A stretch of 35,183 nucleotides of DNA from Phycicoccus sonneratiae. Lineage in GTDB: Bacteria > Actinomycetota > Actinomycetes > Actinomycetales > Dermatophilaceae. Shown piece after piece: positions 1 to 35,183 of the stretch (the stretch's first letter is position 1; each line of letters starts with the position of its first letter). The DNA lies in contig NZ_JAFDVD010000019.1 of assembly GCF_016887965.1 (NCBI RefSeq), positions 1 through 35,183 on the forward strand, given 5' to 3'. The notes under the pieces are model-generated. The model was not told the DNA's origin and ran no database searches. It saw only the letters and a list, made by a program, of their open reading frames with translations. Made by a program: the position numbers and the translations under genes.

Positions 1-72
1 CCGGGCCCCCCCCCCCCCCCCCGGCCGGGGCGGGGGGGGGGGGCGCGGGCCCCCCCCCCCCCCCCCCCCCCG
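1..72. other. Low-complexity C/G homopolymer contig end
   Basis: This stretch is almost entirely runs of C and G with no codon structure. A similar stretch closes the other end of the window. The most likely explanation is low-quality assembly at the contig boundary. No gene is called before the TetR stop codon at 112. Confidence 0.7.
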
Positions 73-111
73 GGAGGGGTCAGTGGCCGGGGTCGCCCAG
101 GCGAGCAGGCC

Positions 112-711
112 TCAGCGCAGGCCGGCGGCGTCGAAGGCGGTGGCGAGCCGGTCGGCGAGCGCGCCCTCCTGGCCGGCGAGGCGGTGCTGCTGGTACGCCG
201 CCCGCACGGCGGCCATCGCGACGCGGGCGGTGAGCCCCGGCGCGAGGTCGACGGCCGGGTCGGTGCCGGTGCGCGCGTAGGCGGCCTCGACGAGGGCGGT
301 CTCGAAGCGCTCGCCCGCCCCGGCGGCCTTGGCGGCGAGCTCGGGGGAGCGGGCGGCCAGCTCGCTGCGCATCCGCCACAGCTCGCGGTCGGCCTCGAGC
401 CGCCGGACGTGCTCGGTGAGCACCGCGCGCAGCGCCTCGGCGGGTGTCTCGCTGGCCGGCCGCGCGAGGACCGCGGTGCGGACGGCGTCGGCGCGCCCGG
501 CGTCGGTGTTGACGAGCGCGTCCTCCTTCGTCGCGAAGTAGTTGAAGAAGGTGCGGGGGGAGACCTCGGCGGCCGCGGCGATCTCGTCGACGGTGACCGC
601 GCCGACGCCGCGCTCGACGGCGAGGCGCAGGGCGACGGTGTGCAGCCGCAGCCGCGTCTCCTCCTTCTTGCGGTCCCGGAGCCCGGGGCCGGGCCCGGGG
701 CCGGTCGTCAT
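112..711 (-). CDS. TetR/AcrR family transcriptional regulator
   Basis: A 199-residue regulator. Residues about 15-60 form the TetR DNA-binding domain, with the helix-turn-helix pattern VTVDEIAAAAEVSPRTFFNY followed by FATKEDAL. The rest is an alanine-rich helical ligand and dimer domain typical of the family. The start at 711 (MTTGPG) is chosen because upstream in-frame sequence runs into the divergent MarR gene and because CATACT lies exactly 6 nt before the ATG. The gene is divergent from the MarR-exporter operon and shares a 60-bp intergenic region with it. By family knowledge it probably represses itself, the exporter operon or both in response to a small lipophilic ligand. The ligand cannot be read from sequence. 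Confidence 0.9.
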   Translation of the reverse strand: MTTGPGPGPGLRDRKKEETRLRLHTVALRLAVERGVGAVTVDEIAAAAEVSPRTFFNYFATKEDALVNTDAGRADAVRTAVLARPASETPAEALRAVLTEHVRRLEADRELWRMRSELAARSPELAAKAAGAGERFETALVEAAYARTGTDPAVDLAPGLTARVAMAAVRAAYQQHRLAGQEGALADRLATAFDAAGLR

Positions 712-717
712 CGCCCC

Positions 718-723
718 AGTATG
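718..723 (-). promoter_or_regulatory. Putative -10 of the tetR gene (CATACT), leaderless spacing
   Basis: On the minus strand CATACT ends 6 nt before the ATG at 711. A transcript starting about 7 nt downstream would begin at the start codon. No clear -35 is visible; that region is covered by the 19-bp inverted repeat. Confidence 0.5.
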
Positions 724-735
724 AACCCGGATGGA

Positions 736-754
736 TTTTGCAGTCGGTGCAAAA
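736..754. promoter_or_regulatory. 19-bp perfect inverted repeat, putative TetR/MarR operator
   Basis: TTTTGCA, 5-nt spacer GTCGG, TGCAAAA: both arms match perfectly over 7 bp. It lies between the divergent tetR and marR genes and covers the predicted -35 (TTTGCA, 737-742) of the marR operon, so a bound dimer would block that promoter. Which of the two flanking regulators binds it cannot be told from sequence. A looser GCAA...TTGC pair (749-768) overlaps it. Confidence 0.7.
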
Positions 755-765
755 AGATATATGCT
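737..765 (+). promoter_or_regulatory. Putative promoter of the marR-exporter operon
   Basis: TTTGCA (737-742), a 17-bp spacer and TATGCT (760-765), then 6 nt to the ATG at 772. The geometry is that of a sigma-70-type promoter giving a leaderless mRNA. The -35 is inside the inverted repeat. Confidence 0.55.
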
Positions 766-771
766 TGCGTC

Positions 772-1287
772 ATGCAACCAACCGCCGACCCGCTCGTCAC
801 CGAGCACCTGTCGGCGATGTTCGGCCTCCTCGCCCGGGCCCACGTCGTCGACGGCCCGGTGTCCCGCCCCGAGTACACGCTGCTCGCCCTCACCGCGAAG
901 CGGGGTCCGGGTCGCGCCTGCGACCTCGCCGACGCCGTCGGGCTCGACCAGTCGACGACGAGCCGGCGGGTCAGCGCGCTCGTCGAGCGCGGGTTCCTCG
1001 CCCGCACGCCGGACCCCGAGGACCGTCGCGCCCAGCTCGTCGACCTGACGCCGACCGGCCGGGAGGTGCTCACCGCCGAGCGGCGGCGCCGCGAGGAGCT
1101 CGTCGGCATCGCCCTCCACGACTGGTCGGCCGCCGACCGCGCGACCCTCGCCGACCTCCTCGGCCGGCTGCAGGCCTCGCTCACCGAGGTCGCGACCGCG
1201 CACGACCACCACGACCCCACCGTCCGCAGCGTCGCGGGCCCCGTCACCGTCTCCGGCACCACCGTCCGGGAAAGGACTCCTGCATGA
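772..1287 (+). CDS. MarR family transcriptional regulator
   Basis: A 171-residue winged-helix regulator. The MarR core spans residues about 35-110: a recognition-helix segment DLADAVGLDQSTTSRRVSAL, then a wing with the family pattern D-PEDRRAQLVDLTPTG. The start at 772 (MQPTAD) follows TATGCT by 6 nt. The stop overlaps the exporter start (ATGA at 1284-1287), so the two are co-transcribed and probably translationally coupled. In this arrangement a MarR protein usually represses its own operon until a phenolic or drug-like ligand releases it. The perfect inverted repeat over the -35 is its likely site, although the divergent TetR protein is an equal candidate. Confidence 0.92.
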   Translation: MQPTADPLVTEHLSAMFGLLARAHVVDGPVSRPEYTLLALTAKRGPGRACDLADAVGLDQSTTSRRVSALVERGFLARTPDPEDRRAQLVDLTPTGREVLTAERRRREELVGIALHDWSAADRATLADLLGRLQASLTEVATAHDHHDPTVRSVAGPVTVSGTTVRERTPA

Positions 1288-2957
1288 CCTCCGCGACCAC
1301 CACGGCCCCCGCGCCGTACAAGCTGAGCCCCGAGGCCTCGCGCGTCTTCGTCGGGCTGATGCTCGGCATGCTCGTCGCCTCGATCAGCCAGACCATCGTC
1401 GGCCCGGCGATGCCGCGCATCGTCTCCGAGCTCGGCGGGATGGACCACTACAGCTGGGTCGCCACCGCCGCGATGCTCGTCTCGGCCATCACCGTCCCGA
1501 TCGTCGGCAAGCTGTCCGACCTCTACGGCCGCCGCGGCTTCTACCTCGCCGGGCTCGTCGTCTTCATGGTCGGCTCGCTGACCGCCGGTCTCGCGCAGTC
1601 CTTCTGGGTGCTCGTCGCCGCACGCGCCATCCAGGGCCTCGGCATGGGCACGGTGATGCCGTTGTCGCAGACCATCATCGGTGACATCATCCCGCCGCGT
1701 CAGCGCGGGAAGTACCAGGGCCTCATGGGCGCCGTCTTCGGCGTCACCTCGGTCGCCGGCCCGCTCGCCGGCGGCTTCATCACCGACCACTGGGGCTGGC
1801 GCTGGCTGTTCTTCGCCGGCATCCCCGTCGGTGTCGTGGCCACGGTCGTCATCACCCGCTTCCTCCACCTGCCGCACGAGCGCCGCGAGGCGAAGGTCGA
1901 CACGTGGGGGATCGGCACGCTGTCGGTCTCGCTCGTCGCGATCCTCCTCGCCACCTCCTGGGGCGGCACGACCTACGCGTGGGGCTCGGCCGTCATCATC
2001 GGCCTCTACGTGCTCGGGGTCGTCGGGCTCGTCGCCTTCGTCCTCGTCGAGCGCAGGGCCGAGGAGCCGGTCATCCCGTTGCGGCTCTTCCGGTCCCGCG
2101 TCTTCACCGCCGCGAACCTCGCCGCGTTCGGTCTGGCGATGGTGATGTTCGGCGCGATCATCTACATCCCGGTGTACGCACAGGGCGTCCTCGGCGTCGA
2201 CGCGACGAACTCCGGCCTCATCCTCGCGCCGCTCATGGTCGGCTTCATCGCGACGGGCATCCTCACCGGGCTGGTCATCACCCGCACCGGCGTCTACAAG
2301 CCGTTCATGGCCGTCGGCGTCGTCGTCATGGGCGCCGGCCTCTGGCTGCTCACCCGGCTCACGTGGCAGTCCTCGCAGGCGCAGCTGACCGTCGCGATGG
2401 TCGTCCTCGGCGTCGGCATCGGCATGGCGATGCAGCAGTACACGCTCGTGGTGCAGAACGCCGCCGAGAAGCGCGACCTCGGGGTCGCGACCGCCTCGAG
2501 CCAGTTCTTCCGCAACGTCGGCTCGACCGTCGGCATCGCGATCTTCGGCACCGTCATGACGAGCGGCCTCGGGGCGGCCATCGCCTCGCACCTGCCCGCG
2601 GGCGCGGCCGCCGCGATGCCCGAGGGCGCCGCGAGCGCCGGCTCGGTGCTCGACCCCGCCGCGCTCCAGGGCCTGCCGCCGGCCGTCGTCGACGCCGTCC
2701 GGCAGGGGCTGGCCGACCAGCTGCACGAGGTGTTCGTCATCGGCCTGCCGGTCGTCGCGCTCGTCCTCGTCGCGACGCTCGCCATCAAGGCGCTCCCGCT
2801 GCGTGACTCGACGCACGCGGAGGGCACCGCCGGGGCGGCCGAGGAGGCCGGCCACGAGCTGCTCGACACGATGTCCCAGAGCGCACCGGCCGAGGAGCCG
2901 GTGCCTGCCCAGACTGCTCCGACGAACAGGGCGTCGGAGCCGGCCGGCGTGCGCTGA
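1284..2957 (+). CDS. MFS drug exporter, DHA2 (EmrB/QacA) family
   Basis: A 557-residue integral membrane antiporter, the usual length for 14-TM DHA2 proteins. Residues about 20-45 form TM1. Family marks include the motif-A loop GKLSDLYGRRG between TM2 and TM3, and the motif-C region GPLAGGFITDHWGWRWLFF in TM5. Hydrophobic segments continue to about residue 520, followed by a polar tail. By homology it expels hydrophobic or cationic compounds in exchange for protons; the substrate is unknown. The ATG at 1284 overlaps the marR stop by 4 bp and has GGAAAGGA upstream. The neighbouring MarR and TetR genes suggest inducible efflux. Confidence 0.93.
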   Translation: MTSATTTAPAPYKLSPEASRVFVGLMLGMLVASISQTIVGPAMPRIVSELGGMDHYSWVATAAMLVSAITVPIVGKLSDLYGRRGFYLAGLVVFMVGSLTAGLAQSFWVLVAARAIQGLGMGTVMPLSQTIIGDIIPPRQRGKYQGLMGAVFGVTSVAGPLAGGFITDHWGWRWLFFAGIPVGVVATVVITRFLHLPHERREAKVDTWGIGTLSVSLVAILLATSWGGTTYAWGSAVIIGLYVLGVVGLVAFVLVERRAEEPVIPLRLFRSRVFTAANLAAFGLAMVMFGAIIYIPVYAQGVLGVDATNSGLILAPLMVGFIATGILTGLVITRTGVYKPFMAVGVVVMGAGLWLLTRLTWQSSQAQLTVAMVVLGVGIGMAMQQYTLVVQNAAEKRDLGVATASSQFFRNVGSTVGIAIFGTVMTSGLGAAIASHLPAGAAAAMPEGAASAGSVLDPAALQGLPPAVVDAVRQGLADQLHEVFVIGLPVVALVLVATLAIKALPLRDSTHAEGTAGAAEEAGHELLDTMSQSAPAEEPVPAQTAPTNRASEPAGVR

Positions 2958-2976
2958 CCCCCTCGCGCCACGCCGG

Positions 2977-3012
2977 ACGAGGCCCCCCGCTCCGTGGAGC
3001 GGGGGGCCTCGT
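2977..3012. terminator. Strong bidirectional hairpin between convergent genes
   Basis: A 17-bp perfect stem (2977-2993 with 2996-3012) around a 2-nt centre, running from ACGAGGCC to GGCCTCGT. It sits between the ends of the exporter gene (+) and msrA (-). No long T-run follows, as is usual in high-GC actinobacteria. Confidence 0.8.
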
Positions 3013-3029
3013 GTCGTGGCGGCGGGGGG

Positions 3030-3728
3030 TCAGCCCTGCGGGGGCGCGATGTCGGTCTGCGCGGGCAGGTTCGCCACGCCGACCGGGCAGGTGAGCCCGT
3101 TCGGGCCGTGGTTGCAGTAGCCGCCGGGGTTCTTGTGGAGGTACTGCTGGTGGTAGTCCTCCGCGTACCAGAACGGCCCGGCCTGCTCGGCGCTCGCGAT
3201 CGTCGTCGTGATGGTGCCGCGCCCGGCCTGGGTGAGGACGCCCTGGAAGGCGTCCCGGGTGGCCTCGGCGGCGGCCGCCTGGCCGGGCGTCGTCGTGAAG
3301 ATCGCCGACCGGTAGGCGGTGCCGACGTCGTTGTACTGCCGGTTGCCCTGCGTCGGGTCGTGGTTCTCCCAGAACGCCTTGAGCAGCAGCTCGGGGGAGG
3401 TGACGGCGGGGTCGTAGGCGACGAGCACCGCCTCGGCGTGGCCGGTGCGACCGGTGCACGTCTCCTCGTAGGTCGGGTTCGGGGTGAAGCCGCCCATGTA
3501 GCCCGCGGCCGTCGTGACGACGCCGGGGAGCTTCCAGAAGATGCGCTCGACACCCCAGAAGCAGCCCATCGCCACGTAGAGGACCTCGGTGCCGTCGGGC
3601 CACGGGCCCTCGAGCGGGGTGCCGAGGACCTCGTGGGTGACCGGCACGGGGAAGACCCGGTGGTCGCGGCCCGGCAGGGCCTCCTCGCGGGTCGGGAGGG
3701 TGGTCTTGGCACGGGAACCGAACAGCAT
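3030..3728 (-). CDS. msrA: Peptide-methionine (S)-S-oxide reductase MsrA
   Basis: A 232-residue cytosolic enzyme that reduces the S-epimer of methionine sulfoxide in proteins and free amino acid. The catalytic motif MGCFWGVE places the nucleophilic cysteine at about residue 56. Conserved segments [18 protein letters not shown] and YRSAIF follow in family order. Two C-terminal cysteines (about 205 and 214, in GYCNH and LTCPVG) are placed to act as resolving thiols. The N-terminal stretch with [15 protein letters not shown] matches the E. coli-type extension, supporting the start at 3728. Its start codon shares the CATG at 3726-3729 with a possible divergent ATG of the next gene, so the promoter must lie within that gene's 5' end. 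Confidence 0.95.
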
Positions 3729-3756
3729 GTCGGGTCCAACGGCAGGGGATGGCACG

Positions 3757-4776
3757 GTGTTCCTCGTGACCCCGCCCGACCTCGCCCTCGTCCCGGTGTC
3801 AGGACTCGACACCGACCCCACCGCCCGTGCCCGCTTCGACACCTGGGCCCGCCTGCTCGAGGAGGTGGCCCGCGACGAGCAGGGCGAGGACCACGACGCC
3901 TGGAGCGCCGAGGAGCTGCGCGGGCTCGAGGGGTCCGCGTCCAAGCGCCGCCGCCAGGTGCTCGCGGTCGACGGCGACGAGCCCGTCGGAGCGGGCGGCA
4001 TCATCGCCCCGCTGCTCGACAACGAGGCCACCGCGCAGGTGTTCGTCGCGGTCCTGCCGGCGCACCGACGGCGCGGCGTCGGGGACGAGCTGCTGCGCTG
4101 GGTCGAGGGCGAGGCGCGCGGGCTGGGTCGCGCGACGCTGCACGCCGAGACGCAGTGGGGTGCCGACACCGACGAGGACCCGTTCGCCGGGTGGGTCGAG
4201 CGGCACGGCTTCGAGGCCGCGCAGACCGTCCTGCGCTCCGACCTCGTGATGGGTGAGAGGACGGTGTCCGTGCCGGTCGTGGCCGACGGCTACCGCCTGG
4301 AGACCCACGTCGACGTGATGCCCGAGGCCGACCTCGCCGACCGCGCGTTCCTCGCCCGCCGGATGTCGACCGACGTCCCGCTCGGGGACCTCGAGCTCGC
4401 CGAGGAGGAGTGGGACGAGGGGCGCGTCCGGGGCGAGGACGAGCGGACGCGGGCGATGGGGCGCCGGGTCGTGTCGACCTTCGTGCGCGACCTCGGCACC
4501 GGTCGGCTCGTCGGCTACACGAGCATCCAGTGCCCCGTGGGTACGCCGCACCTCGCCTTCCAGCACGACACCCTCGTCATCCGTGAGCACCGCGGCCACG
4601 GGCTCGGGCTCGCGCTCAAGCTCGCCAACCTGCAGGCGCTCGCCCGGGCGCTGCCCGAGGTGTCGGTCGTCCGCACCTGGAACGCCGAGGAGAACGCGCA
4701 CATGCTGGCCGTCAACCGCCTCCTGGGCTTCCGGCCGAGCGGCCGGCTGCGGGCCTGGCAGAAGCGACTGGCCTGA
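3757..4776 (+). CDS. Tandem-GNAT acetyltransferase family protein
   Basis: A protein of about 339 residues with two GNAT-like halves. The first carries [20 protein letters not shown], an acetyl-CoA-binding signature (R/Q-x-x-G-x-G/A type). The second carries [20 protein letters not shown] and the end motif [11 protein letters not shown]. The overall plan resembles mycothiol synthase and other two-domain actinobacterial GNAT proteins, but specific MshD residues cannot be confirmed, so the substrate is left open. The start is uncertain. GTG 3757 has GGCAGGGG 8 nt upstream and begins just before the conserved region. ATG 3727 is in frame but overlaps the msrA start codon on the other strand. Confidence 0.8.
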
Positions 4777-4820
4777 CGTGGGTCCGGCCCCCGGGCGGCG
4801 CCGACCGATGGTGCGGGCCC

Positions 4821-4826
4821 TACGCT
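4821..4826 (+). promoter_or_regulatory. Putative -10 of metB (TACGCT), leaderless spacing
   Basis: TACGCT ends 6 nt before the ATG at 4833. The GGAGG between it and the ATG is too close to the start to act as a normal ribosome binding site, which favours leaderless initiation. Confidence 0.55.
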
Positions 4827-4832
4827 CGGAGG

Positions 4833-6011
4833 ATGACTCTCGAGCACCTCGGCTTCTCGTCCCGCGCCATCCACGCCGGGCAGGAGCCGGACCCCACGAC
4901 CGGAGCCGTCGTCCCGCCCATCCACCAGGTGAGCACCTACAAGCAGGACGGTGTCGGCGGCCTGCGCGGTGGCTACGAGTACTCGCGCTCGGCGAACCCG
5001 ACCCGCGCCGCGCTCGAGGAGTGCATCGCGGCGCTCGAGGGCGGTGAGCGCGGGTTCGCGTTCGCCAGCGGCCTCGCCGGCGAGGACACCGTGCTGCGGG
5101 CGCTGCTCTCGCCGGGCGACCACGTCGTCGTCCCGTCGGATGCCTACGGCGGGACCTACCGGCTGTTCAACCGGGTGGTGCGGGCGTGGGGCGTCGAGCA
5201 CTCGATCGCCAAGGTCGCCGACGTCGAGTCCGTGCTGGCGGCGATGCGTCCGGAGACCCGCATGGTGTGGGTCGAGACGCCGACCAACCCGCTGCTCGGC
5301 ATCGCCGACGTCGCGGCCATCGCCGAGGTCGCCCACGCGGCCGGCGCGCTGCTCGTCGTCGACAACACCTTCGCCTCGCCGTACCTCCAGAACCCGATCG
5401 CGCTCGGCGCCGACGTCGTCGTGCACTCGACGACGAAGTACGCCGGCGGGCACAGCGACGTCGTCGGGGGAGCAGTCGTCGTCGCGCCCGGGGCGCAGAC
5501 GCACGATGGCGAATCGGTCGCGGAACGCGTTGCCTTCCACCAGAACTCGATGGGCGCCGTCGCCGGTCCGTTCGACGCCTGGCTCGTGCTGAGGGGCCTC
5601 AAGACGCTCGCGGTGCGGATGGAGCGCCACTGCGACAACGCCGAGGCGGTCGTCGACTTCCTCCAGTCGCACCCGGGGGTCACGTCCGTGCACTACCCGG
5701 GGCTGCCCGACCACCCGAACCACGACGTCGCCGCGCGCCAGATGAAGCGCTTCGGCGGCATGGTCGCCTTCCGCGTCAAGGGCGGCGAGGACGTCGCGGC
5801 CAAGGTCTGCGGCGAGACCTCGCTGTGGACGCTCGGGGAGTCGCTCGGCGGTGTGGAGTCGCTCATCGAGCACCCGGGCCGGATGACCCACGCCTCGGTC
5901 GCCGGCACCGAGCTCGAGGTGCCGGCCGACCTCATCCGGCTCTCGGTCGGCATCGAGGACGTCGAGGACCTCGTCGCCGACCTGCGCCAGGCGCTCGACC
6001 GCCTGACCTGA
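4833..6011 (+). CDS. metB: Cystathionine gamma-synthase (trans-sulfuration PLP enzyme)
   Basis: A 392-residue cytosolic PLP enzyme of the Cys/Met metabolism family, making cystathionine from cysteine and an activated homoserine in methionine synthesis. The cofactor lysine is at about residue 202 in HSTTKYAGGHSD. Other family marks are the N-terminal FSSRAIHAGQEPD, YEYSRSANPTR, and the active-site stretch VVDNTFASPYLQNP. C-terminal LIRLSVGIEDVEDLV is typical. The HSD after the glycines and the overall match favour gamma-synthase over gamma-lyase, but these are hard to separate by eye. It stands alone as a transcription unit. In Mycobacterium metB also lies beside greA and mca. Confidence 0.9.
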   Translation: MTLEHLGFSSRAIHAGQEPDPTTGAVVPPIHQVSTYKQDGVGGLRGGYEYSRSANPTRAALEECIAALEGGERGFAFASGLAGEDTVLRALLSPGDHVVVPSDAYGGTYRLFNRVVRAWGVEHSIAKVADVESVLAAMRPETRMVWVETPTNPLLGIADVAAIAEVAHAAGALLVVDNTFASPYLQNPIALGADVVVHSTTKYAGGHSDVVGGAVVVAPGAQTHDGESVAERVAFHQNSMGAVAGPFDAWLVLRGLKTLAVRMERHCDNAEAVVDFLQSHPGVTSVHYPGLPDHPNHDVAARQMKRFGGMVAFRVKGGEDVAAKVCGETSLWTLGESLGGVESLIEHPGRMTHASVAGTELEVPADLIRLSVGIEDVEDLVADLRQALDRLT

Positions 6012-6078
6012 GTCCGGAGGGGCTGGCGGTCACAGGAGGCGCACAGCGGACCCACACGGCGCACCTCGTCCCGGTTCC

Positions 6079-6084
6079 TACGGT
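6079..6084 (+). promoter_or_regulatory. Putative -10 (TACGGT) of the dioxygenase gene
   Basis: TACGGT lies 32 nt before the ATG at 6117 and is followed by a GGAGGT ribosome binding site at 6105-6110, so this mRNA would have a normal leader, unlike many neighbours. Confidence 0.4.
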
Positions 6085-6116
6085 CGTCGGGACGACACCG
6101 CCCCGGAGGTACCCCG

Positions 6117-7109
6117 ATGACCCGCACCGAGCCCACCCGCCCCACCCACCCGACCTACGAGGGGCGTAGCCTGCCCCGGCCCGGGGAGGAGGTCGTCGAC
6201 CAGGGCCTCGCCTTCGACCTCGGCACCCTCTTCGACCGACGCCGCGCGCTCCAGGTGCTCGGCCTCGGCGTCGCCGGCGGGGCGCTCGCCGCGTGCGGCA
6301 CCGGGTCGTCCGGCAGCGGGTCGAGCGCGACGGCCTCCTCGAGCGCCTCGAGCACGGCGAGCGCGTCGGCGAGCGCCACCGCGTCCGGCACCCTCACCGA
6401 GATCCCGGACGAGACGGCCGGCCCGTACCCGGGCGACGGCTCGAACGGCGCCGACGTCCTCGAGCAGAGCGGGGTCGTGCGCGATGACATCCGCAGCAGC
6501 TTCGGCAGCTCGACGACGACGGCCGAGGGCGTGCCGATGACCCTGACGCTCACGGTGCTCGACATCGCCGGTGGCGGGGGCCCGATGGTCGGGGCGGCGG
6601 TCTACGTCTGGCACTGCGACCGCGACGGCAACTACTCGATGTACTCCGACGCGGTGAAGGACGAGAACTACCTGCGCGGCGTCCAGGTGACCGACGACGC
6701 CGGCGCTGTGACCTTCACGAGCATCTTCCCGGCGTGCTACTCGGGCCGCTGGCCGCACATCCACTTCGAGGTCTACCCGGACGAGGCGAGCATCACCGAC
6801 TCGACCAACGCCATCGCCACGTCGCAGGTGGCGCTGCCCAAGGCCACCTGCGACGTCGTCTACGCGACGAGCGGGTACGAGCAGTCGGTGTCGAACCTGT
6901 CGCAGCTGTCGCTGACGACGGACAACGTCTTCGGCGACGACGGCGGGGTGCACCAGCTCGGGACCGTGTCGGGCAGCGTGTCGGCGGGGTACGCCGTGGC
7001 CCTCACGGCGCCCGTGGACACGACGACCGCGCCCACGGGTGGGTCGATGGGTGGCGCGGGTGGCCCGGGTGGCGCGGGCGGGACGCCGCCGTCCGCCCCC
7101 GCGAGCTGA
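6117..7109 (+). CDS. Tat-exported lipoprotein, intradiol ring-cleavage dioxygenase family
   Basis: A 330-residue protein. A 40-residue polar N-region precedes a twin-arginine motif (RRRALQVLG, about 41-49), a hydrophobic core and a lipobox LAAC with the modified cysteine at 60, so it should be anchored outside the membrane. A Ser/Ala/Thr/Gly linker (61-92) leads to the catalytic domain. The four non-heme Fe(III) ligands can be placed: Tyr173 in DGNYSMY, Tyr208 in PACYSGRW, and His214 and His216 in PHIHF. These fit the protocatechuate 3,4-dioxygenase fold, which cleaves catechols between the hydroxyls. The C-terminal tail is Gly/Pro-rich. No aromatic-degradation pathway genes lie nearby, so the substrate is unknown. 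GGAGGT sits 6 nt before the ATG. Confidence 0.88.
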   Translation: MTRTEPTRPTHPTYEGRSLPRPGEEVVDQGLAFDLGTLFDRRRALQVLGLGVAGGALAACGTGSSGSGSSATASSSASSTASASASATASGTLTEIPDETAGPYPGDGSNGADVLEQSGVVRDDIRSSFGSSTTTAEGVPMTLTLTVLDIAGGGGPMVGAAVYVWHCDRDGNYSMYSDAVKDENYLRGVQVTDDAGAVTFTSIFPACYSGRWPHIHFEVYPDEASITDSTNAIATSQVALPKATCDVVYATSGYEQSVSNLSQLSLTTDNVFGDDGGVHQLGTVSGSVSAGYAVALTAPVDTTTAPTGGSMGGAGGPGGAGGTPPSAPAS

Positions 7110-7115
7110 CGGCGG
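7086..7115 (+). terminator. Possible terminator overlapping the dioxygenase stop codon
   Basis: CCGCCGTC (7086-7093) pairs with GACGGCGG (7108-7115) across a 14-nt loop; an alternative GCCCC/GGGGC pairing overlaps it. It spans the stop codon. This is weak evidence. Confidence 0.35.
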
Positions 7116-7185
7116 GGCTCGGTTCGTCGCCGGGTGCGCATCCTGGACCCACGGCAGGCCCGGCCGTCGCCCGGGCGGTGAGGAG

Positions 7186-7310
7186 GCACCTGTGTCGTCG
7201 CGGACTCCTTGCTCCCCGCAAGGGATCGCTTGCCAGGCGCACGGGATCGCTTGCTCGTCGCACGGGATCGCTTGTTAGGTGCAAGGGATCGCTTGCGACC
7301 GGCAAGGAGT
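7186..7310 (+). repeat. Palindromic 21-bp-period repeat array A
   Basis: Four 16-bp near-palindromes (7218, 7239, 7260, 7281) of consensus GCAAGGGATCGCTTGC repeat with an exact 21-bp step, separated by variable 5-nt spacers. Degenerate units flank them: ACTCCTTGC at 7204-7212 and GCAAGGAGT at 7302-7310, a perfect 9-bp inverted pair. The whole array is symmetric about 7257. A boundary box GCACCTGTGT (7186-7195) lies 29 nt before the first GATC. The element occupies the 300-bp gap between the dioxygenase and the GlmL-like gene. A homologous element lies at 23439-23615 in the opposite orientation. Function unknown. Confidence 0.9.
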
Positions 7311-7395
7311 GCTGGAGCCCATACCAGCCTCTCCGCCGGCCCCCTCGCCTCAGCGGGTCGGCACCCGCCGGCGCCGGCCGGCCCGCACCGACCAC

Positions 7396-7401
7396 TAGGG
7401 T
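7396..7401 (+). promoter_or_regulatory. Putative -10 (TAGGGT) of the GlmL-like gene
   Basis: TAGGGT ends 8 nt before the GTG at 7410. No ribosome binding site is visible, consistent with leaderless initiation. Confidence 0.5.
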
Positions 7402-7409
7402 CGGGCCCC

Positions 7410-8747
7410 GTGGGTGCGGTCCTGTGCGTCGACGTCGGCTCGACGTTCACCAAGGCGCTGCTCGTCGGCGACGACGGCGCCGTCCTCGGCAAGGCCTCGC
7501 ACCCCACCACGGTCGGCACCGACGTCATGGACGGCGTCGACGCCGTGCGGGACGAGCTGCGCGCCACCGCCCCAGCCTCCGCGCCGGACGCACCGCAGGC
7601 CACCCTCCTCTGCTCCAGCGCCGGCGGCGGGCTGCGCCTCGCCGTCGTCGGCTACGAGCGGGAGGTGACGGCCGAGGCCGGCTTCCGGGTCGGGCTCTCG
7701 GCCGGCGCCCGGGTCGTCCACGTGACCTCCGGCCCGATGACCGGCCCGGACGTCCGAGCCCTGCGCGCCGCCCGCCCCGACCTCGTCCTCCTCGTCGGCG
7801 GCACCGACGGCGGCAACGCCGACGTCCTCCGGCACAACGCCCGTCGGCTGGCCCGCGCCCGCCTCACCCCGCCGGTCGTCGTCGCCGGCAACGCCGACGC
7901 CGCCGACGAGGTGGCCGCCGAGCTCGCCGCCACCGCCCGCCGCCACGTCGTCACCGCCAACGTCCTGCCCCGGATCGGCGAGGTCGCCCCCGAGGCGGCC
8001 CGCGCCGCCATCCGCGAGGTGTTCCTCACCCACGTCATCGGGGGCAAGGGCCTGTCGCGGGGCCGGGGGTTCACCGAGCTCGTCCGGGCCGCGACGCCGG
8101 ACGCCGTGCTGCGCGGCGTCGAGGTGCTCGCCGAAACCCGGGGCGAGGACGTCCTCGTCGTCGACGTCGGGGGAGCCACGACCGACGTGTACTCGGTCAT
8201 CACGCCCCAGGGCGAGGACGCGACCATCCACCGCGAGGTCGTCGGCACCGTCTGGCACGCCCGGACCGTCGAGGCCGACCTCGGGATGCGCTGGAACGCC
8301 GAGGGCGTGCTCGAGGCCGCACACCGGGAGCGGCTCGCCCTCCCACCGACGCTGCCCGCCCACGCCGCCCGCGTCGTCGCCGACGCCGGGTTCGTCGCCA
8401 CGAGCCCCGGCGACTGGGCCGCCGAGGAGGCCCTCGCCGGCGCCGCCGTGACGGTGGCCCTGCGCCGCCACGGCCGTCCGGCACCGGGGGAGCGGCCCCG
8501 GCCGCTGGCCGACGTGGGCCTCGTCGTCGGTTCCGGCGGCGTGCTGCGCCACGCGGCCCCCGACGCCGCCGCCCGGGTCCTCGCCCCCGCCCTCACCGAC
8601 CACGCCGGCGGCTGGCGGGTGCCCGACCGGGCCACCGCCGTCGTCGACCGCGACTACGTGCTCTTCGCCGTCGGCCTGCTCGCCGACACCGACCCGGCCC
8701 GCGCCCGCGCCCTGGCCGCCTCCCTGGGGGCCGGGGAAACCGGGTGA
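7410..8747 (+). CDS. GlmL/MutL-like ASKHA protein (glutamate mutase-associated)
   Basis: A 445-residue protein with two actin-like ATPase halves. The first phosphate loop is LCVDVGSTFTKALLV (about 4-18), the second is VLVVDVGGATTDVYSV in the middle. LVLLVGGTDGGNADVL and NVLPRIGE match the MutL/GlmL family, whose genes usually sit with coenzyme B12-dependent glutamate mutase or ornithine aminomutase; the protein is thought to act as a chaperone or reactivase. Here neither mutase subunit is present: the neighbours are a dioxygenase and an ABC exporter. Start GTG 7410 was chosen because the ASKHA core begins at once and TAGGGT sits 8 nt upstream. Longer in-frame sequence runs back through repeat array A and is not credible. 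Confidence 0.8.
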   Translation: MGAVLCVDVGSTFTKALLVGDDGAVLGKASHPTTVGTDVMDGVDAVRDELRATAPASAPDAPQATLLCSSAGGGLRLAVVGYEREVTAEAGFRVGLSAGARVVHVTSGPMTGPDVRALRAARPDLVLLVGGTDGGNADVLRHNARRLARARLTPPVVVAGNADAADEVAAELAATARRHVVTANVLPRIGEVAPEAARAAIREVFLTHVIGGKGLSRGRGFTELVRAATPDAVLRGVEVLAETRGEDVLVVDVGGATTDVYSVITPQGEDATIHREVVGTVWHARTVEADLGMRWNAEGVLEAAHRERLALPPTLPAHAARVVADAGFVATSPGDWAAEEALAGAAVTVALRRHGRPAPGERPRPLADVGLVVGSGGVLRHAAPDAAARVLAPALTDHAGGWRVPDRATAVVDRDYVLFAVGLLADTDPARARALAASLGAGETG

Positions 8748-8766
8748 CCCTGTCGGCGGTCCGGTC

Positions 8767-8772
8767 TAGCGT
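8767..8772 (+). promoter_or_regulatory. Putative -10 (TAGCGT) of the ABC exporter operon
   Basis: TAGCGT ends 6 nt before the ATG at 8779, the same spacing as at several other genes here. It implies a leaderless transcript. Confidence 0.55.
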
Positions 8773-8778
8773 GCAGGT

Positions 8779-9774
8779 ATGAGTGGAGCACCCGCCATCG
8801 AGGCCGTCGACCTCGTCAAGCGCTTCGGCGACTTCACGGCCGTCGACGGCGTGAGCTTCTCGGTCCCGGAGGGCACCGTCTTCTCGATGCTCGGGCCCAA
8901 CGGCGCCGGCAAGACCACGACGGTGCGGATGATGACCACCCTCTCGCGCCCCACGAGCGGCACCGGCCGGGTCGCCGGGCTCGACGTCGTCCGCGACGCC
9001 GACGCCGTCCGTCAGCGGATGGGGCTCACCGCGCAGTCGGCCACCGTCGACGAGCTGCTCACCGGCCGCGAGAACCTCCGGCTCGTCGGCGACCTCTACG
9101 GCCTCGACCGCCCCACCGTCCGCCGTGTCGCCGACGAGCTCCTCGAGCGGTTCTCCCTCGACGAGGCCGGCGACAAGGTGGTCAAGGAGTACTCCGGCGG
9201 GATGCGCCGGCGCCTCGACCTCGCCGCGAGCCTCGTCGCCACCCCACCGGTCCTCTTCCTCGACGAGCCCACCACCGGCCTCGACCCGCGCAGCCGCGTC
9301 GAGCTGTGGGGCGTCCTGCGCGACCTCGTCCGCGACGGCACGACGCTCTTCCTCACGACGCAGTACCTCGACGAGGCCGACCAGCTCGCCGACCGCATCG
9401 TCGTCGTCGACCACGGCCGGGTCATCGCCGACGGCACGCCCCTCGAGCTCAAGGACCGCTCGGGACGCGCCAGCCTCGTCGTCGCCGTCAGCCGCGGTGA
9501 CGAGGTCCGCGCCGCCGAGGAGATCGTCCGCAGCGAGGTCGGCGAGCTGCACGTCGACCCCGACGCCCGGCGCATCACCGCCCCCGCCGAGGGCGTCGCC
9601 GCGCTCACCCGCATCGCGGCCCGGCTCGACGAGGCCGGCATCGAGCTCGACGACATCGGCCTCCAGCGGCCCAGCCTCGACGACGTCTTCCTCCACCTCA
9701 CCGGCCACCGGGCCGAGGAGACCGCCGACGCCCCCGCCGCCGTTCCCGCCGAGGCCGAGGAGGCCGTCCGATGA
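8779..9774 (+). CDS. ABC exporter ATP-binding subunit, DrrA type
   Basis: A 331-residue cytosolic ATPase. Walker A GPNGAGKTT (about 39-47), the Q-loop in GLTAQSATV, the ABC signature YSGGM (138-142), Walker B VLFLDEP (158-164) and the switch histidine region replaced by LTTQYLDEADQLADR, all as in the DrrA daunorubicin-resistance subfamily. The C-terminal regulatory domain (about 220-310) ends in LQRPSLDDVFLHLTGH, the DrrA signature end. It overlaps the permease gene by ATGA, so the pair is one operon and should form a 2+2 exporter. The exported compound is unknown. With PhzF downstream, a secondary-metabolite or toxin-export role is possible but not shown. Confidence 0.93.
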   Translation: MSGAPAIEAVDLVKRFGDFTAVDGVSFSVPEGTVFSMLGPNGAGKTTTVRMMTTLSRPTSGTGRVAGLDVVRDADAVRQRMGLTAQSATVDELLTGRENLRLVGDLYGLDRPTVRRVADELLERFSLDEAGDKVVKEYSGGMRRRLDLAASLVATPPVLFLDEPTTGLDPRSRVELWGVLRDLVRDGTTLFLTTQYLDEADQLADRIVVVDHGRVIADGTPLELKDRSGRASLVVAVSRGDEVRAAEEIVRSEVGELHVDPDARRITAPAEGVAALTRIAARLDEAGIELDDIGLQRPSLDDVFLHLTGHRAEETADAPAAVPAEAEEAVR

Positions 9775-10613
9775 CCACCGCGCAGGAGCACTTCCACGCC
9801 GTCCACACCACCGCCGGCCGCCCCAACCCGGCCCGGCAGGTCTGGGCCCTGGTGCGGCGCAACCTCACCCACATCAAGCGCCAGCCCGAGATGCTCACCG
9901 ACGTCACCATCCAGCCGGTGATGTTCGTCCTGCTCTTCGCGTTCGTCTTCGGCGGCTCGATCGCCATCCCCGGTGTCGACTACAAGGAGTGGCTGCTGCC
10001 GGGGATCATGGCCCAGACGATGACCTTCAGCGCGTTCATCGTCGCCATCGGCCTCAACACCGACCTCGGCAAGGGCATCGTCGACCGGTTCCGGTCCCTG
10101 CCCATCGGGCGCTCGTCGGTGGTCGTCGCCCGCAGCGTGTCGAGCATCATCCACTCGATGATCGGCATCGTCGTCATGTCGGTCACCGGCCTCTTCGTCG
10201 GCTGGGGCATCCACGAGGGTGTGCTGCGCGGGCTCGCCGGCTACGGGCTGCTCGTCCTCTTCGGGTTCGCGATGATCTGGGTCGGCATCCTCTTCGGCTC
10301 GGCGCTGCGGTCGGTCGAGGCCGTGCAGGGCGTCATGTTCACGACCGTCTTCCCCATCACCTTCCTCTCCAACGCCTTCGCCCGCACCGACGTCATGCCC
10401 GACTGGCTGCGCTTCCTCGCCGAGTGGAACCCGATCAGCGCGCTCGTCCAGGCGCTGCGTGAGCTGTGGGGCAACGACGGCATCCCGCTGCGTGAGGGCG
10501 CCGCCCTGCCGCTGCAGCACCCGGTCCTCACGACGGTCATCTGGGCGGTCGGGCTCTCCGCCGTGCTGGCGCCGCTCGCCGTCCGGGCCTTCGTGGCGCG
10601 CACCAACGACTGA
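9771..10613 (+). CDS. ABC-2 type permease, DrrB type
   Basis: A 280-residue membrane subunit with about six hydrophobic segments and a cytosolic N-terminus (ALVRRNLTHIKRQPE before TM1), the layout of DrrB-like ABC-2 permeases. The conserved region around LLPGIMAQTMTFSAF and DRFRSLPIGRSSVV is typical. WNPISALVQALRELW lies in the last extracellular loop region. Its ATG overlaps the ATPase stop (ATGA, 9771-9774), which supports translational coupling and a shared exporter complex. Confidence 0.92.
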   Translation: MTTAQEHFHAVHTTAGRPNPARQVWALVRRNLTHIKRQPEMLTDVTIQPVMFVLLFAFVFGGSIAIPGVDYKEWLLPGIMAQTMTFSAFIVAIGLNTDLGKGIVDRFRSLPIGRSSVVVARSVSSIIHSMIGIVVMSVTGLFVGWGIHEGVLRGLAGYGLLVLFGFAMIWVGILFGSALRSVEAVQGVMFTTVFPITFLSNAFARTDVMPDWLRFLAEWNPISALVQALRELWGNDGIPLREGAALPLQHPVLTTVIWAVGLSAVLAPLAVRAFVARTND

Positions 10614-10635
10614 CCGCGCCCCCGCCCCGGCGTGC

Positions 10636-10641
10636 TTCGAT
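10636..10641 (+). promoter_or_regulatory. Weak -10-like hexamer (TTCGAT) before the PhzF gene
   Basis: TTCGAT ends 6 nt before the ATG at 10648. It lacks the key A at position 2, so it is weak. The spacing matches other leaderless candidates here; transcription from the exporter operon is the alternative. Confidence 0.3.
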
Positions 10642-10647
10642 GGCGCC

Positions 10648-11499
10648 ATGACCGCCGTGCGCCTCGTCGACGTCTTCTCCGACCGCCCGTTCCGGGGCAA
10701 CGCCCTCGCCGTCCTCCACGACGCCGACGACCTCACCGACGAGGAGATGCTCGCCGTCGCGCGGTGGACCAACCTCTCGGAGACCACCTTCCTCCTCGCC
10801 CCCACCGACCCCGGCGCCGACTACCGGGTGCGCATCTGGACCATCGGCGGCGAGCTGCCGTTCGCCGGCCACCCGACCCTCGGCAGCGCGCACGCGTGGC
10901 TCGAGGCCGGGGGCGCGCCGCAGCGCGACGGGGTGGTCGTCCAGGAGTGCGGTGCCGGGCTCGTCGAGGTGCGCCGCGACGACGGGCGGCTGCGGTTCGC
11001 CGCGCCCCCGCTGCGCCGCTCGGGGCCGGTCGACCCGGCCGAGCTCGAGCGGGTCGTCGCGGCCCTGCGCCTCGACCCGGCCGACGTCCTCGAGGCGGCG
11101 TGGGTCGACAACGGACCCGGATGGCTCGGCCTGCTGCTGCGGTCCCCCGAGGCGGTGCTGGCCGCCGACCCCGACCGGGTCCGGGCCTCGGGGATGAAGG
11201 TGGGCCTCGCCGGCCGGTACACGGACGGCGAGCGCGACGACGGCGTCGCGCTCGAGGTGCGCGCCTTCTACTCCGACGACCGGGACTTCGGCGAGGACCC
11301 CGTCACCGGCAGCCTCAACGCCGGCCTCGCCCAGTGGCTGGTCCCCGCCGGCCACCTGCCGGAGCGGTACGTGGCCGCGCAGGGCACGGTCATCGGCCGC
11401 GAGGGCCGGGTGCACGTCGCGGTCGAGGACGGTGTCACCTGGGTCGGCGGCGCGACGCACACCCTCGTCGCCGGCGAGCGCCCCGCATCCATCCACTGA
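10648..11499 (+). CDS. PhzF family isomerase/epimerase-like protein
   Basis: A 283-residue protein of the PhzF/diaminopimelate epimerase-like fold (two similar halves). The catalytic glutamate falls at residue 45 in NLSETTFLL, as in PhzF. Family motifs PFRGNALAV, PFAGHPTLGSAHAWL and, in the second half, EDPVTGSLNAGLAQWL are intact. Members act on varied small molecules, and most are not phenazine enzymes. No other phenazine gene is present, so the substrate is unknown. It lies 34 bp after the ABC permease and could be co-transcribed. Its stop codon touches a large hairpin. Confidence 0.9.
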   Translation: MTAVRLVDVFSDRPFRGNALAVLHDADDLTDEEMLAVARWTNLSETTFLLAPTDPGADYRVRIWTIGGELPFAGHPTLGSAHAWLEAGGAPQRDGVVVQECGAGLVEVRRDDGRLRFAAPPLRRSGPVDPAELERVVAALRLDPADVLEAAWVDNGPGWLGLLLRSPEAVLAADPDRVRASGMKVGLAGRYTDGERDDGVALEVRAFYSDDRDFGEDPVTGSLNAGLAQWLVPAGHLPERYVAAQGTVIGREGRVHVAVEDGVTWVGGATHTLVAGERPASIH

Positions 11500-11559
11500 G
11501 TGCGCAGAACCCACCTCGACGGGCCTCCGCGAAGGTCCCTCGGGTGGGTTCTGGGCACT
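11499..11559. terminator. Large hairpin between convergent phzF-like gene and greA
   Basis: AGTGCGCAGAACCCACC (11499-11515) pairs with 11543-11559 in 16 of 17 positions. The 27-nt loop holds a second small stem (GGGCCT with AAGGTCCC). It starts on the last base of the phzF-like stop codon and lies upstream of the greA stop, so it can serve both strands. Confidence 0.75.
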
Positions 11560-11592
11560 GGGTGGGCCGGGTCGGCCCGGCGCCGGGAGGGG

Positions 11593-12081
11593 TCAGCCGG
11601 TGTAGGGCGTGGCCTTGAGGATCTTGACCTCGATCTGCTTGCCGTTCGGCGCCTCGTAGGAGACGGTGTCGCCGACCTTGTGGCCGTTGACGGCCGCGCC
11701 GATGGGGGACTTCTCGGAGAAGACCTGCATCGAGGAGTCGGTGATCTCGCGGGACCCGAGGAGGAACTCCTCCTCGTCGCCGAACATGTCGACGGTGACG
11801 ATCATGCCGGGCTCGACGATGCCGTTGTCCTTGGGCGTCTCGCCGATGACGGCGTTCTCGAGGAGCTGGGTCAGCTGGCGGATGCGGGCCTCCATCTTGC
11901 CCTGCTCCTCCTTGGCCGCGTGGTAGCCGCCGTTCTCCTTGAGGTCGCCCTCCTCGCGCGCCGCCTCGATCTTCTTGGCGATCTCGGTGCGCCCGGGGCC
12001 GGTCATCTCCTCGAGCTCGCCCTTGAGCCGGTCGTACGCGGCCTGGGTGAGGAAGCTCTGGTTGGTCGTCGTCTCGGACAC
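11593..12081 (-). CDS. greA: Transcription elongation factor GreA
   Basis: A 162-residue factor that enters the RNA polymerase secondary channel and stimulates cleavage of backtracked RNA. The N-terminal coiled coil (about 12-80) carries the acidic tip in EEGDLKENGGYHAAKEEQ. The C-terminal FKBP-like domain includes SPIGAAVNGHKVGDTV. The start is GTG at 12081, with AGGAG about 10 nt upstream. Length is standard for the family. It is followed by the hairpin at 11499-11559 and preceded, on the same strand, by the DUF4307 gene with a 176-bp gap. Confidence 0.96.
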   Translation of the reverse strand: MSETTTNQSFLTQAAYDRLKGELEEMTGPGRTEIAKKIEAAREEGDLKENGGYHAAKEEQGKMEARIRQLTQLLENAVIGETPKDNGIVEPGMIVTVDMFGDEEEFLLGSREITDSSMQVFSEKSPIGAAVNGHKVGDTVSYEAPNGKQIEVKILKATPYTG

Positions 12082-12162
12082 GGGTGATCAGCTCCTGCGG
12101 TACGTGGGCGCCGGACCCTCGCGGGGAGCGCCGAGGGTGCTACGGCAACGGGCCCGGGGCCG

Positions 12163-12181
12163 ACCGCTGTGGCTCAGCGGT
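12163..12181. other. Small hairpin in the greA leader
   Basis: ACCGCTG (12163-12169) pairs perfectly with CAGCGGT (12175-12181) over a 5-nt loop. It would lie in the greA 5' leader if transcription starts near 12207. No known leader motif is recognised. Confidence 0.4.
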
Positions 12182-12213
12182 GCGTCGGACCCAGACCCGA
12201 ACGTGAAGCGACC

Positions 12214-12219
12214 AGTCTA
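12214..12219 (-). promoter_or_regulatory. Putative -10 (TAGACT) for greA
   Basis: TAGACT on the minus strand would start a transcript with an untranslated leader of about 125 nt before the GTG at 12081. No good -35 is seen. Confidence 0.4.
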
Positions 12220-12257
12220 GCAACGCCGGCCCCGGGAAGCACATCCGTTCCCACAGG

Positions 12258-12635
12258 TCAGCCCCTGGGAGCCACCCGCGTGCACGACTCGACGACGCCC
12301 GTGACGGCCCGCGCGCTGGTGCGCACCTCGACGACGCGGTGGACGACCGCCGGCCCCGTGGCGGGGACGTCGTCGGAGACCACGCCGACCCGGCCCTTGC
12401 TGCCGTCGAGGGCGCTGACCCGGCAGGTGACCGCCGTCCCCTCGGGCCGGGCAAGGTCGTAGCCGACCCGGGTCAAGGCGTCGGACTCGACCTGGTAGCC
12501 GGTGACGGTCGGCACCACCTGGCCCGACGTCGTCGTCCACCCGTACCAGGCGACGACGGCCACGGCGGCGAGCACGGCGAGCAGCGCGGCGCCGGCGCGG
12601 CGGCCGGACGGGGTCCGCAGGTCGGGCAGGCGCAT
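12258..12635 (-). CDS. DUF4307 family membrane protein
   Basis: A 125-residue protein with one N-terminal membrane segment (about 15-33) preceded by a basic stretch, and an extracytoplasmic domain containing a cysteine in VTCRV and one near the end in ESCTRV. These and the position between greA and mca match the actinobacterial DUF4307 family. Function is unknown. A GAGGAGC ribosome binding site precedes the ATG at 12635. It is divergent from mca. Confidence 0.85.
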
Positions 12636-12724
12636 GGTGCTCCTCGGAGGGTCTTCGGACAGTGAGAGGATGGGACCCGCTCATTCTCGGGTACGCCCGA
12701 CACCTCCGCACCGAAGGGTCCTCC

Positions 12725-13663
12725 ATGTCCGAACGCCTCCGGCTGATGTGCGTCCACGCGCACCCGGACGACGAGTCGAGCAAGGGCGCGGCGACGATGG
12801 CCAAGTACGTCGACGCCGGCCACGAGGTCCTCGTCGTCTCCTGCACGGGAGGCGAACGGGGAGACATCCTCAACCCCCGCCTCAAGGACGACATCCACAT
12901 CCTGCGCGACCTCGCGCAGGTGCGCCGCGACGAGATGGCCCGCGCGCAGGAGATCCTCGGCGTGCAGCACACCTGGCTCGGCTTCGTCGACTCCGGCCTG
13001 CCCGAGGGTGACCCGCTGCCGCCGCTGCCCGAGGGCTGCTTCGCGCTCGAGCCGCTCGAGGTCACCACCGAGGCGCTCGTCCGGGAGATCCGGCGGTTCC
13101 GCCCGCACGTCGTCACGACCTACGACGAGAACGGCGGGTACCCCCACCCCGACCACATCATGTGCCACGACGTCTCGGTCGCGGCCTTCGAGGCGGCGGG
13201 CGACCCGGCTCGCTTCCCCGACGCAGGCACGGCCTGGCAGCCGCTCAAGCTCTACTACAACCAGACCTTCAGCCGGGCCCGCATCGAGGCCTTCCACGAG
13301 GCGCTCACCGCCCTCGGCGAGGAGAGCCCGTACGCGGAGTGGCTCGAGAACTGGGACCGCACCGACCGGGTCGTCACCACGCGGGTCGAGTGCTCGGCCT
13401 GGTACGACCGCCGCGACGCCGCCCTGCTCGCGCACGCCACCCAGGTCGACCCCGACGGCACGTGGTTCCGGGTGCCGCGCGAGGTGCAGGCCCGGGTCTG
13501 GCCGATCGAGGAGTACGAGCTCGCCGCGTCGTTCGTCGAGGTGCCCGACGACGAGGACGACCTCTTCGCCGGCCTGCCCGCCGACGTCGAGGGCGCCGAC
13601 GCCCTCGCCACCTCGGGCGAGCTCCCCCTCGTCCACGACACCCGAACGGAGCGTGCGGCGTGA
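12725..13663 (+). CDS. mca: Mycothiol S-conjugate amidase
   Basis: A 312-residue zinc hydrolase of the LmbE/PIG-L fold. It cleaves mycothiol S-conjugates to a mercapturic acid and GlcN-inositol, allowing toxin export. The zinc motif AHPDDE places His13, Asp15 (base) and Asp16; the third ligand is in HPDH near residue 144. [11 protein letters not shown] and [11 protein letters not shown]-type segments match Mca rather than the deacetylase MshB, as does the length. The ATG at 12725 begins just before the core; longer in-frame sequence is non-conserved. The stop overlaps the next gene by GTGA. It shows that the host makes mycothiol. Confidence 0.95.
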
Positions 13664-13914
13664 ACGACTCCCCGCCCGACGTCTCGACCGGCTTCCTCGC
13701 CTTCCTCGCCTTCGCGTTCCTCGCGCTGGCGCTCTGGTTCCTCATGCGGAACATGAACGCGCGGATGCGCCGGATGTCCTACCGCCAGCAACGGGCCCAC
13801 CGCGGCAAGGACGACCCGCAGGCCGGCCCGGACGACGTCGACGACGCGCCCGGTGCGGACCCCGGCCCGGCGGGCGGCGGAGGTCCCGGCAGCGGCGGAG
13901 GCAGCGGGGGCTGA
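13660..13914 (+). CDS. Small single-TM protein downstream of mca
   Basis: An 84-residue protein with a short polar N-terminus, one hydrophobic segment (about 11-30, [17 protein letters not shown]), a basic stretch [21 protein letters not shown] and an acidic-to-glycine-rich disordered tail. GTG at 13660 overlaps the mca stop, so it is probably translationally coupled. Similar small membrane proteins occur next to mca in other actinobacteria, including Mycobacterium. No function is assigned. Confidence 0.75.
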
Positions 13915-13920
13915 CCCCGC
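13904..13920. terminator. Short hairpin between convergent genes
   Basis: GCGGGG (13904-13909) pairs with CCCCGC (13915-13920) over 5 nt and covers the stop codon at 13912-13914. A second short stem follows at 13921-13934. Only 11 bp separate the convergent genes here. Confidence 0.45.
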
Positions 13921-13925
13921 GCGGC

Positions 13926-14639
13926 TCAGGCCGCGGGGCCGGTGAGCGCGAGCGAGGCCGCCACGAAGTGGGCGGTGAACGCGAGCACGGTGAGGGCGTG
14001 GAAGACCTCGTGGAAACCGAACCAGCGCGGGGAGATGTTCGGCCGCTTGATGCCGTAGACCAGGGCCCCGAGGCTGTAGAGGACGCCGCCGACGACGACC
14101 CAGGCCATCACCGCGCCGCCGGCGTGCTGGAGCAGCGGGCCGAAGTAGAAGACGGCCACCCAGCCGAGCATCACGTAGACCGGGGTGTAGAGCCACCGCG
14201 GGGCGCCGGTCCAGAAGACGCGGAACAGCACGCCGAGGACCGCGCCGGTCCACACGATGACGAGCAGCGTGCGGGCCTGGTCGGCCGGCAGCAGCAGCGC
14301 GAACGGCGTGTAGCTGCCGGCGATGATGAGGAAGATGTTCGAGTGGTCGAGGCGGCGCAGGACGCCCCCGACCCGCGGCGACCACGTGCCGCGGTGGTAG
14401 ACCGCCGAGGTGCCGAAGAGCAGCACGGCCGTACCGGCGAACACCGCCGCCGAGACCTTGCCCTCGGTCGTCGAGGCGAGCACGACGAGGACCACGCCCG
14501 CGACGAGCGCGACGGGGGTCATCCCGGCGTGCAGCCAGCCGCGCAGGTGCGGCTTGACCTGCTGGAGGGCGGCCTCGACCCTGCTCTCGAGTGCTTCGAG
14601 GCGGCCCGGGTCGGGGGCGGTCGGCGGGTGCTCGTCCAT
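13926..14639 (-). CDS. Hemolysin III (PAQR/YqfA family) membrane protein
   Basis: A 237-residue protein with a 40-residue cytosolic N-terminus and seven hydrophobic segments. The PAQR metal-site motifs are intact: SAVYHRGTW near TM2, DHSNIFLIIAGSYTPF in TM3, and HEVFHALTVLAF near TM7. Family members are likely zinc-dependent membrane hydrolases; hemolysis itself is not established for most. The same gene sits between mca and the cis-prenyltransferase in Mycobacterium (Rv1085c). A perfect 20-bp palindrome covers its probable -10, so it is likely repressed by a DNA-binding dimer. Confidence 0.92.
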   Translation of the reverse strand: MDEHPPTAPDPGRLEALESRVEAALQQVKPHLRGWLHAGMTPVALVAGVVLVVLASTTEGKVSAAVFAGTAVLLFGTSAVYHRGTWSPRVGGVLRRLDHSNIFLIIAGSYTPFALLLPADQARTLLVIVWTGAVLGVLFRVFWTGAPRWLYTPVYVMLGWVAVFYFGPLLQHAGGAVMAWVVVGGVLYSLGALVYGIKRPNISPRWFGFHEVFHALTVLAFTAHFVAASLALTGPAA

Positions 14640-14650
14640 GTCGCGAGGGT

Positions 14651-14670
14651 AACCTACGCAACCGTAGGTT
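14651..14670. promoter_or_regulatory. 20-bp palindromic operator upstream of the hemolysin III gene
   Basis: AACCTACG, CAAC, CGTAGGTT: 8-bp arms match perfectly. On the minus strand the arm at 14651-14656 reads TAGGTT, a good -10 lying 11 nt before the ATG at 14639, so a bound regulator would occlude the promoter. No dedicated regulator gene is adjacent. Confidence 0.65.
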
Positions 14671-14777
14671 GACAGCCCGTCGACGCCTCCGCCGGGGTGA
14701 GCCCGAGCACGCCGCGCCCCGCGGCGGGGGTGCCGCGGCGCGCCGCGGCGCCGGGTCGCCGGCACCGTGACACGGAG

Positions 14778-14783
14778 TAGCGT
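14778..14783 (+). promoter_or_regulatory. Putative -10 (TAGCGT) of the cis-prenyltransferase gene
   Basis: TAGCGT would give a leader of about 55 nt, with GGGAGG upstream of the ATG at 14846. No -35 is evident. Confidence 0.4.
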
Positions 14784-14845
14784 GGACCGCGTCGTCCCGG
14801 ACCCCCGGGGTCGCGGCGGACGGAGCGCTCGGGAGGACGTGAGGC

Positions 14846-15610
14846 ATGCGGCGGCTCAGCGACGTCGTCTATGCGGCGTACGCCAAGCGGCTCGCCCGGC
14901 AGCTCGGGTCCGGACCCATCCCCCGCCACGTCGGGGTGCTCGTCGACGGCAACCGCCGCTGGGCGAAGCTGCGCGGGGCCGGGACCGAGGAGGGGCACCG
15001 GGCCGGCGCCGACAACATCCTCAACGTCCTCGCGTGGTGCGAGGAGGTCGGGGTCGAGGTCGTCACCCTCTGGCTGCTCTCCACCGACAACCTCAACCGT
15101 CCCGAGGGCGAGCTGCGGCCGCTGCTCGGCATCATCGAGGACTCCGTCGACGCCTTCGCCGCGACGATGCGCTGGCGGATCAACCCGGTCGGCGCCCTCG
15201 ACCTGCTGCCGGCCGCGACGGCCGAACGGCTCAAGGCCGCCGCCGAGCGCACGCGTGAGGTCGACGGGATGATCGTCAACGTCGCCGTGGGGTACGGCGG
15301 CCGGCGCGAGATCACCGACGCCGTCCGCAGCCTGCTCCAGGAGCACGCGACCCGCGGTACGAGCATCGAGGAGCTCGCCGAGCTCATCGACGTCGAGCAC
15401 ATCGCCGAGCACCTGTACACCAAGGGCCAGCCCGACCCCGACCTCGTCATCCGCACCTCGGGGGAGCAGCGGCTCTCGGGGTTCCTCCTCTGGCAGAGCG
15501 CGCACAGCGAGTTCTACTTCTGCGAGGCCTACTGGCCCGACTTCCGCAAGGTCGACTTCCTCCGGGCGCTGCGCGCCTACGGCGAGCGGCACCGCCGGTT
15601 CGGCACCTGA
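14846..15610 (+). CDS. uppS: Cis-prenyltransferase, short Z-farnesyl diphosphate synthase-like
   Basis: A 254-residue cytosolic enzyme of the undecaprenyl diphosphate synthase fold, adding isopentenyl units in cis. The catalytic aspartate is Asp34 in VLVDGNRRWAK. Conserved RTSGEQRLSGFLLWQSAHSEFYF and the tail FRKVDFLRALRAY are intact. The neighbourhood (hemolysin III before, phoH2 and coaA after) equals that of Rv1086, which makes Z,E-farnesyl diphosphate, so a short-chain product is likely. Product length cannot be fixed from sequence. The symbol is the family name; a long-chain role is the alternative. Confidence 0.9.
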   Translation: MRRLSDVVYAAYAKRLARQLGSGPIPRHVGVLVDGNRRWAKLRGAGTEEGHRAGADNILNVLAWCEEVGVEVVTLWLLSTDNLNRPEGELRPLLGIIEDSVDAFAATMRWRINPVGALDLLPAATAERLKAAAERTREVDGMIVNVAVGYGGRREITDAVRSLLQEHATRGTSIEELAELIDVEHIAEHLYTKGQPDPDLVIRTSGEQRLSGFLLWQSAHSEFYFCEAYWPDFRKVDFLRALRAYGERHRRFGT

Positions 15611-15792
15611 CGGCCGCGCCCGGGGCACGGCGCTGACCTGCGGCGCAGCGGATCGGCCGGGTCCCGGTCCGAAGGGGTGAGCCCTCCATGACGAACGGGT
15701 GAATTGCCGCCCCAGACGCACCACCAGTCACACCGGCCACAGGGGGCGCGACACGCCGGGCGGGCAATCCCGGGCCCCGGCGGGGGCGGTCG

Positions 15793-15798
15793 TAGCGT
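15793..15798 (+). promoter_or_regulatory. Putative -10 (TAGCGT) of phoH2
   Basis: TAGCGT lies in the 224-bp gap before phoH2 and would give a leader of about 30 nt carrying AGGAG at 15824-15828. Apart from this and weak GC-rich stems, nothing was recognised in the gap. Confidence 0.45.
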
Positions 15799-15834
15799 CG
15801 ATCCCACGCGACCTCCCCACCACCAGGAGCGACT

Positions 15835-17172
15835 ATGGCCTCGAGCACGACATCGGCAGGCACCACGCGACGGGGGAAGGAGCCGCGCCGGACCTTCGTG
15901 CTCGACACCTCGGTCCTCCTCAGCGACCCGAGGGCCATCCTCCGGTTCGCCGAGCACGAGGTCGTCCTGCCCGTCGTCGTCGTCACCGAGCTCGAGGGCA
16001 AGCGCCACCACCCCGAGCTCGGGTACTTCGCCCGCACCGCGCTGCGGATGCTCGACGACCTGCGCATCAAGGCCGGTCGCCTCGACGCCCCGGTGCCCGT
16101 CGGCGACGCCGGCGGCACGCTGCGCGTCGAGCTCAACCACACCGACCCGATGTCGCTGCCGGCCGGCTTCCGGTTGGGGGACAACGACACCCGCATCCTC
16201 GCCGTCGCGCGCAACCTCGCCAACGAGGGGCACCTCGTCACCGTCGTCAGCAAGGACCTGCCGATGCGGGTCAAGGCGTCGGCCTGCGGCCTCGACGCCG
16301 AGGAGTACCGCGCCGAGCTGGCCGTCGAGTCCGGCTGGACCGGCATGGCCGAGCTCGAGGTCGCCGTCGAGGAGATGGACCACCTCTACGAGTACGGCCG
16401 CCTCGAGAACGTCGCCGCGGCCGAGATGCCGTGCCACACCGGCCTCAAGCTCCTGTCCCCGCGCGGCTCGGGCCTGGGCCGGGTCGGGCCCGACAAGCAG
16501 GTGCGCCTCGTGCGCGGCGACCGCGACGCCTTCGGCCTGCACGGCCGCAGCGCCGAGCAGCGCATCGCCCTCGACCTGCTCCTCGACCCCGACATCGGCA
16601 TCGTCAGCCTCGGCGGACGCGCCGGCACCGGCAAGTCCGCGCTCGCCCTGTGCGCCGGCCTCGAGGCGGTCATGGAGCGGCGTACCCAGCGCAAGGTCGT
16701 CGTCTTCCGGCCGCTCTACGCCGTCGGCGGCCAGGAGCTCGGGTACCTGCCGGGGTCCGAGGCCGAGAAGATGAACCCCTGGGGCCAGGCGGTCTTCGAC
16801 ACCCTCTCGGCGCTCGTCTCGCGCGAGGTCGTCGAGGAGGTCCTCGACCGCGGGATGCTCGAGGTGCTGCCGCTCACGCACATCCGCGGGCGCAGCCTCC
16901 ACGACGCGTTCGTCATCGTCGACGAGGCGCAGAGCCTCGAGCGCAACGTCCTCCTCACCGTGCTCTCCCGCATCGGGCAGAACTCCAAGGTCGTGCTCAC
17001 CCACGACGTCGCCCAGCGGGACAACCTGCGGGTCGGCCGGCACGACGGCGTCGTCGCGGTCGTCGAGGCGCTCAAGGGGCACCCGCTCTTCGCCCACGTG
17101 ACGCTGACCCGCTCCGAGCGCAGCCCCATCGCGGCCCTCGTCACCGACCTCCTGGAGGGCATCGAGGTCTGA
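15835..17172 (+). CDS. phoH2: PhoH2: PIN-domain RNase fused to PhoH ATPase/helicase
   Basis: A 445-residue fusion. The N-terminal PIN nuclease (about 18-150) keeps the acidic metal site: Asp24 in FVLDTSVL, Glu52/Glu54 in TELEGK, Asp116 and Asp118 in GDNDTRI, and Asp141. The C-terminal PhoH ATPase has Walker [12 protein letters not shown] (260-270) and Walker [10 protein letters not shown] (359-367). In Mycobacterium such proteins unwind and cut RNA. There phoH2 is paired with a small upstream antitoxin gene, phoAT; no bounded small ORF of that kind is seen here. AGGAG precedes the ATG. Confidence 0.95.
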
Positions 17173-17222
17173 CGCCGAACGGCCGGTGACCTGCTCGTCT
17201 GTGTGGATGCTCAGGCGTCGAT

Positions 17223-17251
17223 TTCGACCCGGCGCGCCTTTTCCCTAGGCT
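17223..17251 (+). promoter_or_regulatory. Putative promoter of the transglycosylase-like gene
   Basis: TTCGAC (17223-17228), a 17-bp spacer and TAGGCT (17246-17251). An overlapping TAAGGT (17251-17256) is an alternative -10. The leader would be 25-75 nt depending on the true start. Confidence 0.45.
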
Positions 17252-17330
17252 AAGGTCTCGATTCCGTAACGCCCGGTGCGTGATGCGCCACGCCCGAACC
17301 ACCCCTGCCGGAAGGTCCGACCGCTCCACC

Positions 17331-18059
17331 ATGGCCCGCTACACCCCTCGTCATGCCCCGCGCCACGCCGCCCCCAAGCGGTCGCTGGGGCGGACGGCCG
17401 TGTCGGTCGTGGGGCGTCCGCTGGTCTCGACGAGCCTCATCGCGGCCGTCGTCACGAGCGGGGTCGCGGTCAGCGGGGCCTTCGAGGACACCGCGAACGC
17501 CGACCCGCTGAGCCTCGGCGCGGTCGACGACGCCACGGCCGCCGCCTCGACGCTCGAGAGCGAGGTCGCGCTCCAGGACTCCGCCCGGGTCGCCGCCGAC
17601 CGGTCGGCCACGAACAGCCAGCGGGCGGTCGTCGCCGCCCGTGCCGACGAGGCCGAGCGGGCCAAGGCCGCCGCCCTCGCCAAGCAGCGCCGCGAGAAGG
17701 CCGAGCGCGCCGCCCGCGCCGCCGAGCGCACCCGCGTCCTCAAGAACGCCCAGGACGACCCCAAGGCCGTCGCCCGCCTCCTGCTGCCCGAGTTCGGGTT
17801 CAGCGAGGCCCAGTGGCCCTGCCTCGACCAGCTGTGGATCGGCGAGAGCGACTGGCGCTGGTGGGCCTCGAACTCCTCCTCGGGCGCCTACGGCATCCCG
17901 CAGTCGCTGCCCGGCAACAAGATGGCCACCGTCGCCGGCGACTGGCGCACCAACCCGGTCACCCAGATCACCTGGGGCCTCGACTACATCAAGCGCTCGT
18001 ACGGCACGCCGTGCAACGCCCTGTCGCAGTGGCAGGCCCGCTCGCCGCACTGGTACTGA
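17331..18059 (+). CDS. Secreted lytic transglycosylase-like (APF C-terminal-like) protein
   Basis: A protein of about 242 residues. A basic N-terminus leads to a hydrophobic segment (VGRPLVSTSLIAAVVTSGVAV), so it is secreted or anchored. An alanine-, lysine- and arginine-rich helical stalk, probably coiled coil, follows. The C-terminal 90 residues carry the lysozyme-like fold of aggregation-promoting-factor proteins: CLDQLWIGESDWRWWASN with the likely catalytic glutamate in GESDW, then SGAYGIPQSLPGNKM and WGLDYIKRSYG. It should act on peptidoglycan. ATG 17331 was chosen for its MARYTPRH basic signal start; in-frame GTG 17280 or ATG 17283 would add 16-17 residues. Confidence 0.85.
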   Translation: MARYTPRHAPRHAAPKRSLGRTAVSVVGRPLVSTSLIAAVVTSGVAVSGAFEDTANADPLSLGAVDDATAAASTLESEVALQDSARVAADRSATNSQRAVVAARADEAERAKAAALAKQRREKAERAARAAERTRVLKNAQDDPKAVARLLLPEFGFSEAQWPCLDQLWIGESDWRWWASNSSSGAYGIPQSLPGNKMATVAGDWRTNPVTQITWGLDYIKRSYGTPCNALSQWQARSPHWY

Positions 18060-18075
18060 GCCACCTCGACGTCCG

Positions 18076-18099
18076 CGCCCCGGCCCCCCGGCAGGGGCG
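18076..18099. terminator. Hairpin between convergent genes
   Basis: CGCCCC (18076-18081) pairs with GGGGCG (18094-18099) over a C-rich loop, between the ends of the transglycosylase-like gene (+) and the two-TM protein gene (-). Confidence 0.5.
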
Positions 18100-18110
18100 T
18101 TCGTCGTCCG

Positions 18111-18590
18111 TCAGGCGCTGAACAGCGGCGAGGTGCCCGGCGGAGCGGGCGAGCGCTCGGCACCCTCCGCGGTGAGCTCCGCGCCCGCGGCGTCGGCGCG
18201 CTCCCGCAGGCCACCGACGAAGTCGTGCACCCCGGGGTGTCGCAGGTCGTGGAACGGCGAGACCATGCGGACGTAGAACGAGCGGCCGTCCCGCAGCGCG
18301 ACCCACGGCCGGGAGGCGGGCGAGAGCGTGACACGCACGAGGTCGGCCAGGGCCACGTCCCGGCGGACGACCCGGCCCTGGACGACGAGCCGCTCGCGCG
18401 TGACGGTGGCCTTGCGGCGCAGGTCGGTGAGGCCGTAGAGGCCGAGCAGGGTCAGGGCCGCCCCGGCGAACCAGGTGCCCTTCACGAGCAGGGCCACGCC
18501 GATGACGAGGGCGATGGCGCCGACCACGGCCTGGGCGAACCGCCGCGAGCTGTGCGGGCGGCCCACGAGGGGTTCGGTCGCGCTGTCCAT
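18111..18590 (-). CDS. Two-TM protein with PH-like domain
   Basis: A 159-residue protein. Two close hydrophobic segments (about 19-36 and 40-55) are followed by a soluble region with alternating strands (ATVTRERLVVQGRVVRRDVALADLVRVTL), which resembles bacterial PH-like domains. A proline/alanine-rich tail ends it. No enzyme motif is seen and function is unknown. It has its own predicted leaderless promoter (TAGGAT 7 nt before the ATG at 18590) just after coaA, so it need not depend on coaA transcription. Confidence 0.75.
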   Translation of the reverse strand: MDSATEPLVGRPHSSRRFAQAVVGAIALVIGVALLVKGTWFAGAALTLLGLYGLTDLRRKATVTRERLVVQGRVVRRDVALADLVRVTLSPASRPWVALRDGRSFYVRMVSPFHDLRHPGVHDFVGGLRERADAAGAELTAEGAERSPAPPGTSPLFSA

Positions 18591-18597
18591 GGCCCCG

Positions 18598-18603
18598 ATC
18601 CTA
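18598..18603 (-). promoter_or_regulatory. Putative -10 (TAGGAT) of the two-TM protein gene
   Basis: On the minus strand TAGGAT ends 7 nt before the ATG at 18590, leaving no room for a ribosome binding site. Leaderless initiation is predicted. Confidence 0.5.
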
Positions 18604-18613
18604 GGAACGAGGC

Positions 18614-19597
18614 TCAGATCTTGCGCAGCCGGATGCTCGTCACCGCGTGGTCGCGGCCCTTGGTGAGCACGAGGGTGGCGCGGTCGCGGGTGGGCACGAT
18701 GTTCTCGACGAGGTTGGGCTCGTTGATCGCGGCCCAGATGCCGGTGGCGGTCTCGCGGGCCTCGGCGTCGCTGAGCGCCGCGTACCGGTGGAAGTAGGAC
18801 TGCGGGTCGGCGAACGCGGTCTCGCGCAGGCGCAGGAAGCGTTCGACGTACCAGTGTCGGATCTCCTCGACGGGCGCGTCGACGTAGACGGAGAAGTCGA
18901 AGTAGTCGGAGATCGCGCCGGTGTTCGACCCGTCGGTGCGCACGGCCGGCGGCTGGAGGACGTTGAGCCCCTCGACGATGAGGACGTCCGGCCGCTGCAC
19001 CTGCACCCGTCCCGGCAGGACGTCGTAGGTGAGGTGCGAGTACTGGGGCGCCTCGACGACCGGCATCCCGGACTTGACGTCGGCGATGAACCGCAGCAGG
19101 GCGCGCCGGTCGTACGACTCGGGGAAACCCTTGCGCTGCAACAGTCCTCGCGCCTCGAGCTCGGCGTTGGGGTGGAGGAAGCCGTCCGTCGTCACCAGCG
19201 CCACGCGGGGCGTCTGGGGCCAGCGGCTCATCAGCTCCTTGAGGATGCGGGCCGTCGTCGACTTGCCGACGGCCACCGACCCGGCGACGCCGACGACGAA
19301 CGGCACGCGGGTCGGGCGCTCGCCGAGGAACTCCGAGGTCGCCAGCCGCAGCCCGTGGACGGCCTCGACGTAGAAGTGCAGCAGCCGCGAGAGCGGCAGG
19401 TAGACGTCCTCGACCTCGCGCAGGTCGAGCCGGTCGCCGAGGCCGCGCAGCCGGGCCAGGTCGTCCTGCGTGAGGCTCATCGGGTGCTCCTCGCGCAGCC
19501 GCGACCACGCCTGCCGGTCGAGGTCGACGTACGGCGTCGGGACGGCGGCGTCGTCGGCGACTCCGAGGCGCACGAGGGCCTGCTCGGCTGCGGTCAC
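18614..19597 (-). CDS. coaA: Type I pantothenate kinase
   Basis: A protein of about 327 residues that phosphorylates pantothenate, the first and controlling step of coenzyme A synthesis. The P-loop [13 protein letters not shown] lies near residues 103-115. [38 protein letters not shown], and the end [18 protein letters not shown] match the Mycobacterium CoaA pattern closely. The start is uncertain: GTG 19597 (VTAAEQ) or ATG 19615 (MRDDGG), neither with a clear ribosome binding site. Both exceed the mycobacterial N-terminus slightly. It is divergent from glmS. Confidence 0.95.
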
Positions 19598-19661
19598 GCC
19601 GCCATCATCGCGCATCGCCTCGACGGGCCGGGGGAGGCCGGGGGAGGACCGGCCCAGCGGC

Positions 19662-19667
19662 TACGCT
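19662..19667 (+). promoter_or_regulatory. Putative -10 (TACGCT) of glmS
   Basis: TACGCT ends 7 nt before the ATG at 19675, with no Shine-Dalgarno sequence between. No glmS ribozyme-like leader can fit. Confidence 0.55.
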
Positions 19668-19674
19668 GGCCGCC

Positions 19675-21534
19675 ATGTGCGGAATCGTCGGCTACGTGGG
19701 CCGGACCATGGACGGCACGGCGCTCGACGTCGTCCTCGAGGGCCTGACCCGGCTCGAGTACCGCGGGTACGACTCGGCCGGCGTCGCGCTCGTCACCGAC
19801 GACGGGGTGAGCACCGAGAAGCGGGCCGGGAAGCTCGAGAACCTTCGCTCGGCCCTCGAGGCGCACCCGCTGAGCGACGCGCGCACGGGCATCGGGCACA
19901 CCCGCTGGGCCACCCACGGCGGCCCCACCGACGGCAACGCCCACCCGCACCGCGGCGGCGAGGGCGACCGGCTGGCGCTCATCCACAACGGGATCATCGA
20001 GAACTTCCACGCGCTGAAGAAGGAGCTGCTGGCCCAGGGGGTCGAGTTCCGCTCCGAGACCGACACCGAGGTCGCCGCCAAGCTCGTCGGCCGCGAGTAC
20101 GACCGGCTCGGCGACCTCACCGAGGCGATGCGCGCCGTCGTCGGGCGGCTCGAGGGGGCCTTCACCCTCCTCGCCGTGCACGCCGACAGCCCCGGCGTCG
20201 TCGTCGGCGCCCGCCGCAACAGCCCGCTCGTCGTCGGCCTCGGTGACGGCGAGAACTTCCTCGGCAGCGACGTCGCGGCGTTCATCGGGTACACGCGCCA
20301 CGCCGTCGAGCTGGGCCAGGACCAGATCGTCACGATCACGCCGGACGGCCACTCGGTCATCGGCTTCGACGGCTCGCCCGCCGAGGGCAAGGCCTACGAG
20401 GTGACCTGGGACGCCGCGGCCGCCGAGAAGGGCGGCTACGAGACCTTCATGGAGAAGGAGATCCACGAGCAGCCGCACGCCGTCGGCGACACGCTGCTCG
20501 GGCGCACCGACGAGTCCGGCGCCCTCGTGCTCGACGAGGTGCGCATCCCCGAGGAGCGGCTGCGCGCCGTCGAGCGCATCACGATCGTGGCCTGCGGCAC
20601 CGCGTCGTACGCGGGGATGGTCGCCAAGTACGCGATCGAGCACTGGACCCGCATCCCCGTCGAGGTCGCCCTCGCCCACGAGTTCCGGTACTGCGACCCG
20701 ATCGTCGACGAGAACACGCTCGTGGTCTCCATCAGCCAGTCCGGCGAGACGATGGACACGCTCATGGCCGTCAAACACGCCACCGAGCTCGGCGCGATGA
20801 CGCTGTCCATCTGCAACACGCACGGCTCGACCATCCCGCGCGAGTCCGACGCGGTGCTCTACACGCACGCCGGCCCCGAGATCGCGGTGGCGTCGACCAA
20901 GGCCTTCCTCGCGCAGATCACCGCCTGCTACGTCCTCGGTCTCTACCTCGCGCAGCTGCGAGGCGAGACCTACGCCGACGACGCCAAGGCCGTCATGGCC
21001 GAGCTGCACGAGATCCCGGCGAAGATCGAGGACCTCCTCGGCCGGATGGGCCGGGTCGAGGAGATGGCCGAGTTCATGGCCGACACCCGGACCGTCCTGT
21101 TCCTCGGGCGCAACGTCGGGTTCCCGGTGGCGATGGAGGGCGCGCTCAAGCTCAAGGAGCTCGCCTACATCCACGCCGAGGGGTTCGCGGCCGGCGAGCT
21201 GAAGCACGGCCCGATCGCGCTCATCGAGCCCGGGCAGCCGGTGTTCGTCGTCGTGCCCGGGCCGGACACCCCGCACGAGCTGCACAAGAAGGTCGTCTCG
21301 AACATCCAGGAGATCCGGGCCCGCGGCGCGCGCACCCTCGTGATCGCCCACGACGGCGACGAGGACGTCGTGCCGTTCGCCAGCGAGGTCATCCGCATCC
21401 CGCGGTGCTCGCCGATGCTCGCGCCGCTGCTGGCCGTCGTGCCGCTCCAGGTGTTCGCGCTGCACCTCGCGTCGGCCAAGGGGCTCGACGTCGACCAGCC
21501 CCGCAACCTCGCGAAGTCGGTCACGGTCGAGTGA
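19675..21534 (+). CDS. glmS: Glutamine-fructose-6-phosphate aminotransferase
   Basis: A 619-residue cytosolic enzyme that makes glucosamine-6-phosphate for peptidoglycan. It starts MCGIVGYVG, so the N-terminal nucleophile cysteine is exposed after Met removal. The glutaminase domain (about 1-230) includes [11 protein letters not shown] and HNGIIEN. Two SIS sugar-isomerase domains follow, with [19 protein letters not shown] and [12 protein letters not shown]. The end [11 protein letters not shown] is the conserved C-terminal active-site segment. It begins a cell-wall and cofactor operon with acpS (13 bp gap) and nnr, as in many actinobacteria. Leaderless transcription is predicted. Confidence 0.97.
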
Positions 21535-21547
21535 CGCCGGTGGCGCG

Positions 21548-21913
21548 GTGATCGTCGGCGTCGGGATCGACGTCGTCGACGTCGCGCGCTTCGGGGCCGC
21601 TCTCCAGCGCACGCCGCGGCTCGGGGAGCGGCTGTTCACTCCGGCCGAGCGGGTGCTGCCGCTCAACTCGCGGGCGGCCCGGTTCGCGGCCAAGGAGGCG
21701 CTGGCCAAGGCGCTCGGCGCCCCGGTCGGGCTGCACTGGCACGACGCCGAGGTGACGCGGGGGCCCGACCGCCGGCCGGCCTTCACGCTCCGGGGCACTG
21801 TCGCGGCGGCCGTCGCCGAGCTCGGCATCACCGACATCCACGTCTCGCTCTCGCACGACGCCGGCATCGCGTCCGCGGTGGTCGTGGCCGAGCGGCAGGA
21901 GGGTCCACGGTGA
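21548..21913 (+). CDS. acpS: Holo-[acyl-carrier-protein] synthase
   Basis: A 121-residue enzyme that moves 4'-phosphopantetheine from coenzyme A to acyl carrier protein. The metal-binding residues are visible: Asp8 in [13 protein letters not shown] and Glu50 in [13 protein letters not shown], with the SLSHD motif near the end. GTG at 21548 is chosen because [10 protein letters not shown] is the normal N-terminus. It lies 13 bp after glmS and overlaps nnr by GTGA at 21910, so all three are one operon. Confidence 0.95.
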
Positions 21914-23364
21914 TCGAGGGGTTCGGGACGGACGCGGTGTACGCCGCGGAGAAGGCCCTCATGGCCCGCCTCGAGGACGGCGAGCTGATGGCGCGGGCGG
22001 TCGAGGGGCTGGCCGCGGTGGCCGACGCGCGGCTGACCGAGCGCGGCGGGAGCTCGGTGGTGGCGCTCGTCGGACCCGGCAACAACGGGGCCGACGCGCT
22101 GTACGCCGCGGCGCGGCTGGCCGAGGCGGGATGGAGCGCCGCGGCGGTGCACCACGAGGACGTGCACGCCGGGGCGCGGGAGGCGGCCGAGGCCGCCGGG
22201 GTGGTGCTCGGTCGTGACGCCTCGGTGGTGGCCGAGGCCGACCTCGTGCTGGACGGCGTGCTCGGCATCGGCGCGCGGCCGGGCCTGCCGGACTGGGCGG
22301 CGGCGTGGGTGGCGGCCGTGCCGGAGACGGCGTACGTGCTGGCCGTCGACCTGCCGTCGGGGCAGGACCCCGCGGGGGCGGTGTTCGACGGCCGGGGGGT
22401 CATCGCGGACGAGACCGTCACCTTCTCGGTGGCCAAGCCGGTGCACCTCCTGCCCCCGACCGAGCAGGCGTGCGGCGCGCTGACCGTCGTCGACATCGGG
22501 ATCGAGGTCGACGCGACGCCGGTGGTGCGCCGGCTGGACCACGACGACGTCGCCGCGCTGTGGCCGGTGCCGGGGCCGGGAGACGACAAGTACTCGCGCG
22601 GGGTGCTGGGGGTCGTGGCCGGCGGTGAGTCGTACACCGGGGCGGCCGTGCTGTGCGTGACCTCGGCCGTCGAGGCCGGGGCGGGGATGGTGCGCTACGT
22701 GGGGACGCCGACGCCCGCCGGGCTGGTGCGGGCGGCGGTGCCGGAGGCGACGCACGGGGTCGGGCGGGTGCAGGCCTGGGTCGTCGGGCCGGGGCTCGAC
22801 ACGCTGTCGCGGGCGGCGGGGTCGCGGGCGCAGCTCGACGTGGCGCGGGACGCGCTCGCCGGTGAGGAGCCGGTGGTCGTCGACGCCGGGGGGCTCGACC
22901 TCCTGACGGCCGGGGTGCTGCGTGGTCGTCGCGACCGGGTGACGCTGCTGACGCCGCACGCAGGGGAGTGCGCGCGGCTGCTCGGCCGGCTCGGGGAGGA
23001 GGAGGTCTCGCGCGGGGAGGTCGAGGGGGCGCCGCTGGCGTCGGCGCGCCGGCTGGCCGGGCTGACCGGGGCGACGGTGCTGCTCAAGGGGTCGACGACG
23101 CTCGTCGTGCCGCCGGGGGAGGGCTCTCCGGTCTGGTCCCAGGCCGACGCGCCGCCGTGGCTGGCGACGGCGGGGGCCGGTGACGTGCTCGCCGGGCTGG
23201 TGGGGACGCTGCTCGCGGCCGGGTTGCCGGCGGACGAGGCGGGTGCCCTGGGGGCGCTGGTGCACGGGGTGGCGGCCGAGCGGGCCTCCGGTGGGGGCCC
23301 GGTGCGGGCGCTGTCGGTGGCCCGGGCCCTGCCGGGTGCGGTGGCGGGGCTGCTGCGGCGCTGA
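21910..23364 (+). CDS. nnr: Bifunctional NAD(P)HX epimerase/dehydratase
   Basis: A 484-residue protein that repairs hydrated NADH and NADPH. The N-terminal YjeF-type epimerase half (about 1-215) has [15 protein letters not shown]; the usual motif is NGGDG/NGGDAL, so one glycine is alanine here. DGVLGIG and AVDLPSGQD follow. The C-terminal ADP-dependent dehydratase half (about 220-484) has [42 protein letters not shown] and [14 protein letters not shown]. Both halves look intact. GTG 21910 overlaps the acpS stop. Third positions here are unusually G-rich (GGG, GTG, CGG) compared with the C-rich alr gene after it. Confidence 0.94.
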
Positions 23365-23438
23365 GGGGTCCGACCTCGGACGTGAGGGGCGCAGCCGACC
23401 GGAGCGCGACGCTTCCTGAGAGCCCGCCACCACCCATG

Positions 23439-23615
23439 GTGCTCCCGAGATCCGTGCTGGACGCAAGGGATCCCTTGCCGCGCGCCAGCGATCCCTTGCC
23501 GGGCGCAAGCGATCCCTTGCCGGGCGCAAGCGATCCCTTGCCGGGCGCAAGCGATCCCTTGCGGGGCGCAAGCGATCCCTTGCCGGGAGCACGGATCTCC
23601 GGAACACACAGGTGC
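23439..23615 (-). repeat. Palindromic 21-bp-period repeat array B
   Basis: Six 16-bp near-palindromes at 23463, 23484, 23505, 23526, 23547 and 23568, consensus GCAAGCGATCCCTTGC, with an exact 21-bp step and mostly CGGGC spacers. The first unit is a perfect palindrome. Outer arms 23439-23458 and 23588-23607 form an imperfect inverted repeat (share GAGATCCGTGCT). All parts are symmetric about 23523. ACACAGGTGC (23606-23615) is the reverse complement of the boundary box of array A and lies at the same 29-nt distance from the nearest inner GATC. Read on the minus strand it is homologous to array A. It fills most of the 364-bp gap between nnr and alr. Function unknown. Confidence 0.92.
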
Positions 23616-23712
23616 GTCCTCGGGTCGGACGGGACGGCTCGGGCGGGGGAGACGCCCCGGCGCCCGCCACCCCGCTCACGACCTCGGCGGATCCGGGCAC
23701 AGGCCGCCGTCC

Positions 23713-23718
23713 TAGACT
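23713..23718 (+). promoter_or_regulatory. Putative -10 (TAGACT) of alr
   Basis: TAGACT ends 10 nt before the ATG at 23729, giving a leader of at most a few nucleotides. It lies about 100 bp beyond the end of repeat array B. Confidence 0.5.
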
Positions 23719-23728
23719 GGACAGGCTC

Positions 23729-24910
23729 ATGACCGCCCCCACGACCCCGTCCGCACCCGCGAGCACGCCCGCGGGTGCTTCCGCGTGGGTCACCGTCGAC
23801 GCCGCCGCCATCCGCGACAACGTCGCCGAGCTCGTCCGCCGCGCAGCTCCCGCGCACGTCCTCGCCGTCGTCAAGGCCGACGCCTACGGCCACGGCCTCG
23901 TCACCGCCGCCCGCGCCGCGCTCGTCGGCGGCGCCACCTGGCTCGGCGTCGCCCAGCTCGACGAGGCGCTCGCCCTCCGCACGGCCGGCGTCACCGCACC
24001 CCTCCTCACCTGGATCTACCCTCCGCACGCCGACATCGCAGGCGCCGCCGACGCCGGCATCGACGTCACCGTCGGCAGCGCCTGGAACCTCGAGGCCGTC
24101 GTCGCCGTCGCGCGCGAGCGCGGCCGCCCCGTCCGCGTCCAGGCCAAGGTCGACACCGGCCTCGGCCGCGGCGGCGTCCTCACCGACTGGAGCGAGTTCA
24201 CCGCCGCCCTGGCCCGGGCGGTCGCCGAGGGCGCCGTCGAGCTCACCGGCACCTGGTCGCACTTCGCCTGGGCCGACGCCCCGCAGCACCCCACCGTCCG
24301 CGCCCAGCAGGACCGGTTCGTCGAGGCCGTCGCCGAGCTGGAGCGGGCCGGCCTCGACCCCGGCCTGCGCCACCTCGCCAACTCCGCCGCCACGCTCACC
24401 AACCCGGACGCGCACTTCGACCTCGTCCGCCCGGGACTGGCCGTCTACGGCCTCTCCCCGGTCCCCGACCTCGGCAGCCCGCAGGACTTCGGCCTCCGCG
24501 AGGCGATGCGCGTCACCGCCCGGCTCACCCAGGTCAAGCAGGCCCGCGCCGGCCAGGGCGTCAGCTACGGCCACGAGTACACGACCGACCGCGACACCGT
24601 CCTCGGCCTCGTGCCGATGGGCTACGCCGACGGCATCCCCCGTCACGCGGGCAACGCCGGCCCCGTGCAGGTCCGCGGCCGCCGCCACACCGTCGCCGGG
24701 CGCGTCTGCATGGACCAGTTCATGATCGACCTCGGCCCGGGCACCGACGCCGCCCCCGGCGACGAGGTCACCGTCCTCGGCCGCGGCGCCGACGGCGAGC
24801 CCACCGCCCAGGACTGGGCCGAGGCCGCCGGCACGATCAACTACGAGGTCGTCACCCGGATGGCGCCGCGCCTGCCCCGCGTCGTCGTCGGCGCGCAGGA
24901 CGACGCCTGA
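23729..24910 (+). CDS. alr: Alanine racemase
   Basis: A 393-residue PLP enzyme that makes D-alanine for peptidoglycan. The cofactor lysine is Lys49 in VLAVVKADAYGHG and the opposite catalytic tyrosine is at about 280 in QGVSYGHEY. Conserved KVDTGLGRGG, HLANSAAT, PMGYADGIPR, GRVCMDQFM and TINYEVVTRM follow in family order. A disordered Ala/Thr/Pro N-terminus of about 18 residues precedes the barrel. The ATG at 23729 is the only sensible start. It heads the alr-hydrolase-tsaE-tsaB-rimI-tsaD operon, the same order (with the hydrolase added) as in Mycobacterium. Confidence 0.96.
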   Translation: MTAPTTPSAPASTPAGASAWVTVDAAAIRDNVAELVRRAAPAHVLAVVKADAYGHGLVTAARAALVGGATWLGVAQLDEALALRTAGVTAPLLTWIYPPHADIAGAADAGIDVTVGSAWNLEAVVAVARERGRPVRVQAKVDTGLGRGGVLTDWSEFTAALARAVAEGAVELTGTWSHFAWADAPQHPTVRAQQDRFVEAVAELERAGLDPGLRHLANSAATLTNPDAHFDLVRPGLAVYGLSPVPDLGSPQDFGLREAMRVTARLTQVKQARAGQGVSYGHEYTTDRDTVLGLVPMGYADGIPRHAGNAGPVQVRGRRHTVAGRVCMDQFMIDLGPGTDAAPGDEVTVLGRGADGEPTAQDWAEAAGTINYEVVTRMAPRLPRVVVGAQDDA

Positions 24911-26052
24911 TGGCCCGCGGTCCGGTCGCCGGCGCACTCGGCGCCGTGGGGTCGCGCGTCCTCCGTGGTCGGCCCGCGCGCCTCGGGGGCGACGAGGCCG
25001 GTCTGGCCTGGTCGCACACCCCCACCGAGGCCCTGCTCGTCGCCACCGACGACGGGGTCGACCTCCACGTCGAGATCGACGCCCCGAAGGCGGCCAGCCG
25101 CGGGCGCCGCCACCTCGCGGGCCGGACCCCCACCGTCGTCTTCGTCCACGGCTTCGCCCTGACGATGCAGTCGTGGGTCCTCCAGCGCCGGGCGATGGTC
25201 GAGCAGGGCATGCGCGTCGTCGCCTACGACCAGCGCGGTCACGGCCGCTCGTCGCTGCCCGACCTCGACACCTGCACCGTCGACCGGCTCGGCCGCGACC
25301 TCGCCCGCGTCATCGAGGCCACCTGCCCGACGGGGCCGGTCGTGCTCGTCGGTCACTCGATGGGTGGCATGAGCGTCATGTCCTTCGCCGGCGCCCACCC
25401 CGACGTCGTCCGCGACCGCGTGCTCGCCGTGGCGCTCGTGTCCACCTCGCCGGGCGGCCACGAGGTCACCGAGTTCGGGCTCGGGCCGCTCGCGGGGCGG
25501 GTCGTCGGGGCGATGGGGCCGGGCGTGCTCACCCGCCTGTCCCGGCACGCCGGCCCGATCGGGGTCCTGCGCCGGATGGGCAAGGGCGTGCAGGACCTCG
25601 CCGTCGCCCGCTGGGCCTTCGACTCGCCGGTCAGCGCCGGTCTCGTCGACCTCGTCGCCGAGATGATCTTCGCGACCCCGTTCGACGTCATGGCCGCCTT
25701 CCTCCCGGACATCGACGCCCTCGACCTCGTCCCGCGGCTGGGCGCCCTCACCGGCGTCGAGACCCTCGTGATGAACGGGGCCGGCGACCTCATCACGCCG
25801 CCGTCGCACTCGGTCGAGATCGTCCGGCACGTCCCCGGCGCCGAGCACGTCGTCGTCGAGGACGCCGGCCACATCCTCATGCTCGAGCACCCCGACCTCG
25901 TCACCGAGCAGCTGGTCGGCCTCGTCCAGCGGGCGCAGCGCGCCGTCGCCGAGGGGGTCCCCGTCAGCAGCAAGCCGCGCGTGCGGCGCACGGTGCAGGA
26001 CATCTCGAAGAAGCGGCGGGCCGCCCGGTCGCGTCGGGAGGCGGCGTCGTGA
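24910..26052 (+). CDS. Alpha/beta hydrolase
   Basis: A 380-residue hydrolase. After a basic, partly hydrophobic N-terminus of about 60 residues comes the fold: VVFVHGFALTMQSW (oxyanion region), VVAYDQRGHGRSS, the nucleophile elbow GHSMGG, an acid in NGAGDLITP and the final histidine in DAGHILMLEHP, so a full Ser-Asp-His triad can be placed. The last 40 residues are basic. The substrate is unknown; lipase or esterase activity is possible. Its ATG shares one base with the alr stop (TGATG) and its stop overlaps tsaE, so it is embedded in the operon. Confidence 0.9.
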   Translation: MARGPVAGALGAVGSRVLRGRPARLGGDEAGLAWSHTPTEALLVATDDGVDLHVEIDAPKAASRGRRHLAGRTPTVVFVHGFALTMQSWVLQRRAMVEQGMRVVAYDQRGHGRSSLPDLDTCTVDRLGRDLARVIEATCPTGPVVLVGHSMGGMSVMSFAGAHPDVVRDRVLAVALVSTSPGGHEVTEFGLGPLAGRVVGAMGPGVLTRLSRHAGPIGVLRRMGKGVQDLAVARWAFDSPVSAGLVDLVAEMIFATPFDVMAAFLPDIDALDLVPRLGALTGVETLVMNGAGDLITPPSHSVEIVRHVPGAEHVVVEDAGHILMLEHPDLVTEQLVGLVQRAQRAVAEGVPVSSKPRVRRTVQDISKKRRAARSRREAAS

Positions 26053-26567
26053 GCGCCAGGCGGTTCGTCCTGCCGGAGGTCGACGACACCCGCGCCCTCG
26101 GCTCCGCGCTCGGGCGGATGCTGCGCGCCGGCGACCTCGTCGTCCTCACCGGCGGACTCGGTGCCGGGAAGACGACGCTGACCCAGGGCCTCGGGGAGGC
26201 TCTCGGGGTCCGCGGGTCCGTCACCTCGCCGACGTTCGTCATCGCCCGGGTGCACCCGTCGACGGTCGGCGGGCCGGCGCTCGTCCACGTCGACGCCTAC
26301 CGGCTCGGGGGCGCCCTCGAGCTCGACGACCTCGACCTCGACACCTCGGTCGAGCAGAGCGTCACCGTCGTCGAGTGGGGCCACGGGCTCGCCGAGGGGC
26401 TGGCCGACGACCGCCTCGAGGTCGTCCTCGACGTCGACCCCGCCACCGAGGTCCGCACCGCGACGGTCACCGGTGTCGGCGGCCGGTGGGCGGTCGACGA
26501 CACCGACGCCGCCCGAGACGACGCCGCCCCCGACCCGCTCGCCGACCTCGGAGGAGAGCCGTGCTGA
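26049..26567 (+). CDS. tsaE: tRNA threonylcarbamoyladenosine ATPase TsaE
   Basis: A 172-residue P-loop ATPase needed with TsaB and TsaD for the t6A37 modification of ANN-decoding tRNAs. Walker A GGLGAGKTTL lies near residues 35-44. SPTFVIARVH and HVDAYRLGG are family motifs, and VVEWGHGL is the conserved Walker-B-like strand. GTG 26049 overlaps the hydrolase stop. The C-terminal 30 residues are acidic and probably disordered. It overlaps tsaB by 7 bp. Confidence 0.94.
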   Translation: MSARRFVLPEVDDTRALGSALGRMLRAGDLVVLTGGLGAGKTTLTQGLGEALGVRGSVTSPTFVIARVHPSTVGGPALVHVDAYRLGGALELDDLDLDTSVEQSVTVVEWGHGLAEGLADDRLEVVLDVDPATEVRTATVTGVGGRWAVDDTDAARDDAAPDPLADLGGEPC

Positions 26568-27217
26568 TCCTCGCCCTCGACACCTCCACGGCCGCGCTCT
26601 CGGTCGCCCTCCACGACGGCACCGACGTCGTCACCTCGGCCTCGGTCGAGGATCCCCGCGGCCACACCGAGCGCCTCGCGCCGCTCGTCGAGGACGTCCT
26701 CGACGCCGGGGGCGCCGGGGTCGGCGACCTCACCGACATCGGGGTCGGCACCGGTCCCGGGCCCTTCACCGGCCTGCGGGTCGGGCTCGTCACCGCCGTG
26801 ACGATGGGGTACGCGCTCGGCGTCCCCGTCCACGGCGTCTGCAGCCTCGACGTCGTGGCCCACGGCTGCCGCGGCGACCTCGAGGGCGAGATCCTCGTCG
26901 CCACGGACGCCCGCCGGCGCGAGGTCTACTGGGCGCGGTACGCACTCGGCCCGGACGGCGCCCGACGCCTCACCGAGCCGGCCGTCGACCGCCCCGCCGA
27001 CCTCACCGCCGAGGTGCGGGCCCTGCCCACCGCCGGTGCCGGACCCGTGCTCTACCCCGACCTCCTGCCGCACCGCGTCGGCTGGGTCGAGGCTGCGGCC
27101 GGCGACCTCGCCGAGCTCGTCGTCGCCGGTCTCGCCGAGGGGCGCGAGATGCCGGTCGAGCCCCTCTACCTGCGCCGACCCGACGCACTGACGACCGCCG
27201 AGCGCGCCGCCCGATGA
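26561..27217 (+). CDS. tsaB: tRNA threonylcarbamoyladenosine complex subunit TsaB
   Basis: A 218-residue ASKHA-fold protein, partner of TsaD in t6A synthesis. It starts at GTG 26561 with LILALDTST, the expected N-terminus, and contains GTGPGPFTGLRVGL. The catalytic metal-binding residues of TsaD are absent, as usual for TsaB. GGAGGAGAG (26550-26558) is a good ribosome binding site inside the end of tsaE. It overlaps rimI by ATGA. Confidence 0.94.
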   Translation: MLILALDTSTAALSVALHDGTDVVTSASVEDPRGHTERLAPLVEDVLDAGGAGVGDLTDIGVGTGPGPFTGLRVGLVTAVTMGYALGVPVHGVCSLDVVAHGCRGDLEGEILVATDARRREVYWARYALGPDGARRLTEPAVDRPADLTAEVRALPTAGAGPVLYPDLLPHRVGWVEAAAGDLAELVVAGLAEGREMPVEPLYLRRPDALTTAERAAR

Positions 27218-27688
27218 GCACCGCCGCGACCCCGGTCCTGCGCGACGCCCGGTGGACCGACCTCACGGTGCTCGCCCGGCTCGAGTCCGCGCTGTTCCCC
27301 GACGACGCCTGGGACGAGCGGTCGTGGTGGGCCGAGCTCGCCGCCCGCCCGCGCCGCGACTACGTCGTCGCCGAGGACGGCGACGCACTGCTCGGCTACG
27401 GCGGCCTCGACCACGGCGGCGAGGTCTCCGACGTGATGACCGTCGCCGTCGCCCCGGCGGCCCGGGGGCGGGGCCTCGGCCGGACCCTGCTCGACGAGCT
27501 GGAGCGGCGGGCATCCGGTCGCGGTGCCGAGCACGTGATGCTCGAGGTGCGCGCCGACAACGACGCCGCCACCGGGCTGTACGGCTCGGCCGGCTACACC
27601 GTGCTGACGACCCGCCGCGGGTACTACCAGCCCGGTGCAGTCGATGCCCTCGTGATGCGCAAGACCCTGCGGCAGAACGGAGTCGGAG

Positions 27689-27696
<8 letters not shown>
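27214..27696 (+). CDS. rimI: Ribosomal protein S18-alanine N-acetyltransferase (RimI-like)
   Basis: A 160-residue GNAT enzyme. The acetyl-CoA loop is [17 protein letters not shown], followed by [19 protein letters not shown], the RimI signature with the conserved asparagine and tyrosine. [14 protein letters not shown] closes the domain. The position between tsaB and tsaD is standard in actinobacteria. By homology it acetylates the S18 N-terminus, though other protein N-termini may also be substrates. The ATG overlaps the tsaB stop and the gene end overlaps tsaD by 8 bp. Confidence 0.93.
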
Positions 27697-28732
<1,036 letters not shown>

Positions 28733-28747
28733 CCGCTGGTATCCCGA

Positions 28748-28814
28748 CTTCTTGCGAGTTCGGCGCGCGACACGCCGCGTGATCCGCGTGTCAGGCGGTC
28801 GAACTCGCAAGAAG
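28748..28814. terminator. Large two-level hairpin between convergent genes
   Basis: CTTCTTGCGAGTTCG (28748-28762) pairs perfectly over 15 bp with 28800-28814. Inside the loop, GACACGC (28769-28775) pairs with GCGTGTC (28786-28792). It lies between tsaD (+) and the reductase-like gene (-) and is likely a bidirectional terminator, although its length exceeds what termination needs. Confidence 0.75.
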
Positions 28815-28825
28815 CGGGGGTTGGA

Positions 28826-28837
28826 GGGGGGGGGGGG
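28826..28837. repeat. Run of 12 G
   Basis: A homopolymer of 12 G follows the hairpin and lies about 17 bp beyond the stop of the reductase-like gene. A near-duplicate GGTGTCGCCGGGG follows at 28841 and 28857. The run length may be a sequencing error. Confidence 0.7.
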
Positions 28838-28853
28838 TGAGGTGTCGCCGGGG

Positions 28854-30560
28854 TCAGGTGTCGCCGGGGGCGAGCCAGGCGTGGACGAGCGGGACGACCG
28901 ACGCGCCCTCACCCGTGGCCGCCGCCACCCGCTTCATCGACCCCGCCCGCACGTCGCCGGCGGCGAACACCCCGGGAGCGCTCGTGGCGAGCGACTCCGG
29001 CGGCAGCCCGTCGGCCCAGCGGTCCTTCGGCACGTCGCGCCCGGTGAGGACGAAGCCGCGCTCGTCGCGGACGACGTCGTCGGGCAGCCAGCCGCAGTGG
29101 GGCTCCGCGCCGAGGAGGAGGAACAACCCGTAGGCCGGGCGGCGCCGGCGCTCGCCGGTCTCGGTGTGCTCGAGGACGACCCACTCGAGGCGTCCGTCGC
29201 CGCCCGCGTCGACGACGCGCGTGCACGTCTCGACCGAGATGCGCGGGTTGAACTCGATCTCGCCGACGAGGTAGGCCGACATCGTCTCGGACAGCGACGG
29301 CCGGCGGACGACGATGGTCACCGAGCGGGCGAACCGGGCCAGGTGCACCGCCGCCTGCCCGGCCGAGTTGCCGCCCCCGACGACGACGACGTCCTGGTCC
29401 TCCATCTCGCGCGAGAGCGACATCGCCGCGCCGTAGTTGACGCCCCGTCCGACGAGCGCCTCGACCGACGGCACCCCGAGCGAGCGGTACCGCACCCCGG
29501 ACGCGATGACGACCGAGCGCGCGGCGAGCTCGAAGTCGACTCCGCGCAGCAGATGTGGGTCGCCGTCGACCCCGGCGACGAGCTCCTCGACCTCCCAGCC
29601 GGTGTGGAACCGGGTGCCGAAGCGGAGCGCCTGGTTGCGGGCCCGCTGGGCCAGCCGCATCCCGGAGACGCCGCGCGGGAAGCCGAGGTAGTTGCGGATC
29701 ATCGAGCTCGTGCCGGCCTGACCCCCGATGGCGCTGGAGTCGAGCACGATCGTCGAGAGCCCCTCGGAGGCCGCGTAGACGGCGGTCGCGAGGCCCGCCG
29801 GCCCGCCGCCGACCACGGCGACGTCGACGACACCGCTCGCCACGCCGCGCTGCTCGTCGAGGTCGCGCTCGGCGCGGGTGTCGAAGAACGAGCGGGCGAC
29901 GTCGCGCACCGAGGTCGCCACGACCGGGTCGCGGTTGACCGCCCAGATGCGCGGGTACCCGGCGTCGTCGGGGAAGTGCTCGGCGACGTGCCGGCCGATC
30001 TCGCTGTCCGGCAACGCCGTCCGGGTCGGCAGGCCCATCCGGTCGAAGAAGTCGCGGACCTGTGCGGCGACGAGGTCGCCCTCCGGCGCGACGATCTTCG
30101 CGACGACGACGTCGGGGTCGGTGGACGTCCAGTTCCAGTCGCTGAGCAGCTCGGTGACGGCGTGGTGGAACTCCTCGTCGCGCACGCCGCGGGGCATCAG
30201 CAGGTAGGCGTCGTACTTGCCCTTGGCCATCCCGGCCCGCAGCCGCGGGGCGTCGGCGAGGAACCGCTCGTAGGGCGCGACGACGAGCCGTCTGGCGTTC
30301 GGCACCAGCTGGCGCCACTGCCCGAACGCGGCGAGGACGTTGTCCTCGTCGGGGAGGCGCGAGTCGGAGACGACCATCGCGACCTGCCGGCCCTCGGCGA
30401 GCAGCTCCTCGATGGCCGTGCAGGCGTCGGCGCAGGAGGTCGCCGAGCGGAGGGCGTACTCGCGCGAGTAGCGCCAGAACTCGTCGGTGAGGGCGTCGGC
30501 GTGCTCGCCGGAGACGAGGACGACGGCCGGGGCGTCGGGTGCGGGAAGGGTGTCCGTCAC
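28854..30560 (-). CDS. Receiver-like domain fused to thioredoxin reductase-like flavoprotein lacking CxxC
   Basis: A 568-residue fusion. Residues about 12-125 resemble a response-regulator receiver: VVLVSGEHAD, a possible phospho-acceptor Asp66 in VSDSRLPDE, and a lysine near 115. Residues 150-230 are a linker domain that may be thioredoxin-like. Residues 245-568 form a two-dinucleotide-fold flavoprotein: GGGPAGLATA (251) for FAD, VVVVGGGNSAGQAA (391) for NAD(P)H, and FAAGDVRAG. The redox CxxC normally just before the second glycine motif is replaced by NYGAA (375-379), so it cannot be a classical thioredoxin reductase. A ferredoxin/flavodoxin reductase-like or oxidase role is possible. GTG 30560 follows TAGGCT by 7 nt. 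Confidence 0.85.
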   Translation of the reverse strand: MTDTLPAPDAPAVVLVSGEHADALTDEFWRYSREYALRSATSCADACTAIEELLAEGRQVAMVVSDSRLPDEDNVLAAFGQWRQLVPNARRLVVAPYERFLADAPRLRAGMAKGKYDAYLLMPRGVRDEEFHHAVTELLSDWNWTSTDPDVVVAKIVAPEGDLVAAQVRDFFDRMGLPTRTALPDSEIGRHVAEHFPDDAGYPRIWAVNRDPVVATSVRDVARSFFDTRAERDLDEQRGVASGVVDVAVVGGGPAGLATAVYAASEGLSTIVLDSSAIGGQAGTSSMIRNYLGFPRGVSGMRLAQRARNQALRFGTRFHTGWEVEELVAGVDGDPHLLRGVDFELAARSVVIASGVRYRSLGVPSVEALVGRGVNYGAAMSLSREMEDQDVVVVGGGNSAGQAAVHLARFARSVTIVVRRPSLSETMSAYLVGEIEFNPRISVETCTRVVDAGGDGRLEWVVLEHTETGERRRRPAYGLFLLLGAEPHCGWLPDDVVRDERGFVLTGRDVPKDRWADGLPPESLATSAPGVFAAGDVRAGSMKRVAAATGEGASVVPLVHAWLAPGDT

Positions 30561-30567
30561 CCCGTCG

Positions 30568-30573
30568 AGCCTA
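30568..30573 (-). promoter_or_regulatory. Putative -10 (TAGGCT) of the reductase-like gene
   Basis: On the minus strand TAGGCT ends 7 nt before the GTG at 30560, in the 23-bp gap after the GH3 gene. Leaderless initiation is predicted. Confidence 0.5.
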
Positions 30574-30583
30574 GGCGAGCGGG

Positions 30584-31816
30584 TCAGTCCTGGGGAGTGC
30601 CCGAGCAGGGGAGGAGCCCCATCCGGTCCTTGAGGGTGAGGACCCGCTCGACCGAGGCGTCGACCTTCGCGGCGAAGGCGTCGTCGGACGCGGCCTCCTT
30701 CTCCAGGGCCGAGAGCATCGCGGGGGCCGTGGAGGCGTCGCCGGTGAGGACGATGTCGCCGCCCGCCGCGACCACCTTGACCGCCCGCTCGCCGGCCGGC
30801 GTGGCCTTGACGGCCTCGGCGTTGACGTCGTCGGTGATGACGACGCCGTCGAAGCCCAGCTGCCCGCGGAGCAGGTCGGTGACGATCCTCTCCGAGAACA
30901 TCGCCGGCACGCCCTTGTCGAGCTTCGTGTACCTCGCCGAGCTCGTCATCACGAGGCCGGCGCCGGCCTCCACCCCGGCCGCGAAGGGCTCGAGGTACGG
31001 GTCGTCGGCGTCGGTCGTGTCGTCGGTGATGCCCGAGGCGTTGAAGTCGGTGTTGTTGCGGATCCGGCCGATGCCGGGGAAGTGCTTGACGGTGGCCTCG
31101 ACGCCGCCGTCGAGCATCCCCTCGATGAACGCGGCGGACGCCTTCTCGACGGTCTTCGGGTCCGACCCGTACTCCCGGTGGTACTTGCCGATGGGCCCGT
31201 TGCCGGTGCCGAGGTCGGCGGGCACCGTGTCGGTGACCGGCGCGAGGTTGACGTTGACCCCGGCGGCGCGCAGCTCCTCCGCCCAGCCGCTCGCGGCCTT
31301 GGTCAGCTCGGCGGACGACATCTGCGCCTGCTCGCTGGCCGACGGGGGGCGGGTGAAGCCGTCGCCGCGCAGCTGGTGCACCTCGCCGCCCTCCTGGTCC
31401 GCGGCGATCATCAGCCCGACGTCGCCGGTGGCCTTCCCGGACACCAGCCCCTGGAGGTGCGTCGAGGTGCGCTCGACCTTGTCGGCGCCCTCCCAGCCGC
31501 CGAGGTAGATGACGTTGCCGACGTGGTCCTCGCCGATCTCGTCGTCGAGGGAGGACAGGTCGGCGTTGGTGTCGAAGCCGACCATGAGCAGCTGGCCGAG
31601 GCGCTGGTCCTCGTCGAGGGCCTCGAGGGTGGTGTCGACGCAGCTCGGTGTCGGGGTGGCGCTCGGGCTCGCGGTCGTGGGGGTGGCCGAGGGCGGCGTG
31701 CTCGACGGTGCGGCCCCGGGCGAGCCGCCGGAGCAGCCGGTCAGGGCGACGGCGAGGGCCCCGGTGAGGGCGAGGACGGCGGTGCGGGGGCGGGCGGGGG
31801 TGGGACGCGAAGGCAC
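30584..31816 (-). CDS. LpqI-like GH3 beta-N-acetylglucosaminidase lipoprotein
   Basis: A 410-residue lipoprotein. The signal peptide ends in a lipobox LTGC with Cys28. A Ser/Thr/Pro linker (29-58) leads to the GH3 barrel: LDEDQRLGQLLMVGFD, MIAADQEGGEVHQL, VNVNLAPVTDTV, the KHFPG motif and the nucleophile aspartate in VVITDDVNAE. The acid/base loop reads KHFPGIGRIRNNTDF, as in Mycobacterium LpqI, and lacks the DSH histidine of E. coli NagZ. By homology it releases GlcNAc from muropeptides in cell-wall recycling outside the membrane. GTG 31816 follows TAGCGT by 6 nt. Confidence 0.9.
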   Translation of the reverse strand: MPSRPTPARPRTAVLALTGALAVALTGCSGGSPGAAPSSTPPSATPTTASPSATPTPSCVDTTLEALDEDQRLGQLLMVGFDTNADLSSLDDEIGEDHVGNVIYLGGWEGADKVERTSTHLQGLVSGKATGDVGLMIAADQEGGEVHQLRGDGFTRPPSASEQAQMSSAELTKAASGWAEELRAAGVNVNLAPVTDTVPADLGTGNGPIGKYHREYGSDPKTVEKASAAFIEGMLDGGVEATVKHFPGIGRIRNNTDFNASGITDDTTDADDPYLEPFAAGVEAGAGLVMTSSARYTKLDKGVPAMFSERIVTDLLRGQLGFDGVVITDDVNAEAVKATPAGERAVKVVAAGGDIVLTGDASTAPAMLSALEKEAASDDAFAAKVDASVERVLTLKDRMGLLPCSGTPQD

Positions 31817-31822
31817 CCGACG

Positions 31823-31828
31823 ACGCTA
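31823..31828 (-). promoter_or_regulatory. Putative -10 (TAGCGT) of the LpqI-like gene
   Basis: On the minus strand TAGCGT ends 6 nt before the GTG at 31816; same hexamer and spacing as the ABC exporter operon. Confidence 0.55.
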
Positions 31829-31922
31829 CGTGACCGGGCCGGGAACCCGGGAATCGCGCAGGTCGCGGCGCCTCCTGACAGGATGGCCGCATGGTCGGCG
31901 CGGGCAGCGGGTGGGGTGCGAC

Positions 31923-32756
31923 GTGCTCCGGGTGACCCTGCGCGGCGGCGGGTTGCCGACCGTGGTCCTCGGCACGGGGGAGACGCTGTGGTTCGGGCGG
32001 GCGCCGCACCGGGCCCTCGACGACCTCGACGCCGACCACCAGCTGCGGGCCACCGCCCTCGCCCTGCCGCTCTGCGCGCCCCACGTCTCGCGGGTGCTCG
32101 GCGCCCTCGAGGTGGGGGAGGAGATCGTCCGGCTGCGCTGGCGAGGCTCCACCGAGGCCCAGCTGTCGAGCCTCTTCGACGCACCGGGCGGCGCCCGCCG
32201 GGTCACCGTCACCGAGGGGATGTCCGCGCTGCTCGACGAGGGCGAGAACGCGCTCGTCGTGCTCCGGGGCCGCGAGCGCGAGACCGGCGTGTTCGACGAC
32301 CTCCAGGTGGTCCTCGACGTCGCGTCGCAGGACCCCGAGCCGGTGGGCGCCCCACCCGAGCGCGCGCTGCCCGGCGAGGACGGTGCCACCGCGCCGGCGC
32401 CGCGGCTCGAGGCGCAGACCCGGGAGTGGTTCGTCGCGCTGGCCCTCGCCGAGCCGTGGCTGAGCGGCACCGACGACTACCCGCGCCCGCCGTCGAACCG
32501 CGAGATCTACGAGCGCGTCCTGGGGTGGCACGGCTACGCGTGGAACCTCGACCGCAGCCAGAGGGTCGACGACAGCATCCGCTCGATCAGCCGGCTGGCC
32601 TTCGGCCCGGACGACCCGTTCCTCCAGGGCGGCGGGCGCGCGCAGAACGTCCGGTTCGCCATCGGGCGCCGGGCCGCGGAGGTCCGGCTGGTCACCGTCG
32701 AAGACCTCGAGCGGGTCGAGGCGGCCGCGAGGAACAGGAACCTTCCGCCCTCCTGA
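31923..32756 (+). CDS. FHA-like N-domain protein with helical C-domain
   Basis: A protein of about 277 residues, not confidently assigned. The first 110 residues are beta-rich with FHA-like spacing of GR (25-26) in LWFGRAPHR, and HVSR (54-57), then GALEVGEEIVRLRW; FHA domains bind phosphothreonine. The second part (about 160-277) is helical, including PPSNREIYERVLGWHGYAW and DDSIRSISRLAF, which may be a winged-helix-like domain. It sits just before the WXG100 cluster, where FHA proteins are common, so a link to type VII secretion is possible. The start is uncertain: GTG 31923, 31911 or 31932. A CAGGAT hexamer predicts a leaderless start at ATG 31891, which is out of frame. Confidence 0.65.
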   Translation: MLRVTLRGGGLPTVVLGTGETLWFGRAPHRALDDLDADHQLRATALALPLCAPHVSRVLGALEVGEEIVRLRWRGSTEAQLSSLFDAPGGARRVTVTEGMSALLDEGENALVVLRGRERETGVFDDLQVVLDVASQDPEPVGAPPERALPGEDGATAPAPRLEAQTREWFVALALAEPWLSGTDDYPRPPSNREIYERVLGWHGYAWNLDRSQRVDDSIRSISRLAFGPDDPFLQGGGRAQNVRFAIGRRAAEVRLVTVEDLERVEAAARNRNLPPS

Positions 32757-32783
32757 CCCTCGCCCCCGACGGGGTGCGGCGCC

Positions 32784-32789
32784 TACCGT
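32784..32789 (+). promoter_or_regulatory. Putative -10 (TACCGT) of the first WXG100 gene
   Basis: TACCGT lies 47 nt before the ATG at 32837; GAGGAGG (32824-32830) gives a normal ribosome binding site. Confidence 0.4.
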
Positions 32790-32836
32790 CCCGGCATCGG
32801 GTCGACCGACGACCCGCAGCGACGAGGAGGGACGAC

Positions 32837-33103
32837 ATGACCGCTCGCACCCAGGGCATGGACACCGACGAGGCCCGCGACTACGCGCGCGGCATGGACA
32901 GCCACGCGCAGGGCGTCGCCCAGGCGTTCGGACGGCTGAGCAGCCGCATCGCCGGGCTGGGCTGGACCGGAAGCGACTTCGACTCCTTCCGCGGCGACCT
33001 GGAGACCTTCACGCCACAGGTGCACGCGGCGACGACGTCGGTCGAGGACAACGCGCACGCGATGCGCCGTCAGGCCGACGCCCAGGATGCCGCCAGCGCC
33101 TGA
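32837..33103 (+). CDS. WXG100 family protein (ESAT-6-like)
   Basis: An 88-residue, fully helical protein with the central W-x-G turn (W43-T44-G45 in LGWTGSDFDSF). Length and helix-turn-helix plan fit WXG100 proteins, which are exported as dimers by type VII (ESX) systems. No signal peptide is present, as expected. GAGGAGG lies 6 nt before the ATG. A strong hairpin follows, so it is likely its own transcription unit. Its role as partner of the transglycosylase fusion downstream is inferred from position. Confidence 0.85.
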   Translation: MTARTQGMDTDEARDYARGMDSHAQGVAQAFGRLSSRIAGLGWTGSDFDSFRGDLETFTPQVHAATTSVEDNAHAMRRQADAQDAASA

Positions 33104-33113
33104 GCCGGCGCTC

Positions 33114-33153
33114 CCGAGGGGCCCACCTCCCGACCGGAGGGTGGGCCCCTCGG
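33114..33153 (+). terminator. Terminator hairpin after the first WXG100 gene
   Basis: CCGAGGGGCCCAC (33114-33126) pairs perfectly with GTGGGCCCCTCGG (33141-33153); a further CTCC/GGAG pairing extends the stem. It begins 11 bp after the stop codon. Confidence 0.85.
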
Positions 33154-33226
33154 TGTGCCCGGCGGGCGGGGCTGCGACACAGGCCGTTCGGCGCGATCCA
33201 TCCGGAATGTTCCTCCGCCCCAACCC

Positions 33227-33256
33227 TTGTCGCCGTCGGATCCTCACGCCTAGCGT
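33227..33256 (+). promoter_or_regulatory. Putative promoter of the WXG-transglycosylase gene
   Basis: TTGTCG (33227-33232), an 18-bp spacer and TAGCGT (33251-33256). The leader of about 36 nt ends with AAGGAGGTG (33286-33294), a near-perfect ribosome binding site and the strongest in the window. Confidence 0.6.
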
Positions 33257-33298
33257 CCTCGACGTCAGCCGGAAACCACACCACGAAGGAGGTGCACG

Positions 33299-34717
33299 AT
33301 GATCCTCGGAGCCGACACCGACGAGATGCGGGACGTCCAGAAGGACTGCCTCGAGGCCGCCAAGGTCGCCGACCAGGTGGTCATCTTCCTCACCGCGCTC
33401 GTCATCGTCCTCAAGGCCGCGTCGTTCTGGACGGGGGGCTCGAGCGCCGCGTACGCGGCCTACCTCGAGGGCACCGTCATCCCGTGGCTGAAGAAGATCT
33501 CGATGGCGCTCAAGATGTTCGCCCAGGTCCTCGGCGCCAACGCCCAGGCCCAGGACGAGGTGAGCTCGGGCAAGGACGTCGACCTGTCGACCCTGCCCCG
33601 CTACACCTCGCCGCAGCTGCCGCAGACCAGCTGCACCGACTGCCCGCCCGCGATGACCTTCCCCGGCACCGCGACGACCGGCGGCAGCACCGTCCCGACC
33701 GGAGGCTCCACCCCCGACGGCTCGTCGACCTCCACGACGCCCGGCTCGACCTACGACGGATCGTCGACGACGACCGCGGTCGGCTCCACCGGAGCCACGG
33801 GTGCCACACCGACCACCGGCGGCACGTTCACCGGCGGCGGGGCGGGCGGGGCCCTCGGCACGGGCTCCGGCGGGGGCGGCGGCACGACCGGTGGCTCCAC
33901 CGGCACCGGGGGCTCGACCCTCGACCCGGGGTCCGGCGCGGGCAGCGCCCTCGGCGCCGGCACCGACACGGCGGCCGGCACGGCCGGCACGGCCGGCGGC
34001 TCGGCCACCGACACGAGCTCGTACGACGGCGGCCAGGTCGGGGCAGGCTCGGCCCTCGGCACCGGCGACGCCGCACCGGTCACGACGAGCACCGGCGACG
34101 GCTCGTCGACCGGCACCTACGCGGCCGCCGGCACGGCCGGGGCGCTCGGGGTCGGCGGCGCGGCGGCCCTCGCGGGGCGCGGCACCGGGCAGGGCGCCGG
34201 CCTCACCTCGCCGGACGGCTTCGACTACTCCCGCATCAAGGGCGTCGCGGGCAACGAGCGAGTGACCCCGGAGTTCCTCCGCCGCACCGAGCAGATCGCC
34301 ACGAAGCTCGGGTGCAAGCCCGAGGACCTCATGGCCGTCATGAGCTTCGAGACCGGCGGCTCGTTCGACCCGGCCCAGCGGAACATGGCCGGCGGCAGCG
34401 CGCGCGGGCTCATCCAGTTCATGCCCGACACCGCTCGCGGCCTCGGCACGACGTCGGAGGCCCTGACCCGGATGACCCCGGTGCAGCAGCTCGACTACGT
34501 CGAGAAGTACTTCGGCAACGGCCGGTACACGACCGTCGAGGGCCTGTACTCCAAGGTCCTCGCCGGCCACGCCGTGAACGACCCCGACGCCGTCCTCTTC
34601 CGCGAGGGCACCAGGGCGTACCGGGCCAACCGGGGCGTCGACATCGACGGCGTCGGCGGCATCACCGCGGGGGAGGCGGCCGCCAAGGTGCGCGCCCGCA
34701 TCCTCCCGGTCCGCTGA
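33299..34717 (+). CDS. WXG-like domain fused to a lytic transglycosylase domain
   Basis: A 472-residue protein in three parts. Residues 1-100 are helical and WXG100-like, with a W-T-G turn at W44 in ASFWTGGSSAAY and a hydrophobic first helix. Residues about 105-310 are a low-complexity Gly/Ser/Thr/Ala linker with two cysteines at its start (SCTDC). Residues about 315-472 form a lysozyme-like transglycosylase domain: LMAVMSFETGGSFDP with the likely catalytic Glu351, then ARGLIQFMPDTARGLG. No Sec signal is seen; the N-domain suggests type VII export. It could remodel the host's own wall or act as an antibacterial effector. No immunity gene is evident. Confidence 0.85.
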   Translation: MILGADTDEMRDVQKDCLEAAKVADQVVIFLTALVIVLKAASFWTGGSSAAYAAYLEGTVIPWLKKISMALKMFAQVLGANAQAQDEVSSGKDVDLSTLPRYTSPQLPQTSCTDCPPAMTFPGTATTGGSTVPTGGSTPDGSSTSTTPGSTYDGSSTTTAVGSTGATGATPTTGGTFTGGGAGGALGTGSGGGGGTTGGSTGTGGSTLDPGSGAGSALGAGTDTAAGTAGTAGGSATDTSSYDGGQVGAGSALGTGDAAPVTTSTGDGSSTGTYAAAGTAGALGVGGAAALAGRGTGQGAGLTSPDGFDYSRIKGVAGNERVTPEFLRRTEQIATKLGCKPEDLMAVMSFETGGSFDPAQRNMAGGSARGLIQFMPDTARGLGTTSEALTRMTPVQQLDYVEKYFGNGRYTTVEGLYSKVLAGHAVNDPDAVLFREGTRAYRANRGVDIDGVGGITAGEAAAKVRARILPVR

Positions 34718-34800
34718 GGCCGCACGGCACCTGACCCACCCGCACGACCACCGCACCACCCACACCCGGGGGCGACCCCGTCACCACGAAGGAGAACGAC

Positions 34801-35064
34801 ATGTTCAAGGGAATGGACGTCGACGGCGGCCGCAACTGCGCCGTGGTCCTCGACGCGAAGGCCGGCGAGCTCGAGCAGACCGCCACCCAGCTGTCCCAGG
34901 CGATCCGCGGCTTCGACTGGCGCGGCCCGGACGCCGACCGCACCCGGCAGAGCTGGGACACCGACCAGGTCCGCGCGCTGCAGAGCGTCGTCGAGGCGCT
35001 GCGCGCGTTCTCGACCCTCATCAAGACCCAGGCCGAGGACCAGGAGAAGGTCTCCGCGGCCTGA
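34801..35064 (+). CDS. WXG100-like protein downstream of the transglycosylase fusion
   Basis: An 87-residue helical protein with a W-R-G turn (W40-R41-G42 in GFDWRGPDADRTRQSW), so a WXG100-family member. AAGGAG (34789-34794) lies 6 nt before the ATG. It follows the fusion gene by 83 bp with no obvious terminator, so co-transcription is likely. It may be the dimer partner of the fusion's N-domain. The contig ends soon after, and further T7SS genes could lie beyond. Confidence 0.82.
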   Translation: MFKGMDVDGGRNCAVVLDAKAGELEQTATQLSQAIRGFDWRGPDADRTRQSWDTDQVRALQSVVEALRAFSTLIKTQAEDQEKVSAA

Positions 35065-35095
35065 GCACGCAGGGCGGGGTGCCGGCCAGGGGGCC

Positions 35096-35183
35096 GGCGG
35101 CCCCCGGGGCCCCCCCCCCCCCCCCCCCCCACCCCCCCACCCCCCCCCCCCCCCACCCCCCCCCCCCCCCCCCGGCCCCCCCC
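35096..35183. other. Low-complexity poly-C contig end
   Basis: The final bases are nearly pure C with scattered A and G, matching the window start in character. This is probably an assembly or base-calling artefact. Confidence 0.7.

Follow-up and report, generated by a model that had tools for sequence, protein, structure and literature searches.

Intergenic arrays of a 16-bp palindrome at 21-bp steps in Phycicoccus sonneratiae, with different words at orthologous loci in related species

Dispersed repeats in bacterial genomes are often treated as mobile debris or as terminators. REP, BIME and REPIN elements are palindromic extragenic repeats with lineage-specific words, and REP and REPIN units number in the hundreds. 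The sites of the nucleoid proteins ParB (parS), Noc and MatP (matS) are short dyad words that are read by a dimer and scattered over the chromosome; as a rule each of them stands singly and is well conserved. BOX elements of Streptococcus pneumoniae, as outlined in PMC3049150, are interspersed repeats with two end modules, boxA and boxC, and a variable number of tandem boxB modules between them, and they are predicted to fold when transcribed. Measured against that outline, the elements described here resemble BOX in being modular intergenic palindromes with variable internal copies.

The window analysed is a 35,183-bp stretch of the Phycicoccus sonneratiae genome. A sequence-only reading of it had proposed an array, array B, of six palindromic units at 21-bp steps in a quasi-palindrome centred on position 23523, and both the array and its symmetry were borne out. 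Six 16-bp units of the word GCAAGSGATCSCTTGC follow one another at exact 21-bp steps within 23439-23607 (Table 1), with 0, 1, 0, 0, 0 and 0 mismatches in units 1 to 6. With up to three mismatches the word has 10 matches in the window, six in array B and four near 7.2 kb, compared with a mean of 0.52 and a maximum of 3 in dinucleotide shuffles of the window (n = 100). TRF reports a tandem repeat at 23455-23591 (period 21, 6.5 copies, 91% matches), and an inverted-repeat search gives arms of 82 nt at 23439-23520 and 23526-23607 that are 76% complementary and separated by 5 nt. The outer GATC boxes, starting at 23449 and 23594, lie 20 bp beyond the inner boxes on each side, as claimed. The inner TGC of the left arm equals the outer bases of the units. 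The claim that four units share one spacer is better put as three identical CGGGC spacers linking units 2-5. The name array B also implied a second array in the window, and array A is present.

Table 1. Coordinates of the arrays and neighbouring features in the window
Feature	Position	Strand	Remark
Array A	7197..7317	.	arms 7197-7212 and 7302-7317; four units starting at 7218, 7239, 7260 and 7281
nnr	21910..23364	+	upstream neighbour of array B; ORF and codon-usage model; putative name, from the sequence-only reading
Outer block CCTGAGAGC	23415..23423	+	near array B; possible element end, weak
Array B, left arm	23442..23457	+	CTCCCGAGATCCGTGC
Array B, unit 1	23463..23478	.	GCAAGGGATCCCTTGC; perfect palindrome
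Array B, unit 2	23484..23499	.	GCCAGCGATCCCTTGC
Array B, unit 3	23505..23520	.	GCAAGCGATCCCTTGC
Array B, unit 4	23526..23541	.	GCAAGCGATCCCTTGC
Array B, unit 5	23547..23562	.	GCAAGCGATCCCTTGC
Array B, unit 6	23568..23583	.	GCAAGCGATCCCTTGC
Array B, right arm	23589..23604	-	GCACGGATCTCCGGAA; inverted copy of the left arm
TAGACT block	23713-23718		beside alr; seen in relatives
alr	23729..24910	+	downstream neighbour of array B; ORF, codon-usage model and protein relatives; putative name, from the sequence-only reading

Two side observations concern the window itself. Because 21 is a multiple of 3, several frames stay open through the arrays (7003-7395 on the minus strand, 23382-23732 on the plus strand, 23084-24937 on the minus strand), and the resulting heptapeptide-repeat ORFs, for example KGSLAPGKGSLAP, may get annotated as proteins by mistake. 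The contig end, 35110-35183, is an almost pure run of C (74 bases) and is probably an assembly or sequencing artefact.

The word recurs across the genome under study (G000; 4.11 Mb, 33 contigs). With up to two mismatches it is found at 46 places, compared with 2 for a backward control; 45 of these fall in 11 arrays, two inside the window and nine outside, and one is isolated (L024). Each array has 3 to 7 internal units, and arm-like 16-mers stand at 21 of the 22 array ends by a loose score and at 17 by a stricter one. On the right the arms have a consensus of about GCAyGGAGttCTGGAGCACC, and those on the left are the inverse of it. The identity, covariation, ortholog and step counts leave out units with a score under 9 of 12 fixed positions, and two rows were dropped, the isolated match L024 and L234, which is the same locus as L152.

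All 11 arrays are intergenic, five between codirectional genes, four between convergent genes and two in divergent gaps (L020 and L023). Gene orientation comes from a codon-usage gene model, corrected at L020, which is divergent and not codirectional because tblastn with the G008 ortholog shows a plus-strand gene at 4234-4776. At L023 the right-hand gene encodes a DUF3516/DEAD helicase according to Pfam, and the left-hand gene is read as SnoaL-like from its translation. Given these mixed orientations, the arrays do not have alr control or termination as their general function. Regulation of alr had been one of the roles suggested for array B. The eleven arrays adjoin unrelated genes, and alr-specific regulation is unsupported because a promoter-like TAGACTGG/TAGAATGG block beside the alr start stays where array B is absent: G004, G006, G009, G010 and G011 all have the block, and their nnr-alr gaps are without this array. 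The closest named Alr relative is that of Phycicoccus sp. HDW14 (92%), which is taken to be G010.

The units and the spacers between them behave differently. In G000 the identity of the 16-mer is 0.86 within arrays and 0.82 between arrays, and that of the 5-nt spacer is 0.69 within and 0.33 between. Spacers that are alike within arrays and unlike between them record local duplication and support the suggestion that the array grew by tandem duplication. G003 and G008 repeat the pattern more weakly, with 16-mer/spacer identities of 0.75/0.45 within and 0.73/0.34 between arrays in G003 and of 0.78/0.48 and 0.73/0.40 in G008. In G000 the site word is common to the loci independently of the spacer and helical phase is constant; phase is looser in G003 and G008. 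Accepted units follow one another at 21 bp in 40 of 40 cases in G000, 13 of 13 in G002 and 23 of 25 in G010 (the other two are 42 bp), and less regularly so in G003 (31/45) and G008 (24/39), all under a chaining procedure that favoured 21-bp steps.

The arms follow the units in part. Their inner bases are TGC in 21 of the 22 arms found in G000 and G002 and GTC in 7 of the 8 found in G010; the rule is loose in G003 (TGC in 8/14 arms found) and fails in G008, where 8 of 15 arms have CGC and the units have CCC. No arm was obtained at 6 of 28 array ends in G000 and G002 and at 4 of 12 in G010. Left and right arms were also paired in 14 elements from G000 and G002: partners from one locus gave 162/224 matches, compared with 154.3 for shuffled partners, a score that 1415 of 20000 shuffles reached. 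The arms therefore agree mostly through a shared family word.

GATC was rejected as the key feature of the units, since those of G003 and G008 often have TTTC/GAAA centres; unit centres in G010 are mostly GATC or TATC/GATA. Among high-scoring units of G000 and G002 with an intact GATC, the centre is GGATCG in 18, CGATCC in 11, GGATCC in 10, CGATCG in 1 and AGATCC in 1. The bases flanking GATC are mostly non-complementary in these units, so the units have polarity. Among unit centres with a lean, pyrimidine-rich and purine-rich ones number 32 and 18 to the left of the array centre and 19 and 48 to the right (Fisher p 0.00016, with units that are not independent), an element-level dyad; this count omits 39 units in which purines and pyrimidines balance, together with the 16 units that stand in the middle of odd-numbered arrays. 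The lean is clearest in G003, and the left side in G000 and G002 is 9/9.

Arrays of this architecture were seen in four relatives among 12 genomes of the genus, G002, G003, G008 and G010; the remaining seven were examined only at selected neighbour-gene gaps and with the G008 and G010 words. In G003, G008 and G010 the 16-mer differs from that of G000. The nnr-alr gap word is GSAAGGnnnnCCTTSC in G003 and GGGAGGnnnnCCTCCC in G008, and the PNPOx-gap word of G010 is about GWCMGGkATCCCKGWC; between genomes the outer three half-site bases vary most. Of 58 relatives searched, four contain the GCAAG word with its second half-site: G000, G002 and G003, and a distant genome that has it at one place. A looser half-site pattern matched 6 of 186 genomes family-wide, three of them at a single place in other genera, and its backward control gave one match each in 5 other genomes.

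The G008 and G010 words mark their own genomes. In G008, its word matches 30 times on the forward and 39 times on the reverse strand (controls 2 and 3); each of the remaining 11 genomes of the genus has 0 to 7 matches per strand (controls 0 to 5). Allowing one mismatch, the G010 word matches at 29 places in G010, compared with 0 and 2 for its controls, and at 0 to 12 scattered places in other genomes; among the 12 genomes, its exact matches are all in G010 (13/13). A word taken from a single locus thus led to more arrays in its own genome: 10 of 16 loci in G008 and 6 of 6 in G010 gave a chain of units. The 10 chained G008 loci were used; L215, L220, L222, L226, L227 and L229 gave no unit chain. 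As evidence for a change of word, these genome-specific match counts are better than the ortholog comparisons.

The ortholog comparisons concern arrays placed by their flanks, which are 74-95% identical between orthologous loci. The nnr-alr arrays are at the same place in G000, G003 and G008. L020 is orthologous with arrays in G008 and G010, L018, L019 and L022 with arrays in G010 (L022 on one flank only) and L023 with a locus in G002, whose L150 is in turn orthologous with G008. G003 and G008 have eight orthologous loci, of which five were compared and three pairs (L152-L227, L154-L229 and L231-L222) stand outside the unit comparison. Over 15 orthologous locus pairs, 230 of 238 comparisons put the other loci of a genome closer than the ortholog. 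The figure is 226 of 226 for pairs with different words, a count that is non-independent and partly circular, and 4 of 12 for G000-G002, the one pair that shares a word. These comparisons share loci and use units cut out with genome-specific words, and within-genome likeness is inflated because arrays and units were mostly found by word. For arrays first met through neighbour genes the counts are 8/8 (L158, G003), 9/9 (L156, G008) and 5/5 (L271, G010); their units were also cut with the genome's word, and the G008 and G010 words were read from L156 and L271. Mean likeness between loci is 0.70 in G010, whose arrays are mixed, compared with 0.80-0.86 in the other four genomes. In close relatives, orthologous gaps hold the same architecture with another word, changed at several loci per genome.

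Some loci lack arrays in relatives. Neighbour genes were used to check four G000 loci in G010: an array stands at one, a different palindrome at another, and two are empty, which means that no single site is essential. The PNPOx locus has no array in G003 or G008. Locus A has an array in G000 and none in G010, G003 or G008, and the TopoIB locus has one in G000, none in G010 or G003, and other repeats in G002, G008, G009 and G011. By eye, the gaps downstream of TopoIB (L249, L252, L254 and L256) hold other tandem repeats, in G002 GGCGTGGCGAGATGAC..., and at L245 in G009 there are CGAACCCCGGACGTGTCGTG repeats on the far side of PNPOx. The L154 gap (G003:C7) has a 58-bp exact repeat next to two segments of array, which may represent another repeat family.

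We consider it an even proposition that the arrays are clusters of duplex-DNA recognition sites for a putative trans-acting DNA-binding protein. The sequence-only reading had listed binding of a multimer among several roles, and this is the one that fits best: the loci have the 16-mer in common but not the spacer, and each step spans two turns of the helix. The protein itself is putative. One dimer would occupy each 16-mer and read it as duplex DNA, neighbouring dimers would touch on the same helix face, and the filament so formed would be capped by the arms. The specificity of the protein may shift, mainly at the outer three half-site bases (GCA, GSA, GGG or GWC), and the arrays would follow through mutation and the local duplication of 21-bp segments. 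The arrays probably act on chromosome organisation or insulation and not on one gene, which we favour because the orientation of the flanking genes is mixed. The same layout with a different word in related species suggests that some protein reads the word. More tentatively, and with the balance of probability against it, the arrays could be a bacterial analogue of satellite-protein coevolution, in which a putative oligomerising DNA-binding protein switched its recognition word several times within the genus and the arrays followed in concert, their positions partly kept.

Such palindromes could also be explained as hairpins in a transcript that serve its termination, stabilisation or processing. 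The whole array B element has a strong predicted RNA fold on the plus strand (-99.1 kcal/mol, z -5.37), and at 9 of the 11 G000 arrays at least one gene ends towards the array; divergent gaps also hold arrays, however, the region 23300-23800 contains no T-run terminator (GC-rich stem plus T-run), and Rfam gives no match in the window at the gathering cut-off. A search for sigma-70 promoters in 23300-23800 likewise found none. The base pairs of the arrays argue further against an RNA role, which we regard as improbable, and they leave cruciform or hairpin pairing, the former another of the roles first proposed, unsupported as the selected property: no covariation appeared in any register tested. 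In G000 with G002, in G003 and in G008, Watson-Crick pairs were no more frequent than the shuffled-partner mean in the intra-unit, across-spacer, mirror-unit and mirror-spacer registers, and the intra-unit and across-spacer registers of G010 likewise gave no covariation. Intra-unit changes in G000 and G002 are one-sided in 91 cases and compensated in 3. A 42-bp hairpin family of the genus, CGTGTGTGAACACGCC(10)GGCGTGTTCACACACG (L144 1350-1420; loci L162-L177), served as a positive control. Like the arrays it is an interspersed palindrome, and it occupies the nnr-alr gap in G009 and G010; unlike them it is a single hairpin whose pairs covary when pooled. Exact-arm copies occur in 7 of the 12 genomes (22 in G008, 12 in G009) and none in G000. 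Pooled over four genomes (38 distinct copies), the count is 261 of 304 pairs, compared with 249.7 for shuffled partners, and 12 of 5000 shuffles score as high; changes are one-sided in 38 cases and compensated in 13. By genome, 136 of 5000 shuffles score as high in G009, which like the pooled set is significant, and 1489 of 5000 in G008, which is not. The control used 45 of 57 copies, and the 12 left out (G004, G005 and G006) are 43-44 bp long.

The main rival to a binding-site array is a BOX-like mobile element. It would be a selfish or passive BOX- or MITE-like palindrome with conserved ends (the arms and perhaps the outer block CCTGAGAGC) and variable tandem modules, spread by a putative transposase, and its lineage subfamilies would replace each other. 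The modular layout fits this, as do presence and absence at orthologous gaps (locus A and TopoIB), the avoidance of genes (0 of 35 array rows in G000, G002, G003 and G008 overlap a modelled gene) and the unequal number of units at a shared locus (L023 has 3, L148 has 6). The longest tract common to two G000 loci, 36 bp in L019 and L025, includes two spacers, and copying between these two loci is therefore possible; however, the remaining common tracts are at most 27 bp. Different words also occupy the same locus across species, which implies either that the word was altered where it stood or that the site was occupied anew. The outer block CCTGAGAGC stands outside only 8 of the 82 array ends examined, no target duplication is readable at two empty sites, and the Y1 (RAYT) transposase, PF01797, was found in none of the 12 genomes of the genus (the control matched in 5 of 14). 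A blastn search of plasmids and phages with array B and an exact-pattern search of viral contigs gave no match. We consider a mobile element of this kind rather unlikely on this evidence. Protein binding and BOX-like mobility may also coexist, as a mobile element could carry the sites. A neutral satellite, built into local arrays by slippage and read by nothing, is in our judgement quite implausible. Homogeneous spacers within arrays do show local duplication, and some loci are without arrays in close relatives, but slippage alone explains neither one 16-mer with different spacers at 11 places nor a change of word at many loci. For the binding-site array, what matters is that the word is conserved, and not the spacer or the pairing, which predicts a species-specific binding protein with swapped specificity.

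A literature search turned up no publication recognised as describing these arrays, and a change of module word at orthologous loci without homogenisation of spacers between loci was not found in print. By layout, the arrays share with BOX, as outlined in PMC3049150, conserved end modules around tandem internal modules that vary in number. Four things set them apart from BOX in that outline: their module is a 16-bp dyad spaced every 21 bp, each arm repeats the other in inverse orientation, related species have different module words at orthologous loci, and the pairs do not covary. The GTAG or CGTC tags of REP are named in the title of PMC3733652; spacer positions in G000 carry 0.3-0.7 bits, and so the arrays have no fixed tag of the type named there. 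Identity with RAYT/REP was rejected, since the genus genomes gave no Y1 transposase. The arrays are like REP, BIME and REPIN elements in being palindromic and extragenic with lineage-specific words, and unlike REP and REPIN elements in having tens of units, with strict 21-bp phasing in G000. With the sites of nucleoid proteins they share short dyad words scattered over the chromosome; unlike those sites, they form phased arrays with species-specific words, read by a putative protein.
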